Below, one piece after another: positions 1 to 64,000 of a DNA stretch of 64,000 nt. The position numbers and the translations under genes were made by a program. Numbering within the stretch: the stretch's first letter is position 1; each line of letters starts with the position of its first letter. Under the pieces are notes generated by a model. It did not search any database and had not been told where the DNA came from. It saw only the letters and a program-made list of their open reading frames with translations. Source of the DNA: an uncultured Oscillospiraceae bacterium (GTDB lineage: Bacteria > Bacillota > Clostridia > Oscillospirales > Oscillospiraceae); assembly GCA_947629245.1 (NCBI GenBank), contig CANRDC010000002.1, positions 62,001-126,000 on the forward strand. Direction: 5' to 3'.

Positions 1-339
1 GCCGAGGAACTCGACGTCTCCGACCAGAACATCAAGGTATTGTGCCCGGATGGTGAGTACCATTGCGTCCTCAAGTTATTCAGAACAATTCCCATGGCTG
101 TATGGAGGCTCTCCACTATCACCGGGAGAACCATACGTGCCTCGAGGAAGCATCTATTAGTAGGCAAGTTCGGATTCCTGCACTACCTTTACGAATACGG
201 CGTAGGTGACGAGGTATTGACCGAGGACGGCTACGAGAAGATCCTGAGCTGTAGGTCTGACGGCGAAGAAGAGCTCTATGATATGGAGGTGGACAGCGAG
301 GACCACCTCTACTACACCGACGGCTTCGTATCCCACAAC
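1..339 (+). other. Intein C-terminal portion in terminase P-loop
   Basis: Protein-splicing element. A block B-like stretch (TITGRTIRASRKH, containing the conserved His) and C-terminal blocks F/G (DSEDHLYYTDGFVSHN followed by Ser) are visible. The HN/S junction at 339/340 is canonical for Asn cyclisation followed by a Ser nucleophile. No LAGLIDADG or HNH endonuclease is present in the visible part, and block B to block G are only about 90 residues apart, so this looks like a mini-intein. Block A, with the first Cys or Ser, is outside the window. Confidence 0.88.
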
Positions 340-1869
340 TCCACCACCTTCGCTGCCCGGCAGATGATGTATGCCAATCTGATGACCGGGTATAGATCGC
401 TTTATGTGGCGCCGCATCATACACATTTGGAGACCTATCAGAATAGGTACTCAGAAATGGAGGCGTTATGGAGAAAGCCATTAGGTCACCAATTAAAGGG
501 ACATAAAGAATACGGGAGGTCTGTGGTTGAGATGATTTACTGTGGGGAAAATTCCTTGAATGCTCGCGGTAAGACAGTTGACGAGGTACTCATCGACGAG
601 GTGCAGTCATTTGATCCGACCTTGTTGGAAGATGTTCTTTACACCCAGACGACGTCCAGAATGCCGACAACTATTTATGCCGGGACAGCCATGAGCATTG
701 ACACCCTTCTGGAGGCGAAGTGGCAGGACTCATCGATGGGAGTATGGATGGTGAAATCACCTGACGGGAAGCATTGGCTTAACTTCTACGACGCTAACAC
801 GCTCTTTGCCATATGTTCCGATGCCCGTGGTCCCATTTGCCCGTATACGAAGAAATTGCTCGATGTGACCAAGGGCTTCTTCGTGCACGGCAATATGAAG
901 GCATATAACGAGGGGCGCATAGGAATCCACGTCCCGCAGTGCATTATTACTGACCTCACTAACAACCCCATCCAGTGGGGAAAGATCTACCAGAAGGTGA
1001 AGCGTACTGACCCCAACAAGGTCATGCAGGAGTGCTTTGGGATTGCTGTAGCCACAGGCGCCCGAGAAATCACCCAGCGAGACCTGCAGCGCATCTGCAC
1101 GCTTGATGCCGACGAGGACACCATCAAGGACAGGTGTAAGCGTGGGTACTATCGTTTGGTCGTCTCCGGCTGCGACTGGGGCGGATCTGACTACAACACA
1201 GCCACCAAAACCAAACAGTCCTACACGGTCCACTGCATCTTAGGCCTTGCCCCGGATGGTACGACAGACATCCTGCATTACTACCGCTATTCCGGGATGG
1301 ACTACGAGAGCATCGCCAACTCCATCATCCGTGACCACTACGAATACAAGGGGCAGCTCATTGCTACAGATTTCGGCGTAGGCGCGGTGTATAACATGCA
1401 GATACGAAAGAAGATCCCCTTTGACCAGCATTTCATCATGACCTATGTGGGGCCGAAGTCTGCACCGCTCGCCGAGCCAAAGGGACCACACCTGCCTAAC
1501 CAGCTCTCTTTGAACAAAACCGAAGCTATATCCGCTGTATTCTCTGACGTGAAGTTCCTGACCCCGCAGAAGATCCGCTGTCGAAAGTGGGAGGATATGA
1601 AGGACTACCTATTGGACTGGCTCAACCTATTCCGTGCCCCGGTTGAGAACGAATCCGGTGAAACCAAGTTCAAGTACATACGGGCTGCCACAAAGCCGGA
1701 CGATGCATTGCATGCGTTTACATTTGCCTACGTACTTATCAAATTCTTCATAGGCGAGCCGATAGTCAATGACCCGACACTGCAAGCGCGCCTGAGAGAG
1801 ATCATGGCACACCCGGATGAGATTAAGACACCGAGGATCGATATCTCCCAATACTTTGTATCAGGTTGA
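1..1869 (+). CDS. Terminase large subunit, intein-interrupted (5' end outside window)
   Basis: ATPase-nuclease motor that packages DNA into the prohead. The frame is open to the left edge, so the TTG start in the ORF track at 40 is not the real start. The first 113 residues in view are the C-terminal part of an intein. The extein resumes with STTFAARQ, which is what follows GK in a Walker A loop, so the intein sits inside the P-loop. Walker B is VLIDEVQSFD. The RNase H-like nuclease acidic residues are visible in CDWGGSD, IATDFG and PDDALHAF. The N-terminal extein and intein block A lie before base 1. The stop overlaps the next start (TGATG), so the downstream glycosyltransferase is probably translationally coupled. 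Terminase identity is certain from the motifs; the intein insertion point is inferred from the visible half only. Confidence 0.93.
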   Translation, partial: AEELDVSDQNIKVLCPDGEYHCVLKLFRTIPMAVWRLSTITGRTIRASRKHLLVGKFGFLHYLYEYGVGDEVLTEDGYEKILSCRSDGEEELYDMEVDSEDHLYYTDGFVSHNSTTFAARQMMYANLMTGYRSLYVAPHHTHLETYQNRYSEMEALWRKPLGHQLKGHKEYGRSVVEMIYCGENSLNARGKTVDEVLIDEVQSFDPTLLEDVLYTQTTSRMPTTIYAGTAMSIDTLLEAKWQDSSMGVWMVKSPDGKHWLNFYDANTLFAICSDARGPICPYTKKLLDVTKGFFVHGNMKAYNEGRIGIHVPQCIITDLTNNPIQWGKIYQKVKRTDPNKVMQECFGIAVATGAREITQRDLQRICTLDADEDTIKDRCKRGYYRLVVSGCDWGGSDYNTATKTKQSYTVHCILGLAPDGTTDILHYYRYSGMDYESIANSIIRDHYEYKGQLIATDFGVGAVYNMQIRKKIPFDQHFIMTYVGPKSAPLAEPKGPHLPNQLSLNKTEAISAVFSDVKFLTPQKIRCRKWEDMKDYLLDWLNLFRAPVENESGETKFKYIRAATKPDDALHAFTFAYVLIKFFIGEPIVNDPTLQARLREIMAHPDEIKTPRIDISQYFVSG

Positions 1870-2540
1870 TGAATAGTGTTTACCAGTGTTGGGTAGGGAG
1901 ACGTCCTATGCCTGCGGAAGAGCGAAAGTGGTCGTTGGGCATTAAATGGGCGGCACTGGATGCCGGGTACAGGTATAAGTTATTTGACAATACCGCCTGG
2001 GAACAGGAAGCTAAGCATGACAACGTTTTTATGGCGTTATTGTATTGTTACAGGCTGTACCCGTCAAACAAGATACCAGGAGCTGTTTCTGATTGGTTGC
2101 GTGTAAAACGAATGAAGGAAAGTGGAGCGGATTCGGCATGGTATTTTGACACTGATGTGAGCGTAGTGTCTACTATGCCTACCATGGAAACGATGAATGC
2201 CTTAGGTGACGCCGTTATGTTTTCGGAATCCAACCCATGGTTAGCCTGGGGATGCATTTATAAATCTGCCAACGAGAACTCAATCCCTTTCTGGACGAGG
2301 CTATATGACAGGCTGGAGGAACATTATTTGACTAGGTTTGGAGAAGTAAAGACGGAGAGCGAGGCGGATAGAGCAGTGAATTCCTCATCTCAGTTTGCGG
2401 TTGTGGTTGACGAATGTAAGAAGGTGAACTACAGTAGACTAGGCAGAATGCCTTTCAGCATTATTGACTACGGCTGCCGCAAGTATTCTGGACCGACACA
2501 TTTTATCCATCATAACAGAGGGCAATGGAAAATAAAATAA
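1869..2540 (+). CDS. Glycosyltransferase with DXD sugar-binding motif
   Basis: Predicted nucleotide-sugar-dependent glycosyltransferase (223 aa), GT-A fold of the Gly_transf_sug/OCH1-like type. It begins with MNSVYQCWVG, like the 'HQIWLG' opening of this family, and carries the metal/sugar-nucleotide motif in WYFDTDVSVV near residue 95 preceded by the usual DWLRVKRMKESG helix. The ATG at 1869 overlaps the terminase stop; the ORF-track TTG three bases earlier is unlikely. The 3' end overlaps the methyltransferase gene by 16 nt. The acceptor is unknown. Its place in a structural operon suggests modification of a virion or host-surface glycan (inference). Confidence 0.75.
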   Translation: MNSVYQCWVGRRPMPAEERKWSLGIKWAALDAGYRYKLFDNTAWEQEAKHDNVFMALLYCYRLYPSNKIPGAVSDWLRVKRMKESGADSAWYFDTDVSVVSTMPTMETMNALGDAVMFSESNPWLAWGCIYKSANENSIPFWTRLYDRLEEHYLTRFGEVKTESEADRAVNSSSQFAVVVDECKKVNYSRLGRMPFSIIDYGCRKYSGPTHFIHHNRGQWKIK

Positions 2541-3379
2541 CAAACAACATCGAGCTGGTGGGTATATCCAGGACCACGGCTGGCATCATTGACAGCCTGG
2601 ACCCGGAATGGAAGAAGTACAGCATCATGATGCCAAGCGAGCGCATGTTCCTGGCAGAGATGGTACGGAGAGTCCAACCGAGAACTATGGTAGAGATCGG
2701 CACCTACGGAGGAGGAGGAAGTACGATTATGCTTCAATCTTCTATCGAATGTGAAGGACGTTTGGCATCTGTTGACATAAGCCGGGTATGCTATGATAAA
2801 AGGAACATACCTTGCGGGTATGCACTCACCATGTTCCCGGAGCTCAAGGAACGCTGGCAAGGATATTTCGGGCACAGGGTGTCGGCTTATGTGAATGATA
2901 TTGTTAATGGGCAGTTTGACGGCAACACGATAGATTTCGTATGCTTAGATTCCCAGCACCAGTATCCAGGAGAGATGCTGGATTTTATCTGCGTGTTTCC
3001 CTATCTGAGTCCGAATGCTACAATCGTGATGCATGATGCTGCACTGGAGCCGCTCAATGTTCACTTGTTTTCTATATTACATGGTAAGAAGTATCTACCA
3101 GCGCAGCAGGAGTTCCCGGAAGCCGGAAAGGTGGCCGACAGGCGGATATTGGAAAGCGGGCAAGGCACGCTACGTACGCTGATTCCTAATATAGGAGCTG
3201 TTACACTGGATGATACACAGCGGGATCACATGTATGATCTGTTCCACATGCTGTGGAACAAGTGGCGTCTAAAGCTGCCGTCAGATGAGGTGCAAACCAT
3301 TACTGAGAACTTGTGTAAAAACTATGACAACTACCTTGTACAGATGTGGAGCAAGATTCTGACCTACCAAGGTCACTAA
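2525..3379 (+). CDS. Class I SAM-dependent methyltransferase (Methyltransf_24-like)
   Basis: Predicted S-adenosylmethionine-dependent O-methyltransferase, 284 aa. Motif I is VEIGTYGGGGSTIML near residue 57, followed by an acidic residue in ASVDIS and by FVCLDSQHQYPGEMLDF, where families of this kind bind the substrate or metal. VMHDA follows at the end of the next strand. Such enzymes sit in sugar and glycan biosynthesis clusters and modify sugars or rhamnosyl groups. The gene overlaps the preceding glycosyltransferase by 16 nt and is followed by a second glycosyltransferase, so methylation of a transferred sugar is a reasonable inference. The substrate cannot be read from sequence. Confidence 0.72.
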   Translation: MENKITNNIELVGISRTTAGIIDSLDPEWKKYSIMMPSERMFLAEMVRRVQPRTMVEIGTYGGGGSTIMLQSSIECEGRLASVDISRVCYDKRNIPCGYALTMFPELKERWQGYFGHRVSAYVNDIVNGQFDGNTIDFVCLDSQHQYPGEMLDFICVFPYLSPNATIVMHDAALEPLNVHLFSILHGKKYLPAQQEFPEAGKVADRRILESGQGTLRTLIPNIGAVTLDDTQRDHMYDLFHMLWNKWRLKLPSDEVQTITENLCKNYDNYLVQMWSKILTYQGH

Positions 3380-3403
3380 ATATAGAGGCTTGTTACTTTT
3401 TTC

Positions 3404-3432
3404 TTGCGCCCCAAAGAAATGCACGATAATAT
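3404..3432 (+). promoter_or_regulatory. Sigma70-type promoter, leaderless
   Basis: TTGCGC, 17 nt, TAATAT, then ACGCCC and the ATG at 3439. The 6-nt distance from the -10 element to the start codon puts transcription start at or next to the A of ATG. Confidence 0.6.
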
Positions 3433-3438
3433 ACGCCC

Positions 3439-4893
3439 ATGGATACACCGGACTTCATTGTACACCAGATTTGGCTGGGCGGCGAATTGCCGAAGAATGC
3501 TAAGAAACTTGTTGAAAAAGCTTACAAGACCTGCGGCAAGTCAGGCTATGAATATAGGATTTGGTATCTGAAGGACATCCTCCAAACATTCAACATCGAC
3601 TATTCCTACTACTTCTGGCGCCGCCTCTTTACCCAATTCCCCATTGCCCCGGTAATGTCGGCGGCTGTAGATTACTACAAGTGGAAGATATTGGCGGCTA
3701 CACCGGAGGAGCAGAATGCCATCTATATCGACTGCGACGTCGAGATGATGCGTAAGCCCAAGACGGATTACGTCATTCCCAAGACGCAGGCGCATATATC
3801 GTTTGGTAGTGCTGAGCAATACGGAACGCCGGATGTATCCTATATCCAGGTCCATGGACCAAAGGCTGCTAGTGTAGCCTTGCAGCAAGCGGATGAGAAG
3901 CTGCTTCAGTTTGGCATGGATTCGCCTCACTTCATTGAGAATTTTGTCAAACTGGTAGCTAATGGCAAGAAAGACAGCAGGCTCTCTTTGGGAACAGATT
4001 GGATTTTGAAGGAACTTTTGCCAGCCTATGAGAAAGCGGAAATAGCTGCTGAAGTAGCGGCACAGGATGTATACTGCTATTACGGTCAGACTGCTAAGCA
4101 GCTCATGATCAACAAGTCGCTGCACTTGTCGACAGAAGGTGCAGTTGATGAGGAAGCAATCGCCGCCTATGCCAAGGAAAAGATCCAGCAGGCAAAGGCA
4201 GCCGAAGACGAATTCAACAAGACCAAAAAGCACGTCGTGATCTACATGTCATCTGCCCGGGAGTATGACGCTAACCTGGACAGGACATTGGGGCTGATCA
4301 CGGCAGCGGATATACGCAATGTCCAGCGTGGGACGACATTTGAAGAACTGTCACCTAATGTCGATTACTCATTCGTCGTAGGAGGTACGACCAATGACGG
4401 GCACGTAGACGATGGGGCCACTGACATTTTCTATGCCAGCTATCCTGAAGGAAGGGATCACCAGGCGCAGAGGTTTTACCAGGCGCTGAAGTGGAGTGTC
4501 AAGGCTGACATATTTGAGAACATCTTCTTCTGCGAGGATGACAACTACGTGAGTGTCAACCGATTGCTTAAGTATTGCAATGCCAAGATGCCGGATGAGA
4601 TGGTGTGCATCGCAGCCAACAAGGACGGGCATCCTGACGCGAAGGGAGGCATCCTCATTACAGCAGCTCTAGCACGTAAGATCGTACTGACTGACCCGGA
4701 TGAGCCACGAGAAGGAGAATCGTTCGGAGATTGGATTTACCATTGTCTTGAGCTGGTGGATGCCAAATTTGAACCGGAGCAGAAGTTTGCTTCCAACAAG
4801 AACCAATATCCGTCGCCGACGAATGCGCGCATAACAACGCATGAGTGCAATCCGTATGATCTAGTTGCTTTGCACCGACTCAACAAGGCTTGA
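3439..4893 (+). CDS. Two-domain glycosyltransferase (DXD-type plus GT31-like)
   Basis: 484 aa with two apparent catalytic modules. Residues 1-250 open with FIVHQIWLGGELPKN and carry AIYIDCDVEMM, the DXD motif of the Gly_transf_sug family. An Ala/Lys/Glu-rich linker at about 225-265 leads to a second module (265-484) that resembles GT31 (Fringe/beta-1,3-galactosyltransferase): a Gln-Arg-Phe helix, then FFCEDDNYVSVNRLLKY, where DD-x-YV-N matches the GT31 metal-binding site. The gene has its own promoter with a start codon at the predicted +1. A two-module enzyme could add two successive sugars (inference). It may share ancestry with the minus-strand enzyme at 59663, which has the same opening. 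Confidence 0.78.
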   Translation: MDTPDFIVHQIWLGGELPKNAKKLVEKAYKTCGKSGYEYRIWYLKDILQTFNIDYSYYFWRRLFTQFPIAPVMSAAVDYYKWKILAATPEEQNAIYIDCDVEMMRKPKTDYVIPKTQAHISFGSAEQYGTPDVSYIQVHGPKAASVALQQADEKLLQFGMDSPHFIENFVKLVANGKKDSRLSLGTDWILKELLPAYEKAEIAAEVAAQDVYCYYGQTAKQLMINKSLHLSTEGAVDEEAIAAYAKEKIQQAKAAEDEFNKTKKHVVIYMSSAREYDANLDRTLGLITAADIRNVQRGTTFEELSPNVDYSFVVGGTTNDGHVDDGATDIFYASYPEGRDHQAQRFYQALKWSVKADIFENIFFCEDDNYVSVNRLLKYCNAKMPDEMVCIAANKDGHPDAKGGILITAALARKIVLTDPDEPREGESFGDWIYHCLELVDAKFEPEQKFASNKNQYPSPTNARITTHECNPYDLVALHRLNKA

Positions 4894-4918
4894 TCTTGCT
4901 TTAGAAAATGGGTATAAT
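4890..4918 (+). promoter_or_regulatory. Sigma70-type promoter, leaderless
   Basis: TTGATC, 17 nt, TATAAT, GGCGAC, then the ATG at 4925. Its -35 overlaps the stop codon of the preceding gene. The perfect -10 decides the start of the acetyltransferase at 4925 rather than the ORF-track start at 4865. Confidence 0.65.
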
Positions 4919-4924
4919 GGCGAC

Positions 4925-5362
4925 ATGCCAGAGTCTTACTATGTCCAGCAATACCAACTGGAAGAAGTTGACGGCCTGAGTAAATCAGCAAGTTCCGCGA
5001 AGGACACTTGCCGCGACATTATGCGGCAGATTTACAACGAGGATCCGTCGTACTGGCCGTATGGGCTTAACATAGAAGGGCATCAGTCTGTCTATCTCAT
5101 CAAGGACGCTACGACCCACGAGCCTGCAGGATTTGTCGGATGGCAGGAGTGGACCGAGTTCCCCATGCACAAGGTGGGAAGTTATTCTATCGGCATCCTC
5201 GATAAATACAGAGGCAGTCAGTTTGCAACGGAGGCTGTAGCGAAGGTTTTATTAGAGAAGTCCGCCCGTGTGGATGAGGTGCGCTGCTACGCCATGCATC
5301 ATAACAAGAAATCACAGGGACTCGCCGCTAAGCTGCACGTCCCGGTATACGAGAAGTTTTAA
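4925..5362 (+). CDS. GNAT-like N-acetyltransferase
   Basis: 145 aa, predicted GCN5-related acetyltransferase using acetyl-CoA. The central beta strand SYSIGILDKYRGSQFATEAV matches the GNAT motif A region (strand 4, the Q/RGxG/A-like pyrophosphate loop here degenerate as YRGSQFA, helix 3). A C-terminal strand/helix with HHNKKSQGLAAKL corresponds to the usual N-x-x-S-x-x-x-A/L element. The preferred start is the ATG 6 nt after a perfect -10. A short segment near the N-terminus (GLSKSASSA) matches the Lys-x-Ala motif found in the head proteins downstream, so the protein may be virion-associated (inference). Substrate unknown; sugar or protein acetylation are both possible. Confidence 0.62.
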   Translation: MPESYYVQQYQLEEVDGLSKSASSAKDTCRDIMRQIYNEDPSYWPYGLNIEGHQSVYLIKDATTHEPAGFVGWQEWTEFPMHKVGSYSIGILDKYRGSQFATEAVAKVLLEKSARVDEVRCYAMHHNKKSQGLAAKLHVPVYEKF

Positions 5363-5364
5363 TT

Positions 5365-7224
5365 ATGCCAGCCGCTAAAGAAGTAGTTGAAGGAGCATCT
5401 AAGCTTAAGACAATACTGCCTATGATTACTGGCGGTATTGTGACGCCTATAGCTATGGATTACCGGATGAATACCGATCCAAATGCTACATTCGGCGTAT
5501 CGACATTTAAGGATATTTTCTCCGGTAATATCGACAAGGACCGTGCATTCAATCTTGGATTGAACTCGTTGATCGGCGCTGCCGGTGGCGGACTCATCAT
5601 GAAGAAGCCTGTGGAAGGCGCAGGCATGCTTGCGTTGGCGCCAGCTAAGGATCTTATCATGAACTCCTTGAGCGCGCCTAAGGAGATCACCAAGAACATG
5701 CAGACCAATAACATGATCCTGGGAGCTCTTGGTTTAGGTGCCTTAGGATTAGGTGGTGTTGCGCTAGCACACAAGCTCATGAAGAAAGCTCCGAAGGAAG
5801 GAGCTAAGATCAAGCTCAAGTTGCCCGGTAAGAAGGGAGACCCGTCGACAGCTGCTGAAGTGGAGTTGCCGATTAACATGCCTGAGTTCTCACCGGCGCT
5901 GACCGAAGGACTGGATAAGGCCGTGCGTCTACGCACGAGAAAGAACATCCGCGCGAACTCATTGAAGCGTGATCCTCAGACTGGCAAGCTCATACCGTAC
6001 GACGAATGGAAAGATAAATACGGTGGTTCACCCAATCCTGACTCTGTAGGTCCTGTTGAGTCTACACCTCAGGCCTATGCTATTCCGCAAGGATTCCAGC
6101 AAGCGCTGGACAAGGCAGCTTCAACACTTGAGACTCATGAACGCTTCGGAGACCTCCTCTCCTCGGCCCTCCCGGCAATAGGAGGTTCTCTGCTTGGTAT
6201 GCACTTGGCCGAGAGTAATGGGATAAGTGCACGTGTAGGCGGCGTAGCAGGAGGCGTATTGGGTGGCATGGCACCTACATTACTAGGACGTGCACTTGCA
6301 ACCATCACAGGAAAGCGCACAGCCGAAGAGCAGGCAGCCCATGACATGGGATCCCCCTCCCTTGAGTACCTCATCCCCGGATACGCAGCCTATCAGGCAG
6401 AGAAGCGTGATCAGGCAGAAGAGGATGAGAAGCGTCATCTTGTAGCTCAACAATCCAGTATGGCGACAGGTCAGCCGCTGCCTCCCAGCTATGCAGGCGG
6501 AGCTCCTGTTCCGTCTGCTGTAACGTCTGATGAGATGGACGATATGGAGGATGGAGAGGGTGGAGACTTTGAGGAGGATGAGGAGCTTGATGATGTTGAG
6601 AAGATGGCGGCTGCTATGATTAAGAGAGCTGACGGGTTTTGGCAGACTGTATGGGATTACTCCTTGCCAGGTATGATGTGGAATGGGGGTAAGGCTATAG
6701 CCAATGCAGTTACAGGTGGAGGTAACAGTAATAATCCTCAGCAGATCGGACAGCAGATGAAAGATTTGGAAGGTAAGTATAAAGAAGGTTATGAGGATTT
6801 ACAGAAACAGCGTGAGGATTTAGAAAATAAGGCTCAGCAAGCGGCGCAACAAGCGCAGCAGCAAAACCAGCAAGGTGGTGGTGGCATGTTCAAGTCGTCC
6901 GGTTATGGCTTTGAGAAGTTTGCAGGTCAAGCCCCTCCTCCTGATGGAGGCGGTGAAGGTGGCGGAGGCGGCCAAGGAGGACCTCCACCAGGACTATCCA
7001 GGCAAGTAGATCCTACCAAGAACCAAGTAGCTTCAGGGATCAAGAAGCCGGGAGACGTGTCGAAGATCCACGATCTTGTGACGAATATGGACCACCGGCT
7101 TCAGATAGCTAAGGAGAAACCGGCACCTATCGCTGTACAGAAACCGCAGTCTCTTGCTGATATCCAGGGCACCATGCAGGGAGTGAGCGAGAGGCTGCAC
7201 AACATGAGGATGAATCATGGTTGA
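5365..7224 (+). CDS. Large Gly/Ala-rich presumed internal virion protein
   Basis: 619 aa, function not recognised. Two hydrophobic Gly-rich stretches occur near residues 65-90 (NSLIGAAGGG) and 118-138 (ILGALGLGALGLGGVALAHK), and a third around 270-315 (SALPAIGGSLLGMHLAES), resembling glycine-zipper membrane segments. The middle is acidic (about residues 390-420) and the end is Gln-rich then Gly/Pro-rich. Short Lys-x-Ala motifs are present (EKMAAAMIKRA, FEKFAGQA). It lies 2 nt after the acetyltransferase and overlaps the next gene by 8 nt. A role as an ejected or internal head protein is inferred from position and composition only. Confidence 0.55.
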   Translation: MPAAKEVVEGASKLKTILPMITGGIVTPIAMDYRMNTDPNATFGVSTFKDIFSGNIDKDRAFNLGLNSLIGAAGGGLIMKKPVEGAGMLALAPAKDLIMNSLSAPKEITKNMQTNNMILGALGLGALGLGGVALAHKLMKKAPKEGAKIKLKLPGKKGDPSTAAEVELPINMPEFSPALTEGLDKAVRLRTRKNIRANSLKRDPQTGKLIPYDEWKDKYGGSPNPDSVGPVESTPQAYAIPQGFQQALDKAASTLETHERFGDLLSSALPAIGGSLLGMHLAESNGISARVGGVAGGVLGGMAPTLLGRALATITGKRTAEEQAAHDMGSPSLEYLIPGYAAYQAEKRDQAEEDEKRHLVAQQSSMATGQPLPPSYAGGAPVPSAVTSDEMDDMEDGEGGDFEEDEELDDVEKMAAAMIKRADGFWQTVWDYSLPGMMWNGGKAIANAVTGGGNSNNPQQIGQQMKDLEGKYKEGYEDLQKQREDLENKAQQAAQQAQQQNQQGGGGMFKSSGYGFEKFAGQAPPPDGGGEGGGGGQGGPPPGLSRQVDPTKNQVASGIKKPGDVSKIHDLVTNMDHRLQIAKEKPAPIAVQKPQSLADIQGTMQGVSERLHNMRMNHG

Positions 7225-9673
7225 TTCTTTGACTAGAATTATTACGAAATGCGCAGCAGCTATTCCGCAGGATGATCCCGGAGCAGCTGCTATGCAATCT
7301 GCAGCTGAGCTTGGTAAAGGCCCGGCCGGGATGCCGCTGTTGAAACTTCCTAATGAGAAGAAGGAAGAGGCAGGAGGGGATGACGCGGGTAAGGATGCCA
7401 TACGCATGGCACACGAGCTTGATTCTAAGAGCAAGGAGATCAATGGACTTCGTCAGCAGCTGCAGGAGGCGAAGTTTGACACCATGAGGACTCAGCTTAA
7501 GGCGGATATTGCTCAGGAGCAGACCAAGATGCGGGAATCATTAAAGGAAGAGCAGCAGAGAATGCACGAGAAATTGCGTGCGGAGCAGAAGGAATTGGAC
7601 AAGCGGCAATCTCAGCTCCAGCTCGCTGAAGCTCAGCATAAGGCTAACAATATCGCCGCCGAGGCTGAACACAAGTCAAAGATTTCTATAGCAGAGGCAC
7701 AGCATAAGGCTAAGCTCGACAGTGATGTATCCGCCCATGATGCAGAGATTGCCCAGCATAAGGCCGACTCGCTAATGGACATTGCCCAGCGTACGACCGA
7801 CATGTACGTAAAGCAGACGGACAAGGCGCGAGCTGATGCTGACAAATACTGGCAGAACAGGGACAAGCAATATAAGGACAGCCACCCTATCATATCACCT
7901 GCACTCCAACGTAGGCTAGACGGAGCCATGACATCCGTAGGTCGCGTGGGAAAATCCTTAGCCGCCGCCCTGCAGACGAAGGCGGCGGCGGCAGCAACAA
8001 CGGACAAGACCAACCAGCAGCCTGGTGGGTCTCAGCCGACCACGCATCCGGCTAAAAATAACACGATGGCTGCCTATGATCCGAATAAATCGGGTATGGC
8101 AACGAAGCCGCCGTCGTTCCACTATACGAACCCGAATCCTAACGAGAATACAGACCTGAATCTGCCGGAGTCGAAGTTTTATGATCCATCGAAGGATCCT
8201 GAGGCTGCCAATCAGGGGCAATATAATTCTCACTTTGACAACTTCATGCCCCAGGACACCACGAGTGTCCCGGATTTCGCCAAAGCTCTTGCCTCCCAAG
8301 AGAATGAGCTCACACAGATGCGGGCTAACAAGGCCGATCCTCGAGCTGTTGCAGAATTCGAGAAGCGACATAATGAGGCCAAGATGCAGTATGAGCAGTT
8401 GAAGAAGACTACTCAAGAGAAAGCTAAAAGCGGCGATGTACAGGCTAAAGAGCAGATGGCTCAGCTGGATGACCTCTCGAATGATTCTGGTGCATGGTGG
8501 TGGCACGAGGAATCCGATCTCGATAAGATCAGGAATCAGTACAAGAACCAGCAGACAGAAGCAGGACATGGCTGGCTCTATAAAGGACTTCGTGCCGTAG
8601 GCAACTTCATCGATATTCCTGGAGCTATCGGGCGAGCTATTGCTGACAACAATCGTGTCCGCCGTATGTACGCAGTACGTGGTACGGAACGCGGATGGTT
8701 CGGTGATGGTGATGGATCTGATGCCGCTAATGCAGCTGCTGCTGCCGCTCAATCACGCGGGCTTAAGACCAGTGTTATGGGGCATGCACTGAACATTGCT
8801 ACTCCGATTCTTGAGGCCGCAGGAACGATTGCTACATTTGGTACAGCAGGTGCAGCTTTTGGTGCAGGCAGGGCAGCCTTACAGGCAGCACGTGCTATCA
8901 ATGCCGCGTCTAAGTTAGGTAGAGGCGCCAAGATTCTCAACACGGCCATGAATGTAGGTAAAGCTGTGGTCCCGCATCTTTTGGGTGCTGGACCTAAGGC
9001 AGGAGCTAGTTTCTTGGGGCAAGCGGCAGGCTACGGCAAGATGGCCCTGAATGGTGTTAATACTTACATGATGGCAGACCTGGCTAAGAATCACATCGTG
9101 AATGGGCTTGGTAATGCTGCAGGACGCCGTATGCAGGCTAATGGTGTGTACGGTCAGGGCAACGATGCCCTCATGTATACGAACGCTCAAGGCAATACAA
9201 ATATAGGTAATGGAATGATGTATGGAGCTAATGGCGAATTGACAAATTCTTGGACGAGTCCGGGACAGATTCCTCAATATATCCCCAAGGCAGCAGGAGC
9301 TCGCAGGTTCCTGGAGAAATGGGCTGGGTATAGCAGTGGAGTATTGGGGCTGAACAGTGACAATGCTCGTTCATTTCAGAATGATCCGTACTGGCTTAAG
9401 AAGACGCAGGATGGCGCCTACAGATACGGATTACTCAACATGGCGGCACCATGGATTGAGCAATTCACCGGGATCAGCATACATCCTACGCGACCTATCC
9501 TAGGTACAGAGCGAGAGCGGTGGGATAGCGCTAAATTTGAGAAAAACTTCCAGGAAGCTTATGAGCGTCTTATTCCCAAGTCACGAGATTATATGACAGA
9601 CATGGGACAGGCGATCGAGGAAAGATGGCAACGCTATAATGGGGTAGACCCAAGCAGGGCAACCATTCGCTAA
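7217..9673 (+). CDS. Coiled-coil plus Ala/Gly-rich presumed internal virion protein
   Basis: 818 aa, unrecognised. After a short N-terminus containing TKCAAAIPQ, residues 60-230 form a long charged Gln/Lys/Glu coiled coil with a repeated AEAQHKA pattern. A Pro/Thr/Asn-rich linker (260-330) follows, then a second helical part. Residues 500-640 are Ala/Gly-rich and hydrophobic (AAGTIATFGTAGAAFGAG), again resembling membrane-interacting segments. The tail is more ordinary globular sequence with aromatic residues. Overlap with the preceding gene argues for co-translation. Size and composition resemble internal or ejection proteins of other phages, but there is no motif that proves this. Confidence 0.55.
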   Translation: MVDSLTRIITKCAAAIPQDDPGAAAMQSAAELGKGPAGMPLLKLPNEKKEEAGGDDAGKDAIRMAHELDSKSKEINGLRQQLQEAKFDTMRTQLKADIAQEQTKMRESLKEEQQRMHEKLRAEQKELDKRQSQLQLAEAQHKANNIAAEAEHKSKISIAEAQHKAKLDSDVSAHDAEIAQHKADSLMDIAQRTTDMYVKQTDKARADADKYWQNRDKQYKDSHPIISPALQRRLDGAMTSVGRVGKSLAAALQTKAAAAATTDKTNQQPGGSQPTTHPAKNNTMAAYDPNKSGMATKPPSFHYTNPNPNENTDLNLPESKFYDPSKDPEAANQGQYNSHFDNFMPQDTTSVPDFAKALASQENELTQMRANKADPRAVAEFEKRHNEAKMQYEQLKKTTQEKAKSGDVQAKEQMAQLDDLSNDSGAWWWHEESDLDKIRNQYKNQQTEAGHGWLYKGLRAVGNFIDIPGAIGRAIADNNRVRRMYAVRGTERGWFGDGDGSDAANAAAAAAQSRGLKTSVMGHALNIATPILEAAGTIATFGTAGAAFGAGRAALQAARAINAASKLGRGAKILNTAMNVGKAVVPHLLGAGPKAGASFLGQAAGYGKMALNGVNTYMMADLAKNHIVNGLGNAAGRRMQANGVYGQGNDALMYTNAQGNTNIGNGMMYGANGELTNSWTSPGQIPQYIPKAAGARRFLEKWAGYSSGVLGLNSDNARSFQNDPYWLKKTQDGAYRYGLLNMAAPWIEQFTGISIHPTRPILGTERERWDSAKFEKNFQEAYERLIPKSRDYMTDMGQAIEERWQRYNGVDPSRATIR

Positions 9674-9679
9674 ATGCTA

Positions 9680-9708
9680 TTGACGCTTCAAGTAAAACCT
9701 AGTACAAT
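9680..9708 (+). promoter_or_regulatory. Sigma70-type promoter with short leader
   Basis: TTGACG, 17 nt, TACAAT, then 24 nt to the ATG at 9733. It predicts a leader of about 17 nt. No Shine-Dalgarno is visible in the leader, which is A/C-rich (CAACCACAAACTTACAATC). Confidence 0.62.
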
Positions 9709-9732
9709 AACTTCAACCACAAACTTACAATC

Positions 9733-10359
9733 ATGGCAGATAAATACAACGTTCCTGACAACTTCTCGGCTTTTGAGGTCACCCACGGGATCTTCATTTC
9801 CGCTGGCCCCCAAGGCCTTACTGTTCAGCAAAAAGAACTTCTCTTCCCGGCACAGGGTGAGCTTCGTTTTGTTGGGGTCGTGACGGATGTTCCCTACAAG
9901 GCAACGGTAGATGAAGGTGCTACGGCGTGGCTCTCCTTCCAGTCTGTTTCTGAAGGTCTGAACATCATCACTGCTCCTAATGGTACGAAGGCAGATCGCG
10001 AGGGTAAGATTACTGTGACACCGATCATTGCAGGTAAGGAGACCGAAGAGAAGAAAGTAGAAATCACTGTGAAGCAGAGCAAGCACAGCTCTCTTAACTT
10101 TACTGTATCCCCCAGTGTTGTATCTGTAGAAGCGACTGGGAAGACAGTGGACCTCGATGTACTGACCCAAAAGGCCTATACGGTGTTCTCCGGTTCTTCC
10201 TGGTGCCGTGTGACTCCGACCTTTGGTAACACTACCGAACAAGCCAAGCTTGAAATTGACAAGAACACCTCGAAATCTGCTCGTACCGCGCAACTTACCT
10301 ATCGTTGTGGGGCGAAGCAAGTCAAGGTAGACGTCACGCAAGCCGGAGCTGAGGACTAA
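9733..10359 (+). CDS. Tandem BACON-like (Ig-fold) domain protein
   Basis: 208 aa, probably a virion surface or decoration protein. The second half (about residues 120-205) has the BACON pattern: FTVSPSVVSVEATGKTVDLD, then GSSWCRVTP, a TTEQAKLEIDKN-like strand with conserved Asn, SARTAQLTYRCG and a final VDVTQAG. The first half (about 35-115) shows a weaker copy, ending in VEITVKQS. BACON domains are typical of Bacteroidota surface proteins and occur on crAss-like phages. The gene has its own promoter and no membrane segment or signal peptide. The overlapping 69-aa ORF at 9674 lies across the promoter and was dropped. Confidence 0.66.
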   Translation: MADKYNVPDNFSAFEVTHGIFISAGPQGLTVQQKELLFPAQGELRFVGVVTDVPYKATVDEGATAWLSFQSVSEGLNIITAPNGTKADREGKITVTPIIAGKETEEKKVEITVKQSKHSSLNFTVSPSVVSVEATGKTVDLDVLTQKAYTVFSGSSWCRVTPTFGNTTEQAKLEIDKNTSKSARTAQLTYRCGAKQVKVDVTQAGAED

Positions 10360-10377
10360 TAATCATCTAGTTTTACT

Positions 10378-10863
10378 ATGGCTGACGAACAGACACCTGC
10401 ACCATCTCCTGAGAAGGAGGTAGAGACACAGCCTGCAAAGAAAAAAAGCAAGGGCGGAAGCATTGCTGCCATGATTATAGGCATCGTGCTCGTGGTGGCA
10501 GGGGTGTTTTCGTTCACCAACAATGAGGCGTTGAACGACGCACTTATAGAGGTCGGAGCCGGACAGACCGTCATGAATGTCGTGGAGCAATACCCACAGA
10601 CGAAGGACTGGGCCGTGAAATGCGCAGACATCATTGATGCTGCCATAGCGGCCCGGCAATCCAAGCCTGAGGAATTGTCTACCTTGATCTACGGAGCTGT
10701 CCAGGATTACACAGTACCTGGTCTCAAGAACTTGATTGAAGCTCTTGTGAACCAGATCAATACAGCCTATAAGACTTCAGAGAAAGAACAAGAGTACATC
10801 GATAAGCTGAAGCATCTCGTTACCGGTATACGAGATGGCGTGAGCGCATGTAGCGCTAAATAA
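10378..10863 (+). CDS. Small protein with one transmembrane helix
   Basis: 161 aa. The N-terminus is Pro/Glu/Lys-rich, followed by a Lys cluster (AKKKSKGG) and one strong membrane helix (SIAAMIIGIVLVVAGVFSF, residues 28-46). The remainder is helical and soluble. The positive-inside pattern suggests the N-terminus is cytoplasmic. It follows the BACON-like gene by 18 nt and is followed by a terminator, so the two may form a short transcription unit. Holin, spanin-like or virion membrane protein are all possible; nothing distinguishes them. Confidence 0.55.
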   Translation: MADEQTPAPSPEKEVETQPAKKKSKGGSIAAMIIGIVLVVAGVFSFTNNEALNDALIEVGAGQTVMNVVEQYPQTKDWAVKCADIIDAAIAARQSKPEELSTLIYGAVQDYTVPGLKNLIEALVNQINTAYKTSEKEQEYIDKLKHLVTGIRDGVSACSAK

Positions 10864-10894
10864 AGCAGGTCCACTAGAATCTAGAAAATTCAGT

Positions 10895-10940
10895 TGAGAT
10901 CTCACCTCCGCATCTTACCAGGTGCGGAGGTCTCATTTTT
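10895..10940 (+). terminator. Rho-independent terminator
   Basis: Stem ACCTCCGCA / TGCGGAGGT with a 10-nt loop, extended by TGAGA / TCTCA after a bulge, followed by TTTTT. It closes the 9733-10863 unit. The next promoter starts two bases after the T tract. Confidence 0.75.
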
Positions 10941-10941
10941 G

Positions 10942-10970
10942 TTGACGATTGGTTCATACTTAGATAATAT
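10942..10970 (+). promoter_or_regulatory. Sigma70-type promoter, leaderless
   Basis: TTGACG, 17 nt, TAATAT, AAGGGC, then the ATG at 10977. Six nt separate the -10 from the start codon. It drives the 105-aa gene and the RNA polymerase gene. Confidence 0.68.
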
Positions 10971-10976
10971 AAGGGC

Positions 10977-11294
10977 ATGGCACTCCTTAATGACGCGATA
11001 AATAGTAACTCTACGTATGTGCTTCTGACTCAGTCTAAAGAGAAGGAAGGCTACACAGATGCCGTACATAGAGAGATTTATGAGAAAACTTCTATCCATT
11101 GTCCCACCAAGGAAATAACTGTCCAGGTGAGCTTGAAAAAAGACCCTGACGAGACCACGGAAGATGATTGGCATGACGTAACCCCAACAGGCAAATTCGT
11201 CTGGATTGACTTCCCTGTGCGCTGGCTGCGTGCGAAGGGAGTAGGCGAGGAAGATGTCGTCTACATCCTGTCCGTAACATTTGGGATGGAGTAA
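10977..11294 (+). CDS. Hypothetical protein, 105 aa
   Basis: No family recognised. It is a mixed alpha/beta, soluble, acidic protein with regions such as KEITVQVSLKKDP and GKFVWIDFPVRWL, and no Cys pattern beyond a single Cys. It is first in a unit with the RNA polymerase beta' segment (9-nt gap) and is transcribed from a leaderless promoter. Co-transcription may mean a polymerase-related role, but this is only context. Confidence 0.55.
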   Translation: MALLNDAINSNSTYVLLTQSKEKEGYTDAVHREIYEKTSIHCPTKEITVQVSLKKDPDETTEDDWHDVTPTGKFVWIDFPVRWLRAKGVGEEDVVYILSVTFGME

Positions 11295-11303
11295 TACACT
11301 CCT

Positions 11304-13571
11304 ATGAAAGCGATCTCCCTGCTGATCAATTCCTACCTCCCGGAGGACCTGAGGAATTACTCTGAGACGTACGACGTCAAGAGCATGAACAAAATCATGC
11401 ACGCCGTAGCGGAGAAGCACCCCGACAAGTTTGCCGAGATCACGAAGAAAATATCCGACCTCGGTAGAACTGCTTCTTATGTGCAGGGAGAGACGATCAC
11501 GCTGGATGACTTGGAGCCCGTGATCGACAAGGATAAAGTATTGGGAGATATGCAGGCCGAGATCAAGGCTCTGCCAAAGGACGAGAATTTCAAGCAGAGG
11601 AGACGAGAGATCTTCCAGAAGTACACCAACCTCATTGAGAAAACCACAGCGGATAATGCGCTAAAGAACAGGAACAACATAGCATTGTCCGTGATGTCCG
11701 GGGCACGTGGTAAGATGCCCCAACTGCGAGCCATGATCTCCCCGGTAGGAACATTCTCCGACTACAAGGGCGAGGTAATTGACGTGTACTCCAAGGAGTC
11801 ATTTGCTGACGGGATTCGACCGACAACATTTCTTGCGTCTACATACGGAAGTCGTTCAGCAGTAACTTCTACGAAAGTGGGCACGGCTAAAGGCGGCGAC
11901 CTCGCCAAGCAGTTTGCTTCATCTGCCGCCGATATGATTATCCGTAAGGAGGATTGTGGTACCAACAATGGCATAGCCCTTGACCCGGACGACCCATCCC
12001 TCAAAGGTCGCGTACTTGCCCAGGACGTAGATGGATTCAAGGCAGGCTCCTTTATTACTAGGGAGATGATGGCAACCCTCAAGAATGCCGGACACAAGTA
12101 TATCATGGCAAGATCTCCTATCACCTGTGGCTGTTCCGGCGGGCTCTGTGCCAAGTGTGTCGGCAAGATGTATAAGGGAGGAAAGTTGCCAAAAGTAGGG
12201 GATGCCGTAGGGCTCACGGCATCATCGACGACCATGGAACCAGTCACTCAGATGGCGCTCTGTCTCGTAGCCGGGACTAAGGTGAGACTTGCATCCGGTG
12301 GTTCCAAGTCTATCGAGAAGCTCAAGGTAGGTGATATGGTTGTGTCTGTGGATACAGATGGCAATATGACGCCAACGCCGGTACTGGATATCTTCACCAA
12401 CAAGAACGCCTTTGTCAGGGATTATTCCATAGAGGGGCCAGCAGGCAGATTCAAGGTAACTTGCTCCGAGAAGCACGAATTTCTCTCGTATGACGAAGAA
12501 GATTGTGTCGAGAATGAGAAGCGTCCCATACACATGTGCTACGTGAGCGGACTCCCTGTAGCGGTCATTAAGGACGACGGGCTCACGTGGTGTAAGATAG
12601 CAAAGGCCTCACGCGTCACCATGCAGACGGCTTACGACATCGAGATCGGTACATCGTCGCACCTTTTCCTCCTCTCCAATGGTCTTGTTACATCCAACTC
12701 CGCCAAGCATACGGCAGGCATGACCCAGGGTAAGAAGACCTATTCGGGGCTCGCCGTCATCCAGCAGTTCACCCAATCCCCCGAGAAGTTCAAGGATATC
12801 GGCGTTGTATCGGAGCTGGATGGCAAGGTCGAGAACATCGAAGAAGCTCCGCAGGGCGGCACCTATGTTACCGTAGGAGGAGAGAAGCACTACATCCCGG
12901 CCGGACATGAGGTCCAAGTGAAGCTTGGACAAGTTGTAGAAGCCGGGGACCAACTGGCCGAAGGATTGGTGGATGCGGAGGACATCGTACGTCTTAAGGG
13001 ATTGGGAGCCGGACGCAAGTACTACGCGGAACGTCTCAACAAGATCCTGGAGGACTCCGGGGCTAAGACAGACAAGCGGAATACTGAAATTCTAGCTAGA
13101 GCCGCTATTCGTCACGTCCGCATCAGCAACACCAATGGAATTGGCAACTATCTCCCGGATGATCTCGTAGACTATAGTGCCCTGCAAAGCACGTACAATC
13201 CGCCTGATGCTGTTCACAAGGCCACGAAGGAATCCATTGGAGGGTATTTAGCTAAACCGGCCATGCACTACACCGTAGGGACGCGTATCACGCCGAATGT
13301 GGCTAAGGACTTGGAGGAGCACCAATTTACCGACATTGATGTAACCCAACACGAGCCTGAGTTCACACCGGAGATGGTACGACTGAGAACAGCCTCTCAC
13401 ACGAACCCGGACTGGCTTGCATCGATGACAACTTCTTATCTCTCGCAGCAGCTCAATGAGTCTTCTACCAGGGGAGATGATACAAACGTGCTGGTCAACC
13501 CTGATTATCGTCCGAGAATTATGTACGGTGAAGGATTCGCCAAGAACGTAGGGGAGCAAGGTGTTTTCTAA
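11304..13571 (+). CDS. RNA polymerase beta' subunit, C-terminal half, with mini-intein
   Basis: 755 aa (about 609 after splicing), corresponding to the C-terminal half of bacterial RpoC. Residues 1-125 match the region before the bridge helix (DLGRTASYVQGETITLDDL). NNIALSVMSGARGKMPQLR is the bridge-helix NPIYxMxxSGARGSxxQxRQ. The trigger-loop region (SFADGIRPTTFLASTYGSR) is followed by KEDCGT, the Zn site CGCSGGLCAKC and GDAVGLTASSTTMEPVTQMAL. The C-terminal part has GDQLAEG, Y-x-x-RLN and an LPDDLVD that aligns with LPGE. The catalytic NADFDGD loop is absent and must be on another gene, as in phiKZ-like split polymerases. Its location among virion genes suggests a virion-packaged polymerase (inference). 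Confidence 0.88.
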   Translation: MKAISLLINSYLPEDLRNYSETYDVKSMNKIMHAVAEKHPDKFAEITKKISDLGRTASYVQGETITLDDLEPVIDKDKVLGDMQAEIKALPKDENFKQRRREIFQKYTNLIEKTTADNALKNRNNIALSVMSGARGKMPQLRAMISPVGTFSDYKGEVIDVYSKESFADGIRPTTFLASTYGSRSAVTSTKVGTAKGGDLAKQFASSAADMIIRKEDCGTNNGIALDPDDPSLKGRVLAQDVDGFKAGSFITREMMATLKNAGHKYIMARSPITCGCSGGLCAKCVGKMYKGGKLPKVGDAVGLTASSTTMEPVTQMALCLVAGTKVRLASGGSKSIEKLKVGDMVVSVDTDGNMTPTPVLDIFTNKNAFVRDYSIEGPAGRFKVTCSEKHEFLSYDEEDCVENEKRPIHMCYVSGLPVAVIKDDGLTWCKIAKASRVTMQTAYDIEIGTSSHLFLLSNGLVTSNSAKHTAGMTQGKKTYSGLAVIQQFTQSPEKFKDIGVVSELDGKVENIEEAPQGGTYVTVGGEKHYIPAGHEVQVKLGQVVEAGDQLAEGLVDAEDIVRLKGLGAGRKYYAERLNKILEDSGAKTDKRNTEILARAAIRHVRISNTNGIGNYLPDDLVDYSALQSTYNPPDAVHKATKESIGGYLAKPAMHYTVGTRITPNVAKDLEEHQFTDIDVTQHEPEFTPEMVRLRTASHTNPDWLASMTTSYLSQQLNESSTRGDDTNVLVNPDYRPRIMYGEGFAKNVGEQGVF
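12261..12698 (+). other. Mini-intein in RNA polymerase beta'
   Basis: 146 residues from CLVAGTKVRLASGG (block A, Cys1) to LVTSN followed by Ser (block G). Block B is FKVTCSEKHEFL with the T-x-x-H-like His. Block F is AYDIEIGTSSHLFLLSNG. No homing endonuclease is present. The penultimate residue is Ser where most inteins have His, so splicing may use another His or be slower. It interrupts the extein between EPVTQMAL and SAKHTAGM, the most conserved point of this part of beta'. Confidence 0.88.
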
Positions 13572-13575
13572 AGTA

Positions 13576-13604
13576 GTGACAAGAGCTAAAACATAAGCTA
13601 TAAT
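13576..13604 (+). promoter_or_regulatory. Sigma70-type promoter, leaderless
   Basis: GTGACA (one mismatch to TTGACA), 17 nt, TATAAT, AGGTTC, then the ATG at 13611. Confidence 0.66.
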
Positions 13605-13610
13605 AGGTTC

Positions 13611-14642
13611 ATGCAGCCAGAGGTTGACAGATTTCTGAAATACGCTACTCCTAGGATCAATTATATCTACGAGCAGGATTTTGATGGCATGACAAAAGAA
13701 GCTGCCCCGTTGTGGCTTCTTAAATTTTTGGCCAAAAGTCGTAAAGCATTGAATCTTGGACGTAGAGCGGTACCTGTAGTTCCTAATAAAGGGCTTGAAG
13801 GTGTAGCAAAAGCAGTACGAGATTCAGCAGCTACGAGACATGCAGCACAAACCGCTAAACGCGTGGCGGAAGCTAACGCATTGGCGGCAGCAGGTAAAGC
13901 TCCCGGAGCATTTACTGCGGTAGGAAAGAATCTTGGGCTGAACTTCCTCAAAGGTCTTTACGACTGGACCGTTGACATCCCGGCGGACATGATCAAGCGC
14001 ATAGGTCGTTGGATGGGGGCTAATGGCAAGATTGTTGACGGAAAGTTTATTCGTGGTGTAGCATCGCGCGGGGATAACTTAGGAAGCAAGATTTACGACT
14101 TTGGATATAATCTGCGGAACAATATCTTACGTGGATCAAAGATCGATTCTGCACTTCGTGCCAGTCAGAAGAATATGATTTTGGCAGGCATTGATCCTGC
14201 GCATGCTAAAACGATCGGTCGTATCGGCAAGATAGGAGGCGGTGGCGCTGTACTCGGTCTTGGTATGGCTCCTGCATTTTTGCCTGAGGATCACCCATTA
14301 TCTGTAGCAGGTAATGTCGTTAGTCTTCCGTTTGAGTACTTCCATCCGCTAGGGATCGGCATGAAAGCTGTCGGATGGGGAATGGATAAGATGAAGCAGA
14401 CGGCATTTGACTCTGCGGCTCAAGCTGCTTACCAGACGCAGGACCAGATCATGCAGGGTCTGCAAGATTCAGGACGTATGGGGCACATTGGCGGACTTAT
14501 TTCTCCTGAGTTCTATGCTAACCAAGCCCGTCAGAAGGTCATGGATGCTATGAAGCAGCAGTTTGCTGAGCAAGCGGCAGGACTCGGTGTAAAGAACACC
14601 TTTGAACAGCTCGTCAACCAGTATCAAAACAACGTACAATAA
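13611..14642 (+). CDS. Ala/Gly-rich presumed internal virion protein, 343 aa
   Basis: Not recognised. The first 40 residues include MTKEAAPLW, a copy of the Lys-x-Ala motif. Residues 40-110 form a basic Ala-rich helix. Residues around 198-225 are Gly-rich and hydrophobic (GKIGGGGAVLGLGMAPAFLP), and the C-terminus is Gln/Ala-rich and helical. There is no signal peptide. It starts its own transcript from a leaderless promoter and is followed after 9 nt by the 869-aa gene. Composition resembles the two large proteins at 5365 and 7217, which suggests a shared internal-head or ejection role. Confidence 0.55.
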   Translation: MQPEVDRFLKYATPRINYIYEQDFDGMTKEAAPLWLLKFLAKSRKALNLGRRAVPVVPNKGLEGVAKAVRDSAATRHAAQTAKRVAEANALAAAGKAPGAFTAVGKNLGLNFLKGLYDWTVDIPADMIKRIGRWMGANGKIVDGKFIRGVASRGDNLGSKIYDFGYNLRNNILRGSKIDSALRASQKNMILAGIDPAHAKTIGRIGKIGGGGAVLGLGMAPAFLPEDHPLSVAGNVVSLPFEYFHPLGIGMKAVGWGMDKMKQTAFDSAAQAAYQTQDQIMQGLQDSGRMGHIGGLISPEFYANQARQKVMDAMKQQFAEQAAGLGVKNTFEQLVNQYQNNVQ

Positions 14643-14651
14643 TCTTAAGCT

Positions 14652-17261
14652 ATGGGTTACTTCGACACAGATTGGAAAAAGATGGCAGCGATGACTGCCA
14701 CGAGCGATAGCGACATCGAGAAGGCATTTGCCGACCAGGCGGCTGGCTTTGTGGAGAACAAGCTGCCCGACCTGATGAAAGGCGACTACCAGATCGGCTT
14801 CGAGGTCGTGAAGAAGAACGACGAGAATACACGCATGGTAGGTATCTTCGCCTTCAAGGTGGACAACTCCCTCCTCTTCGCCCCGGTGTTCTTCCTCAAT
14901 GGCGAGATCAAAGGGCCGTTGCTCTATCGCACTGATACCAAGACCTTCGTACCGGCCACTAAGGAATGGTCCGCCTACCTTGTTTCCTCCTTGGAAAGAG
15001 CAGAGGGCCAGATGTCGCCGAAGTCAGACCGCAGGAAGTACCCGCCACTCGTGCAGATGAACCAGATCAACATGACGCCGGGTACACAGAAGAAAGCAAG
15101 CTGCGACACCTCGTCGTTTGAGGTGAACGTGCGAGAACATAAGGGAATACCCCACACCATTCCCAATGGCACCTGCGTGGTGAAGCTGGACATCAACCAC
15201 CCGACGGAGAAAGCGAAGTGGAATGATCGCCTCCCCGACGGTAAGAGCGTGCTTACCATCACCACTCCCGGTGATGGTTGCCTGCACTGCCGTGTAAAGG
15301 AGGCTGAGTTCCTCTTTACTAAGAAGGACGCGGAGTTCTTCAAGGAGGCTACCTCATTCGATCAATCGGTTGCTATCTCCGACGAGACAGGCGATACCTG
15401 GTATGAAATGGGACCGCTGCAAGCAAATCTCTTGCGCCACAGGTTTTTCGAGAACATCGAGAAGGAAGCCGCCATGGATTGGGACCAGGTCATGGACACC
15501 ATGGAGTGGCCAGTGAAGAGCGCTCACCTCATTAAGGACTTCCTTCTGGAGCCGGACTATGGCAAACCGGCGGCGGAGGCTATCATCAAGGCAGCGAGCG
15601 ATAATTACGAGTTCGCCGAGATGCTCACCTCCATCTACGGAGCTCCGGAGAACTTCATCCCTGAGAACTTCAACGTAACGGAGAAGAGCGCCTCTGCTGA
15701 TACTATTGGCGAGGTTGGAATCGTCAATGACATTGACATCTTCACTAAGGCAGCAGCAGCTACCGGAGAGCAGATAGAAATCCCAGGGGATTTTTATAAG
15801 GACGGCTTCTTCATGTACGACACGCGTATGCCGGACTCCAAGTCTGTCGTATACCGTCACGACCCGAGCACCGTACAGATGGTCGAGGAGCCGGGTCTCT
15901 ACTCCATTGTTAAGGATAACGGTGAGTGGGAGGACAATGTTCTCATCCTGCCTTATGCTAAGGACAACCCCTTCAAGAACACAGATGGATTCCACGAGAT
16001 CTGGGATTCTGACAAGAAGTCCCCGTACAAGGTAGCCATCAAGGGCAATAAGGTAGCGAAGGTAGAGAAACTCCTCGGCATTCGTACAGGTGATGTATCC
16101 GACGCTGACGGATTGCTTTCCTCCATCGGAACGGATAGCCCGTACCTCATCATGCTGGACGGCAAAGCTTACGGACCATTCCTCGGCTACGACCGCAGCG
16201 AGGCTGACGGCATTACCTACATCAAGCTGGACAAGGAGACCCTTTGTGGAAGTATCTACAAGAATAAGAAGTCTCCATATCATGCTCGGTCCATCACTAT
16301 CAATCCGAACATCGACAAGTCTGACCTGCACGAGAACCTAATTGGCAACGACGCGAAGTTCATCCGCCTGGGCGTCTCCAAGGAAGAGGCTGACAAGTAC
16401 GACCCGGAGATGAAGAAGATCGAGCTATCCAACCTTGAAGGCCTTGCTGAAGGTGACGGAGCCCTGACCAACTTCATCTTTGACAAATGGAAGCTGCCGA
16501 AGGTCGCCGTAACCCGCACACTGAAGGACGGAGTGAAGGCTACCTACCAGACAGAAGCGCTGGGTGAAAAGTCCGCCTCCATGAACAAGAGATCCATGAT
16601 GGTGAAGCTGGCCGTTGACCTGCGGATCAACGCTAACGACGCCTACGACATTATCGACGAGGCAGATCGTACCGGCCGCTGCGAGTTTATCCTTGAGCCT
16701 CATGAGAAGATCGCTTCTCGCCTGCACCTTATTGATACTCCTCAATTCCAGGACGACTTTGACCCGGAGCAGGGAGTGACTCTCTCCCCGGTGCAGACCT
16801 TCCGTATCGGCATCCACGGAGATCAGAACTTCGAGCCCGCATCATCCATCGGCGACATGGTGAATCCCACTAGTCTCACTGGGCTTCCGGATACGACCGT
16901 GATCGGAACTGCGCCTGAAGAGCTGCGTGCGCTTGCCGACACCTACAAGCTGCCTAATGTCTTTGAGCACGGAGTCGTAGGAACCCTTGCTAACACCTTC
17001 AACGCTATTGCTCTCGTGGACAAGTATGTGGCGAAGGTGGAAGACGGCGTGGACGCTCTGGGGCGTATCAAGTTCCTCATCCACTGGTGCCCGAATGACT
17101 TCATCCGTGCCTATGGTTCGGACGACATGGCCAACATGGAGGCACAGGTGGATGCCAACTTTATCGCCCTCGGCGGATTGCTGCTGGACCTGTTGAAGAA
17201 GACAGAGCGCCAGCGTCGCGGCGAGGATCCTGCACAATCGGATGAGGAGAAGTCCAAGTAA
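14652..17261 (+). CDS. Large structural protein, 869 aa, unknown
   Basis: A soluble, globular protein without membrane segments. Codon choice looks G/C-ending and highly biased relative to neighbours, which suggests high expression. Recognisable only as a phage structural type: an N-terminal beta-rich part (AFKVDNSLLFAPVFFLNGEI), a KYPPLVQMNQINMTPG segment, several Lys-x-Ala motifs (IEKEAAMDW, TEKSASADT, FTKAAAAT, GEKSASMN) and a helical C-terminus ending in a basic/acidic tail. The motifs may be linkers between domains or processing sites. Position just before the prohead genes makes a head or portal-vertex role possible. It does not show the features I would expect of a portal, so I leave it unnamed. 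Confidence 0.6.
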   Translation: MGYFDTDWKKMAAMTATSDSDIEKAFADQAAGFVENKLPDLMKGDYQIGFEVVKKNDENTRMVGIFAFKVDNSLLFAPVFFLNGEIKGPLLYRTDTKTFVPATKEWSAYLVSSLERAEGQMSPKSDRRKYPPLVQMNQINMTPGTQKKASCDTSSFEVNVREHKGIPHTIPNGTCVVKLDINHPTEKAKWNDRLPDGKSVLTITTPGDGCLHCRVKEAEFLFTKKDAEFFKEATSFDQSVAISDETGDTWYEMGPLQANLLRHRFFENIEKEAAMDWDQVMDTMEWPVKSAHLIKDFLLEPDYGKPAAEAIIKAASDNYEFAEMLTSIYGAPENFIPENFNVTEKSASADTIGEVGIVNDIDIFTKAAAATGEQIEIPGDFYKDGFFMYDTRMPDSKSVVYRHDPSTVQMVEEPGLYSIVKDNGEWEDNVLILPYAKDNPFKNTDGFHEIWDSDKKSPYKVAIKGNKVAKVEKLLGIRTGDVSDADGLLSSIGTDSPYLIMLDGKAYGPFLGYDRSEADGITYIKLDKETLCGSIYKNKKSPYHARSITINPNIDKSDLHENLIGNDAKFIRLGVSKEEADKYDPEMKKIELSNLEGLAEGDGALTNFIFDKWKLPKVAVTRTLKDGVKATYQTEALGEKSASMNKRSMMVKLAVDLRINANDAYDIIDEADRTGRCEFILEPHEKIASRLHLIDTPQFQDDFDPEQGVTLSPVQTFRIGIHGDQNFEPASSIGDMVNPTSLTGLPDTTVIGTAPEELRALADTYKLPNVFEHGVVGTLANTFNAIALVDKYVAKVEDGVDALGRIKFLIHWCPNDFIRAYGSDDMANMEAQVDANFIALGGLLLDLLKKTERQRRGEDPAQSDEEKSK

Positions 17262-17281
17262 AGAGTGCAAAAGTTCATTGT

Positions 17282-18304
17282 ATGCGGGCGGATACGATAG
17301 CTAAGCTAGCGTGGTACATGCCTCCGAACAAGGCAAAAGCTGGAAACTATGTGTTATCGGACGAGCTTGGAATCGACGAGAAACGCGCCCGCGAGATTAT
17401 GCATTATGCATACTGTCACAAGAACTTGCACTTCGGATGGGACTTTGTAAAGCATCTTGTTAATACGCCGGGAGCTACATTTCCGGCGTTTTTGCATGGT
17501 CAAGATCTATTTCTTTGGCGCGCATACAAATTCCTGCAAGGTTACTATGATCCTGTGATAGCAGGAGCTATTTCTTACACATCATCAGGCTATTCAAAGC
17601 TTCGCAGGGATCTTAACAGCATGCTGGTTTCTCCGCAAACTGAAGAATACCAGGTAACGCTGGACAAAGACAAGCAGAAGAAGGAATTGCCGCTGTGTCC
17701 GGAGATGGGTAAGACGATATCGAGCGTATACCTCGATGTGGCCGCCAACTTCGGGCTACCATTAGGAAACGTTATTGCCTATGAAAAACTCTTCTACAAC
17801 GTGGTCGACCGTAGGGCCGACCATGCCTTTATAGCCAACATCGTCTACCCGGAAGGACGCTGGGTAGAAGCGATGGCAGATTATATGGAAAAAGTAACAG
17901 CAGAAGAATTCACTATGAGAGCAGCATATAACAACAGACCTGAGGTTGCACTATACCTGATGGGTATAGTCAATGTACATCCATTCGTCAACTACGATGA
18001 AACATCGGGATCCAAGGAATTGGACAAGAGATTTATGCAGGACGGCATCCTTTACGCAGCTGCCGGGTTGCAGAACTCTGAAAATTGCATGCCGATCAAG
18101 AATGCTCGACTGTCAATCCAAGCCGGGAAGATGGGCAATGGGGAGCAGCAGAATGCGGGCACCACGACTACACTGGCTGATGCTATGCGTGATGCAGCTA
18201 TCCATGTCAGTGAGCTGAAGGCTCGTGCCCAAGTGAATGCACAGCTGATGGATACCTACGATATCCCAGCCAATGTAACGCTTGAACTACCGCAAAAACC
18301 TTGA
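17282..18304 (+). CDS. Hypothetical structural-region protein, 340 aa
   Basis: Unrecognised, soluble, mostly helical protein with many aromatic residues (AYCHKNLHFGWDFVKHLV). It starts with ADTIAKLAWYMP, one copy of the Lys-x-Ala motif close to the N-terminus. The C-terminal 60 residues are Ala/Thr/Gln-rich. A 20-nt gap separates it from the 869-aa gene. I found no catalytic motif. The codon mix is less biased than in the preceding gene. Confidence 0.55.
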   Translation: MRADTIAKLAWYMPPNKAKAGNYVLSDELGIDEKRAREIMHYAYCHKNLHFGWDFVKHLVNTPGATFPAFLHGQDLFLWRAYKFLQGYYDPVIAGAISYTSSGYSKLRRDLNSMLVSPQTEEYQVTLDKDKQKKELPLCPEMGKTISSVYLDVAANFGLPLGNVIAYEKLFYNVVDRRADHAFIANIVYPEGRWVEAMADYMEKVTAEEFTMRAAYNNRPEVALYLMGIVNVHPFVNYDETSGSKELDKRFMQDGILYAAAGLQNSENCMPIKNARLSIQAGKMGNGEQQNAGTTTTLADAMRDAAIHVSELKARAQVNAQLMDTYDIPANVTLELPQKP

Positions 18305-18310
18305 TATAAT
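18282..18310 (+). promoter_or_regulatory. Sigma70-type promoter, short leader
   Basis: TTGAAC, 17 nt, TATAAT, then 14 nt to the ATG at 18325. The -10 overlaps the TTG given as start in the ORF track, which argues for the ATG at 18325. Confidence 0.6.
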
Positions 18311-18324
18311 TGGGTCAACGAGCC

Positions 18325-19659
18325 ATGACACAACAGCAACAGATCGAACTCTTGTCGTCCATCATGCCGGAGATCAATGACACCCATGATCCGAAGGGTG
18401 TTATGCTCAAATGTGCCAAGAAGCACAACCTCTCCCCAGCACAGTTGGAAAAGCTTGGGCATGTGTATAACACGGCGAAAACTCTTGTAGGCCTTGAGAA
18501 GCAAGCACATCGAGGAGATTCATTCTCCATTGTGGATGTACCTGAAATGGTCGCAGAATACACGGACTTTGACCCGAGCAAAGCAGTGACGCATAATTCC
18601 AGCGGGGTACACAAGTCAGTGAATAAGTTGATGAAGTATGCGAGTTTTTCTGTTCCTGCAGCTAACAAAAAGTTGCCTTCTGTGCTGGATGGTCTGTTGA
18701 AGAGCAGCATGCCTGTGGAAGTACAGGACGAAGGTGAAGGCAATCAGAATACTGAGATTGATCTTTCAGGCATCAAGTACGGGGACAAATTGTTCAAGAG
18801 CGCTTCTGCTTCTACGGCTTACGTACAGGAACAATTTCGTGCTGTGGCTGAGGACGCCCGTGAGGCCATGACCACTGCCGCCTACAATGCCCGGGATGCA
18901 GTACGATCTGTTTATGACAAGTTGTTGAAGAGTGCTAACAAGCATGAGACTTGGCGAGAAATGGTCGAGGACATGGATGACCGCGAAGCTGATCGTGTCA
19001 AGACGGCTTCCATCAGCCACTATATCGAATCGCATCTTGAATATGATCACAATATGCGTGTGGCGCATGTGGATCTGGAGAAGAGGGCAGGCAAGAGAAG
19101 CATTGCCAGAGACCGCCATGGAATCTATGAAGTGATGGACGAGCTTGATGTATGTTCTGATATGTTCAAAGAAGCTAAGGCACTTTATGACGCTATGACT
19201 GCCAAGGAACAGGAGCCAGTCATCACGGAGAAAGAAGCTGCGGCGCTAGTGAATGCTATCCAGGTGGCAAGCCCAAGCAGCATCCAGAGCGGAGCTGAGG
19301 CGGCGGCAGACGTTGTAGGTCTTGCTACAGGAGCTGATGAAGCTAAGAAGACAGAGAAACGCCGCGCTGAGGCTAAGATGACGGCTGCGCGTCAGGCAGC
19401 TCTCCAGCAGCTGATATTGTCAGACCCTGTGATTGCAGAGGCTGACCCTTACGAAGTGGAGGACATCTATAACACCGTGTCTTCTCTGAACGACACCATC
19501 GCCAGCGATCCCAAACTACTTGGCCCGGTGATCAAAGAATCTTTGCAGTATAAGTCTATTCCGATCCAAATGCTCAAGGACATCATAGCCGTTGATAAAG
19601 ATCGTCAGCAGGCTGTGAAGTACAAGTTGGAAGCAGAAGATCTCAAATACAAGAAGTAA
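18325..19659 (+). CDS. Helical head-region protein rich in Lys-x-Ala motifs, 444 aa
   Basis: Unrecognised. It is predicted to be mostly alpha-helical and carries the densest set of the short motif seen in this region: LEKQAHRG, LMKYASFS, LFKSASAS, LLKSANKH, VKTASISH, LEKRAGKR, MFKEAKAL and TEKEAAAL. The motifs recur about every 30-80 residues, consistent with either binding sites for a capsid partner or processing sites. The ATG at 18325 is chosen because the -10 hexamer overlaps the upstream TTG. It is followed by 2 nt and then a Gly-rich membrane-like protein. Scaffold, core or ejection protein are possible roles. Confidence 0.57.
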   Translation: MTQQQQIELLSSIMPEINDTHDPKGVMLKCAKKHNLSPAQLEKLGHVYNTAKTLVGLEKQAHRGDSFSIVDVPEMVAEYTDFDPSKAVTHNSSGVHKSVNKLMKYASFSVPAANKKLPSVLDGLLKSSMPVEVQDEGEGNQNTEIDLSGIKYGDKLFKSASASTAYVQEQFRAVAEDAREAMTTAAYNARDAVRSVYDKLLKSANKHETWREMVEDMDDREADRVKTASISHYIESHLEYDHNMRVAHVDLEKRAGKRSIARDRHGIYEVMDELDVCSDMFKEAKALYDAMTAKEQEPVITEKEAAALVNAIQVASPSSIQSGAEAAADVVGLATGADEAKKTEKRRAEAKMTAARQAALQQLILSDPVIAEADPYEVEDIYNTVSSLNDTIASDPKLLGPVIKESLQYKSIPIQMLKDIIAVDKDRQQAVKYKLEAEDLKYKK

Positions 19660-19661
19660 CA

Positions 19662-20459
19662 ATGATTAAGATAGCATCCCAGGCACTTGGTGCCATTACT
19701 GATTTCTTACAGGAGCACCCCAAGACCACGATGGGACTTCTTGGAGGCGGACTGGGTGCTCTTGGTGGAGTTCTTGCCACAGGAGACAGCGACGAAGATG
19801 AGACTCCTGAGGACCGTACGAAACGTCGTCTGAAGAATGCACTCATTCTTGGCGGGCTTGGAGCCGGTGCAGGTACCTTGCTTAGTTCGGGCGTAGAGAC
19901 ACTCAATACGGCTATACCGGCATCCGTCACCACCCCTGAGGAAACCTTAAGCGCATTCGGGCACCCGGCAGTTGTAGGTACAGCAGCGGCAGCAGGCGGT
20001 GCCGTAGGAGGAAGCGCTCTTCGTAATGCGTTGCAGAAGGATCTTGAGACAAAGGTTCGGGCCATAAGCGACAACCTTCCTCATGTGAATGTGAAGATCC
20101 CCGAGAAAGCATCGCTGTCTCAGTTGCGTACAGTTATTCCTGAAATAGTAAATGCCACTAAGCCTGGTTCTGTCGAATATACTCAGCTACTGCATAGGTT
20201 GCTTAGTCATTTTGATGGCATAGGCGAAGAGAAAGCCTTTGATCAGATGAAGAAGCTGACAGATAGTCTTCAGAACTACGGCATATCCACAGCATCACTT
20301 GAGAAGAATTTTGCTGACGATGTTGTAAAAGAGTTCGAGAAGATCCCGGCTTGGAAACGAGGTCTTATGAAGTTCCTTCGCCGTAACAAGTACACTGCCG
20401 GAGGTGCAGCACTTGTAGGATTGGGAGCCGCAGGAATAGCATCATTATTTAGAGACTAA
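19662..20459 (+). CDS. Glycine-zipper membrane-like head-region protein, 265 aa
   Basis: The N-terminus MIKIASQALG carries the Lys-x-Ala motif. Hydrophobic Gly-rich segments at about 26-42 (TMGLLGGGLGALGGVLATG), 64-80 (ALILGGLGAGAGTLLSSG) and 105-122 (VVGTAAAAGGAVGGSALR) look like glycine-zipper helices, and a last one closes the protein (GGAALVGLGAAGIASLF). The middle (130-235) is soluble and helical. Similar to the 5365, 7217 and 13611 proteins in style. A channel or membrane-penetrating ejection protein is a plausible but unproven idea. Confidence 0.56.
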   Translation: MIKIASQALGAITDFLQEHPKTTMGLLGGGLGALGGVLATGDSDEDETPEDRTKRRLKNALILGGLGAGAGTLLSSGVETLNTAIPASVTTPEETLSAFGHPAVVGTAAAAGGAVGGSALRNALQKDLETKVRAISDNLPHVNVKIPEKASLSQLRTVIPEIVNATKPGSVEYTQLLHRLLSHFDGIGEEKAFDQMKKLTDSLQNYGISTASLEKNFADDVVKEFEKIPAWKRGLMKFLRRNKYTAGGAALVGLGAAGIASLFRD

Positions 20460-20460
20460 T

Positions 20461-22035
20461 ATGGCTATCACAAAAATCATCTACCAGGACAGCAGCGAAG
20501 ACCTCATGCGGGCCGTCGCTGCTAATGGCGAAGCCATGACCTCACTGATCGAGTACGACCGGGGTGTAAAGTCCGCCTCGTCTGACCTCGTGAGCAAGCA
20601 GCTTCTGGAGCAATACCGCCCAACAGACGATCACACAGCTTGCATCCACCTGATTGCCATGGGTAACTCTGATCAGTACGGGTTCAACCGTAATGGCGAC
20701 TACTTCGCCGGGGACGTATTGGAGAAACGGGCGCATACCTTCGTAACCAATGGCCACGTATTCCGCGAGCACAGGAACAAAGATCCGAAGAAAGCGCTGG
20801 GGCAGGTGAAATGGGCTGGCTACGATCCCAAGGGAATGCAGCGCGTGGAACTCATCATCCACATCGACAAGGACAAGGCCGAAGAAGAGTATGAAATGGC
20901 AAAAAAGGGGAGTGCGCTTAACTTCTCCATGAGCTGTCGGGTGCCCAATGACCGCTGCTCCTGCTGTGGCAACGAGGCTAAGACAGTATCGCGCTACTGT
21001 GACCACTTGAAGTACAACATGGGCCGCTACATGGACGGCTTCCATAAGTACGCATTCGCCTACAACGACATGCCGACCTTCTTCGACATCTCTCGTGTGA
21101 AAACTCCCGCTGACCGTATTGCCCGGCATTTGGAGTACATGTTCAAGGATGATGAGAGTATGGCTAAGGCAGCATCTGCCGGGCAGGTGCTGATCCCGTC
21201 TGCCGTAGCTGCCGCCGCTGAAGGCATCAACCTCGATGGATTTGACATCGACGAGATGAGCATGGCTGTGAAACTAGCCGAAGCTGAGGAGTACATGGAT
21301 ACCATGAGCAAGTCCGCCGCCTATGGCAACTCGGAGTCCTATGCCGCCAACTTTCTCTATCCGCGCTCACTCATGGAGAAGTTCTCGTCAGCAGAACTCG
21401 CCACAGCGCGATCCATGGCTCCGGAAAAGTTCTTCCGTGAGATGGCCAAGCGCGCCTGCGTCCTCTCCTTCCCGGCATTCTGCCAGTACCTCACCGGGAA
21501 TCCAGATGTAGAGACAGATCCTCTGTACAAGGAAGCCTGCATGTGCCTGCCGAAGGTGCACAGGATCATCCGAATCAAAGTGACTCGTATCGTGCCTGTT
21601 ACTTCCCAATTCCGTATGGGCTCACAGTTCATGTCGGACTCCATGCCCTGCACATGTCCCTCAGGCGGCGACCCGGTGGACCAGGTGATGAACAGTGCAG
21701 AAGAGAAATTCTCCTTGGATGGTGATATGCCGCGTAGGCGTGTTATCAATCACATGTCCAAAGAGGATGACATCGATGATGTCGACGATGATGACGATAA
21801 GGAAGATGAAGAGGAAGTTAAAAAAGTCGTCAAAAAACTGAAGAAAAACAAGAAAAAAGACGACGACGAGGAAGAGGAAAAAGCAGCCTCTCTTGCTGAG
21901 TGCTATGGGCAGTATCAGATCCGTGCACTCTGCGATATGAACGAGATTCATGGCTCTGATTTCTTACAACCGAATGCTCTTGCTATGGTGGTAGGAGCAA
22001 ACCGAGGACCTGCAATTTATAGTCGTAGGGGGTAA
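20461..22035 (+). CDS. Prohead (head maturation) protease
   Basis: 524 aa. Predicted serine-type capsid maturation protease that trims head proteins. The N-terminal domain has YGFNRNGDYFAGDVLEK, a catalytic-type His in GHVFREHRNKDP, then GQVKWAGYDP, IHIDKDKAEEEYEMAKKGSA and NFSMSCRVPNDRCSCCG with the candidate catalytic Ser. A Cys/His cluster (CSCCGN, YCDHL) may bind zinc. Residues 210-330 contain several Lys-x-Ala motifs. The C-terminus has a second Cys group (MPCTCPSGGD) and a very acidic/Lys stretch (about 430-480). It is followed by scaffold-like and capsid genes, the usual order. The start overlaps the previous stop region (TAATATG). Confidence 0.8.
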   Translation: MAITKIIYQDSSEDLMRAVAANGEAMTSLIEYDRGVKSASSDLVSKQLLEQYRPTDDHTACIHLIAMGNSDQYGFNRNGDYFAGDVLEKRAHTFVTNGHVFREHRNKDPKKALGQVKWAGYDPKGMQRVELIIHIDKDKAEEEYEMAKKGSALNFSMSCRVPNDRCSCCGNEAKTVSRYCDHLKYNMGRYMDGFHKYAFAYNDMPTFFDISRVKTPADRIARHLEYMFKDDESMAKAASAGQVLIPSAVAAAAEGINLDGFDIDEMSMAVKLAEAEEYMDTMSKSAAYGNSESYAANFLYPRSLMEKFSSAELATARSMAPEKFFREMAKRACVLSFPAFCQYLTGNPDVETDPLYKEACMCLPKVHRIIRIKVTRIVPVTSQFRMGSQFMSDSMPCTCPSGGDPVDQVMNSAEEKFSLDGDMPRRRVINHMSKEDDIDDVDDDDDKEDEEEVKKVVKKLKKNKKKDDDEEEEKAASLAECYGQYQIRALCDMNEIHGSDFLQPNALAMVVGANRGPAIYSRRG

Positions 22036-22053
22036 TTTCTAAACACAAAGCAC

Positions 22054-22082
22054 TAGACAAACCCACCACAAGTTGCTAAAAT
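22054..22082 (+). promoter_or_regulatory. Sigma70-type promoter with about 40-nt leader
   Basis: TAGACA, 17 nt, TAAAAT, then 44 nt to the ATG at 22127. The ORF-track TTG start at 22073 lies inside this promoter and is rejected. No Shine-Dalgarno is visible in the leader, which ends AACGATAAAATT. Confidence 0.58.
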
Positions 22083-22126
22083 ATACTCATCAGGGCACTA
22101 AAAGCTCGACTTTCAACGATAAAATT

Positions 22127-23233
22127 ATGGCTAACAACACCACATTAACCTATAGGCAGTTTCAGAACAGCGCTCGTGAGCGTCTTGAAAAAGCTGGGCA
22201 TGTCCTGAACAAAGCGGCTTCCTTCGAGGCCACCGATCCGAATTGCAGGGGCACGGTCACGACGCCTGACTGCGGAGATGGGTCGAATCGTGAGAAACTC
22301 AATCTTCCCAAAAATCAGAACAACTACGGGGAGCCTGACAAGATTCACAACTTGCTCAATGTGACCAAGCCGAACGGTACGGGTCAGGGCGAGTACATTA
22401 CGCCGCGTAATGGTACGGCGCATGATCAGGCTAATCAGTCCTTCACGGCCCCTGTAACTAAGCTGGCCGAGGCTCAGACCTCCCTTACTGAGGCGTTGAA
22501 GAACGTGAAGCAGGCTGCTCCAGTATCTTCCGACCCGGCTGTGACTCCGACGGACATGCAGTCCTCTGAAATTCTTGCTAAACTTGCGGCTGTTGGCGCT
22601 GCTGCACTGAGTCACGAAGAGGGACGCCGTGCGGTTCAAGCCTGCCTCGAAAAGGAAGCCGGTATCAAGGAAGCTCAAGACATCATCGCTCAAACACACA
22701 ATATGATCAATAAATACGCAAATGCACAACAGTCTGCGGAAGAAGCGCAGATGCAGAAAGCAGCTGCTGTCTCCCTGACGCATCAGGCCTGGCTGAACCG
22801 GTTTGAGACTGAGATGGAGAAGGCAGCTTACGCACAGGGAGCTATGGACGGCGAGCAAGCCGCTCAGGCTCTGGAAGCCGGTCAAGATCCTTCCGCAGAA
22901 GACGTTGGTGGAATCACTGACGAGGATGTGCTGGAAGTCTTGCAGCAGTTGGTTGAGTCTGGTCAGCTGGACGAGAATGATCTCCAGGCTTTGCTTGGCG
23001 GCGTTCAGGAAGCTGGCGCTGATGGAGACATCTCTGAGGATGAGATCGCTGCTATCCTTCAGCAGGCTGTAGAGTCCGGCGAGATCGACCCGGAGCAAGC
23101 TCAGGCTATCGCTCAGGCTATTCTGGCCGGTGGGGAAGGCGCTCCTGAGGAAGCTGCTGCGGCTGATGAAGCTGTTGCTAAGGAAGCTTCCTACAACATC
23201 AACAATGCTGCCGACATTCTTAACACCCTGTAA
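22127..23233 (+). CDS. Scaffold or prohead-core-like protein
   Basis: 368 aa, acidic, with an Ala/Gln/Glu-rich helical C-terminal half (LEVLQQLVESGQLDENDLQAL and a second copy AAILQQAVESGEIDPEQAQAI about 35 residues later). Such composition, between a prohead protease and the major capsid gene, fits a scaffold or core protein that is degraded during maturation. Lys-x-Ala motifs are frequent (LEKAGHVLNKAASFE, LEKEAGIK, MQKAAAVS, MEKAAYAQ, AKEASYNI). The start is the ATG after a leader of about 40 nt. Function is inferred from position and composition, not from a recognised domain. Confidence 0.6.
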   Translation: MANNTTLTYRQFQNSARERLEKAGHVLNKAASFEATDPNCRGTVTTPDCGDGSNREKLNLPKNQNNYGEPDKIHNLLNVTKPNGTGQGEYITPRNGTAHDQANQSFTAPVTKLAEAQTSLTEALKNVKQAAPVSSDPAVTPTDMQSSEILAKLAAVGAAALSHEEGRRAVQACLEKEAGIKEAQDIIAQTHNMINKYANAQQSAEEAQMQKAAAVSLTHQAWLNRFETEMEKAAYAQGAMDGEQAAQALEAGQDPSAEDVGGITDEDVLEVLQQLVESGQLDENDLQALLGGVQEAGADGDISEDEIAAILQQAVESGEIDPEQAQAIAQAILAGGEGAPEEAAAADEAVAKEASYNINNAADILNTL

Positions 23234-23245
23234 TTAGAGTGAATC

Positions 23246-23689
23246 ATGCCGCAAGTAGCATACTATCCTGAGACAAGTGTTGAGCCTATGCTCAAGAGCG
23301 CGTCTGCGATGATGCGCTCACTTGTCGGCTGCCTTGATGAAGTGCAGCAGGAGAATGACCGGCTCGAGACTGAGCTGGCTCGTGTCAAAGCTGCTTCTGC
23401 AGGACGTGTGGAACTCGAAAAGGTGGCGACCCTCACAAACTCCAAGGTGGATGAATTCGTGACGCTTCTTGCTGACCACGCTTTCCTTCCATCCCAAGGA
23501 GATCGCGAGAAGTACGCCGCTGCTTGCAGGCAGAATCCTAATGTAGCATTGGACATCGCGATGCAGGCAATCCGCCTTTCCGAGGGTCCCGTCTCTGAAG
23601 GGGCTGGCTACAGCAAATCGGCGAGTGGTAAAGAAGAAGGCAGCGCGATTGACGCGTGGAAGCCCTTCGAGAAATACCTCCCGCACTAA
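23246..23689 (+). CDS. Small coiled-coil head-region protein, 147 aa
   Basis: The N-terminus MPQVAYYPETSVEPMLKSASAM carries the Lys-x-Ala motif, followed by a coiled coil (LDEVQQENDRLETELARVKAAS), another copy (LEKVATLT), a helical part and YSKSASGKE near the C-terminus. It follows the scaffold-like gene by 12 nt. A second core/scaffold component or prohead assembly factor is likely from position. No domain recognised. Confidence 0.55.
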   Translation: MPQVAYYPETSVEPMLKSASAMMRSLVGCLDEVQQENDRLETELARVKAASAGRVELEKVATLTNSKVDEFVTLLADHAFLPSQGDREKYAAACRQNPNVALDIAMQAIRLSEGPVSEGAGYSKSASGKEEGSAIDAWKPFEKYLPH

Positions 23690-23769
23690 CTAAAATCTTC
23701 GGCTCGTCCCGCGCCTGGCTAAGGTTAGCCGAATGCAGGAAAATCTAAACTCAAAACACAACTAAGAGT
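23690..23769 (+). promoter_or_regulatory. Leader region with two competing inverted repeats
   Basis: TTCGGCT (before) and AGCCGAA (after) form a 7-bp stem; inside it GGCTAA/TTAGCC forms another. The two share the right arm, so they are mutually exclusive. There is no T tract after the stem. It may be an RNA processing or stability element for the downstream decoration and capsid genes. No clear promoter seen here. Confidence 0.4.
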
Positions 23770-24483
23770 ATGAGCGTAACGATTGGTCATTACCAAGACG
23801 TCTACCCACGTGGTTATGTGCTTAATGGTTGGGATCCTCAGAACCCGACCAAGCTGACCACGGCGCTCCCGGTTGCCAAGGAGACGACTCCTCACGGCCA
23901 CACTCATCCCCAGTGGATCTGGCCCGGCATGGTGATCACACCTACCGAGGACGGAACGCAGTGGAGAAAAGGTGTCGCTACTAAGAACGCGACTCCGACT
24001 GTGGTCGCAATCGCGCAGGACGCGAGTGAGGACCCCAATGTTATCATGGCACGCCGCCTCGTCGGGCTCATGTGCTCCGACGATTTCGAGATTGCTTCGC
24101 CCTTCTTCGCACGTAAGGGCAAAGATAATGGAGATGCTCCCATGTACAAGCGTGGCCTTGCTCTCACCTACTGCGTAGAAGGTGAGACCGAGAAGCGCAC
24201 GATTGACGGTGAGGAAGTTGATCTCCCGCTCGATGGGTTCTTCCGTCCCGCTGAAGAGGGCGAGCCCGTTATTGGTATCGTAAGTTCCCAGTTCACTGGC
24301 ATCAATGGCTCTCAGGAAGTCACCAGCAAACTGGTCGAGCCTACTGCCACTAACTCCGTTAACGCGGCGGAGCCGTTGCAGGAAACCTTCGAAACCACCA
24401 CGTACAGCCACTGCCTCCCGGCAAACGCTTACATGGTGCATTTCCAGACGACCTTCCATCCGGCCGCTCCTAAGAAAGGCTAA
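23770..24483 (+). CDS. Head decoration/stabilising protein candidate, 237 aa
   Basis: Beta-rich soluble protein directly upstream of the major capsid gene. N-terminus MSVTIGHYQDVYPRG, then GHTHPQWIWPGMVITPTEDG, which resembles the beta-tulip-like pattern of capsid decoration proteins that give structure and surface binding (inference). Strongly biased codons suggest high expression, as for the capsid. No membrane segments and no Lys-x-Ala motifs. It could also be a vertex protein or capsid-associated protease inhibitor; the decoration call rests on position, size and composition. Confidence 0.5.
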   Translation: MSVTIGHYQDVYPRGYVLNGWDPQNPTKLTTALPVAKETTPHGHTHPQWIWPGMVITPTEDGTQWRKGVATKNATPTVVAIAQDASEDPNVIMARRLVGLMCSDDFEIASPFFARKGKDNGDAPMYKRGLALTYCVEGETEKRTIDGEEVDLPLDGFFRPAEEGEPVIGIVSSQFTGINGSQEVTSKLVEPTATNSVNAAEPLQETFETTTYSHCLPANAYMVHFQTTFHPAAPKKG

Positions 24484-24497
24484 CCCCTTGACTCATC

Positions 24498-25496
24498 ATG
24501 GACAACATTAGTCAATTAGAAGATCCGAAAATGTTCAAGCTGGCGTTCATGAACGCCCTTGAGAGTGGGAACAACGAGGAATTCGAGAAGTTCGCTTCTC
24601 AGGGTTCTACGGATTTCATCCGTCGTAACCTGCGTGAGGACTCCTTCTGCCATGCGATCATCCCGTTCGAGGAGATCACCAACAGTGATCTTGCCGAATC
24701 TGTAAAGACCGAAGATCCCTTCGTGATTTATGAGATGGAAGCTGCGCAGGCGATGCCGCACGTGGTCGCGTTCAATGACACCACGCGTCAACAGCAATTC
24801 TTCGGTGACAAGTTCATCATGAGCTTCTTCACTCTGGCTACCCCGGTGTGGATGAAGAACGTGAACAAACTTCGCACCTACAAGATGGACATCAAGTCCG
24901 TGCTGGTTGATAACGCTCTCCGTGACCTGTCCCGTCTTCGTGACGTGCGCTTCATGGAAGGTGTCAACGAGATCACCGGTATCATCCCGGGAGCTCCCTC
25001 CCCCATCACCGGCATGCAGCAGTATGTGCAGCTGCACGGCCGCCTCGACCGTCAGAACTGGGTGAGCACCATGAACTACCTGCCGAGCCGCACGCTTTTG
25101 AACGGCGTGTTCCTCTGCAACCACGTGACGTGGTCTGAGTTCGCCCGTTGGGGACGTGATGAGATGGGTGGCGACAAGGCTCAGGCCATTATCGAGAAGG
25201 GTAATGGCGCTTGGGACAAAGCCAGCATGAGCGGAATCGATTTCATCGTGACCCTCAAGCACGACCTCGTACCGAACGGCAAGATCTACCAGTTTGCCCC
25301 GCCGAACTACCTCGGCAAGGCTGGCGTTCTGGAGAAGCCGACGATGTACGTGAAGAAGGACAAGGACATCATCTCTATGACCTGCCGCGAAATCATCGGC
25401 ATGACCATCGCCAACAGCCCGGCTGTTCAGGCGGTCGAGTACGATGCAGTGACCGGTCCTTACGGTGGTGACGGCCGCGTGCTTGCTAAGGCATAA
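24498..25496 (+). CDS. Major capsid protein (HK97-fold candidate)
   Basis: 332 aa, the main shell protein. Reasons: it follows protease, scaffold-like and decoration genes, is strongly codon-biased, and is immediately followed by a strong terminator. The N-terminus includes FEKFASQG, one Lys-x-Ala motif, which could be a processed N-terminal arm. The core contains ALRDLSRLRDVRFMEGVNEI (spine-helix-like) and a long E-loop/A-domain type region (NWVSTMNYLPSRTLLNGVFLCNHVTW), with a C-terminal beta-rich A domain (FIVTLKHDLVPNGKIYQFAP). I have no alignment; the identity is supported by context more than by a single motif. Confidence 0.75.
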   Translation: MDNISQLEDPKMFKLAFMNALESGNNEEFEKFASQGSTDFIRRNLREDSFCHAIIPFEEITNSDLAESVKTEDPFVIYEMEAAQAMPHVVAFNDTTRQQQFFGDKFIMSFFTLATPVWMKNVNKLRTYKMDIKSVLVDNALRDLSRLRDVRFMEGVNEITGIIPGAPSPITGMQQYVQLHGRLDRQNWVSTMNYLPSRTLLNGVFLCNHVTWSEFARWGRDEMGGDKAQAIIEKGNGAWDKASMSGIDFIVTLKHDLVPNGKIYQFAPPNYLGKAGVLEKPTMYVKKDKDIISMTCREIIGMTIANSPAVQAVEYDAVTGPYGGDGRVLAKA

Positions 25497-25522
25497 GTCT
25501 TTTCTCTATCAGACATGTCAGT

Positions 25523-25557
25523 GGCCCCGGGGAGGAAGCTCCTCGGGGCTCTTTTTT
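25523..25557 (+). terminator. Strong rho-independent terminator after capsid gene
   Basis: An 11-bp stem GCCCCGGGGAG / CTCCTCGGGGC with the four-base loop GAAG, followed by TCTTTTTT. The G/C-rich stem and T tract are textbook. Confidence 0.88.
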
Positions 25558-25564
25558 GTATGGC

Positions 25565-25592
25565 TTGAATAATTAAGAACATTAGGTATAAT
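25565..25592 (+). promoter_or_regulatory. Sigma70-type promoter, leaderless
   Basis: TTGAAT, 16 nt, TATAAT, AAGGGT, then the ATG at 25599. It directly follows the capsid terminator and starts the connector/neck unit. Confidence 0.66.
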
Positions 25593-25598
25593 AAGGGT

Positions 25599-25742
25599 AT
25601 GAACGAACTTTCAGCAAACGCGGTCAAAGGGTTCTTGGAGGAATGCTACAAGAAGGGATTCAATGAGAAACAGGCTGCTTATCTGATGGAGGCTAGCTTG
25701 CAATCTTCTCCTACCCTCTACGCATCAACGTGGCAGAACTAA
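25599..25742 (+). CDS. Small hypothetical protein, 47 aa (not in ORF track)
   Basis: Begins MNELSANAVKGFLEE and ends with a Trp-Gln-Asn; a single helical domain with KKGFNEKQAAYLMEA, resembling a helix-turn-helix or UBA-like fold. It starts exactly 6 nt after a perfect -10 and stops one base before the next ATG (TAATATG), so it is probably translated and coupled to the connector gene. The function is unknown. Confidence 0.68.
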   Translation: MNELSANAVKGFLEECYKKGFNEKQAAYLMEASLQSSPTLYASTWQN

Positions 25743-25743
25743 T

Positions 25744-26166
25744 ATGCCAGGATACATTACCATAGCCAAAGTGCGTGCAGAGATGCAGGACCGAGGACCT
25801 GCAGACAACTCCATTGACTGTGATTATGCTTTCACGGATGAAGAGATCATGCACGCCATGGAAAGAGCCGCTGCGTCGTACAATGCATTGGCCCCCATAG
25901 GAATTGGAGCTGTCTCTGCAAAAGCAATGCCCGACAGCATGTCTTTTCTTATGGACGCCGTGGTAAGCAATCTATTGAAATCAGCCATTCATAAATTGTC
26001 TCGCAACCTTATGACCTGGCAGACAGGGGACACCAATATCGAGTTGGAGAAGTCGCGTATGCAGGCCTATCAGCAGATACGAGGAGAACTGGAGCAGTCT
26101 TGGAAACAGGAGGCTAAGGAATGGAAGATGGAGATTAACCGCAGCCTCTGTTGGGGTGCTATGTAA
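25744..26166 (+). CDS. Head-tail connector/adaptor protein candidate
   Basis: 140 aa. The opening TIAKVRAEMQDRGPADN followed by DYAFTDEEIMHAMERAAASYNALAP is the pattern of phage head-completion adaptors, which attach to the portal and contact the tail. Length and position directly after the capsid gene agree. It is co-transcribed with the 47-aa gene. Predicted helical, no membrane segment. The exact step (adaptor or stopper) is not visible. Confidence 0.68.
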   Translation: MPGYITIAKVRAEMQDRGPADNSIDCDYAFTDEEIMHAMERAAASYNALAPIGIGAVSAKAMPDSMSFLMDAVVSNLLKSAIHKLSRNLMTWQTGDTNIELEKSRMQAYQQIRGELEQSWKQEAKEWKMEINRSLCWGAM

Positions 26167-26170
26167 AGCC

Positions 26171-27043
26171 ATGGAGATCTCGCCATTTTACGACGTGAAC
26201 ATATTGCCGTCTCATAGCAAGAAGACGGCTATCGTGTCATGGCGAGTAGCGAAGTTTCTCCGACCTGCGGAGTTCTACATCTACAGGAAATGGGACGGAG
26301 GCGCGGAATTTGAATTGTTGAATGAGACGGCTGTGTATGGTACGACCTATGCGGACACCACATTCAACATCCGGAATAAGACAGACGTACCCCATTACAA
26401 GATATTGGCTATATTAGACGGAGACGAATATGAGTCGCCCGATGTCACCGTATTTGCCCATACTGACCGAAAAGCTTTCGGAGTTGCCCAGAATATCATC
26501 AGAAGTAATTATCTCCAAGCCCGCCAAGACGGCATACCTGTACTCTATTACCCGGCAATACGTAACGGAAAAATGTCCTCTGCCTTGGATGACGTTACGG
26601 GCCAAAGAAATAGCGTGCAATGTGTGACCGATGAAGGAGCAACCGGGGATACGGAAGTGGAGGACGCTAACGACTATGGAACTTATTATGAAGGAGGCTA
26701 TTACAGACCATTCATCACCTTCATAAGGCTCATTGGAGCACGCGTACAAAGATCTAACATATTAGACGAGGGGAAATTTGACGAGACCGTACAGAACGCA
26801 AAATTCTTGGCATTCCCCCCTGTACGCACCGGGGACCTTGTCGTAGACGTCGCCACGGATCGCAGATGGCTTGTTGGAACATCCATCACGGCGCACCTCA
26901 TTAAATCAGTTATTCCGGTAGCTTACGACGCTTATCTCACGTTGCAGATGACGACACATCCTTGTTACGACGTGCCTGTACCCAGCAACTATTCTTACCT
27001 CTTACACCAGCTTACATGGCCGAATCACTCCCAGATGATCTAA
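26171..27043 (+). CDS. Neck/tail-completion protein with Ig/FnIII-like start, 290 aa
   Basis: The ATG at 26171 is chosen over the ORF-track start. The N-terminal ~100 residues have a fibronectin-III-like pattern (KKTAIVSWRVAK, AEFYIYRKWDGG, HYKILAILDGDEY). The rest is beta-rich with many Tyr (YYEGGYYRPFITFIRL) and RTGDLVVDVATDRRWLVG. Similar proteins are found in neck regions and carry Ig-like domains. It lies between an adaptor and a terminator-type neck protein, so a role in the head-tail joint is likely. It overlaps the next gene by 28 nt. Confidence 0.55.
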   Translation: MEISPFYDVNILPSHSKKTAIVSWRVAKFLRPAEFYIYRKWDGGAEFELLNETAVYGTTYADTTFNIRNKTDVPHYKILAILDGDEYESPDVTVFAHTDRKAFGVAQNIIRSNYLQARQDGIPVLYYPAIRNGKMSSALDDVTGQRNSVQCVTDEGATGDTEVEDANDYGTYYEGGYYRPFITFIRLIGARVQRSNILDEGKFDETVQNAKFLAFPPVRTGDLVVDVATDRRWLVGTSITAHLIKSVIPVAYDAYLTLQMTTHPCYDVPVPSNYSYLLHQLTWPNHSQMI

Positions 27044-27708
27044 AAGAATGTGAGAGTATTGAGACATGGATGAAATGTCATGAGCTCGATTCTCCAGGAG
27101 TAGGCGTGCTTCGTAATACATTTACGAAGCTTATAAAGTATTTTTTTAGCTCCAAGGAGAATCTGTCAAAATTTGATAGCGACTTAGAATGCCGTTTAGA
27201 TGGGATGCACATTGTTCCAGGAGCCGTCATTGATCCAGGCAATACTAACAATGTGCCGGGAATTGTGATCACGACTGGAGAAGGCGTGAACATGGATAGG
27301 CCATGGCTTATAGCGCAGGTTGATAAGGAGCCAGACTTTGCTACCCAGGAAAATGTGCATTGGGCCACAGTCAACATGACATTCGTCTGCTTGGATTTTG
27401 ATGCAGACATTTGTGCCAAGATAGCCGACGCTGTTATGTTTGCACTTGTCAGCATTGAGCCCATGTTGCTTGAAACTTGGAGATGGCTCAAACAATATAA
27501 ACCCAAGCAGCAGACATCCCCCCAGCTTGCCCGGAAAGCTACGGATCAGAATGCTTTTGAAGATTTTTACGAGTCACGTGTCATCGTCGAACTGCAATAT
27601 GTCTATGCTACGCTTACGCGTCGTGAGTCCAGAAGAATGCAGGATTATGCCTTTACTGGTGATGTGGTTGGCATAAACAGTGTTGACGATGTCGTAAAAA
27701 CCAGATAA
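27016..27708 (+). CDS. Tail terminator/neck protein candidate, 230 aa
   Basis: Unrecognised soluble alpha/beta protein. The ATG at 27016 (MAESLPDDLKECESIETW) is preferred over the ORF-track start at 26962, which lies deep in the preceding gene. The position between the neck protein and the sheath is typical of a tail terminator. The C-terminus runs into the sheath promoter, whose -35 is inside the last codons. Confidence 0.5.
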   Translation: MAESLPDDLKECESIETWMKCHELDSPGVGVLRNTFTKLIKYFFSSKENLSKFDSDLECRLDGMHIVPGAVIDPGNTNNVPGIVITTGEGVNMDRPWLIAQVDKEPDFATQENVHWATVNMTFVCLDFDADICAKIADAVMFALVSIEPMLLETWRWLKQYKPKQQTSPQLARKATDQNAFEDFYESRVIVELQYVYATLTRRESRRMQDYAFTGDVVGINSVDDVVKTR

Positions 27709-27711
27709 AAT
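27683..27711 (+). promoter_or_regulatory. Sigma70-type promoter for the tail sheath gene
   Basis: TTGACG, 17 nt, TAAAAT, then 29 nt to the ATG at 27741. The leader can form a small hairpin TAGAG/CTCTA (27717-27733), at or near the predicted 5' end, which may protect the mRNA. Confidence 0.65.
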
Positions 27712-27740
27712 ACCTGTAGAGAATCAAACTCTAGAAGCTT

Positions 27741-30206
27741 ATGCCAATTAGAAATTACATTCGCCCTCAGACGGAGATCTATCAGCAACTCGAGGTGACC
27801 ATCGACGAAGTCGGGTCGCAGATGGCGACTTGCGTGATTGGTCCTAACTATGCACTGTACCGTTACGGTAAGGAAGAGCTCCCTGCTACGACCTACAAGA
27901 AGGAGGGGGCGGAGATTCCTTATGTGTTCCACCAGGAATTTGAGTATGACTACAGCGTCGATACCTCTTATGTCAAAGTTTACGCTGAAGGTCTGCAAGC
28001 CAGTATCGCAGAATTCAATAACAAGCTCAGTGTTGATAAGAGCAATCTTACCGTGCTGCGCCTGAATGCTGTAGATGATTCTAGATATGAGTTGTTCGCC
28101 TCTGCTAATGGTGAGCACCTGGCTCAGGAGCTGAAAGGCTATGGCGTACAGATTGGAGATAAGTTGCTAATTGATCAAGGAGATGGCGTTACCCCTCGCG
28201 TTCGTACGGTGCTTGACATCGTCGGCAAGCGCATCCCTGCGATTGTGACTGTTTCCACCGATAATCTTGCCGGTGAGGAATCTACGGTGAAATGCGAACT
28301 CACTAGCAAAAAAGATGTTTACACCGCTACGAAGAGCACGGTTTACTTGCTTTCTGTTGAGACTAAGTCCGGTGACGCGGATAAGAAAGTCCTGAAGATC
28401 ACCGACACTACCGGATTGGATGTCATGTCTTATGTGGACGTACAGGAAGGTCAAGAGTTCGAGGTCGGCACCTTTGGTGTGAAAGCTAAGATCAGTAACG
28501 TCAACAGCTTGAAAGAGGGGCAGTCCTTCTCGATCTCTTGCGTTGCCGAGATGGCTTCCACGACCGAGTTTGACGGCTTGCTTCTTGACGCCATGCCCGT
28601 CACGTTGGACTACCTGAAGGAAGATGCTGCTGCTAAACTTCATAAGGTGACCCTGATGAAGGAATACAGCGGTGAAGTTTGCGCTGCTGCCGGAATCAAT
28701 GCTCCTTACACTGTAGATGGTGAGAAGGTGACGATCAATCCTGATCTTGCTCTTTTCATTGAAGACCAGCAGACCTTCGCTTACTTCCGTGACGATGTTG
28801 GTAAACTTTTCGTCCAGTTCCGCGTTCTGATCATCCCGCAGGAAGACGAAGAAAAGTTCACGCTGCATAACGACATCGAAGTACAGACGGCATTCGGGAC
28901 CATTGACCAGGACAACGACATCGCTTACGCCTGTCACTGCGCTCTTCAAGGTGCAGCGCTGCGTGCGATCTACGCTATCCGCGTACGTGGGCTTGAAGAA
29001 ATCAACTTCATGGAGGCTGCTCAGAAGTCTCAGGCTGACCGCGACATGTACTCCTACGCTGTCATCACAGACAATGAGGATTGCGCTCGTGCCGTTGCCG
29101 AATACAACGTCACCCTCTGCGCCCCGGATGTGAAGATGTGGCGCCGTACGCTCTGGGGTGTTGACCCGATTGGGGAATATACTGCCGGATCTACCGACAA
29201 CAATGGTCTGCCCATCCGTGCTACGTTCTCTGATATCACCGGAGACAGCAACTCGACCAACAACACGTTGGTGCAGATCGCTGAGGACACGGATCTTGAC
29301 CTGAAGGCCATCAACTTCAACGGGCTTCTTACCACGATGCGTCGTGGTGACGTGATCCAGCTTTCTGTGAATGGCGAGCGCTACCTCGTGAAGGAAGTTC
29401 TTTCTTCGAAGGAATTGCTTCTGGACAAAGGACCTAAGACTGAGATCACGACACCGGTTGAGATTTCTCTTATCCACGCTGACACGCCTTTGAATCGTCG
29501 AGAGTTCGTCCAACAGGTCTGCACGCGCTTTAACAGTTTGCGTAAGACGGTTGTGTGGTCGGATGGTGCAACATTCGATGGAGAAATCATCAAGAACAAG
29601 TACTTAGCGGCTTACATTGCCGGTCTGGCTTCTGCGGTTGTTCCTCAGCAGTCCATGACGCACTCTGAAGTGACCATCGTTGACAATGCCTCTCGTACGT
29701 ACACCTTGTACAGCCGTGAAGAACTCGACGATATTGCCAAATATGGGTGCTTGGTCGTGGCTCAGGACACCAAGGGAAGCCCATGCTACGTACGTCACAA
29801 CTTGACTACCGAGACCGATAAGGGCTTGCTCTACTACGAAGAATCTTGCATCCGCAACATCGACAGCATGTCCTACATGACGGACGATACGATCAGCCAC
29901 TACATTGGTCGTGCGAACGTCACTCCGTCGGCCCTGCGCTCGATCTACCGAGATCTGAACTCGCTCTACACGCGTCTGACGAACAACAGCACTGATGACC
30001 TCATCGGACCGCAGTTGGTGCGCTTCAGTGACCTGACTGTCAAGCAAGACCCGACGCTCAAGAGCCGCGTGCTCGTGAACGTAAAATGGTACGTCCCGGC
30101 TCCGTTGAACAACATCCGTGTTTACGAGATGGCGTTCGTTGCGGATGTGGATGAAGTCAATGCAGAATCCTATGCTGCATACGAAGCAAGTATCGCACAA
30201 CAATAA
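27741..30206 (+). CDS. Contractile tail sheath protein
   Basis: 821 aa. Opens with PIRNYIRPQTEIYQQLEVT, a tail-sheath type N-terminal strand, followed by a long beta-rich middle with several inserted domains. The C-terminal 250 residues have the sheath core pattern: NRREFVQQVCTRFNSLRKTVVW, YLAAYIAGLASAVVPQQSMTH, and a final LKSRVLVNVKWYVPAPLNNI strand that would complete the handshake. It has its own promoter, is strongly codon-biased and is followed by the tube gene. The presence of a sheath makes this a contractile-tail phage. Length is above the usual 450-700 aa, because of the extra domains. Confidence 0.8.
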   Translation: MPIRNYIRPQTEIYQQLEVTIDEVGSQMATCVIGPNYALYRYGKEELPATTYKKEGAEIPYVFHQEFEYDYSVDTSYVKVYAEGLQASIAEFNNKLSVDKSNLTVLRLNAVDDSRYELFASANGEHLAQELKGYGVQIGDKLLIDQGDGVTPRVRTVLDIVGKRIPAIVTVSTDNLAGEESTVKCELTSKKDVYTATKSTVYLLSVETKSGDADKKVLKITDTTGLDVMSYVDVQEGQEFEVGTFGVKAKISNVNSLKEGQSFSISCVAEMASTTEFDGLLLDAMPVTLDYLKEDAAAKLHKVTLMKEYSGEVCAAAGINAPYTVDGEKVTINPDLALFIEDQQTFAYFRDDVGKLFVQFRVLIIPQEDEEKFTLHNDIEVQTAFGTIDQDNDIAYACHCALQGAALRAIYAIRVRGLEEINFMEAAQKSQADRDMYSYAVITDNEDCARAVAEYNVTLCAPDVKMWRRTLWGVDPIGEYTAGSTDNNGLPIRATFSDITGDSNSTNNTLVQIAEDTDLDLKAINFNGLLTTMRRGDVIQLSVNGERYLVKEVLSSKELLLDKGPKTEITTPVEISLIHADTPLNRREFVQQVCTRFNSLRKTVVWSDGATFDGEIIKNKYLAAYIAGLASAVVPQQSMTHSEVTIVDNASRTYTLYSREELDDIAKYGCLVVAQDTKGSPCYVRHNLTTETDKGLLYYEESCIRNIDSMSYMTDDTISHYIGRANVTPSALRSIYRDLNSLYTRLTNNSTDDLIGPQLVRFSDLTVKQDPTLKSRVLVNVKWYVPAPLNNIRVYEMAFVADVDEVNAESYAAYEASIAQQ

Positions 30207-30229
30207 ACCTCTAACATCATCTAAATACT

Positions 30230-30658
30230 ATGGCTGATATTTTCGGAGCAGATAAAAAAGTTCACGGAGCTGATAAGATCGTCATGTCGTCCGGCGTGAA
30301 GGTCTCATTCGACGATGACGTGAAGCTGGCACAGAGCGTCGACCTTCAGTACCAAAGGCAAGTGCAGCCGGTGTATGAGTTGGGCAGTGAGGACATCTGG
30401 GTGTCTCTCACTCCTGCTTCCGGCACCTGTAACATGAGCCGTGTTGTTGGTGAGGACGATCCGTACGAATTCGTAAATGGAGACAAATGCGACGGCTACG
30501 ACATCACTCTTGATGAGGGTGAGTCGACCTGTTCTAAGGAGCTTTCCACGGTTACAGCTACGGGATGTCATACTATAAGCTGTGGTCTTCAGGCGCAAGC
30601 CGGTCAGGGCTTCCTCACGGAGAACATGCAAGCCTTCGTTGGAATGATCAAGGACTAA
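30230..30658 (+). CDS. Tail tube protein
   Basis: 142 aa, beta-rich, directly after the sheath gene and strongly codon-biased, both typical of tube proteins. GADKIVMSSGVKVSFDDDVKLAQSVDLQYQR matches the N-terminal strands of tube proteins. Several Cys residues (SGTCNMSR, DKCDGYD, STCSKE, GCHTISCG) are unusual for a tube and may form disulfides or metal sites. The identity rests on position, length and fold pattern. Confidence 0.68.
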   Translation: MADIFGADKKVHGADKIVMSSGVKVSFDDDVKLAQSVDLQYQRQVQPVYELGSEDIWVSLTPASGTCNMSRVVGEDDPYEFVNGDKCDGYDITLDEGESTCSKELSTVTATGCHTISCGLQAQAGQGFLTENMQAFVGMIKD

Positions 30659-30678
30659 TAATTCTTGATAGTTCTTAC

Positions 30679-30707
30679 TGGACATATCTGAAAGATTCAT
30701 GTAAAGT
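30679..30707 (+). promoter_or_regulatory. Possible promoter before spike gene
   Basis: TGGACA, 17 nt, TAAAGT. If active, the transcript would begin in or just before the hairpin at 30709-30737 and have a leader of about 35 nt. Weaker than the others; the -10 matches at 4 of 6. Confidence 0.35.
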
Positions 30708-30708
30708 C

Positions 30709-30747
30709 ATGGCGGGCACACGCAATGTGTCCGCCATTTTCATTTCC
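30709..30747 (+). terminator. Hairpin between tube and spike genes (terminator or 5' stem)
   Basis: Stem ATGGCGGGCACA / TGTGTCCGCCAT (12 bp, one G-T pair) with the loop CGCAA, followed by TTTCATTTCCCC. The T tract is interrupted, so it is a moderate terminator for the abundant tube message, or a protective 5' hairpin if the upstream promoter is used. Confidence 0.65.
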
Positions 30748-30749
30748 CC

Positions 30750-33242
30750 ATGAAAGCGTCTTTCACCACTAAGCAGAGAGGCAACACCGCGTACCAGAAC
30801 TCATCCACACATGCAAAAGGCTCGCAAGCACTAGCCAGCATGCAAACAGGATGCCTTTACCCGGGGGTCGTAGAGAAGTGCGATATAACGACTGGGATGC
30901 TGGATGTCATTGTCTTGGGGCACCGTATTCCACAAGTTCGTTACTTAGCTGAAATTGTAGCTTCATTCGTAGGAGTGCAGACCGTAGCATTGCCACCGTC
31001 TGGGGCTAACGTGCTTGTCCTCTATTGGCCTGCAGGTAGTTATGCACTGAGCGCAGGTTCCAATATCACAGAAACGAAAGGCGGATGGAATCCTCCTGTG
31101 ACAGGAGATACAGAGTTTGATGTCCTGGAGAAAGGAGAGGCTCTAGCTGTGGAAGGTGATGATGAACGCCAGACGGCTACTGGTTTCCAGCTTCCCTACG
31201 ATATGCTTCCTGGAGAATGGAGCAAGGAGACAGGCATTGGCCCGGCGCTTCGCTTGCTCTACAACTTTGCCCAGATGACAGCAGGTGATCTCGCTAAGGT
31301 TGAGGTGCACCTTATCAATGACATGGTACGCATCATCGACAATGAGTTCAGACATCATCATGTTGCAGGAGATGACATCTATTGGTCCGATGGAGAGCAT
31401 GCCAACAAGGAGGAGCATGTTACCTCCTATTGCTTCGAAGCAGAAGGGAAGCAGGACAAGAGCGAGACATTAGCCAATCAGGAGGGCACAGGGGTCTACA
31501 AGGGCCCGACGAAGGACGATGATCCAAACATGTTCAACGCCACAGGAAGGTGGCGTCTATCGACGTACAAGGGCTTTCTTGGGGACATGATCCACACCTG
31601 GGTCACAAGGCCCACAGAGGTGGCTTCTAACACCATGGACGAGGCGTTCCGTGGCAGCAACTTCCGCCAGTGGATCGGACAGGACGGCACCTTCTTCATC
31701 CAAGCAGGAATGGCAGTACAAATTGAGGTGAACCCGCACCAGGTAGTGCCCGCGATTATCAAGTCGCACATGGATCCTGAGTTCAATCCGAAGGACCAGC
31801 AACTGAAGCTTGAGAGTTCATTCCTGAAGATCTGGGGAGACGGGCCTAAATGGGACGACTTGAAGGTCTCCTGCTGGCAGATGCGCTCGTACCTGAAGTA
31901 CATTCCATTGTGGCATTCTCTTTCCCGGTTCCGCCAGATGGAGCAGAATCAGTACTGTAAGATACCTACTGAAGCGGAAGCCCCGGAATCGAAACCAAAT
32001 GCAGACGAGGAGGACAAGGAGAACGTCAACTCTGGAGCAGATCAGGAGATGGATCCTGCCGGGTATGCCAGCATCGCGATGGACAGGACCGGCAACTTAT
32101 CACTTGTGTCCAACTCCGACACATCCATCATCCTCTCTAACGGCAGCGTCCAGATCGCAGCGCCCGGTAACGTCGAAATTAAGGCCGGAGGTACATTGAA
32201 CCTGCAGGGTCAGAACGTTATTATTCACTCTGCTCTCGATATGGAGATCATGAGCTTCTTTGGCGGGATTTACCAGAAGGCGCGTACTTGCATCCACAAC
32301 CTGTGCGAGAAGGGGAGAATATGGCTGAAATCCGACGCTAAGGAGGATGATACGGATCCTGGGGATTGCCCATTGGATGACGGTCCTGAGGAAGCGAAGA
32401 TCAAGAAGAACGGTATTATACTGGACGCTCCGAAGACCAAGATACTGGCATTTGGGGCCAAAGGCGTTGACGTCGTATCGCGCGAGAAGGAAGGACATAT
32501 CATCTTGCAGGCGAAAGGCGCTGAATCTGATGTGAAAGTTTCCACAACCCAGCATATCCTTATGCGGGCTATTAAGGATTTCAAGGTCAAATGCATGGGG
32601 GCAGGCTTCGGAGCTGTGCGCACGAAGTTCACCAGCATGATGACCAAGTTTGGCGACAATATACTATTCAAAGGAGGTTCTGTGGAATGTAAGGGCAGCA
32701 TTAAGACTATGTCTGTCCAATCAGTAGGCGGCTACATCGGGCCTAGCAAGTACAATGGAGAGAAAGAAAATGTGCCTGAACCTGAACCAGAGGATGGAGA
32801 GACTGATAAGGTAGGAGATGAGGCAAAGGAGCTGGAGGATGAAGACCTGAAGTCAAAGTACGACGAAGAAGAATTCGAGGACAACGACTGGGAGCTACCT
32901 GAGTGGAAACTTAAAGGCGCTGACGAGGTGCTGAAGCCATTAGCGCTTAAGGCTTCATTAGCCGACGACTATGCTACCGGTGAGAGTGGAAGTTCCGAGA
33001 TGACGGAGGTCTATGTCTACGAGACAATGCTTCTTGGCGCTGAACGTACCTCAACATCCAACCTACCATGGCCCGGTAAAGAGGCCAAGATGTTCTGCTA
33101 TATGGGAGGGGAAGTAGAACTCACAGAAAAGTGGGATTCTCAATTCAGTTCCTCGAACATATTGACTAAGGACGACATGGTCCCCTATCCGTACACGTTT
33201 GCATTCTGCAAGCCTGAGGAACTCCGCAGTAAATTTCAATAA
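30750..33242 (+). CDS. Baseplate central spike protein (gp5/VgrG-like)
   Basis: 830 aa. Residues 35-110 fit an OB-fold (GCLYPGVVEKCDITTGMLDVI, then QTVALPPSGANVLVLYWP). Residues 430-510 look like the start of a triple beta-helix (GNLSLVSNSDTSIILSNGSV, APGNVEIKAGGTLNLQGQNV), followed by further repeats such as EKEGHIILQAKGAES, the hallmark of spike needles. The C-terminus carries an acidic linker and a small globular domain. No lysozyme motif is visible. In T4 gp5 lies with the baseplate genes; here it sits between tube and chaperones. Spike identity is well supported by the beta-helix; the exact role is inferred. Confidence 0.68.
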   Translation: MKASFTTKQRGNTAYQNSSTHAKGSQALASMQTGCLYPGVVEKCDITTGMLDVIVLGHRIPQVRYLAEIVASFVGVQTVALPPSGANVLVLYWPAGSYALSAGSNITETKGGWNPPVTGDTEFDVLEKGEALAVEGDDERQTATGFQLPYDMLPGEWSKETGIGPALRLLYNFAQMTAGDLAKVEVHLINDMVRIIDNEFRHHHVAGDDIYWSDGEHANKEEHVTSYCFEAEGKQDKSETLANQEGTGVYKGPTKDDDPNMFNATGRWRLSTYKGFLGDMIHTWVTRPTEVASNTMDEAFRGSNFRQWIGQDGTFFIQAGMAVQIEVNPHQVVPAIIKSHMDPEFNPKDQQLKLESSFLKIWGDGPKWDDLKVSCWQMRSYLKYIPLWHSLSRFRQMEQNQYCKIPTEAEAPESKPNADEEDKENVNSGADQEMDPAGYASIAMDRTGNLSLVSNSDTSIILSNGSVQIAAPGNVEIKAGGTLNLQGQNVIIHSALDMEIMSFFGGIYQKARTCIHNLCEKGRIWLKSDAKEDDTDPGDCPLDDGPEEAKIKKNGIILDAPKTKILAFGAKGVDVVSREKEGHIILQAKGAESDVKVSTTQHILMRAIKDFKVKCMGAGFGAVRTKFTSMMTKFGDNILFKGGSVECKGSIKTMSVQSVGGYIGPSKYNGEKENVPEPEPEDGETDKVGDEAKELEDEDLKSKYDEEEFEDNDWELPEWKLKGADEVLKPLALKASLADDYATGESGSSEMTEVYVYETMLLGAERTSTSNLPWPGKEAKMFCYMGGEVELTEKWDSQFSSSNILTKDDMVPYPYTFAFCKPEELRSKFQ

Positions 33243-33255
33243 ATAACCCATTACT

Positions 33256-34032
33256 ATGCCTGAAGACGAAACAAAAGACATTATGGATACGCCTAATGTA
33301 TCCGAAGCTGAGGAGAACAACCCTACTGCTTCTCCTGCTGCCGACGCGGTTGCCGCGTATTTAGCCCAGAAACGAGCTCAAGAAGAAGAAGAGGCCAAAA
33401 AGACAGCCGAGTCCTTGTTGAGCGGTAAACCCGAGGAGCCCAAAGAAGAGGAGAGCAACGCTCAGCCCAAGGAAGAACGTATCAACCTGCAGTACACATC
33501 GGGATTCGAGTATAACGAGATGGACATCATGGAGCAACAGTCCATCACGATCAACACGCAGGATATCCCGGTCACCCATGAAGATCAGGTAGCCTACCTG
33601 AAGAGCATGCTCAATGATACACCGTTCGAAATAGATATTAGCTTGTATGGCGGGCAGATGACGATTCATGCGCGTGCTGTATCTGTCTATGAACAGCAGG
33701 TGGCAGCAGTAGCAGCATTCAATGAGACTATAAACTCTGAAAACTCCGGGCTGGCAGCTATCCTAGCACCGACCTTTATGCAGAAGGTTCGTATTGCACT
33801 CCAGTTGCGTTCGTGCAATGGTTTCATAATCAGCGACATGGCATTCAAGCCTGAACCGAACAAGCTGAAGGAACATGTAAAGCTACTTACTGAGAAATCA
33901 GACGAAATCCTCGGAGGAACATCTGCTGCCCGGTGGAATGCTTACATTTACGCGCTTAATATCTTTGAGCACAAGCTGACGAAACTCAATGAAATGGCGC
34001 TTAACCGGGATTTTTTAAGTCCAGGCGATTAA
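33256..34032 (+). CDS. Tail assembly chaperone, short form
   Basis: 258 aa. The N-terminus is Ala/Glu/Lys-rich, then a mixed region around EFEIDISLYGGQMTIHARA-like sequence. It precedes the tape measure gene by one gene, the canonical place of gpG-like chaperones. Translation ends at TAA 34030-34032. Fifteen nt earlier sits a T TTT TTA heptamer in frame, so a fraction of ribosomes should shift to -1 and make a 404-aa fusion with the next frame. The chaperone keeps the tape measure in solution and recruits tube subunits. Confidence 0.75.
   Translation: MPEDETKDIMDTPNVSEAEENNPTASPAADAVAAYLAQKRAQEEEEAKKTAESLLSGKPEEPKEEESNAQPKEERINLQYTSGFEYNEMDIMEQQSITINTQDIPVTHEDQVAYLKSMLNDTPFEIDISLYGGQMTIHARAVSVYEQQVAAVAAFNETINSENSGLAAILAPTFMQKVRIALQLRSCNGFIISDMAFKPEPNKLKEHVKLLTEKSDEILGGTSAARWNAYIYALNIFEHKLTKLNEMALNRDFLSPGD
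34011..34017 (+). promoter_or_regulatory. Programmed -1 ribosomal frameshift site (T TTT TTA)
   Basis: In the zero frame the codons are GAT TTT TTA AGT; the heptamer T TTT TTA fits X-XXY-YYZ slippage. After the slip the frame reads AAG TCC AGG CGA TTA AGA, joining directly to the downstream ORF. The 34020-34100 segment, with CTCGCG and GGGTACCC-type complementary stretches, could fold but I did not model it. Confidence 0.82.
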
Positions 34033-34469
34033 GACCGTATCTTCTCGCGTATCGTCTGGGGTTGCTCAGAGAAGGGTACCCACAAGGGTTAGCGTCCCGT
34101 ATCCGCGAACTGTATATGCGTGATATGGTACGTATGGAGCAGATTGTAGAGGCACGGATGGAACATGTACAAATTGCAGCAACATTATTAGGTCCGAATG
34201 TTGACCTCAAGAAGTTTAAATCCGTCAATGATACCTTCAACAATGATATTGACGCGACAGCCTCCTTGAGAGAATATGCTCTCTTCTATGCCAGAGAACA
34301 AGAAATTGTGCGGGAAAGTATAGCTGGGGCCATGATGAAAGCCTTTGAACGTATGAAAAAAGATGGTACAATAGACGCGTTCAAGAAAAGAGTGGCTGAA
34401 GCTCGCGCTCGCATTCACGCTAACGATCCTCAGCCCACTCGTAAAAAACGTACTAAGACCAATGCCTAG
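34017..34469 (+). CDS. Tail assembly chaperone, frameshift extension (GT-like)
   Basis: Expressed as the C-terminal 150 residues of a fusion with the gene at 33256. The -1 frame is open from the slippery site and reads LRPYLLAYRLGLLREGYPQG, and it has no convincing start of its own (the ORF-track start at 34062 is a TTG inside the gene). The rest is helical and basic, ending TRKKRTKTNA. Its stop overlaps the tape measure start. This organisation matches lambda G/GT and similar chaperone pairs in many phages. Separate translation from the TTG cannot be excluded. Confidence 0.78.
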   Translation, partial: KSRRLRPYLLAYRLGLLREGYPQGLASRIRELYMRDMVRMEQIVEARMEHVQIAATLLGPNVDLKKFKSVNDTFNNDIDATASLREYALFYAREQEIVRESIAGAMMKAFERMKKDGTIDAFKKRVAEARARIHANDPQPTRKKRTKTNA

Positions 34470-37400
34470 TATCACGCAAAGCATGCTGGATATCATTGCG
34501 AACCAATCGCAATACAACAGCAACCAGGTAAATGGAATGGCTAATGTCATTGCCAAGTACTTCGGTGTAGCGGGACTCAAAGACCTGCCTAAAGGCATGC
34601 AGGATGTGATTAAGCAAGGCATGTACGTCTTGTCCAACAACTACGGGGACAAGATGGGCATCTTGAACCAGGGCAATTTGTTTGCCAACATGCACCAAGC
34701 TATCCTGTCCGGAGGCCCGATGCGGAGTTCAGGACTGGGTGGAAACCTGATCAGTTCTGCTTCAGGCGCAGGCGCCAGGTCTGTACAGATGGCTGACATC
34801 ATGACAAAAGTAGCAGGGGACTACTTTGCCACGAAGGATGGGGCAGAGCGTATCAGCAACACGCATGGTATGTCGTCCCAGCTATTTGAGGGATACGCCG
34901 CAGGCGTGATGAGGGAACGCGGTATTAATGACGACGACATCAAGACTGTCGTATCTAAAGGCCGAGGCGCTGAAAGTTTGAGAAAAACTTTGGCAGAAGC
35001 TAAGAAGAACGGTGTCGACACCAACAGCCAGCAGTACGAGACCATGGTCGACATCTACCGCGTTACCCGGGAACGCGAGAAGAAGATGAAGTCCATGTCA
35101 CAGTACAAGGAACTTCAAGAGGAGGAGAAGAAGCTCAAGAAGTTCGAGAGCATGGATCAGAAGAAGATGACGTCTGAGGAGCGCGAGGAAGCCAGGAAAA
35201 CGGCTAAACGCGTGCACGAGATCAGGTCATCTCTCGACAGGCAAGTGGACAAGGCCTTGGAGGGCACAGAACTTGAGGAAGAGACAATCGACGGCAAGAG
35301 GGTAGGAAAGAAGAAGATCTCATCGGCCGACCTCACAGCTGCCCGGCAGCAGCAGTGGAAAGGCGGCACGCAGGCGGAGATGATCACGAAGGATGCTGTG
35401 AAGGATGTCCATGAAGCCTTACGTGCCGGGTCGAAGAATATAGCGGAGTTGGAGAAGATGTTTGGCACGAGTGAATTCAGTGAATTGCAGAACATGGCCA
35501 AGCAATTAGGCATGGGCTCGCTCACGGATAAGCAGAATGTTGACAAGGTGACACGCAGCATCAAGCAGGCGCAGGTGCTCGCAGAGAAGACAGGAAGGTC
35601 GATCCAGTCGATCATGAACGAGCAAGGCTCGCTTGCTAGTGCTTACTCCAGGATATATGGAGGTGAATATCGTGTCGATAACAAGGCTGTAGCAAGAACG
35701 CAGCGCATATCAGAAGAGGCAGGAGCTGCATCAGCTGAAGCAGGTATAGGCGGCACTAAGGAAGAGGTTGCAGCGGGGCAAGTAGCGTCTGATGCCGCTG
35801 CCATGGAGGAGACGAAGAACATTTCCGCGTTGAAGTACACATTACACAGCGATAAAGCTGTATCTCTTTCAAAAGAAGCAAAAGAAAGTGGTGCTGATCT
35901 TGAGGCTCGTATCGACGAAGCTTTAAATAGTGGGGATTACGAGGCTATAGCTGCGTTAGATGCCGAGGCAGGACAATGGGTAAGTACCTACGGCGATATG
36001 AATGCTTATAAGCAGCTGAACGCTAATAAAGAGTTTGGCAGCGATATAGCAGGGAAATATCAAATGTCTCGTGTTTTGTCGAATGTTCAAGAGGACATGG
36101 GCAATCTCACGCAGGAGCAGATACAAGGTATGGCGCAGAATGGCACGGATATCACATCTGAGAAGACTCAGGGCCAGATTCTGTCTGCGTTAAAGAATGT
36201 TAGCAACAGTACGCTCAACCGCATCAATAAAGCTGCTGAGAAGTCTCCTGAAGCCATGGAGAAAGAAATCAATTCCATACTTGAGGAAGCTAAGGGGACG
36301 ATGTCTGAGGAAGACTACGCCGAATTTGAAAAATCGGTGAGAGGTATTCAAGAAATGGGCGCTGGAGGACGTAAATATCTTACGTCGAAAGCGTATGATA
36401 AAGACAATGAAGGACGGGAAACTCTTGAGTCTAAGATGAAGAATGAGACAGCTATCAGCAAGAAGATCTTGGACGACACGTTGGCAGAAGGTGAAGAAGT
36501 ACAGAAGACCGGCGTGCAGTCAGCTATCGCAGGGGCATTAGCCGGGGATAAGGCTATTACGAACAGGGACGCCGCCTTGCAGTACATGGTGGATAAAGGC
36601 TATGTCGGTGAAAATGGCTTTGTGGGGCAGAAGGAGATTGAGAAGATGAATAAAGAGGACTCCGGCATGTTCGCCCTGCAGCTCGACACGGAAACCGGAG
36701 CTATTAAGAACACGGACGCCCTCGATAAAGAGATCACACTCCCGGATGGATCGAAAGTGCCGCTATGGAAGGCTATGGGACTTGGAGAGACGAAGGAGGA
36801 GGCCCTTAAAAACGCGAAGGACACGAATAAGGTAGCTCAAGGCATGCAGGAGTTAAGCAAACAGGGAATATCGTCTGCAGGCCTTGGAAATGGTAATGTG
36901 GCGTTCTTTGACCAGAAGTCTATGGACGAGCGCACGGATATGATGGAAGAGCAGCGCCAGCTCCAGAAGGAATCTCGTAAGCGTATCAATGCTTATAACA
37001 CGAATGGAGAGCGTATCTCAGATGCTGAGTTTGACGAGAACGGCAAGCTCAAATCCGCCACAGTAGATGGTAAGAAATACGAGGGTAGGGAATTGGAGAA
37101 GAAGTTGAAAGATGTGGCTTCTAAGGACACGAAGATTCAGAATGCGCTGGCCGGGTTGGATAATGAGTATGGTGAAGCCGCTAGAAAAACGCAGGCGCAT
37201 GATCAGTTTGTGAACTCTTTAGTTGGCGGTGCCGGACTTACTGGAGATGAGGAGCTAACAGATGACGACTTCTCAGAAGATAAGTGGGACGATTTGTCTG
37301 AGGAAGAAAAAGCTTCGTATGGGGGACGCAGTAATTATAAGTACCAGCTCGCTATACGCCAGAAATTACAAGAGTCTTATAAGAACCTGAAAGGTGATGC

Positions 37401-37878
37401 TAAAAAGAAGTTCGATGAATATGCTGTGGATTATTTGAAGCGCACAACTGCCAGGAAGCCTGGGGAGTCGGACGAAGATTTTGAGGATCGTATTAAGGAG
37501 AAGGTTGATGACAAAGAACTCACTGCTCGTGAATACGCTAACATTATGTCCGAGCATCGTAAGGAGATCGGATCTCTTGAAGGAGGTAAAAAAGCAAGTG
37601 ATGACTATGGTGTTGTTGCAAAAGCTGAACGGGGCGACTTTCTCAATGAAAAGGGACCACAGAAGTTTTGGGTCAATGGTCACAATCAGACGATAAACAT
37701 GGACGATGTGCGCCGCGATCTTGGCATGGGAGGCGGTCCGGGAGGTCCTGGAGGTCCTGGAGGCGGCGTAGATATGTCGGGGCTGGAAAACTTATTACAG
37801 CCGTTAGCAGCCGTTATTAACTCACTTGGAGGGTGCGTCAACGGACAAGCTCTTCGGGTTACCGAAACATCAGCATAA
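34462..37878 (+). CDS. Tape measure protein
   Basis: 1138 aa, the longest single coding region among the tail genes. Predicted nearly all alpha-helical with long charged coiled-coil segments (REREKKMKSMSQYKELQEEEKKLKKFESM). It directly follows the frameshifted chaperones, the standard position. It has no clear transmembrane helix or lysozyme motif. At roughly 1.5 angstrom per residue it would set a tail of about 170 nm (estimate). The C-terminus is Gly/Pro-rich (GGPGGPGGPGGPGGG) followed by a hydrophobic helix, and the next gene starts with poly-Gly. Confidence 0.82.
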   Translation: MPSITQSMLDIIANQSQYNSNQVNGMANVIAKYFGVAGLKDLPKGMQDVIKQGMYVLSNNYGDKMGILNQGNLFANMHQAILSGGPMRSSGLGGNLISSASGAGARSVQMADIMTKVAGDYFATKDGAERISNTHGMSSQLFEGYAAGVMRERGINDDDIKTVVSKGRGAESLRKTLAEAKKNGVDTNSQQYETMVDIYRVTREREKKMKSMSQYKELQEEEKKLKKFESMDQKKMTSEEREEARKTAKRVHEIRSSLDRQVDKALEGTELEEETIDGKRVGKKKISSADLTAARQQQWKGGTQAEMITKDAVKDVHEALRAGSKNIAELEKMFGTSEFSELQNMAKQLGMGSLTDKQNVDKVTRSIKQAQVLAEKTGRSIQSIMNEQGSLASAYSRIYGGEYRVDNKAVARTQRISEEAGAASAEAGIGGTKEEVAAGQVASDAAAMEETKNISALKYTLHSDKAVSLSKEAKESGADLEARIDEALNSGDYEAIAALDAEAGQWVSTYGDMNAYKQLNANKEFGSDIAGKYQMSRVLSNVQEDMGNLTQEQIQGMAQNGTDITSEKTQGQILSALKNVSNSTLNRINKAAEKSPEAMEKEINSILEEAKGTMSEEDYAEFEKSVRGIQEMGAGGRKYLTSKAYDKDNEGRETLESKMKNETAISKKILDDTLAEGEEVQKTGVQSAIAGALAGDKAITNRDAALQYMVDKGYVGENGFVGQKEIEKMNKEDSGMFALQLDTETGAIKNTDALDKEITLPDGSKVPLWKAMGLGETKEEALKNAKDTNKVAQGMQELSKQGISSAGLGNGNVAFFDQKSMDERTDMMEEQRQLQKESRKRINAYNTNGERISDAEFDENGKLKSATVDGKKYEGRELEKKLKDVASKDTKIQNALAGLDNEYGEAARKTQAHDQFVNSLVGGAGLTGDEELTDDDFSEDKWDDLSEEEKASYGGRSNYKYQLAIRQKLQESYKNLKGDAKKKFDEYAVDYLKRTTARKPGESDEDFEDRIKEKVDDKELTAREYANIMSEHRKEIGSLEGGKKASDDYGVVAKAERGDFLNEKGPQKFWVNGHNQTINMDDVRRDLGMGGGPGGPGGPGGGVDMSGLENLLQPLAAVINSLGGCVNGQALRVTETSA

Positions 37879-37887
37879 CAGAGCAGT

Positions 37888-38442
37888 ATGGACCCATATA
37901 CAGAGAGCCTACTTGCCAATAGTGGCAGTCCTGGAGGCGGAGGAGGCGGAGGAGGCGGTGGTGGTGGCGGAGGATCGATTATACCGACAAAAGCCTTCGC
38001 CGTACGAGTGGTCAAATCTCAGTCTCCTGCTGGCGCCATCAAGTTAGATGGTTTTGACGAACTATTCCAGGACCGTGATAATGAGATTGTTCTCCTGGAC
38101 GGCATCTCTTACCAAGAAAATGACGTCACACTTCCTGTAGTAGCGCTGGATGACAAGCGCGTATTCTATTCATTCGGTAAGAACTTCGGGCAGTTTTCAC
38201 TGAACGGCACCATCTATATCAACAAGTGTGAAGGAGGCATGAGTCAGAAAGTGAAGGAGCTGCAAGATAAGTTTGAGTCCCAACGCGTTTCTGCTAAACC
38301 TTCACCTTGCAACTTGTCTGCATTGCAACTCTCCGCTAAGGTTTACGTTGTAGGGCTTACCATTGGCCAAGCCAACCCGAATACGCAGACCGTATCATTT
38401 GAAGTTCAGTGCACCATAGCGCCAAAAGAAAATAAAGGTTAA
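37888..38442 (+). CDS. Baseplate/tail-tube-like protein with poly-Gly leader, 184 aa
   Basis: Residues 16-29 are 14 consecutive glycines, followed by a beta-rich domain (KAFAVRVVKSQSPAGAIKLDGFDELF, KRVFYSFGKNFGQFSLNGTIYI, VYVVGLTIGQANPNTQTVSFEV). The pattern of a domain made of two beta sheets with a long N-terminal flexible arm fits tail tube initiator or distal tube-like baseplate proteins. It follows the tape measure gene. Identity inferred from position and fold pattern only. Gly repeats use mixed GGA/GGC/GGT codons. Confidence 0.5.
   Translation: MDPYTESLLANSGSPGGGGGGGGGGGGGGSIIPTKAFAVRVVKSQSPAGAIKLDGFDELFQDRDNEIVLLDGISYQENDVTLPVVALDDKRVFYSFGKNFGQFSLNGTIYINKCEGGMSQKVKELQDKFESQRVSAKPSPCNLSALQLSAKVYVVGLTIGQANPNTQTVSFEVQCTIAPKENKG
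37933..37974 (+). repeat. Poly-glycine tract (14 codons)
   Basis: 42 nt of GGN codons, mostly GGA and GGC with three GGT, encoding an unbroken Gly14 linker. Confidence 0.9.
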
Positions 38443-38443
38443 T

Positions 38444-39139
38444 ATGCATAAGTCCATTATCCAGCTTCTGACAGGTCGTGCCTCCGAGTTCTCCATGTTC
38501 CCGGAGTTCAACACATTTTCTCAAGACCTGAAGGAAGATGACACCATACGGTCAGTACGTAAGATTCTCGGTACAGAAGATGAGTACTGGGCTTATTGTG
38601 TTTACCAAATCTGCCGGGCCAATCCTGATATATCGTACGGACCTATTAACGATGCCGATAATGTGATTCTCGACGGAAGGCGTATTGACCTCGTTTGTAA
38701 CGAGAAGCTGGTATCAGATGAGTGTGGCGCTGCCTTGGTGAGACCTATTAGTGATGAGATCCAGACAACGACGCTGGATAGGCAAGCCGTGGCGAAATAC
38801 GATCCACTCACACACACGATGCTTATAGCTTTTGCTGGTACTGTATGGGCAGCGTCGTGTCATTACGCAAAGGACAGGATTTTTGTTTCATGGCCTGAAG
38901 AATTAGGTATACGCGGAGCTTTGCTGGCGCCGGATGAGGTACAAACATTCATCTTGAACCTGCGTCTGTATTATCCTACCAAAGTTGTTGTAGAAGAGGC
39001 GAAATCAAGTGATCTCATCTACCAGATGCTGGAGACTTTTGAGCTGACGCATGCATTCTTCTTTGCCGATTCAAACGAAGAGGCGCTTGCTGTACTTGTA
39101 CGAGCATTACAGCTTTACTCAGACAAACTAAATAGCTGA
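38444..39139 (+). CDS. Hypothetical baseplate-region protein, 231 aa
   Basis: Mixed alpha/beta soluble protein (MHKSIIQLLTGRASEF; VWAASCHYAKDRIFVSWPEE). It is placed between the tube-like gene and the hub candidate with one-base stop-start junctions on both sides (TAATATG and TGATATG), so these three genes are co-translated. No family recognised. Baseplate component by context. Confidence 0.52.
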   Translation: MHKSIIQLLTGRASEFSMFPEFNTFSQDLKEDDTIRSVRKILGTEDEYWAYCVYQICRANPDISYGPINDADNVILDGRRIDLVCNEKLVSDECGAALVRPISDEIQTTTLDRQAVAKYDPLTHTMLIAFAGTVWAASCHYAKDRIFVSWPEELGIRGALLAPDEVQTFILNLRLYYPTKVVVEEAKSSDLIYQMLETFELTHAFFFADSNEEALAVLVRALQLYSDKLNS

Positions 39140-39140
39140 T

Positions 39141-40592
39141 ATGAGTGATCAGGCGATTAAGATCAAGTGTACTGCAAAAATTAAGGGGGAAGAACGCTAT
39201 GTTACTACCCTGCATGCGAACATCGGCGTCGGAGGATTCTGGCCGATTGTAACTGTACAGACGCATCCTAAGAAAGATGCAGAAAATGAGGCAGTCAAGC
39301 TAAGCACATCTGAAGTAGCCCAAGAAATGGGTGAGATTCAGAATAAAATCTTTGAATCCCGTTCAAGCCCGGATTGTGAAATTAATGTCAACTTAGAAGG
39401 TGACGACGAGGCTGGATCATTTGAGTTTAAGGGGTTTCTTACTGGCGGATCTTATGAGTTCGCTGCCGGGAATGTAGGCAAGGAAGAGCAAGCTATACCT
39501 GAGTACGCACTCGTATCGACACTGACGTACAGCATCTACAAACAAGGCACTAAATTTAACGCGCCTGTTAAGCCTGATTTTGAGAGCTCATTTACTGAGT
39601 TCATCAAGCAATGCTGCGAAGAGCTTGAAAAGAACTGGAAGGAAGATCCCAAAGCACAGCAGGAGCTCAATAAGGCTGTAGCTCAAAAGCAGCATGAAAT
39701 GAACCAAAAGGTGAAGCAGTATTGGGAGCAGCTTCTTCAAGAGTCAGACGGTGATGATAAATTTGGGTGGCAAGAGGCTTCTGAGGTATTGTCCAATAAG
39801 AAAAAAGGCGGAGACGTCAAACTGCGGCAACGCATCATGGACATCCTCCTAGGCGTAGATGGACCATTTGAGTCTACCATCATGCAGATTGCGGAAGAAT
39901 TCCAGCTTGTCTATATCCCGCAATGGGACAAGATTGGGATGTTCAAAAACAAGTACAACCTAATGAAGGATCCCGAAGATCTTGAGGTAGATATTATACA
40001 GCTGCACTGTACAGGATCTAACGGTATGTCCTTGTTCCCGATCAAGTACGTCGCTGTGGTACCTCCGCAAGGCCAGCGGTATAACGACAAAAAGCAAGCG
40101 TCTAACTTCATTGCTTACCCGGAAGAAGGCATGAAAGAAGGAGGCTCCATGCTGCGGTCGCATGGCCCTTTGTGGATTGCTCCATTCACAGCAGTACAAA
40201 AGATGGCCAAAGATGGCAAGACTGCTCCGCGGCGAGAGAAAGAGTGCGATCCGAACAAAGCGAAGGAAGGTCCGCAAGAAGCCGCTGATGATGCAAAAAG
40301 TGCAAATGAGAAGATTTATGACATCTTCAAGAAATGGGCGCAAGCTGATTATGTCTTTCAAGCATTATCCGGATCGCAGGCTACGGTTTGTATACCATTA
40401 AACTTTAATATAGAACTTGGTAAAGGCTATGTGGTTAAGACCAAGAAGGACAGCACGGAACTGTTTACAGGCATGCTGACTAACATTCAGCACACGATCA
40501 CGACGGGCAATGGTAAGAATCCTCAAGCAATGACACAGCTGACGTTCTCTAACGTGTGTTTCCCAGGATTTACACTGCCAGGTGCAGACTGA
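39141..40592 (+). CDS. Baseplate hub candidate, 483 aa
   Basis: A large alpha/beta protein with a long helical insertion (about 145-205, KQCCEELEKNWKEDPKAQQELNK and so on) and a C-terminal beta domain (GKGYVVKTKKDSTELFTGML, then TNIQHTITTGNGKNPQAMTQLTFSNV) similar in pattern to hub proteins of the gp27/late-control-D type, where a strand-turn-strand with a 'G..V.V' start ends the hub. It follows tape measure, tube-like and unknown gene. There is no lysozyme motif. The hub assignment is a moderate guess. Confidence 0.42.
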   Translation: MSDQAIKIKCTAKIKGEERYVTTLHANIGVGGFWPIVTVQTHPKKDAENEAVKLSTSEVAQEMGEIQNKIFESRSSPDCEINVNLEGDDEAGSFEFKGFLTGGSYEFAAGNVGKEEQAIPEYALVSTLTYSIYKQGTKFNAPVKPDFESSFTEFIKQCCEELEKNWKEDPKAQQELNKAVAQKQHEMNQKVKQYWEQLLQESDGDDKFGWQEASEVLSNKKKGGDVKLRQRIMDILLGVDGPFESTIMQIAEEFQLVYIPQWDKIGMFKNKYNLMKDPEDLEVDIIQLHCTGSNGMSLFPIKYVAVVPPQGQRYNDKKQASNFIAYPEEGMKEGGSMLRSHGPLWIAPFTAVQKMAKDGKTAPRREKECDPNKAKEGPQEAADDAKSANEKIYDIFKKWAQADYVFQALSGSQATVCIPLNFNIELGKGYVVKTKKDSTELFTGMLTNIQHTITTGNGKNPQAMTQLTFSNVCFPGFTLPGAD

Positions 40593-40608
40593 TACATTTT
40601 TTGGATTT

Positions 40609-40641
40609 TTGACTGGTAATTCATCCCTATCTATGTAGAAT
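40609..40641 (+). promoter_or_regulatory. Promoter of the fibre paralogue operon
   Basis: TTGACT at 40609-40614 is 17 nt from TATGTA, or 21 nt from TAGAAT (40636-40641). TAGAAT then AGCCAC leads to the GTG start at 40648 with 6 nt, the same spacing as other leaderless genes here. The AGCCACGTG junction is shared with the gene at 53170. Confidence 0.5.
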
Positions 40642-40647
40642 AGCCAC

Positions 40648-43635
40648 GTGACCCCGGAGTGCGAAGATGAAGAGTTTAAAGCTGTGCCTAATCAGCTAGG
40701 CGCTCCTCCGGACAAAGAATGCTGCGATACAGAGACCATTCGGCGGATACCGGATGAATTGAGGGAGCCGGAAGGTGAGCTCCCGACTACGGAACCGGAG
40801 CATGCAGCTCTTCCTGGACCCCTTGAGATATGGAGTCGGCGTGTCATTGCCAACTGCGAAGGAGAACAAGTACTTGGAGACTCAGTAGAATTAGATGCCG
40901 GGTATCGCAAGCGCAACTTATATTTCAGCTCGGTCTTGTCCATCACGCAGGATGTATTAACCTACATTGCGGAGAGCCAAGTAGAGCATACATTATCCAA
41001 CCTTTATAATGATGGTGAGCTGACGGCCGAGAAACTGCGTTCTTTGACCGGTATGACTCTTGTACAGGCGCGAGAGCTTCTGGAGCTTGCAGATGCCGTC
41101 AGAGACGATTTAACAGCCATTGCTCAAGGACTAGCCGAAGCTCAGCTGTACTGCTACTGGCTAAATGCGGAACAGATCGTAGAATGTCCTGATCCGGCAA
41201 TGGCGCATCCTGAGGATTCCCCGGATGCCGTATTTCGGGTCGTGATACCTGCGAAACGTTATGCATCCACCTTGTCCCAAGAAGACGCGGACAGGCAGGC
41301 TAGAGAAGCAGCTGAAGGCATGCTTAACTGCTTCTACATGAACGATCAGTTTGTAGCGCTTTGCGAAGAACGACCGGACCGTCCTGAGGAAGTGATGGAT
41401 CCTGTCCCCAATGACGCCATCCCTGTATATCCGGGCAGGGCATTGCGCGTGGGGCGAGTAGAAGTACCGGCTAACAAGTTTAAGTCAGCATCTAGTAAGG
41501 AAGAGGCCAACAGGATGGCCCAGGACTGGGGATACGCCCAGTTGGTGTGTTGGTACCCCAATCTTGAAGTAACGGCTCAGTGTGACGATCCTAATGCTCG
41601 TAATATGCATGTGGACCCGCTCACGACATCTGCGGCAGATGCCGACATCGACAAACGCACCTATGGGCAGCGTGTCAGGGTGCCGTATGGGTATTTTACG
41701 TCGTACCTTTCCGTTGAATTGGCTACCCAGGAAGCAGAGCAGCTTGCGGAATCGCTTTTGCAGTGTTGCTACATCAATCGTCCGTTGCACCTAGAATGCA
41801 GCGCAGAGGAAGTTGTCATGAGTGATGGTACAAAGGCAATTATCCCTTATGCCCCGTATCCGATATCGCCAATGCCCGTCATTGACGTCCCTGCCGGACG
41901 CTATTACAGCTGCGTGTCTCAAGAAGAAGCAGATGAACTGGCGGCTTTGTCCGTAGAAGGACTGCTGGATTGCCGCTATTGCAGTTTACCTGTACCTCCA
42001 ACCTGTGTACCGTATGATGTTATTGAGGCAACGAAGCTGCCGGAGGACGACCCGCGGCATATACCGCTTCCATTGGTAGATGGGAACATAGGCAATGACG
42101 AGCTCGGATATTATTCTGCAGCTTCATTCCCCATGAATGCCACACGCGGAGCCCAAGCAGCCGCAGTTTGCGATGCCAATGCACAAGCGGCCCAGCAGGT
42201 GGCAGATCTGATGGCCAAGCTTCCTATAACAGGAACATCAGAAGAAAACTACGAGTCCTGCACATATTACAACGATCGAGTATTTGTTGCCTGCGCTTCA
42301 TACGACCCATTCACAGGAGAAGAGGTAGCGGCAGGCGAGCTTATTTCAGGGACAGATCCTGACGGCAACCCATATTGGTTCATCACTGCTTACCCGGTTG
42401 GTACATGTCTTTACAATGCGATGACCTCGCCTAAGCCGGGAAATTATATCGAAGCACCAGCCGGTATGTTCTCCGATCAAGGGGCGGACAAAAAGAATGA
42501 GTTAAATTCCAGGGCCATAGAGTGGGCTAGATCCTTGCTGCAATGCTGGTTTACGAACCCGACGACAAAAGCAGCTTGCTACGGGTTTGCTACCGAACAT
42601 GGTTCGTTGTGCGCCTCTATGTGGACCATTAGTAAGCATGAAATCGTGGATAATCCACATGCTGAGTACGATCCTGTTGCACTTCTTACAGAGTGGTCAA
42701 ATACCAAATCACGTCCGGTTACAATTCCGCAGGGGCAGATCTTGGTGAAAGGGGTTGAGTCGGAGCGTGAGGCCGCAGATACGATTGTCGGAGCGGCCAT
42801 AGATCTGGCCAAATCAGAAGTGCTGTGCATGTTTGGCAACTACGGGGTATTTACAGATAGATGTAATAATACCAATACGTACGATGATGATATCGGCGGC
42901 GGAGGGTATATTTATGGCGAGCTGAATACAGTCAATCAGATTTATAAAACTGTCAATATAGGTCCGATGACCTTCATCGCAGAATCTGTCGAAGAGGCAA
43001 CGCTTGCAGCCATTAACGCTGTGGATAATGCCTCATTCTGCTACACAGACGATTGGATCATCTACTACGAAGGCAGCGGCGGCGGAATGTCAGATGCTTC
43101 CAGCAGCAGCAGTGATGGCGGCGCGACACCGGTACCTCCTATATCATCTCCGTCCTTGCCATCAAGCTGCACGATTACATTCTCTGTCGAATGGAATTGC
43201 GGCGGAGAATGCCCCCATGGTAGCGGGCATGCTTGTTATCCGACACTCACCAACATTATCGTCCAAGAAACTGGGCAGTCTTTAACTGAAGCGGATGTGT
43301 TCATCGAAGGGCGCGGACCGTACTGCGAATGTGAAACTGCCCATATAACTGTATACTGGCCGGAAGGAAACGGCCAGGGCTCCTACGATGACGAATTGCC
43401 ATGTCACAGCAGCTCATCTCCGGCATCTTCCGATGGTACCGAAGGGTGTTACTACAACTGTCCTAACTATGTAGACGCTCAACCTGCGAGCATCAATCTG
43501 GATAAAAGCATTATTGAATCAGCTCAATCCGACTTCATGCTTTGGGAGAATGATGCTGCTGCCAACTATGAACTTCTAAGCGCTGAGCTTGCAAACCTCG
43601 AACGCCAGATTAAAATCCTGGAGGCTCAATTATGA
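40648..43635 (+). CDS. Giant Cys-rich fibre/adhesin paralogue A, 995 aa
   Basis: Starts with GTG. An N-terminal anchor of about 60 residues (EFKAVPNQLGAPP, CCDTETIRRIPDELREPEGE) is shared with the next two genes. Then a helical region and about seven copies of an 80-90 residue unit: C-x-Y-x-N, C about 9 residues later, then IPAKRYASTLSQEDADRQA and a final LNC. This 'PAG-Y-S-x-x-S-x-E/D-A-D-x-x-A' signature resembles DUF5977, a Bacteroidota repeat domain. The end has a Ser-rich linker, a Cys-rich beta domain and a C-terminal coiled coil (ANLERQIKILEAQL). Position among baseplate genes suggests a receptor-binding fibre. The many Cys could form disulfides. Confidence 0.62.
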   Translation: MTPECEDEEFKAVPNQLGAPPDKECCDTETIRRIPDELREPEGELPTTEPEHAALPGPLEIWSRRVIANCEGEQVLGDSVELDAGYRKRNLYFSSVLSITQDVLTYIAESQVEHTLSNLYNDGELTAEKLRSLTGMTLVQARELLELADAVRDDLTAIAQGLAEAQLYCYWLNAEQIVECPDPAMAHPEDSPDAVFRVVIPAKRYASTLSQEDADRQAREAAEGMLNCFYMNDQFVALCEERPDRPEEVMDPVPNDAIPVYPGRALRVGRVEVPANKFKSASSKEEANRMAQDWGYAQLVCWYPNLEVTAQCDDPNARNMHVDPLTTSAADADIDKRTYGQRVRVPYGYFTSYLSVELATQEAEQLAESLLQCCYINRPLHLECSAEEVVMSDGTKAIIPYAPYPISPMPVIDVPAGRYYSCVSQEEADELAALSVEGLLDCRYCSLPVPPTCVPYDVIEATKLPEDDPRHIPLPLVDGNIGNDELGYYSAASFPMNATRGAQAAAVCDANAQAAQQVADLMAKLPITGTSEENYESCTYYNDRVFVACASYDPFTGEEVAAGELISGTDPDGNPYWFITAYPVGTCLYNAMTSPKPGNYIEAPAGMFSDQGADKKNELNSRAIEWARSLLQCWFTNPTTKAACYGFATEHGSLCASMWTISKHEIVDNPHAEYDPVALLTEWSNTKSRPVTIPQGQILVKGVESEREAADTIVGAAIDLAKSEVLCMFGNYGVFTDRCNNTNTYDDDIGGGGYIYGELNTVNQIYKTVNIGPMTFIAESVEEATLAAINAVDNASFCYTDDWIIYYEGSGGGMSDASSSSSDGGATPVPPISSPSLPSSCTITFSVEWNCGGECPHGSGHACYPTLTNIIVQETGQSLTEADVFIEGRGPYCECETAHITVYWPEGNGQGSYDDELPCHSSSSPASSDGTEGCYYNCPNYVDAQPASINLDKSIIESAQSDFMLWENDAAANYELLSAELANLERQIKILEAQL

Positions 43636-46355
43636 CAGCTGATTGCGACGATCTTGAGTTTAAGCCAAACAACACCGCAGAGATACGCGCTGTTGACAAC
43701 AAGGATTGTTGTGATACGGAAACGATCCGCAGGATACCTGACGAGCTGAGAGAACCTGAAGGGGAACTGCCGACAAAGAGTCTCGTCGAGACCCTGACGC
43801 CGGGACCGATCCTCATCTATAACCACGAGCAAACAGCCGTTTGTACTGAGCCCGGCATGTCAGGAAATGACGTAGTGGTCTCAGAACGTGAATTCTCCAC
43901 GAAATTTTATCTCAGCTCTGTGTTATCTATTACGGAAAACGTTCTCCAGTACATTGCTCGATCCGGGAAAGAGGAAGTCATTGAGCAGATGATCCATGCG
44001 GGGACGGTGACGGACAAATTGTTGCGTACGATCACGGGTATGACCCTGGTACAAGCCAGGGACCTCATTGATGCAGCTATGGCCGTGCAGAATCAGCTCG
44101 ATGAGTATGCACAAGAGGCGGCAGTGTCTAAACTGGTTTGTGAATACTGGAACTATGAGCAGGTGGCGACATGCGATGATAAAACAGCCGCCAAACCTGA
44201 ACAGGATCCGAGAGCAGTTTACATGGCAGTCATTCCTGCTAAACGCTTCAGTTCCACAATCTCTCAGGAAGAAGCAGACCGTCTTGCCCAAGATGCGGCG
44301 AAGGCCATGCTTAATTGCTTCTATGTCAATGAGGATGTGTACGTTGACTGCGTAACGCGGCCGGACCGCCCCATGGACACCATGGAAGAAGTGGAAACCG
44401 ACATAGCTCCCATTTATCCCGGTAGAGACAGGCGTGTAGGTAAAGTGAAAGTCCCTGCTAACACCTATCGCTCCTGGTTGAGTGTCGAGGACGCTAATCA
44501 GCGGGCAAGAGAGGCAGGTTATGCGCAGTTGGTGTGCTGGTACCCGAATCGCCCTGTCCACAGGGAATGTGAAGATCCGGAAGCACGCAGCTACGGAGTA
44601 AATCCTGCCTATACAGAGCAGGCGCATGCAGATCCTGATACGAAGAAGCCGGGACAGATTGTGGATATACCGTATGGCTACATCACGTCAGACATATCCG
44701 CTGAGCTTGCAACCCAGGAAGCCGAATTGTTGGCTGAGAGCCTATTGGAGTGTTGCTATATCAACGATGACCTTGTCATAGCATGTTCCCCTGAGGAAGT
44801 CACATTATGGGATGGAAGCACAACCACCATTTACCCGAAAAAGGACATGGGGCTATCGGAGGTCCATATTGAAGCTGGCAGATTCGTCAGCTGCAACTCG
44901 AAAGAGGAAGCCAACATGCTGGCTCAACAGTATGTGGAAGGGATGTTAGATTGCCGGTATTGTAACCTGCGTATCATGCCGGTCTGTGTGCCGGATTGGG
45001 TGACAGAAGCCATTCTGCTTCCTGAGAGTGACCCACGGCATATCAGTTTACCTCTGGCCCCTGTCATTACAAATGGGCAGTACACTTTACAACTGATCGA
45101 CCTTCCTCCTGAGGCGACTGTAGGTGTGGAGGCCGATTCGTATTGCTCGAACGACGCACAGCAAGCTCAGGATGTGGCGAATGCAGCGGCGAATGCTAAG
45201 GCAGCAGGAGTATCTGCTGACTGTCTCTACGCAAATGACGCAGTCTTTGTCTGCTGTGCCGGTGTAGATCCATTCACCCATGCTGTCCTTGAAGCAGGCG
45301 TACTTCATATGCTGACCAATCCGGATACAGGCGAGCCCTACATCTTCTACACGATGTACTCACCCGGTTCCTGTCTGGCATTTGACTATTCTCGCCCCTC
45401 TTCTGCGTCAGAATATCTTACAGCTCCTGCCGGTATGTTCATGCTGCCTGGGGCAGACATGAAAGACGAGTGCAACAGGCGGGCAATAGAGTTTGCTATG
45501 AGCGCATTGACTTGTGTGTGGACAAACCCTGTCACCCAAGGTATATGCACGGCTGAGGACTATGCGAGGTCGCTTTGCGAGACAAGTTGGGTTATAGGCA
45601 AAGGACTTCCTGCCTGGAGTGGGCAACTTGTAGATTGGAGCAACACTTCGGCAAGACCTGTTCACATTGCTCGCGGCTACGTTATGTACGTAGGAACAGG
45701 AGGTGACGAGGAAACCGCATTTGAATATATCTGGGGTGCCATGCACACCTTTGGCGACTCCATGATCATGTGTATTTATACAAATGCAATTTATGTATAC
45801 ACGTGCGATGATCTTCCTGATGGGCCGACAGGGCAATACTTGATCGATCACGATGGAGGGCCGGAAGAAGATTTTGAGAAATGGACATGGCGCTACATTA
45901 ACAATGGTTCTTTAGGTACCATAGGGCCAAATACTGTCTATGCAGAATCACCGTATGAAGCGAATGCTTTAGCAGCTGTATTGGCACAATCAATGGCAGC
46001 CTGTGACATCAATACAGTCACAGTCATGAAATTTCCTGAGATCGAGGTTGAGGTGCCACCTGTCCCGAAACCTTACGAAGAATCCTCGCCGGAATCGAGT
46101 GAAGAAGGTGGCGGCGGCGGACAATCTCAACCTAGCCCGACGCCTAGTCCGCAGAAACCTGAGCCGTCTAAGCCGGACAAATGCTGCTACACAGATTGTC
46201 CTCAATTCTCGCAGGCCAGCAATCCTATATCCCTCAATCTCACGGAGATTGATGAAATCATCACAAATGTGCATAATATCATACAGCGGCTCGATGACAA
46301 AGCCACGGCATTGAACACGCGAGCAGCAGAAGCTATCCAGAAAGCCAATGGTTGA
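43632..46355 (+). CDS. Giant Cys-rich fibre/adhesin paralogue B, 907 aa
   Basis: Paralogue of the preceding protein. It shares the anchor (CCDTETIRRIPDELREPEGELPTKS), helical part and the Cys/PAG-Y-S repeats (for instance IPAKRFSSTISQEEADRLAQ, then IEAGRFVSCNSKEEANM). The C-terminus has a Ser/Pro/Gly-rich linker (ESSPESSEEGGGGGQSQPSP), a CCYTDCPQF Cys motif and an acidic coiled coil. The start overlaps the end of paralogue A by 4 nt (ATGA). Three tandem copies with different lengths and ends suggest duplication and divergence of specificity. Confidence 0.62.
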   Translation: MTADCDDLEFKPNNTAEIRAVDNKDCCDTETIRRIPDELREPEGELPTKSLVETLTPGPILIYNHEQTAVCTEPGMSGNDVVVSEREFSTKFYLSSVLSITENVLQYIARSGKEEVIEQMIHAGTVTDKLLRTITGMTLVQARDLIDAAMAVQNQLDEYAQEAAVSKLVCEYWNYEQVATCDDKTAAKPEQDPRAVYMAVIPAKRFSSTISQEEADRLAQDAAKAMLNCFYVNEDVYVDCVTRPDRPMDTMEEVETDIAPIYPGRDRRVGKVKVPANTYRSWLSVEDANQRAREAGYAQLVCWYPNRPVHRECEDPEARSYGVNPAYTEQAHADPDTKKPGQIVDIPYGYITSDISAELATQEAELLAESLLECCYINDDLVIACSPEEVTLWDGSTTTIYPKKDMGLSEVHIEAGRFVSCNSKEEANMLAQQYVEGMLDCRYCNLRIMPVCVPDWVTEAILLPESDPRHISLPLAPVITNGQYTLQLIDLPPEATVGVEADSYCSNDAQQAQDVANAAANAKAAGVSADCLYANDAVFVCCAGVDPFTHAVLEAGVLHMLTNPDTGEPYIFYTMYSPGSCLAFDYSRPSSASEYLTAPAGMFMLPGADMKDECNRRAIEFAMSALTCVWTNPVTQGICTAEDYARSLCETSWVIGKGLPAWSGQLVDWSNTSARPVHIARGYVMYVGTGGDEETAFEYIWGAMHTFGDSMIMCIYTNAIYVYTCDDLPDGPTGQYLIDHDGGPEEDFEKWTWRYINNGSLGTIGPNTVYAESPYEANALAAVLAQSMAACDINTVTVMKFPEIEVEVPPVPKPYEESSPESSEEGGGGGQSQPSPTPSPQKPEPSKPDKCCYTDCPQFSQASNPISLNLTEIDEIITNVHNIIQRLDDKATALNTRAAEAIQKANG

Positions 46356-49329
46356 TTGCGATCCAGAAGAGTTTAAAAGCGAGCCCGGGAAGGTCATGGA
46401 CATCTCCCAGGACACGGAATGTTGTGATACGAATACCCTGCGACTTATCCCGGATGAGCTGCGCGAGCCGCCTCCTGTACCTCCGCAACGTCCTGAGACA
46501 GAAGAAAAGTTGTTACCGCGCGGGCTTGTCGTAGGAAACAGCAGGAAAACAGCAGAATGTACGGAACCGGGGCAATACGGTGAAGTGCAGGTTGTATTTG
46601 CCGGTAAGATCACCCGTACGGTTTATTTCAGTTCCGTGTTGTCGATCAACGACGACGTACTCGACAAGATCGCCAGAGAAAAGCTGGAACCTGTTATCGA
46701 GGACCAGTGGAGTAATGGTGAGTTGACGGCAGAGGGACTTCATAAGCTGACCGGTATGACCATGGTCGAGGCAGAAGAGCTTATCGGCGAAATGCGTACC
46801 GCGCAGGAGCAGCTGGACAGCATTGCGGACAGCATGGTGATTGCACAGCTGGAATGCTATTACAAGAGCAAGGAAGTACACGTTACGTGCGAGGATCCGA
46901 ATGTGCTTCGTCCGAACCAGAACCCTGAAGCCGTCTATGAGGTCACGATACCTGCCGGACAGTATACATCCGCATTCTCCCAGGAAGACGCCGACAACAA
47001 GGCGGAGAGCGCAGCGCAGGGCATGCTGGCGTGTATCTACGGCAACGAACACTTCACAGCCCGCTGCGAAGAGCGTCCTGATCGCCCGCTGGAGAACATG
47101 GATCCAGTTCCCAATGATCAAATACCTCTTTACCCGGGAAGGAGTTTACGCGTAGGTGTTGTCGAGGTGTATCCGAATCAATTCACGTCGCACGTGAGTC
47201 TGGAGGAGGCCAATAGAAAGGCACAGGACTGGGGGTACGCCCAATTAGTATGCTGGTACCCCAATATGGAGGTAATCGCCGACTGCGATGACCCGGATGC
47301 CCGTAATTCAGGTGTGGATCCTTTGAAAGAACCTGCCGCCTACGCAGATATAGAGAACAAGAAACCTGGGCAGCATGTACGCATACCTGCGGGCTTTACA
47401 ACTTCCGATCTCAGCATGGAATATGCTACTCAGGAGGCGGAGATCTATGCAGAAGGACTTCTGCAGTGCTGCTTCATCAATGATGAGCTTATCTTTGAAT
47501 GCCAGCCGGAAGAAGTCATATTAGCGGACGGTACGACAACTGTTATCCAGCCGCAACATGATGTTCAGAATTGGAGAATTGTTGTCCCACGTGGTAAGTT
47601 TACGAGCTGCACATCCAAGGAAGAGGCTATGGAGTTTGCGGAACAGTCCGCAGAGGGGTTATTGAATTGTAGCTACTGTAATCTTGAGGTCATGCCTACC
47701 TGTGTGCCTGATTGGATCATCCAAGGGGTGCGTGATGGTACCATACCTCTGCCCTTACCCCGTGACGTCATTTCTGATGGCGTTACAGCAGTACCTATAT
47801 CTTCATTGCCTCCGGAAGCAACGATGGGCGCAGCGGCAAATACAGTCTGCGGACCTGATGCTCAATTAGCCCAGAGACTGGCAGAAGCGGTCGCAGTTGT
47901 ACCGCTATCAGGTGAAGGAGGATGGTGCACATGCTACAGCTACGAGGTGCTGATAGGATGCCAATTTGAAGATCCATACGGGGGAACCTCAGGATGGACA
48001 GGGACCCCGCTCATGGGAATTAACCCTGACGGTCAGCCTTACTGCTACTACTCCATGTTGCCGCCGGGGGCATGTATATCAAAGACCCAATCCTACCCTT
48101 TACCCGGGCAGTACATTCATTTCGGCGCAGGTGTTATGTCTGGCAACTGCGGGGCGGCGTTGGATGAGATGGGGAAAGACGGTAATCGGATGGATACCCC
48201 TGATTCGCTGACGGCGCAAGTGCTCAGTCTGGGTATGGCGATGCTGCGCTGCATGTACGAGAACCCGCCGACGGTCGGGTACTGTGAGGCCAGCAAAGAG
48301 TTGATAGAGCACGGGTATCATGATTTATGCGCCACACAATGGGTCTACGGGCGAGGGCTGTATGCGGGCGATCAGTTGACAGAGTGGTCTAACCATAAAG
48401 GCAACTACATTCTACTACCACGAGGCGTTATCGTAGAATCAGTAGATGATCCAGAACGTACGATGCGCGCAGAAGACAGCATCTATTCCAAGGTACAGGA
48501 ACTTTTGGATTCGCTTATTATATGTGCTTATTACAATCAGTTACAAGCCTGCGTATGCATACCTCCGCAAGACGAAGTTTGGACAGAAGGTGAAGGTACG
48601 TGTATTGAATGTACAATGACGACAGAATGGCGCCAGGCGAACCAAGGTGTTATTCCTGCTAAGTTCATTGTAGCCAATTCTCCCTGGGAAGCCAACGCTT
48701 TAGCCAACGACCTTGCATGCCAAATTGCTGCGTGTGACCGCGACACGAAAGTAGAGTGTAACATTGTTTACCCATGTGGACCTGTTCCTCCATCGGCACC
48801 ACCATCGTCTTCAGATGAAGAAGGAGGCGACGGCGATGGATCTTCGCCCGATGCATCGTCACCTGATGGATCATCAGATGGTGGAGAATCCAGCCCTGAG
48901 GAATCTTCGCCGGAAGAATCTTCACCAGAAGAATCAAGTCCGGAAGAATCATCGCCGGAAGAGTCATCTCCAGAACCTGAAGGAACATCCACACCAGGGC
49001 CTGCATCTCCGTACTCTCCTTACTCGCCCTATTCTCCCTATTCCCCATACTCACCGTACTCTCCATATTCGCCCTACAGTCCAGGATCCTATCCAGGGTC
49101 ATCAGGATGTGACTTTGATACATGTCCCATGTACAGCGACGGAAGTTGTCGGAGGGGTGCACGGTCTATAGCATTTCTGCCTGGAGGAGAGCAGTTGGCT
49201 ATCCGCCTTCAACAGGAAAAACAATTTCTGCAAGAAGCATGCGACAGCATCCGCAAGAAGATTGCAGAGGCTAAAGAACGCATTGCCGAACTCACAGCCA
49301 TTGTAAAAGCAAAGAAATCAACATCATGA
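46348..49329 (+). CDS. Giant Cys-rich fibre/adhesin paralogue C, 993 aa, with SPY and PEESS repeats
   Basis: Third paralogue: anchor CCDTNTLRLIPDELREPP, helical region, then the same Cys/PAG repeats (IPAGQYTSAFSQEDADNKA, VPRGKFTSCTSKEEAM). After residue 815 it has an unusual Ser/Pro tail: six ESSPE-type units, then eight tandem SPY units, then a Gly-Ser-Cys end and coiled coil. These low-complexity repeats are exposed, extended and rich in hydroxyl groups, so they are candidate O-glycosylation or phosphorylation targets; the next gene encodes a glycosyltransferase. Overlap with its neighbours is 8 and 4 nt. Confidence 0.62.
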   Translation: MVDCDPEEFKSEPGKVMDISQDTECCDTNTLRLIPDELREPPPVPPQRPETEEKLLPRGLVVGNSRKTAECTEPGQYGEVQVVFAGKITRTVYFSSVLSINDDVLDKIAREKLEPVIEDQWSNGELTAEGLHKLTGMTMVEAEELIGEMRTAQEQLDSIADSMVIAQLECYYKSKEVHVTCEDPNVLRPNQNPEAVYEVTIPAGQYTSAFSQEDADNKAESAAQGMLACIYGNEHFTARCEERPDRPLENMDPVPNDQIPLYPGRSLRVGVVEVYPNQFTSHVSLEEANRKAQDWGYAQLVCWYPNMEVIADCDDPDARNSGVDPLKEPAAYADIENKKPGQHVRIPAGFTTSDLSMEYATQEAEIYAEGLLQCCFINDELIFECQPEEVILADGTTTVIQPQHDVQNWRIVVPRGKFTSCTSKEEAMEFAEQSAEGLLNCSYCNLEVMPTCVPDWIIQGVRDGTIPLPLPRDVISDGVTAVPISSLPPEATMGAAANTVCGPDAQLAQRLAEAVAVVPLSGEGGWCTCYSYEVLIGCQFEDPYGGTSGWTGTPLMGINPDGQPYCYYSMLPPGACISKTQSYPLPGQYIHFGAGVMSGNCGAALDEMGKDGNRMDTPDSLTAQVLSLGMAMLRCMYENPPTVGYCEASKELIEHGYHDLCATQWVYGRGLYAGDQLTEWSNHKGNYILLPRGVIVESVDDPERTMRAEDSIYSKVQELLDSLIICAYYNQLQACVCIPPQDEVWTEGEGTCIECTMTTEWRQANQGVIPAKFIVANSPWEANALANDLACQIAACDRDTKVECNIVYPCGPVPPSAPPSSSDEEGGDGDGSSPDASSPDGSSDGGESSPEESSPEESSPEESSPEESSPEESSPEPEGTSTPGPASPYSPYSPYSPYSPYSPYSPYSPYSPGSYPGSSGCDFDTCPMYSDGSCRRGARSIAFLPGGEQLAIRLQQEKQFLQEACDSIRKKIAEAKERIAELTAIVKAKKSTS
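48886..48975 (+). repeat. Six tandem 15-nt repeats (ESSPE)
   Basis: Units GAA TCx/AGx TCx/AGx CCx GAA/GAG encode ESSPE six times. Units differ at synonymous positions. Confidence 0.9.
49006..49077 (+). repeat. Eight tandem 9-nt repeats (SPY)
   Basis: SPY repeated eight times. Codons vary (TCT, TCG, TCC, TCA for Ser; CCG, CCT, CCC, CCA for Pro; TAC or TAT for Tyr), so protein sequence is kept while DNA identity is lost. Confidence 0.9.
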
Positions 49330-50618
49330 TGACAAAAACAAAGATTCTCGCGTTGATACCTTCGAAGCCGGAGCATAACAACCGGCGCAAAGCGCAACGT
49401 GAATCATGGGCAGGGCGTATCAGCGCCCCGGATGTGCAGACATTCTTTATCACTATTGCAGCCCGGGCGCATAAAGACGATCTGGATGATACCTTGTGCG
49501 TTACACCTCATGTATTCGACGGAACGAATGTTACAACCAAATTACTGCACACGATAGAGTACATTCGAGAAGTGACGAGCGAGTGGGTATTACTATGTGA
49601 TAATTTAGCATGGTTCTGGATCAGTCGATTCCTGCCGGATCTCAAGCATGCATCACTTCAATGCGTCGGCTATGAAGGAGATGACGGATCCTTTTATTTT
49701 GTACGGCGTTCTGTACTGGAGACATTTAAGCAGGAGGATATAGGAAGGAACATCATTGATGTTGTGAAAGAAGAGGGTATCCCTATAAAGATGCTAAAAG
49801 ACATCACACATCCGATCAAGTACCCGAAGAACTTCAATGGTCTGAAAGCCGTCCTAGGACAGCGCCCCGACAAGATTGTACGCATCAACTCCCGTAAGAA
49901 CGCGCCGCACATAGCCATCATGACAATAGCGCTAGGGAAGTATGACCGCTTCTTTGGCGGGTGGTATGAATCTACCCAGGAGTACTTCCTCCCATCCTGT
50001 ACCCGGCATTACTATGTATTCACCGATAGCGAAAACTTGCCTTATATAGATTGTGACTATTGTACAGTCATCCCGCAAGAAAATTTAGGATGGCCGGGTA
50101 ATACGCGGGACAGGTTTGATTTACATCTGAAGATTCGTGAAGAGATTGAGGAAAACTATGATTTCGTGTATTTCACGCAGGTGACGGCCAGACTCACTAC
50201 GGAATTAAAGCAACATGAGGCGATACCTACGGGAGACAATGATTGGATGTGGGTGACAAGGAATGTTGACCTTCCTGATAAGTTGACTTATGATCCAAAT
50301 CCTCGCTCATCTGCCTACATCCCAAAAGAGATGGGCCGGATCTATGTGCAAGGCGGTGCTTATGGAGGACGTCCGAGAGAGTTCTTCCAGATGTGTGAAG
50401 CCTGTGTAATGGGGCTGGAGCATAACCGTAAAAACGGCATAGGAGAGTTCCTGAATGACGAGTCCCACATGAACCATTACTTCCTGACAAAAAGCCCACT
50501 GGAAGGATGGCTCCGATTTTGGTGGCCCCCAAGCGAAAAGCAGGCAGATCGTTGTAAAATCTTCACATTGAACAAGACTAGATACGGAGGATTTATGGCA
50601 TTAAAGAATCTTCGGTAA
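49326..50618 (+). CDS. Fusion glycosyltransferase: GT31-like N-terminus plus GT6 domain
   Basis: 430 aa. Residues 1-180 resemble a degenerate GT31 domain (IPSKPEHNNRRKAQRESWAG, and VTTKLLHTIEYI; the DDD site reads CDN, so it may be inactive). Residues 195-430 match GT6, the histo-blood-group ABO/alpha-1,3-Gal(NAc) transferase family: IAIMTIALGKYDRFFGGWY, YYVFTDS, NLGWPGNTRDRF, SAYIPKEMGRIYVQGGAYGG, LNDESHMNHYFL and RYGG near the end. These match Bacteroides GT6 features. The DxD/NAN position reads TQV, an oddity. It would transfer Gal or GalNAc in alpha-1,3 linkage (family knowledge). ATG overlaps the previous stop. Confidence 0.85.
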   Translation: MMTKTKILALIPSKPEHNNRRKAQRESWAGRISAPDVQTFFITIAARAHKDDLDDTLCVTPHVFDGTNVTTKLLHTIEYIREVTSEWVLLCDNLAWFWISRFLPDLKHASLQCVGYEGDDGSFYFVRRSVLETFKQEDIGRNIIDVVKEEGIPIKMLKDITHPIKYPKNFNGLKAVLGQRPDKIVRINSRKNAPHIAIMTIALGKYDRFFGGWYESTQEYFLPSCTRHYYVFTDSENLPYIDCDYCTVIPQENLGWPGNTRDRFDLHLKIREEIEENYDFVYFTQVTARLTTELKQHEAIPTGDNDWMWVTRNVDLPDKLTYDPNPRSSAYIPKEMGRIYVQGGAYGGRPREFFQMCEACVMGLEHNRKNGIGEFLNDESHMNHYFLTKSPLEGWLRFWWPPSEKQADRCKIFTLNKTRYGGFMALKNLR

Positions 50619-50626
50619 ATTTGTTC

Positions 50627-50654
50627 TTGCATTACGTACGAATTGTACTATATT
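50627..50654 (+). promoter_or_regulatory. Sigma70-type promoter, leaderless
   Basis: TTGCAT, 16 nt, TATATT, ACGGAC, then the ATG at 50661. It decides the start of the membrane protein against the ORF-track TTG at 50643. Confidence 0.6.
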
Positions 50655-50660
50655 ACGGAC

Positions 50661-51128
50661 ATGGCAACCATGTTACTCCTACTGTTGTGGTGTGGTGTTG
50701 TGCTGGGAACAGCTTACCTTTTACTGGCACATTTTCACTCTACGATTACAATCCACATTCTGTACTTTCTCCACCGTTTAGGCTGGGACAATTCAGAAGA
50801 GCGCCAAGCCATCTGGAACCTGTGCCCGGAGTTTGAAGCAGGATCGTTTACCGATGATGAGGGAAAAGAACATATTATCGATTGGAAAGACTGGTACGTC
50901 ATGGCATTTGACAAATCCTGGCTCCAGAAGATGATAGCTGACCTCATTACCTGTCCTATCTGTATATCGTTTCACATTGCTTTCTGGCTCTCTGCCGCCG
51001 GAATCACTGTGCTGTACTTCGTAGCACCAATAACCGCCTGGGTATTTGCAGCAATACCCTTTTTTGCATTATCCGCTCCAATAGCAGCTCTCACTATTTA
51101 CAGCTATGTCCGCTCCAAAGGAATATAA
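50661..51128 (+). CDS. Multi-span membrane protein (DUF1360-like), 155 aa
   Basis: Start at 50661. The first 25 residues form a membrane helix (MLLLLLWCGVVLGTAYLLL). A soluble, acidic loop of about 65 residues (30-95) follows, then LITCPICISFHIAFWLSAAG with a CPxC motif and two further helices. The C-terminal 'C-P-x-C-x-S-F-H' within a membrane helix resembles DUF1360-type proteins. The stop overlaps the next gene by 23 nt. A role in host envelope interaction, lysis or assembly cannot be told apart. Confidence 0.62.
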   Translation: MATMLLLLLWCGVVLGTAYLLLAHFHSTITIHILYFLHRLGWDNSEERQAIWNLCPEFEAGSFTDDEGKEHIIDWKDWYVMAFDKSWLQKMIADLITCPICISFHIAFWLSAAGITVLYFVAPITAWVFAAIPFFALSAPIAALTIYSYVRSKGI

Positions 51129-51807
51129 ACCCGTACCCTTAACCAAAGGGCCTCAGATCGATTATTCGAAATTGATGCGCACCCATGTTTCTCCCAAAGA
51201 GTTCAGGGCGCAGCATAGTCCGGAGAATGTCACACTGGAAAGTCTTGGCATCAAAGGCAAAACCGAGATTGAATATCGTAAGGACAAAGATGGCAACCCC
51301 ATTCTTGATGTCAATGGCAACCCTATTGTAATCAAGCGATTTACGCCGACAGAAGTGCCTGCCTATTTCACCCATGCCATTATGGTGTTGAATGGGCACG
51401 AGCCATGTTACTTTGAAGGATGCGAACAAATTGTCTCCACCTATAAGAGAGAACTAGACGTTTTGCAGAACAGGCCTGGAGGATGCAGGGATTGCGATAG
51501 ATCGCGCTTGCAGCGTAAGTTTGCAGCCATGTTCCGCAATGCCCTTCCCCCGGCAGAAGCGAATAAAATTGCTCCTCCGACGATTCCTCCGCATACGGTT
51601 ATGAACATGTCGACCAAGCAGACAATTCAGGTGCAGAGAAAGGCTGTACCTTATGCAACTATACGCCGTGAGGTGCCGCCGGAACTCAAAAAAGCCTTTA
51701 CGGAAAGACCAATGGAGCGTAAACTTATTGTCAACAACCAAGAGATACCGCTCAACAATGTCAAGCCTCTCCCACCAACCAATTCCGGGACTGCCGCAGT
51801 ACCTTGA
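51106..51807 (+). CDS. Hypothetical protein with Cys motif, 233 aa
   Basis: Soluble, basic, with GCEQI and NRPGGCRDCDRSRLQRKF, a CxxC-type site with a basic helix behind it, like a small zinc or nucleic-acid-binding unit. The start is 23 nt inside the preceding gene. The C-terminus is Pro-rich and overlaps the next small ORF by 50 nt. The neighbouring 82-aa gene carries a similar motif (REGSCCGKRQRIIRKY), which suggests the two are related or work together. Family not recognised. Confidence 0.55.
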   Translation: MSAPKEYKPVPLTKGPQIDYSKLMRTHVSPKEFRAQHSPENVTLESLGIKGKTEIEYRKDKDGNPILDVNGNPIVIKRFTPTEVPAYFTHAIMVLNGHEPCYFEGCEQIVSTYKRELDVLQNRPGGCRDCDRSRLQRKFAAMFRNALPPAEANKIAPPTIPPHTVMNMSTKQTIQVQRKAVPYATIRREVPPELKKAFTERPMERKLIVNNQEIPLNNVKPLPPTNSGTAAVP

Positions 51808-52006
51808 GGAACAAGCTCTGAATGAGATTTCCAGAGAGGGGTCCTGCTGTGGAAAGAGGCAAAGGATTATCCGTAAGTACATGGAAATCAACAGGCAGAA
51901 ACATGCTCAACAAAAATATGTCAAACGAATTGTCCCCCATAGAGGAGAACTTAAACCCTTCGTCCCCCCAAGACGAAGAGGAGGAGCCTCTCCTGACAGT
52001 GACTGA
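51758..52006 (+). CDS. Small Cys-motif protein, 82 aa
   Basis: Taken from the downstream part of the 51653 ORF, starting at the ATG at 51758 (MSSLSHQPIPGLPQYLEEQAL). Features a Gly-Ser-Cys-Cys-Gly motif followed by a basic helix (KRQRIIRKYMEINRQKHAQQ), then RGELKPFVPPRRR. It overlaps both neighbours, ending inside the sigma-like gene. Sequence quality (amphipathic basic helix, conserved-looking motif shared with the 51106 protein) makes it more likely real than shadow, but overlap of 50 and 89 nt lowers certainty. Confidence 0.5.
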   Translation: MSSLSHQPIPGLPQYLEEQALNEISREGSCCGKRQRIIRKYMEINRQKHAQQKYVKRIVPHRGELKPFVPPRRRGGASPDSD

Positions 52007-52781
52007 CGTCATGGGATGGGAAAAGCCGGAAGAGCTTGAAGCCATTCCGGCGGAGAAAGAAGTTGACGACGCCATTCACGATAATCCGTATGACCATTGG
52101 GTGGCTGACAAGTCCACAGACAACTTATTCGCGGTTACTAAAAGCCTGCAGCCCACCATAGATTCTGTTCTTGCATCCATGGGAGCAGCAGGTAATCCCC
52201 AGATAGCGGCTAAAGCACGTGTTATCGCAGGAAAGGCTGTACAATCCTATAAGCCTGAATCCGGGGCATCTTTGCGCACCTGGGTCACCCAACAACTTCG
52301 CCAACTTACCCGAGACATCAGGAAGAGCAACAATATCACAGGCGTAGGAGACAGGGTGCAGTTGGATGCTTATGCGATCCATAAGGCAGAGACCGAGCTT
52401 GAGGATGAGATGGGGCAGGAGCCTACCGTACAGGAGATTGCCGACAGAGCCCACATGTCTGTAAAGCGGATTGAAGCTGTACGTAAGCAGATGCGCCCGG
52501 TATCGACGGAGGAAGCTTACACGGAAGGAGTTAATACGGGTATTCAGGGGCAGGACACTGACTTTTCACAGGACGCCATGGACTATGTATACAATGATTC
52601 TGATCGTATTGATCGTAAGTTGTTGGAGTATACTGTAGGATATGGCGGCCACGAGCAACTGGATAATGTAGCTATTAAGCAGAAACTAGGGCTTAACGAT
52701 GTGCAGCTTACTCGTAGGAAACAGAGAATTTCTCTGCGAATGAAAAAAATCATGGAAGATCTTGAGGAGGTGCAAAAATGA
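51918..52781 (+). CDS. Sigma-70-like transcription factor
   Basis: 287 aa from the ATG at 51918. Acidic N-terminus, then a domain with SYKPESGASLRTWVTQQLRQLTRDIRKSNN, matching sigma region 2.1-2.4 (compare F-x-T-Y-A/ I-R-x-x-I), followed by region 3-like LEDEMGQEPTVQEIADRAHMSVKRIEAV (compare LGREPT-x-EIA). The C-terminal 60 residues have a helix-turn-helix (AIKQKLGLNDVQLTRRKQRI), as in region 4. It would direct RNA polymerase to phage promoters. An earlier start at 51822 or 51903 is possible. It overlaps the preceding small gene and the next one by 4 nt. Confidence 0.75.
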   Translation: MSNELSPIEENLNPSSPQDEEEEPLLTVTDVMGWEKPEELEAIPAEKEVDDAIHDNPYDHWVADKSTDNLFAVTKSLQPTIDSVLASMGAAGNPQIAAKARVIAGKAVQSYKPESGASLRTWVTQQLRQLTRDIRKSNNITGVGDRVQLDAYAIHKAETELEDEMGQEPTVQEIADRAHMSVKRIEAVRKQMRPVSTEEAYTEGVNTGIQGQDTDFSQDAMDYVYNDSDRIDRKLLEYTVGYGGHEQLDNVAIKQKLGLNDVQLTRRKQRISLRMKKIMEDLEEVQK

Positions 52782-53122
52782 GCATACCTGTATTAGGCGA
52801 CAATAATAAGCAGAAGGAAGAGAAGAAACGCATTGAGCGTATTGCTCAAGGCGAAGTGGCAGGCATGAAATCCTCAAGATACACTCAAGAGGATGAATCT
52901 CAGCTACAAGGCGATGTCAGCAAAATGCAGGGCAAAGCTAAGAAAAAAGATGGCGGAGACAAATGGGTGTCCGGACTTATTTATTCTTTAGCCAGCCTGA
53001 GAGATGCTAAGTATTCTGCCGCCAACAGGAAATACATGAGAGCAATGGCGCTGAATGCACGCATGCGTATTGCCTACATGCGCACATTAGCATTTGACAC
53101 AATAGAAGCGATGGAGAAGTAG
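52778..53122 (+). CDS. Small basic helical protein, 114 aa
   Basis: Start codon overlaps the sigma gene stop (ATGA), so they are co-translated. Highly charged N-terminal half (KQKEEKKRIERIAQGEV, KMQGKAKKKDGG) and a C-terminal helix (YSLASLRDAKYSAANRKYMRAM). No family recognised. Could be a partner or anti-sigma of the preceding protein, or a small structural protein. Confidence 0.52.
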   Translation: MSIPVLGDNNKQKEEKKRIERIAQGEVAGMKSSRYTQEDESQLQGDVSKMQGKAKKKDGGDKWVSGLIYSLASLRDAKYSAANRKYMRAMALNARMRIAYMRTLAFDTIEAMEK

Positions 53123-53156
53123 TTGTGTTTCGGCTGGATATTTCCAGTCAATCAGC

Positions 53157-53162
53157 TATAAT
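53157..53162 (+). promoter_or_regulatory. Promoter -10 element of the baseplate wedge unit
   Basis: TATAAT followed by AAGCCAC and the GTG at 53170 (7 nt). The -35 is not clear (CTGGAT at 17 nt). The same AAT-A(A)GCCACGTG junction occurs before the gene at 40648. Confidence 0.5.
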
Positions 53163-53169
53163 AAGCCAC

Positions 53170-53589
53170 GTGAAGGATATTCGTATCAAGTTTGAAGGTA
53201 GCGATGGCACTCAACTCGTCCTGGACAAAACGGTCGAGGGAAAATCACTGCTGGAACAGAAATACTTGATGAATACCGCTACCACGCAAGGGACGGATAA
53301 AATTTATCCGAACCGGGGCACCAAGCTTCTGCAGCAAGCCATAGGAGGTACGATTGTCGACTGGAATGCAGCAATGCATACAGGAAACTTTGCTGCCATA
53401 GATACAAGCTATTTCTGCACCTACGAAGAACATCCTGCCATCTACAATTCGGACATTTATGTCAGCAATTACCAGCTTGTCCCGGCTATTTACGACAACA
53501 CGACAAGGACCTTATCCTTCAGGGCCAGTTTCACCTTCAACGACGGAACATCAACCAGTAACAACTTCTCCATATCCAATCGCCAGTAA
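53170..53589 (+). CDS. Baseplate wedge protein, gp25-like candidate
   Basis: 139 aa from the GTG at 53170 (MKDIRIKFEG), chosen because a TATAAT ends 7 nt upstream; the ORF-track GTG at 53125 lies upstream of it. EQKYLMNTATTQGTDKIYPNRGTKLLQQAIGG resembles the gp25 opening (Q-x-x-L-x-x-L-L-x-T-x-x-G-x-x-x-x-x-P-x-x-G). The next gene is gp6/J-like, the usual partner in the wedge core. Small beta-rich protein. Moderate support. Confidence 0.55.
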   Translation: MKDIRIKFEGSDGTQLVLDKTVEGKSLLEQKYLMNTATTQGTDKIYPNRGTKLLQQAIGGTIVDWNAAMHTGNFAAIDTSYFCTYEEHPAIYNSDIYVSNYQLVPAIYDNTTRTLSFRASFTFNDGTSTSNNFSISNRQ

Positions 53590-53592
53590 CCC

Positions 53593-55299
53593 ATGGATTT
53601 CATCAACACATACATGCCCGCAGCTGCTGAGCTGACTCAAGAAGAGCTCTACGACACACGTGAGCGCCTGGAAGCTTATTGCTTGTCCGTGGCCCCGGAT
53701 GTGGAGACAAACCCCAACACAGTCGTGGGTGATCTTATTGTTACCCCTCAAGCCTATGTGCTCGCAGCAATGGAGAGAGGGCTGGACAGATTCATGGGCG
53801 ATCTCGATCTGGCAAATGTGGCTGCCGGGAATGTCTGTAACTGTGACTTCGTAGCAAAGTGGCTCAACAACTTCTCAGTAGACTCATCTTCCAGGCTTCG
53901 CCCATCCGGTGTATTACGCCTGACATTTGATGCCAGTAAGGATTACGTATTGGATCGCGGTCTACGGTTTACCACCGGTGAATTAGTGTTCTCCATGTAC
54001 TTACCTTACAAGGGCGAGCATTACATCAGGCGCCCCAATGACGTTAATCGGCAGAACGAGAACGGAACTGTACTGAAAGACACCGGATCTGACACTTACT
54101 TTGCAGACATCGTCGTTGTAGGTGAAAATGACATGGGGGAGAGCGAAATTTCTGCCGGAACAGCTTTTAACCTCAGCGTAGAGATTCCTGAGCTCGTATC
54201 TTGCGCAGCCCTCATTGACTTTGACAACGGTACAGAAACTATCTCTATCCCGGATTTGGCGAGACGTGCACAGACAACCCTGCATTCTGCATCACTGAAC
54301 ACACGTAACGGCGCTATTCAATACGTCCACAGCGTATGTCCATTTGTTGATGGTGTCTACGCCACACATAATGGCGACCGTGAAATGTTGCGTGACTTCG
54401 ACAACCCATTGAGTGTGGCTATGGGATGCTTGGATCTCTATGTGCGATCTAAGGGCTACAACTTCACAGAAACGCAGCAACTGAAGCTTTATCTGAATGG
54501 AGAGGAGACCGCATTTGAAGGCGAGTTCCCATACGTCGGACAACCCTATCACATTGAATCAGTAACGAACAACAATGTAGACGTACCGAATCTTGAATAC
54601 GTCATCACCTCCACTTTTGATCCTTTGCCGGGAACCTACGGACAATACCCAGGAGCAATCGCCGCTTACACGTCCAAGGAAAAGATGTCCATCTCCATCC
54701 CGGATTCACTGGATGAAAACGGGGATTCTTTGTTTGAGCCCATGATTGACAACACAGGACGCAGGTATGCTTACTTCACCGTGACATACCAGACGGATCC
54801 GATGTTGCAAGTCATTGCACAGACTGTTGAGAATGAGGATTACATGCCCGTCAACACAAGTGTGCTTGTACGTGGGTTCATTCCTGTCATCATCGACAAG
54901 TACGAGGTGCAGTACGTACGGGAACCCGGTGTCGTGCCGGATCTGGAATCCGCCCGTACACTGATTAAGGAATACATGGGCAATCTTGGAGCGCCTAGTG
55001 TTTACTCTGAAGCGGAAATTGCCCACATCATGCGAGACTGCGGTGTGAAGTACACTAAGGGGATCGATGTTAAGGCACGCGTACAATGGACGGTTGGTCA
55101 AAAGTGCGCGGATCGTACAGGCAAGATTGTTGACGTGATGGAAGGTCCTATTATTACTTCATCTGATGGGCTGAGGATCAACTATCCGAGTGCTGAGGCA
55201 AGTCTTGTCCAGGGCGACATGTACGTATGTTCCGTGCGCAACATCCGCTACTGGTTCATGGAAGGTTCCTTAACATTCAAAGAAATCCGCGACATCTAA
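53593..55299 (+). CDS. Baseplate wedge protein J/gp6-like
   Basis: 568 aa. The N-terminus with ETNPNTVVGDLIVTPQAYVLAAMERGLDRFMGDLD is typical of baseplate J family proteins (a helical collar after V-x-x-x-x-x-G). The middle part is beta-rich (RLTFDASKDYVLDRGLRFTTGELVFSM; GTAFNLSVEIPELVS) and the C-terminal part carries helices (SARTLIKEYMGNLGAPSVYSEAEIAHIM). In the wedge it forms the ring that links sheath to fibres. Its stop overlaps the next start (TAATG). Confidence 0.75.
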   Translation: MDFINTYMPAAAELTQEELYDTRERLEAYCLSVAPDVETNPNTVVGDLIVTPQAYVLAAMERGLDRFMGDLDLANVAAGNVCNCDFVAKWLNNFSVDSSSRLRPSGVLRLTFDASKDYVLDRGLRFTTGELVFSMYLPYKGEHYIRRPNDVNRQNENGTVLKDTGSDTYFADIVVVGENDMGESEISAGTAFNLSVEIPELVSCAALIDFDNGTETISIPDLARRAQTTLHSASLNTRNGAIQYVHSVCPFVDGVYATHNGDREMLRDFDNPLSVAMGCLDLYVRSKGYNFTETQQLKLYLNGEETAFEGEFPYVGQPYHIESVTNNNVDVPNLEYVITSTFDPLPGTYGQYPGAIAAYTSKEKMSISIPDSLDENGDSLFEPMIDNTGRRYAYFTVTYQTDPMLQVIAQTVENEDYMPVNTSVLVRGFIPVIIDKYEVQYVREPGVVPDLESARTLIKEYMGNLGAPSVYSEAEIAHIMRDCGVKYTKGIDVKARVQWTVGQKCADRTGKIVDVMEGPIITSSDGLRINYPSAEASLVQGDMYVCSVRNIRYWFMEGSLTFKEIRDI

Positions 55300-56639
55300 T
55301 GTGGAACGCCATACAAGAAAAGAGCGAGATGCTCTCAAGGCTGGGGGACTTTTGGTATAAAGTCCTCTCAGAGAAAGAAGTTCCTCTTGTCCACAAACTT
55401 TGTCACCTTCCTTTACAGAGCAGGATACGTCAACAACTCTCCATGATCGAGGATGCCGTGCTCGCCGGAGGGTATTATGAGGACAACTTTATTGTATTGA
55501 GGTTCAAGGACGAAGATGTCATATGGAACGGACAGAAACGCGCACTTCAAGTACAGCACGGCGTAGGTGAACTCGCATCCGGTGAGACAACAAACTCTCG
55601 CAGCCTGGAGCTCACACTGCCTGATTATATATTTTTGCGGCAGGAATCGAGCGATGGGAACATAGGCGTTGCTTATAAGCCTGTAGCCATTGCTGACAAC
55701 GGCGACGACAACACCATCGAGATTTCACAGCAACAAATACCTGACTTTGATCTGGTCGTCGATCCCAACATCAAGGTAACGAGCATCCAGCTCAAGAACG
55801 GCAGAATCCTATACGAGCACATCGACTTCGCCAGTCAATTCGGCAAACTCTCCTTTAACATCAACCCCATCAATCTCTTCCCGGAGATGAAGGTGTTTGT
55901 GAAGTCGGCCATCCGCAGGTACAGGAACCTGTACTGCTTCCCACTTGGTGTGGATGTCTATGGTCCGGTCGATTATATCCTCAGGTACGAGAGATCATCC
56001 CAATCACTAAAAATGCTCTACCTGGCATCAGCTCAAGCCGCAGGCTTACCTGTCATCCGGAAAACATGTAAGGTCTTGTCTGTTTCACCTATGCTGGAAG
56101 GTGTGATCTATTCTACGACAGATGGATTCTACGCCGCTCCATTTCCTCATACGCATGTTCCAATCAACACCTATTTAGAAGAAGGAACCATTATAGGCAG
56201 CGATGAGCTCTATCAGTTGATTCTTCCGTCCACCCCATTGCCTGTTAATCTGGAAGGAATCTCATTAGATTATGCTCTCCCGGTACAAGGGCTGACGGCT
56301 CCCAATTCCACCATACAGATTATGGATGGTGACAAGTTCCGTCCTGCATTTACCGGGGACTCAGACAAATTGGAGCAATATCATAACTGGCTGAAGCAGT
56401 ATGACGGTAAGTACGATTACGCAGGAGCAATGCCTGCCGCGATGAATGGCATTGCCTTCGTTCGCGAGATTCTCTGTAAGAACCGTTGTGTCATTGCAAG
56501 AATTAATGGGCACCAGATGCCTAGTGACATGTACTTACGACTTATTGCCTTTTTACGCAGGGAATTACCGCTAGGGTCTGTATTGACCACAGCCCCGCTA
56601 CGTGTTACAATTTCCGAGAAGGACCCGGTTCATGTATAA
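55299..56639 (+). CDS. Baseplate wedge-associated protein, 446 aa
   Basis: Start at 55299 overlapping the J-like stop; the ORF-track start at 55227 lies inside the upstream gene. Mixed alpha/beta, with aromatic-rich segments (LSRLGDFWYKVLSEKEVPLVHKL; YCFPLGVDVYGPVDYILRYE) and LNRLI-like helices at the C-terminus (YLRLIAFLRRELPLGSVLTT). A companion of the J-like protein by position (gp7/gp53-like or tail-fibre network). Not recognised further. Confidence 0.52.
   Translation: MWNAIQEKSEMLSRLGDFWYKVLSEKEVPLVHKLCHLPLQSRIRQQLSMIEDAVLAGGYYEDNFIVLRFKDEDVIWNGQKRALQVQHGVGELASGETTNSRSLELTLPDYIFLRQESSDGNIGVAYKPVAIADNGDDNTIEISQQQIPDFDLVVDPNIKVTSIQLKNGRILYEHIDFASQFGKLSFNINPINLFPEMKVFVKSAIRRYRNLYCFPLGVDVYGPVDYILRYERSSQSLKMLYLASAQAAGLPVIRKTCKVLSVSPMLEGVIYSTTDGFYAAPFPHTHVPINTYLEEGTIIGSDELYQLILPSTPLPVNLEGISLDYALPVQGLTAPNSTIQIMDGDKFRPAFTGDSDKLEQYHNWLKQYDGKYDYAGAMPAAMNGIAFVREILCKNRCVIARINGHQMPSDMYLRLIAFLRRELPLGSVLTTAPLRVTISEKDPVHV
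56583..56611 (+). promoter_or_regulatory. Internal promoter before the 136-aa gene
   Basis: TTGACC, 17 nt, TACAAT, then 20 nt to the ATG at 56632. It lies inside the end of the preceding gene; a leader of about 13 nt contains GAGAAGG. Confidence 0.5.
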
Positions 56640-57042
56640 GCTCATCAGATCTAGCCTAAAGCCGACTGCTGCCCCTCGCGCTGCTTGTGGTAGAAATTGG
56701 ACTTTAGCTATTAAGGTAGAAGTAGATGAGGAAGGCGCCGATCCGAACATCCTGATTTTCCAAAGGAATGTGTACCACGACGAAGCCGGAGACCCGTTTG
56801 TGGATGTGGCCGATGTGCATGATCTGAATTTCCTTCCTGTCGGAAGATGTGAAGACATGGAAGAAGAGCACCCAGCAGAGGACCACATTCCGTACTATCG
56901 TTCCGACCACGTCACACTTGATTGCTTTACAGCCGACGAGGCTGAAGAAATCTGGAAGAAGATTACCGGGAGAGTGACGAAACTGGTGAAAGAGTATCAT
57001 GCCGCGAGAGACCTGGAAGAAAAGGAGGTATTCAATGCATAA
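56632..57042 (+). CDS. Hypothetical baseplate-region protein, 136 aa
   Basis: Start at 56632 within the final codons of the preceding gene (overlap 8 nt). Acidic protein with a beta-rich first half (WTLAIKVEVDEEGADPNILIFQRNVY) and a C-terminal helix (EEIWKKITGRVTKLVKEYHA). It overlaps the next gene by 8 nt, where a strong Shine-Dalgarno occurs. Not recognised. Confidence 0.52.
   Translation: MYKLIRSSLKPTAAPRAACGRNWTLAIKVEVDEEGADPNILIFQRNVYHDEAGDPFVDVADVHDLNFLPVGRCEDMEEEHPAEDHIPYYRSDHVTLDCFTADEAEEIWKKITGRVTKLVKEYHAARDLEEKEVFNA
57023..57037 (+). promoter_or_regulatory. Strong Shine-Dalgarno before 57035
   Basis: AGGAGG followed by TATTCA and ATG (6 nt spacing). The only canonical ribosome binding site I noticed; most other genes here lack one. 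Confidence 0.7.
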
Positions 57043-57688
57043 CCACGCCATATTCGCCATCCCAGGACTCATGCCGCCGAAAGCCGCTGCATGGAGGCGG
57101 AGACTTATCGCCCCAGAGGACGGCAGCCTGCGGTTGCTACTACATTGCGGCGCCAAGGAGGACGAAGTACACTACACCCTCGACATACCCGGCTGGAGGC
57201 GAGGAGTCATCAAGGACCCCACCTATGAGTTTGTCAATAAGGACATAGAAGACTTCTGGACATCCAGGCCAACCGACGAGATGAAGGAGAACTGGCCGAA
57301 CTTCATGAAGAAGGACACCAAGCTTCCCAAGCATATCCTCATCCCGCGCGTTATGATCCATGGCTGTGCGATCCTTATCACGGAACTCTGCGACGAGAAT
57401 GAGGAGGAAGATACTGAGGAAACAGAACCGCCGGAGATCCAGCCTCCCGTATTCCCAGGGCCTACCATCGGCGATGAGCCGGAGCCCGATCCGGAGCCTA
57501 TTGAGCCAAAGACTGTTTACTTCTACCTCGATTGTCCTGCCCGTACGTTGCCTGTAGGCGACACCAAGGTGCAGGTAACCATTAACGGGCATCTGCGCCA
57601 ATATATCGTGCAGCGTCCTGACTTCAACATCCATCACCGCCGTGGCATTACATCCAGATACAAACGTTTCAAAGAACCCCAACAATAA
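57035..57688 (+). CDS. Hypothetical baseplate-region protein, 217 aa
   Basis: Start set at 57035 by the Shine-Dalgarno, not at the ORF-track 56999. A beta-rich N-terminal part (FAIPGLMPPKAAAWRRRLIAPED, LRLLLHCGAKEDEVHYTLDIPG) is followed by an acidic Pro linker (EETEPPEIQPPVFPGPTIGD and EPEPDPEPIEPK) and a C-terminal beta domain with a basic end. Unusually G/C-ending codons suggest good expression. Family not recognised. Confidence 0.55.
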   Translation: MHNHAIFAIPGLMPPKAAAWRRRLIAPEDGSLRLLLHCGAKEDEVHYTLDIPGWRRGVIKDPTYEFVNKDIEDFWTSRPTDEMKENWPNFMKKDTKLPKHILIPRVMIHGCAILITELCDENEEEDTEETEPPEIQPPVFPGPTIGDEPEPDPEPIEPKTVYFYLDCPARTLPVGDTKVQVTINGHLRQYIVQRPDFNIHHRRGITSRYKRFKEPQQ

Positions 57689-57694
57689 TAACCT

Positions 57695-58315
57695 ATGCAG
57701 AAGCTCAATACAAAAGCGCTCTACGATCTGTGCGACCAGTTTGACGACGGATGCGCCATGCTCAAGAAGCAGGCATTCGTCCCGGGAGCTGGGGCTCCGC
57801 CTCCGCAGGCTCCTCCTGTGGATCCGCAGACAGGTATGCCGATTGATCCCAATACAGGGATGCCAATCGATCCTAACACAGGAATGCCAATCGATCCTAA
57901 CACAGGACAGCCGATGCCTCCTCAAGGGGGTCCGGGTGGTCCTCCTCCGGGTCCTGGCGGTCCTCCTCCTATGGATCCTAACGCTATGCCTCCTGGCGGT
58001 CCTGGTGGGCCACCTCCTGGTGATCCTAATGCTATGCCTCCCGATGGCGGCGCTCCGCCTCCTCAAGATGGCGGCGGCGTACCTCCCGAAGTGGAGGGAG
58101 CTCTGACCGATATGGCAGGCGGTCTCGACCAGCTGGCTCAAGCTTCCGAAGCCCAGCAGCAACAGACTGATCAGCTCTCCAAGCGTATGATGGACATCGA
58201 GCAGCGCCTCGATGACAAAGAGAAGGAGGACAAGATGAAAGAGTCTGCCCCCTTTGAAGGAAGCACCAAAAATCAAAAAGACGTCACACTGCAAGACATT
58301 GCGCAAGGCGTCTAA
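57695..58315 (+). CDS. Pro/Gly repeat linker protein, 206 aa
   Basis: An N-terminal helix (LNTKALYDLCDQFDDGCAMLKKQAF) is followed by tandem PIDPNTGM units and GGPPPG/DPNAMPPGG collagen-like stretches (residues 45-135), then a coiled coil (LTDMAGGLDQLAQASEAQQQQTDQLSKRMMDIEQRLDDKEK). A flexible linker ending in a trimerising coil suggests a fibre-attachment or hinge protein (inference). It is followed by the repeat tail fibre gene. Confidence 0.55.
   Translation: MQKLNTKALYDLCDQFDDGCAMLKKQAFVPGAGAPPPQAPPVDPQTGMPIDPNTGMPIDPNTGMPIDPNTGQPMPPQGGPGGPPPGPGGPPPMDPNAMPPGGPGGPPPGDPNAMPPDGGAPPPQDGGGVPPEVEGALTDMAGGLDQLAQASEAQQQQTDQLSKRMMDIEQRLDDKEKEDKMKESAPFEGSTKNQKDVTLQDIAQGV
57838..57909 (+). repeat. 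Tandem 24-nt repeats (PIDPNTGM)
   Basis: Three units of CCG ATT GAT CC- AAT ACA GG- ATG type. Units two and three are almost identical at the nucleotide level (CCAATCGATCCTAACACAGG), unlike the SPY repeats, so they look recently duplicated. Confidence 0.85.
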
Positions 58316-58331
58316 TCTATGACCCAGACTA

Positions 58332-59666
58332 ATGGCAACCACTGATAGCTCGTTTCCCGTCGTATTAAGTCGTGACCTGCCGCCTTACACCGGCACGCTA
58401 GGCGACGGGGACAGCATATTAGTGATCATTAAGAATACGACGTTGTATAGAGCCAGCGCTTCTAAGCTGACAGAGAACAACGTCTTCTGGGAACACAACG
58501 CCCCCAGCACATCCAGCTCATCCGGCAGACCGGGAAGTATAGCCTGGGACACCACAGGCATCTACACTTATGTTGACGGTGCTTGGGGCAAAACGCCACG
58601 CTATCTGGGACACTGGGAGGATCTCACCGAGACCTCCCGGTTCCTGCGCGTGGATGCGGATCAGAGTTTATCTTCCTCTGAGAAGCAACATGGTATCAAA
58701 AATCTTGGCATTGATACCTCGACCGAGACGAATGCTGGCGTTGTCAAGAAGGTCGACATCATCACGCCGACGTTAGATCAGTCTGACGTTGTGCCGTCCG
58801 TCAAGGCGATGATCCAATACGTAGCGGAACACGCGTCAGTTGTGTATAACGCTACGACATCTACTGCCGGTATCGTGATGCTGTCCAACACTGTGGATCA
58901 GAGCATCAACAAGGTGCCTACCTGTAAAGCTGTCTATGACTTCTTTAACAAGGAAGGTGGAGGTATAGGCACTAAGGCGACATTTTCATCGTATGGTATT
59001 GTTAAGCTTGCTGCTACCATATCTGAAAATGACGTCAACGTGCCGACATCAGATACCGTCTATACCTACATTAGCACACAGTCATCTGCCGCCAATACGT
59101 CGCGTTATGGTACGGTAAAGATGGCCTCATCCATCTCCCCGGATGACAGCGGCGTACCGACAGCTGCCATGGTGGCCAACTATATGGCTTCCAGAGGATC
59201 TGATGCGGCTACAACAACAAAGGCAGGCGCCGTACGGTTGGCAGAATCTATCTCGTCAGGAGAAACCGGGGTAACTACGGGTAATCTTGTCTATAATTAC
59301 ATTCAGGATAAGCTCAAGGACGCCAGTACGACGCAGAAGGGGCTTATCCAGTTGGCTTCAAGTATAGACGACGACGATTCCTCTAAAGCTGTTACAGCGG
59401 CGCAGGTGAAGAACTATGTCAACAGCTTGCTGGGAGGCGGAGGAGGAACAGGAAGCGGTAGCGGGAGTGGCAGCGGTACAGGTGTCGGAGGCGATCGCAT
59501 TGCGAGCTATCGAGGACATGTTAGCATCAAAGGTCCGAATGACGAGCAGATTCTTGTCTACGATGCAACAACGCATACACTCACTGTGGGAGCAGGCATC
59601 AAGATCAAGAGCGTCAATACACAGAAGCCTGAAGTTGTTGTCAACAATATCTCGTCCGTCTCTTAA
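58332..59666 (+). CDS. Tail fibre protein with repeats, 444 aa
   Basis: An N-terminal part of about 165 residues with SSSSGRPGSIAWDTTGIYTYVDGAW (a small beta domain), then five repeats of about 45-50 residues with the pattern T-x-x-G-x-V-x-L-A/S (TTSTAGIVMLSNTVDQSI; SSYGIVKLAATISE; SRYGTVKMASSISP; TKAGAVRLAESISS; TQKGLIQLASSIDD), the tail-fibre repeat found in many phages. It closes with a Gly/Ser linker (GGGGGTGSGSGSGSGTG) and a beta-rich C-terminus. Receptor binding is likely. It ends converging with the minus-strand genes, overlapping by 4 nt. Confidence 0.75.
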   Translation: MATTDSSFPVVLSRDLPPYTGTLGDGDSILVIIKNTTLYRASASKLTENNVFWEHNAPSTSSSSGRPGSIAWDTTGIYTYVDGAWGKTPRYLGHWEDLTETSRFLRVDADQSLSSSEKQHGIKNLGIDTSTETNAGVVKKVDIITPTLDQSDVVPSVKAMIQYVAEHASVVYNATTSTAGIVMLSNTVDQSINKVPTCKAVYDFFNKEGGGIGTKATFSSYGIVKLAATISENDVNVPTSDTVYTYISTQSSAANTSRYGTVKMASSISPDDSGVPTAAMVANYMASRGSDAATTTKAGAVRLAESISSGETGVTTGNLVYNYIQDKLKDASTTQKGLIQLASSIDDDDSSKAVTAAQVKNYVNSLLGGGGGTGSGSGSGSGTGVGGDRIASYRGHVSIKGPNDEQILVYDATTHTLTVGAGIKIKSVNTQKPEVVVNNISSVS

Positions 59667-61351
59667 ACGGTCAATGCCTCCAGGGCTATATTGCTTCTTT
59701 TAAGCGCACGTGCAAGGGCAAGGTCTATCGTGGTCTCATCTGCAAGATCCATATTTATCAAACATGCTTCAAATGTTTCACGATTTAAGCATGCGCCTTT
59801 TGCAAGATTAAAATAGAGCAGCTCGGTCACATTATCATACTCTCTGTAGCCGATGCACTTGTGTACATCATGCAGCAACACGCTCCATATATCCAATGGA
59901 TCCGGCTCTGCCAAATCTTTGCAGATATAGATATACTTGAAGTTCATACGGGCGGCATTTCTTAATGCCGCGTAGAAGCTCTTAGGAGCGACGTCGACAT
60001 CTTCCACCACCGGTATCGCCCAGGCATTGTCGATCTTGGAAGCAGTCTTGTTTTTGGAAGCATAGGCGAATCTCCACGTATGGTGTGTATTTTCCATCTT
60101 CTTGCACCACGTAGACTCAGCATTAAACCAACGCAATTTCCTGCGGAAAGAAGTAAGTACGAGGTAGAGCACCTCGTAGGTAGGCGAAAACACCTTGATG
60201 TCGTGGTCTTTCAGCAAGACGTCCTCCAGCTCGGAGTCATTACCATTACTGGCATCATCAGCTACATTATGCCCGTACAGCACTACAGGCGTATCCATGT
60301 GCTTCTCTTTGTATGAGCAAGCTAATGCCACAGATGAAGCAATCTCGGACGATACCTTCTTTTTCCATTCAAACCCCTCAAATGTCGAACTGGGATAAAT
60401 CTGACGGGAGGCTTTCAATACACTCTCATTCTTTGTGACGCCATCCGGTAGATAGGAAGCTTTGTCGTAGTAGATGATATTGGTGATATTGGCATTAGCC
60501 CCTGTGTGACTCAAGTAACGGCAAGCGTTCGTATGAATGACTGCATCATCCGCCACAGCAAATGTCTTCAAGTCCGTAATGCCTGTACAATCATCACCTA
60601 CCACAATAATACGCCTCGTTGTCCCGGGAAGTGTACAAGAGATGGCATTGATGCTCTTACGTTTCGGCGTAACTGTAACAGCTGTTTCCGTCGAGGTAGA
60701 AGCAGTTGCTGAAGCTGTACGTAGTAATGGGTTGTTGTACTTCGGGTAGATAGCCGGTACGAAATTGGTAATAGGAGCTTCTGTTTCTGTTCCCGCCAGA
60801 ATAGCTGTATTGGTTACATAGATGCCGGACATGCGCCAGACAGGCACCATTGTACAGTAGATGAACTTACGGCCAAGGATATTCGGCGAGTTCTTCCAGA
60901 AGAAGTCGAACATCTTGTCACCCAGCACACGATAGCGCAGATCTAAATCGTTACGAATTTGCCTATTGGCGACCGCCGCTGCCCGCGTACTCTTACAGGC
61001 GGCGAAATAGGGATTATAATTAGGTCCCAGGATCACGTCCTCCCTTGCTACCCGGGCATAGTCGATCATATCGTCGGTGAGTGTACGGTCCGCATCCAGG
61101 AAGATGTTGTAGTTGTCCGTATGTTCCATGATCTGCCACAGGTAGTATTTAGCCAGGAATGAATACACCTGCACGGCCACATGGTCCAGATTGAAATCCC
61201 AGAAGAGGTAGAAGCCAAATGTATCGCCAAGCTCCTTCCAGCTCCAGCGTTTATACTTCAGGCCACGGGCTCTTGTTTTCTCCTCAGTCCGCTGCATGTT
61301 CTTTGGCGGAGCATTGAGCCCAAGCCAAATCTGGTTAACGACCCATTCCAC
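59663..61351 (-). CDS. Multi-domain glycosyltransferase on the minus strand, 562 aa
   Basis: The opening (VVNQIWLGLNAPPKNMQRTEEK) and DXD motif (YNIFLDADRTLTDDM, about residue 83) place residues 1-215 in the Gly_transf_sug family, like the 3439 protein. A Thr/Ser/Ala-rich linker (about 213-230) leads to a second domain (RIIVVGDDCTGITDLKTFAV to about 350) that resembles a sialyltransferase/GT42-like or motif-containing nucleotide-sugar fold. A third domain (400-530, KYIYICKDLAEPDPLDIW) may be GT31-like. The catalytic roles of the two later domains are guesses. Start overlaps the preceding gene. Confidence 0.68.
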   Translation of the reverse strand: MEWVVNQIWLGLNAPPKNMQRTEEKTRARGLKYKRWSWKELGDTFGFYLFWDFNLDHVAVQVYSFLAKYYLWQIMEHTDNYNIFLDADRTLTDDMIDYARVAREDVILGPNYNPYFAACKSTRAAAVANRQIRNDLDLRYRVLGDKMFDFFWKNSPNILGRKFIYCTMVPVWRMSGIYVTNTAILAGTETEAPITNFVPAIYPKYNNPLLRTASATASTSTETAVTVTPKRKSINAISCTLPGTTRRIIVVGDDCTGITDLKTFAVADDAVIHTNACRYLSHTGANANITNIIYYDKASYLPDGVTKNESVLKASRQIYPSSTFEGFEWKKKVSSEIASSVALACSYKEKHMDTPVVLYGHNVADDASNGNDSELEDVLLKDHDIKVFSPTYEVLYLVLTSFRRKLRWFNAESTWCKKMENTHHTWRFAYASKNKTASKIDNAWAIPVVEDVDVAPKSFYAALRNAARMNFKYIYICKDLAEPDPLDIWSVLLHDVHKCIGYREYDNVTELLYFNLAKGACLNRETFEACLINMDLADETTIDLALARALKRSNIALEALTV

Positions 61352-62003
61352 GGAATGTAGTAAGTATCTCTAGACAAGTTTCCGGAGCTACGCCGAGTTT
61401 CCTGAGCTGACGTACGAGTTGATCCAAGCTGGCATGGACGTAGCGGTTGTAATAAGGATCCTTCGCCACCTCATTGATGTCCGCAATCCCCTCGGCCTTG
61501 GTCTCCTCAGCATTCTCCTCCTCATAATCATCATCCGGGTCCTCCGCCTCGGAGTCGATGATATTGTTAAGTTCCTCCACCACGGACTCTGACAAATCGG
61601 CTTGAACTTCCGGCACCGTCTGCCCTTTAAGAATGGCTATCTCATAGAGCGCCCACAGCAGCTCACACGTATTCAACTCCTCATCCTCCCGGTCGTCCTC
61701 GTCCCCAATTTGGCCCTCAGCAAAGGCCAGAGCGACCGATTTGAACACGGGGAAGGAAATTAATGGCAGATCGGTCGTTAGGACAGTTATAGCGGCGTTG
61801 ATGCGGTTTTCCACTTCCTCTGGAATACGAGTACCGAAGTCATCTTCTATATTCTTGAAGATGACTTCTGTGTTCTCTTCTTCCAATATCTCATCTGCTT
61901 CATACTTGGAAAGCAGGATACACATTAAAGTGAAGGCATACGTATCTGGAGACTTCAGCAGGTCTCGCGTCGTTTCAAGGCTGTAAGGGTAAGGGCGTGA
62001 CAT
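61335..62003 (-). CDS. Acidic hypothetical protein, 222 aa
   Basis: Helical N-terminus (YSLETTRDLLKSPDTYAFTLM), two acidic stretches (DEDDREDEE, DPDDDYEEENAEE) and a C-terminal helix pair (YVHASLDQLVRQLRKLGVAPETC). Overlaps the glycosyltransferase by 17 nt and follows the BspA-like gene by 12 nt, so it is the middle gene of the minus-strand unit. No family recognised; could be a partner of the glycosyltransferase. Confidence 0.52.
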   Translation of the reverse strand: MSRPYPYSLETTRDLLKSPDTYAFTLMCILLSKYEADEILEEENTEVIFKNIEDDFGTRIPEEVENRINAAITVLTTDLPLISFPVFKSVALAFAEGQIGDEDDREDEELNTCELLWALYEIAILKGQTVPEVQADLSESVVEELNNIIDSEAEDPDDDYEEENAEETKAEGIADINEVAKDPYYNRYVHASLDQLVRQLRKLGVAPETCLEILTTFRGMGR

Positions 62004-62015
62004 TGTATTGTAAAA

Positions 62016-62762
62016 TTATTTCCAATCGTCAGGAACATCCGGCACCTGGGTTCCTCGAAAGCAATGCTCGTGCGGAATGTCAGGGTACATTTCCCAAAGC
62101 CGCGGGGCTACGGTGAGCGCTGAGCAGCCGTCGAACATCTCGACAAAGCTGTTATCCGGACGCGGTTCAAGGTAATCATACAATCGCGGATCCACATAGC
62201 GCAACTTCTTAAAGTAATTTGATCCAAACCCACGAATCGTACGGCGGATAATGGAGTTACGGCCAGGCGGAACATGGATCTCCAATAAGGCTCGACTCAA
62301 ATAGGTGAAGTCGTAGTTTTGATCCCACACCGAAGGATAAGCTTGTTGGTTCCATGTAACTCGCTCGCCGTGAATGAGAATCTTGTAGTTACGGTGTCCT
62401 GCGTAGTCATGAGTAACGTTGGTGTTTACTCCTTTTTGCCAGCATACTTCAGGCGAATCATCCCCCCAATCAATACAGCAGATTGTATCTGACTGTAATT
62501 TTTGATTTCCATAAGGCCCATACCACTGTAATAGAATTTCCAACCTGATATCGCGCTGCGTCGTCGTGTCGATCCACAACTCCATGGCATCGTCCAGCAA
62601 GTTGTACATCTTGCAGATCTTGTCCGCACTTTCAATAAGCCTCTTATACTTGGAATAGCTAAACCAGACAGGATAGGAGCGGTTCGGCTCACTCGTCGGA
62701 GTCTTGGCGAAAATAGCTGGGTGGGCAATTCCGTCTCCCCTGATTTGCGTGTCTTCAGGCAT
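62016..62762 (-). CDS. BspA/PKD-like surface protein, 248 aa
   Basis: The centre contains a PKD-type strand pair: TICCIDWGDDSPEVCW and HDYAGHRNYKILIHGERV. The C-terminus has VEMFDGCSALTVAPRLWEM, the 'F-x-G-C-S-x-L-x-x-x-P' unit of BspA-like (DUF285) Bacteroidota repeat proteins. There is no signal peptide, so in a phage it is probably a tail-tip or adhesion protein. It has its own leaderless promoter on the minus strand. Support is moderate because only one repeat unit is present. Confidence 0.6.
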   Translation of the reverse strand: MPEDTQIRGDGIAHPAIFAKTPTSEPNRSYPVWFSYSKYKRLIESADKICKMYNLLDDAMELWIDTTTQRDIRLEILLQWYGPYGNQKLQSDTICCIDWGDDSPEVCWQKGVNTNVTHDYAGHRNYKILIHGERVTWNQQAYPSVWDQNYDFTYLSRALLEIHVPPGRNSIIRRTIRGFGSNYFKKLRYVDPRLYDYLEPRPDNSFVEMFDGCSALTVAPRLWEMYPDIPHEHCFRGTQVPDVPDDWK

Positions 62763-62768
62763 GGCTCT

Positions 62769-62796
62769 AGTATACTGAAAACATAGGAAAACTCAA
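62769..62796 (-). promoter_or_regulatory. Minus-strand leaderless promoter
   Basis: On the minus strand TTGAGT, 16 nt, TATACT, AGAGCC, then the ATG at 62762. Six nt from -10 to ATG, as on the plus strand. The promoter sits in the 104-nt gap between the two minus-strand genes; nothing else is seen in that gap. Confidence 0.62.
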
Positions 62797-62866
62797 GGCA
62801 AAGAAGATGGCGCTCCAAAAAACTGGAACACCCTCCATAACCGCGTGTATTTTGTCCAGAAAAATC

Positions 62867-63352
62867 TTAAGCGTTTTCGGAGTCAAAGTAGCGCTTTCCA
62901 TAAAGATCGCCCATCTTCTGCTCATTGATCTCAGATTCGCCGCGGAAGCCTCGTCCTGTTATCCAGTTCGTGAGCCTCTGTCCGAAGCTATCACGCCAAG
63001 CGCTACGGATTGGTGAAGCGTTATCAAGGTCTTGGCGCTTGGTTTTGGCCATGCTAATAAGCTTGTTGTACCGATCAGTATATTGCTTACGCTCTTCATC
63101 ACTCATCTTCATGTTCGTGAGTTCGTCGAGCTTATGGCGGGCATAGGCTTCCTGGTTATTGATGGAATTACGCTTATTCTGGTAGCTGCCGCCGAATAGC
63201 CCTGTATCGGTATCCATCCCGGCTACAAGACCTGAAGCCGTGCCGTAGTTAGTGTCCAGATCCTGCTTGTTGTATTTTTGATTAGAACTGAAGTACGCTG
63301 TTTTCTCAAGCACAGCATCGGCAAGTCCGTATAATTGAGGAGTTATCTGCAT
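62867..63352 (-). CDS. Hypothetical protein with Lys-x-Ala motif, 161 aa
   Basis: N-terminus MQITPQLYGLADAVLEKTAYFSSNQ has the LEKTA motif common in the head-region proteins far upstream. The rest is charged and helical with many Gln/Asn/Lys residues (SYQNKRNSINNQEAYARHKL, EERKQYTDRYNKLIS). It is a single gene with its own promoter. The motif suggests a virion or head-associated protein although it lies among tail and glycan genes. Confidence 0.55.
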   Translation of the reverse strand: MQITPQLYGLADAVLEKTAYFSSNQKYNKQDLDTNYGTASGLVAGMDTDTGLFGGSYQNKRNSINNQEAYARHKLDELTNMKMSDEERKQYTDRYNKLISMAKTKRQDLDNASPIRSAWRDSFGQRLTNWITGRGFRGESEINEQKMGDLYGKRYFDSENA

Positions 63353-63358
63353 GACTCA

Positions 63359-63387
63359 AATGTAGTAGTTTTTTGGCACAAAGTAAA
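63359..63387 (-). promoter_or_regulatory. Minus-strand promoter (divergent)
   Basis: On the minus strand TTTACT, 17 nt, TACATT, TGAGTC, then the ATG at 63352 (6 nt). Confidence 0.5.
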
Positions 63388-63396
63388 GCAATAATC

Positions 63397-63425
63397 TTGC
63401 GGTTCTAAGGTTTGCATGGTAGGAT
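63397..63425 (+). promoter_or_regulatory. Plus-strand promoter (divergent)
   Basis: TTGCGG, 17 nt, TAGGAT, then 9 nt to the ATG at 63435. Faces away from the minus-strand gene; the two -35 boxes are only 9 nt apart, so the promoters could interfere. Confidence 0.5.
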
Positions 63426-63434
63426 AGCGCCGTC

Positions 63435-64000
63435 ATGAGCAAAAGACCATCGAAGGCACAGGTCAACACCGGGCCTCTATTACAGCATACGCGTGAGCAT
63501 ACGGTCTGGCCTGATCTTGAACACTGTACGGAAAGCCAGAACACGTTGACAGTCGTCAAAAGTCAGGTCCCGACCTCCAAGGAATACACCATTGTTGCCC
63601 GTAATGAAGAAGGACGCATTTCAGAACTAAAGAGCAACACAGGGGAAGAGTTCTGGGCCTCCTATAACCCGGCATTGGACCGATATTACGTACGTGCTAA
63701 GGCACCATCCAAGCCATTCCGTACACCTCAGCATATGACCGGGCATAGGGCATTTTTTGATAAGAACACGAAAACCATTATATGGATGATCCCGAGAAAT
63801 GGGAGCTGCACCATATTGGCTTCTCTCATGAAAAATGCCGGGCTTGAGGTAAAAGTGACGCAGCCTGCCGCCATCTGGGGGTGTACGGGGTCCACGGATT
63901 ATTTCTTTGACGAAACTGGGAACAAGCTTTCTAACCCGGAGAAATGGCTGGAGTACAAGCAATGTATTGTCTACCAGGACCCGCTTTACAAGTGTATTCG
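63435..64000 (+). CDS. Sulfotransferase-like protein (3' end outside window)
   Basis: At least 188 aa, open at the right edge and so missing from the ORF track (MSKRPSKAQVNTGPLLQHTR). TKTIIWMIPRNGSCTILASLMKNAG resembles the 5'-phosphosulfate loop (P-K-x-G-x-T/S) of carbohydrate sulfotransferases. YKQCIVYQDPLYKCI near the end resembles the 3'-phosphate motif R-D-P-x-x-R, with Gln for Arg. If correct, it would sulfate a sugar. The call is tentative because the protein is incomplete and a key Arg is replaced. Confidence 0.45.
   Translation, partial: MSKRPSKAQVNTGPLLQHTREHTVWPDLEHCTESQNTLTVVKSQVPTSKEYTIVARNEEGRISELKSNTGEEFWASYNPALDRYYVRAKAPSKPFRTPQHMTGHRAFFDKNTKTIIWMIPRNGSCTILASLMKNAGLEVKVTQPAAIWGCTGSTDYFFDETGNKLSNPEKWLEYKQCIVYQDPLYKCI

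What the first reader, a model, noticed from the sequence alone, without database searches (positions are those of the whole stretch)
1..339. Mini-intein inside the terminase ATP-binding loop
The extein resumes at STT right where Walker A GK|ST would be, so the intein splits the P-loop and packaging depends on splicing. This could act as a control point for packaging. The N-terminal half lies before the window, so a split intein is also possible.
Basis: partly seen in the sequence, partly recalled or inferred. Interest (0 to 1): 0.6.

Follow-up and report, generated by a model that had tools for sequence, protein, structure and literature searches.

The report
Split packaging motor gene, trans-spliced
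A large bacterial virus encodes its essential DNA-packaging motor as two genes about 84,000 bases apart on opposite strands, each carrying half of a self-splicing protein (a split intein) that should join the two halves exactly inside the motor's ATP-binding loop; an isolated Vibrio phage shows the same unusual layout.

Summary
Window 1-339 encodes the C-terminal part of an intein ending SHN, followed directly by a terminase large subunit (TerL) resuming at STT. Upstream sequence shows a 120-aa C-intein starting at its own ATG 20 bases before the window, behind a glycosyltransferase-like ORF, so there is no N-extein in cis. The missing half is on contig C12 of the same assembly: an ORF ending ...ASRQIGK|CISGDTKVTV... 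with a 40-aa N-intein. C12 joins the window's contig through a unique 77-bp overlap inside an RNA-polymerase gene. The halves are thus ~84 kb apart on opposite strands of a phage genome of at least 179 kb. Joining them restores RQIGK-STT and raises the PHROG TerL score from 74 to 90 bits. This is an atypically split class-1 intein like AceL/GOS-TerL and VidaL. In a search of 50,697 phages the N-half hit one record, Vibrio phage vB_VmeM-32; its TerL proved to be split the same way, halves ~79 kb apart on opposite strands, with gp16-gp17-gp18 synteny broken at the intein. Trans-splicing is inferred, not shown. A regulatory role is unsupported.

The parts
1..339 (+). C-intein, residues 8-120 of 120. 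Residues 1-7 lie just before the window (start ATG at C2:61980). The N-half is outside the window: C12:8991-9488 minus strand, N-intein C12:8994-9113.
   Evidence: TIGR01443 over cut-off; VidaL 6vgv E 1.4e-7; coordinates
130..162 (+). Block B region, TIRASRKHLLV; His58 at 151-153, Ser55 in place of the usual Thr
   Evidence: Alignment with Kuja, EP75, VmeM-32 and Atu_ph07 inteins; assignment by inspection
271..315 (+). Block F region, ELYDMEVDSEDHLYY; Asp101 at 280-282, His109 at 304-306
   Evidence: Alignment; TIGR01443
316..339 (+). Block G, TDGFVSHN; penultimate His119 and terminal Asn120, followed by Ser+1 at 340-342
   Evidence: Sequence, alignment
340..1869 (+). C-extein: TerL from Walker A Ser (STTFAARQ) through ATPase and nuclease regions, 509 aa plus stop
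   Evidence: phrog_675 74.3 bits alone, 90.4 bits after joining the N-extein, profile 56-545 of 576
586..600 (+). Walker B-like VLIDE of TerL
   Evidence: Sequence; assignment by inspection

Best explanation
The window begins inside the C-half of a naturally split, class-1 intein inserted at the Walker A GK|ST junction of a phage TerL. The N-half (TerL N-terminus ending ASRQIGK plus a 40-aa N-intein) is a separate gene at C12:8991-9488, minus strand, about 84 kb away on the opposite strand of the same phage genome. Likely mechanism: the two proteins are made separately, the intein halves associate and fold, Cys1 attacks the Lys-Cys junction, the N-extein moves to Ser+1, Asn120 cyclises, and TerL is released with an intact SRQIGKSTT loop. 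Shown by sequence: both halves, their conserved blocks, the split site, the restored motif and the contig link. Inferred: expression, association, splicing, and that packaging depends on it. The distant layout most likely arose by genome rearrangement after the intein had become split.
For: C-intein starts at its own ATG, no N-extein in frame. N-half is the only RQxGKC hit in the assembly and stops 40 residues after Cys1. Joined TerL scores 90.4 bits with phrog_675 against 74.3 for the C-half and gains phrog_2 at 3.6e-13; Arash TerL 126 against 114 bits. N-half tblastn against 50,697 phages: one record, the TerL N-half of vB_VmeM-32 (E 7e-3). C2 and C12 share a unique 77-bp end overlap inside a 703-codon ORF whose parts match successive segments of an Arash RNA polymerase gene. 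Same dispersed layout in the isolate vB_VmeM-32, whose relative CC2 keeps gp16-gp17-gp18 together. Adjacent split TerL in Atu_ph07.
Against: No expression or splicing data. Draft metagenomic-type assembly; the link C2-C12 rests on one overlap plus homology. The RQxGKC motif alone is weak (the reversed control pattern also gave one hit). The N-half has no hit to N-intein model TIGR01445 and its N-extein is only weakly like other TerL N-termini. Block B has Ser instead of Thr.
Confidence: 0.9

Rival explanations
1. Same split intein, but kept as a deliberate switch: the halves are expressed under different control so that packaging starts only when both are present.
For: The N-half has a promoter-like TTGCCT-16-TATACT just before an ATG, and the C-half lies in a plus-strand gene series overlapping the gene before it. 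Unspliced TerL should not bind ATP (inference).
Against: Promoter-like matches in that region are hardly above shuffles (5 against mean 3.4). No expression data. Neutral rearrangement explains the layout equally well, as in vB_VmeM-32.
Confidence: 0.1
2. The split is an assembly artefact: the TerL gene with a contiguous intein was broken and joined to foreign sequence.
For: The assembly is a draft (146 contigs, 87% complete), and both TerL parts are on different contigs.
Against: Each half ends at a gene boundary: a stop 40 aa after Cys1 with an HU-like gene 13 bases on, and a start codon at the head of the C-intein overlapping the gene before it. Both breaks lie deep inside contigs, and the split falls between intein blocks. 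vB_VmeM-32, sequenced by PacBio, has the same arrangement.
Confidence: 0.04
3. The two halves do not splice: the intein is dead, and TerL works as two non-covalent parts or is non-functional.
For: Variant block B (Ser for Thr) and no functional data; other genes of this phage (RNA polymerase) appear in separate pieces without intein halves.
Against: Cys1, block B His, block F Asp and His, penultimate His, terminal Asn and Ser+1 are all kept, and both ORFs are open. The break lies inside the P-loop, where an unjoined protein could hardly bind ATP (inference).
Confidence: 0.06

Closest known systems
AceL-TerL and GOS-TerL split inteins (Thiel 2014; Bachmann 2015; cited in PMC13014065)
   Same: Naturally split TerL inteins with a short N-intein (AceL 25 aa), split after the first helix (S2)
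   Different: N-intein here is 40 aa; halves ~84 kb apart on opposite strands; the genomic layout of AceL and GOS halves could not be checked (papers not held)
VidaL split intein (6vgv)
   Same: Best solved relative of the C-intein, E 1.4e-7; short N-intein
   Different: VidaL is split at S1 with a 16-aa N-intein (PMC13014065); 24-character-level extein context differs; VidaL matches UvsX-type inteins such as PA5oct more closely by eye
Vibrio phage vB_VmeM-32 TerL (KU160494.1)
   Same: Split intein at Walker A, N-intein 34 aa, C-intein 118 aa, halves ~79 kb apart on opposite strands
   Different: T4-like phage; has a second, contiguous intein at Walker B; neither noted by its authors
Agrobacterium phage Atu_ph07 TerL and PA5oct UvsX split inteins
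   Same: Short N-intein gene and separate C-intein gene, same type of split
   Different: Halves adjacent (Atu_ph07) or separated by one ORF (PA5oct), same strand; Atu_ph07 uses Ser1
Contiguous TerL inteins at or next to Walker A (Vibrio phage Kuja, Kutterviruses such as EP75, Campylobacter phages)
   Same: Same host gene, same site for Kuja and EP75; C-intein 42% identical to Kuja over 79 aa
   Different: One reading frame; Campylobacter CP20 insertion is 3 residues earlier
Split DnaE intein of cyanobacteria (Wu 1998)
   Same: An essential enzyme made from two distant genes by trans-splicing (distance from my own knowledge)
   Different: Cellular, canonical split with long N-intein and short C-intein, DNA polymerase

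Membership tests
Class 1 intein | Nucleophile Cys/Ser/Thr at position 1 with block A | tested here: met
   N-half CISGDTKVTV; aligned with VmeM-32, EP75, CP20 N-inteins above shuffles
Class 1 intein | Block B TxxH | tested here: inconclusive
   His58 kept, Thr replaced by Ser (SRKH); Kuja also lacks the Thr
Class 1 intein | Blocks F and G with penultimate His, terminal Asn, +1 Cys/Ser/Thr | tested here: met
   DHLYYTDGFVSHN|S; TIGR01443 over cut-off
Naturally split intein | Two separate genes, each an extein part plus one intein part | tested here: met
   C2:61980-63869 plus strand and C12:8991-9488 minus strand
Naturally split intein | Trans-splicing activity | not testable with these tools
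   Needs co-expression or mass spectrometry
Atypically split intein (short N-intein, S1/S2) | N-intein of 15-37 aa, split near the N-terminus | tested here: met
   N-intein 40 aa, slightly above the reported range, C-intein 120 aa; split before the region holding blocks B-G
Fractured gene with free-standing homing endonuclease (Dassa 2009) | Homing endonuclease ORF between the halves | tested here: not met
   Neighbours are a glycosyltransferase-like ORF, and an HU-like protein (PF00216, 59 bits); halves not adjacent
Mini-intein (contiguous) | N-extein and block A in the same frame | tested here: not met
   Own start codon, closed frame upstream
Phage terminase large subunit | TerL family match with Walker A restored on joining | tested here: met
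   phrog_675 90.4 bits, phrog_2 3.6e-13 for the joined protein

The most novel reading that the evidence does not exclude
Split inteins act as safe breakpoints in phage genomes: once TerL carries one, inversions or other rearrangements can move the halves of an essential gene tens of kilobases apart without loss of function, and this has happened at the same Walker A site in at least two distantly related phage lineages, leaving a motor protein that can only be assembled by trans-splicing.
Probability: 0.45. Interest if true: 0.7.

Novelty: new variant of a known kind. Interest (0 to 1): 0.6.

Why it matters
An essential, highly conserved phage gene appears to be scattered across the genome and rebuilt at the protein level. 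It suggests a testable route by which genes-in-pieces arise: a break inside an intein, then rearrangement; an isolated phage, vB_VmeM-32, allows a direct test. Split inteins with short N-inteins are rare and valued as protein-joining tools, and this adds two native TerL pairs. It also warns that annotation and TerL-based surveys will truncate or miss such genes.

Tried and rejected
Contiguous mini-intein: rejected, no N-extein or block A in frame upstream. N-half on the window's own contig: scans of all six frames of C2 for GK plus Cys/Ser and block A, and for RQ.GK, gave nothing convincing. The second phrog_675 hit (C56) is not the missing half: it spans the junction position. Close relatives of the C-half in IMG/VR, GTDB contigs and 59 related genomes: none; N-half in IMG/VR: none. 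N-intein model TIGR01445: no hit on C12. N-extein against those of Kuja and Atu_ph07: chance level; its support comes from Arash, VmeM-32 and the gain on joining. Promoter differences: too weak. No tRNA genes found on C2 or C12. Key papers (Dassa 2009, Bachmann 2015, Wu 1998) are not held.

Full report
What is in the window. Bases 1-339 read in frame into a terminase large subunit (TerL) ORF that ends at 1869. The first part ends ...EEELYDMEVDSEDHLYYTDGFVSHN, an intein C-terminus (TIGR01443, 21.6 bits, cut-off 15.6). The part after it matches TerL family phrog_675 from profile position 69 onwards (E 1.2e-20).

What lies before it. The window is G000:C2:62001-126000 of a 136,400-bp contig. The ORF starts at C2:61980 (MLKSNEIAEELDV...). 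The stop-to-stop frame holds only 13 more codons (642 against 629), and the ORF overlaps the end of a glycosyltransferase-like ORF by 17 bases. So there is a 120-aa C-intein with its own start, and no N-extein or block A in frame.

The missing half. Scans of all six frames of C2 gave no convincing candidate. A degenerate pattern for RQxGKC gave one hit in the 3.08-Mb assembly, on contig C12 (the reversed control pattern also gave one, so the motif alone is weak evidence). It lies in an ORF at C12:8991-9488, minus strand, that ends ...NGSITIAASRQIGK|CISGDTKVTVCIEEEEPKKTTCKELFSMARKKIACTHENK and stops. This is a TerL N-terminus up to the Walker A lysine followed by a 40-aa N-intein with block A. 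Joined to the window's C-extein it gives ...SRQIGKSTT..., a complete P-loop.

Support for the pairing. The joined TerL scores 90.4 bits with phrog_675 (C-half alone 74.3), gains phrog_2 (3.6e-13), and aligns to Salmonella phage Arash TerL with 126 instead of 114 bits. tblastn of the N-half against 50,697 phage records, allowing E up to 10, found one record: the TerL N-half of Vibrio phage vB_VmeM-32 (48.6% over 36 aa, E 7e-3). The N-intein scores against those of VmeM-32, EP75 and CP20 as well as or better than all but at most 2 of 5000 shuffles, but not against Kuja.

Same genome. C12 bases 1-77 are identical to the last 77 bases of C2; the overlap is exactly 77 bp and is found nowhere else in the assembly. 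A 703-codon minus-strand ORF runs across the joint, and its two parts match successive segments of the Arash RNA polymerase gene. GC is 0.499 in both contigs. The joined stretch is 178,920 bp, close to Arash at 180,819 bp. In it the two TerL genes start 83.8 kb apart on opposite strands. The other two contig ends have no partner, so the genome may be longer. In all, 11 C2 ORFs match Arash, among them those at its portal, capsid, TerL, sigma factor and RNA polymerase genes, so C2 and C12 are phage DNA.

A second case. In the isolated, PacBio-sequenced Vibrio phage vB_VmeM-32 (PMC6483233) the annotated TerL (1102-3216, plus strand) starts with a C-intein. Its N-half, VmeM32_00107 (79947-80624, minus strand), ends SRQLGK|CVTGDTKITV... 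with a 34-aa N-intein. In its relative Aeromonas phage CC2 the order gp15-gp16-ORF-gp17-gp18 is unbroken and gp17 is one ORF. In VmeM-32 gp15-gp16-ORF-gp17N stay together, while gp17C-gp18 lie ~79 kb away on the other strand. The synteny break coincides with the intein, as an inversion would leave it. The paper on that phage does not contain the word intein. Adjacent split versions exist in Agrobacterium phage Atu_ph07 (TerL), and one with an ORF between the halves in PA5oct (UvsX). Contiguous versions sit at the same site in Kuja and the Kuttervirus EP75; related TerL inteins are found in some 300 phage records.

How it most likely works. Two separately made proteins meet through their intein halves. 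The folded intein (Cys1, block B His, block F Asp and His, His119-Asn120, Ser+1) transfers the N-extein to Ser+1 and excises itself, restoring Walker A. Since neither half has a complete ATP-binding loop, packaging should require splicing; this step is inference. A timed control of packaging is possible but unsupported: the promoter-like site before the N-half is hardly above expectation for the region.

Comparison with the known. Naturally split inteins with short N-inteins (15-37 aa) include AceL-TerL (25 aa) and GOS-TerL, split at S2, and VidaL (16 aa, S1) (PMC13014065). The best solved relative of this C-intein is VidaL. [quoted passage not shown] So the intein type and site are known. Distant, opposite-strand halves in a phage do not appear in the papers I could search, but Dassa 2009 and Bachmann 2015 are not held, and Thiel 2014 was seen only as a citation. 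Distant genes for a split intein are known in cyanobacterial DnaE (own knowledge).

Limits. No expression or splicing data; a draft assembly; one overlap joins the contigs; the start of the N-half is uncertain (M1 or M20 of the 165-aa ORF); block B has Ser for Thr. No relative of this phage was found that would show the gene before the split.

Noticed in passing
window 12261-12698, inside ORF 11304-13571: A second, contiguous 146-aa intein in an RNA polymerase beta'-like protein, between EPVTQMAL and SAKHTAG; C-terminus ends TSN rather than HN (TIGR01443 17.7 bits; Pfam Hint 2.7e-6).
   Followed up: partly
G000:C2:16174-16599, outside the window: A probable 142-aa intein in an RNA polymerase beta-like ORF, between VEGPE and SERAGID, ending TGN; weak matches to TIGR01445, supported by PHROG intein-bearing families. 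Three inteins in one phage.
   Followed up: partly
G000:C2:14501-16755, C2/C12 joint, C12:2927-6391: The RNA polymerase beta gene is in at least four pieces matching successive parts of one Arash gene; no intein halves seen at those breaks.
   Followed up: no
KU160494.1 (L018), TerL ORF 1102-3216: vB_VmeM-32 TerL carries a second, contiguous intein at Walker B (YVDE|CVSGDT...ESHN|CAFIE) in addition to the split one.
   Followed up: partly
C12:9457-9521 and 10298-10362: A 65-bp near-repeat (88%) with promoter-like hexamers and a start codon close behind, once before the TerL N-half and once before a very short ORF.
   Followed up: partly
C12:30343-31863 and C2:5829-6384: Segments 85-87% identical between the contigs around a transposase/TnpB-like ORF (MDRTHKIKLYPTKQQEQILAGW...) on C12; the C2 copy lacks most of the ORF.
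   Followed up: no
G000:C2:56474-66893 (window 1-4893 and upstream): TerL sits among glycosyltransferase-like ORFs with a methyltransferase (Methyltransf_24) two genes downstream, unusual neighbours for a terminase.
   Followed up: no
OZ195729.1 (L015): Vibrio phage D69 TerL is annotated from MQVGKS, so its N-terminus before Walker A is missing from the annotation.
   Followed up: no
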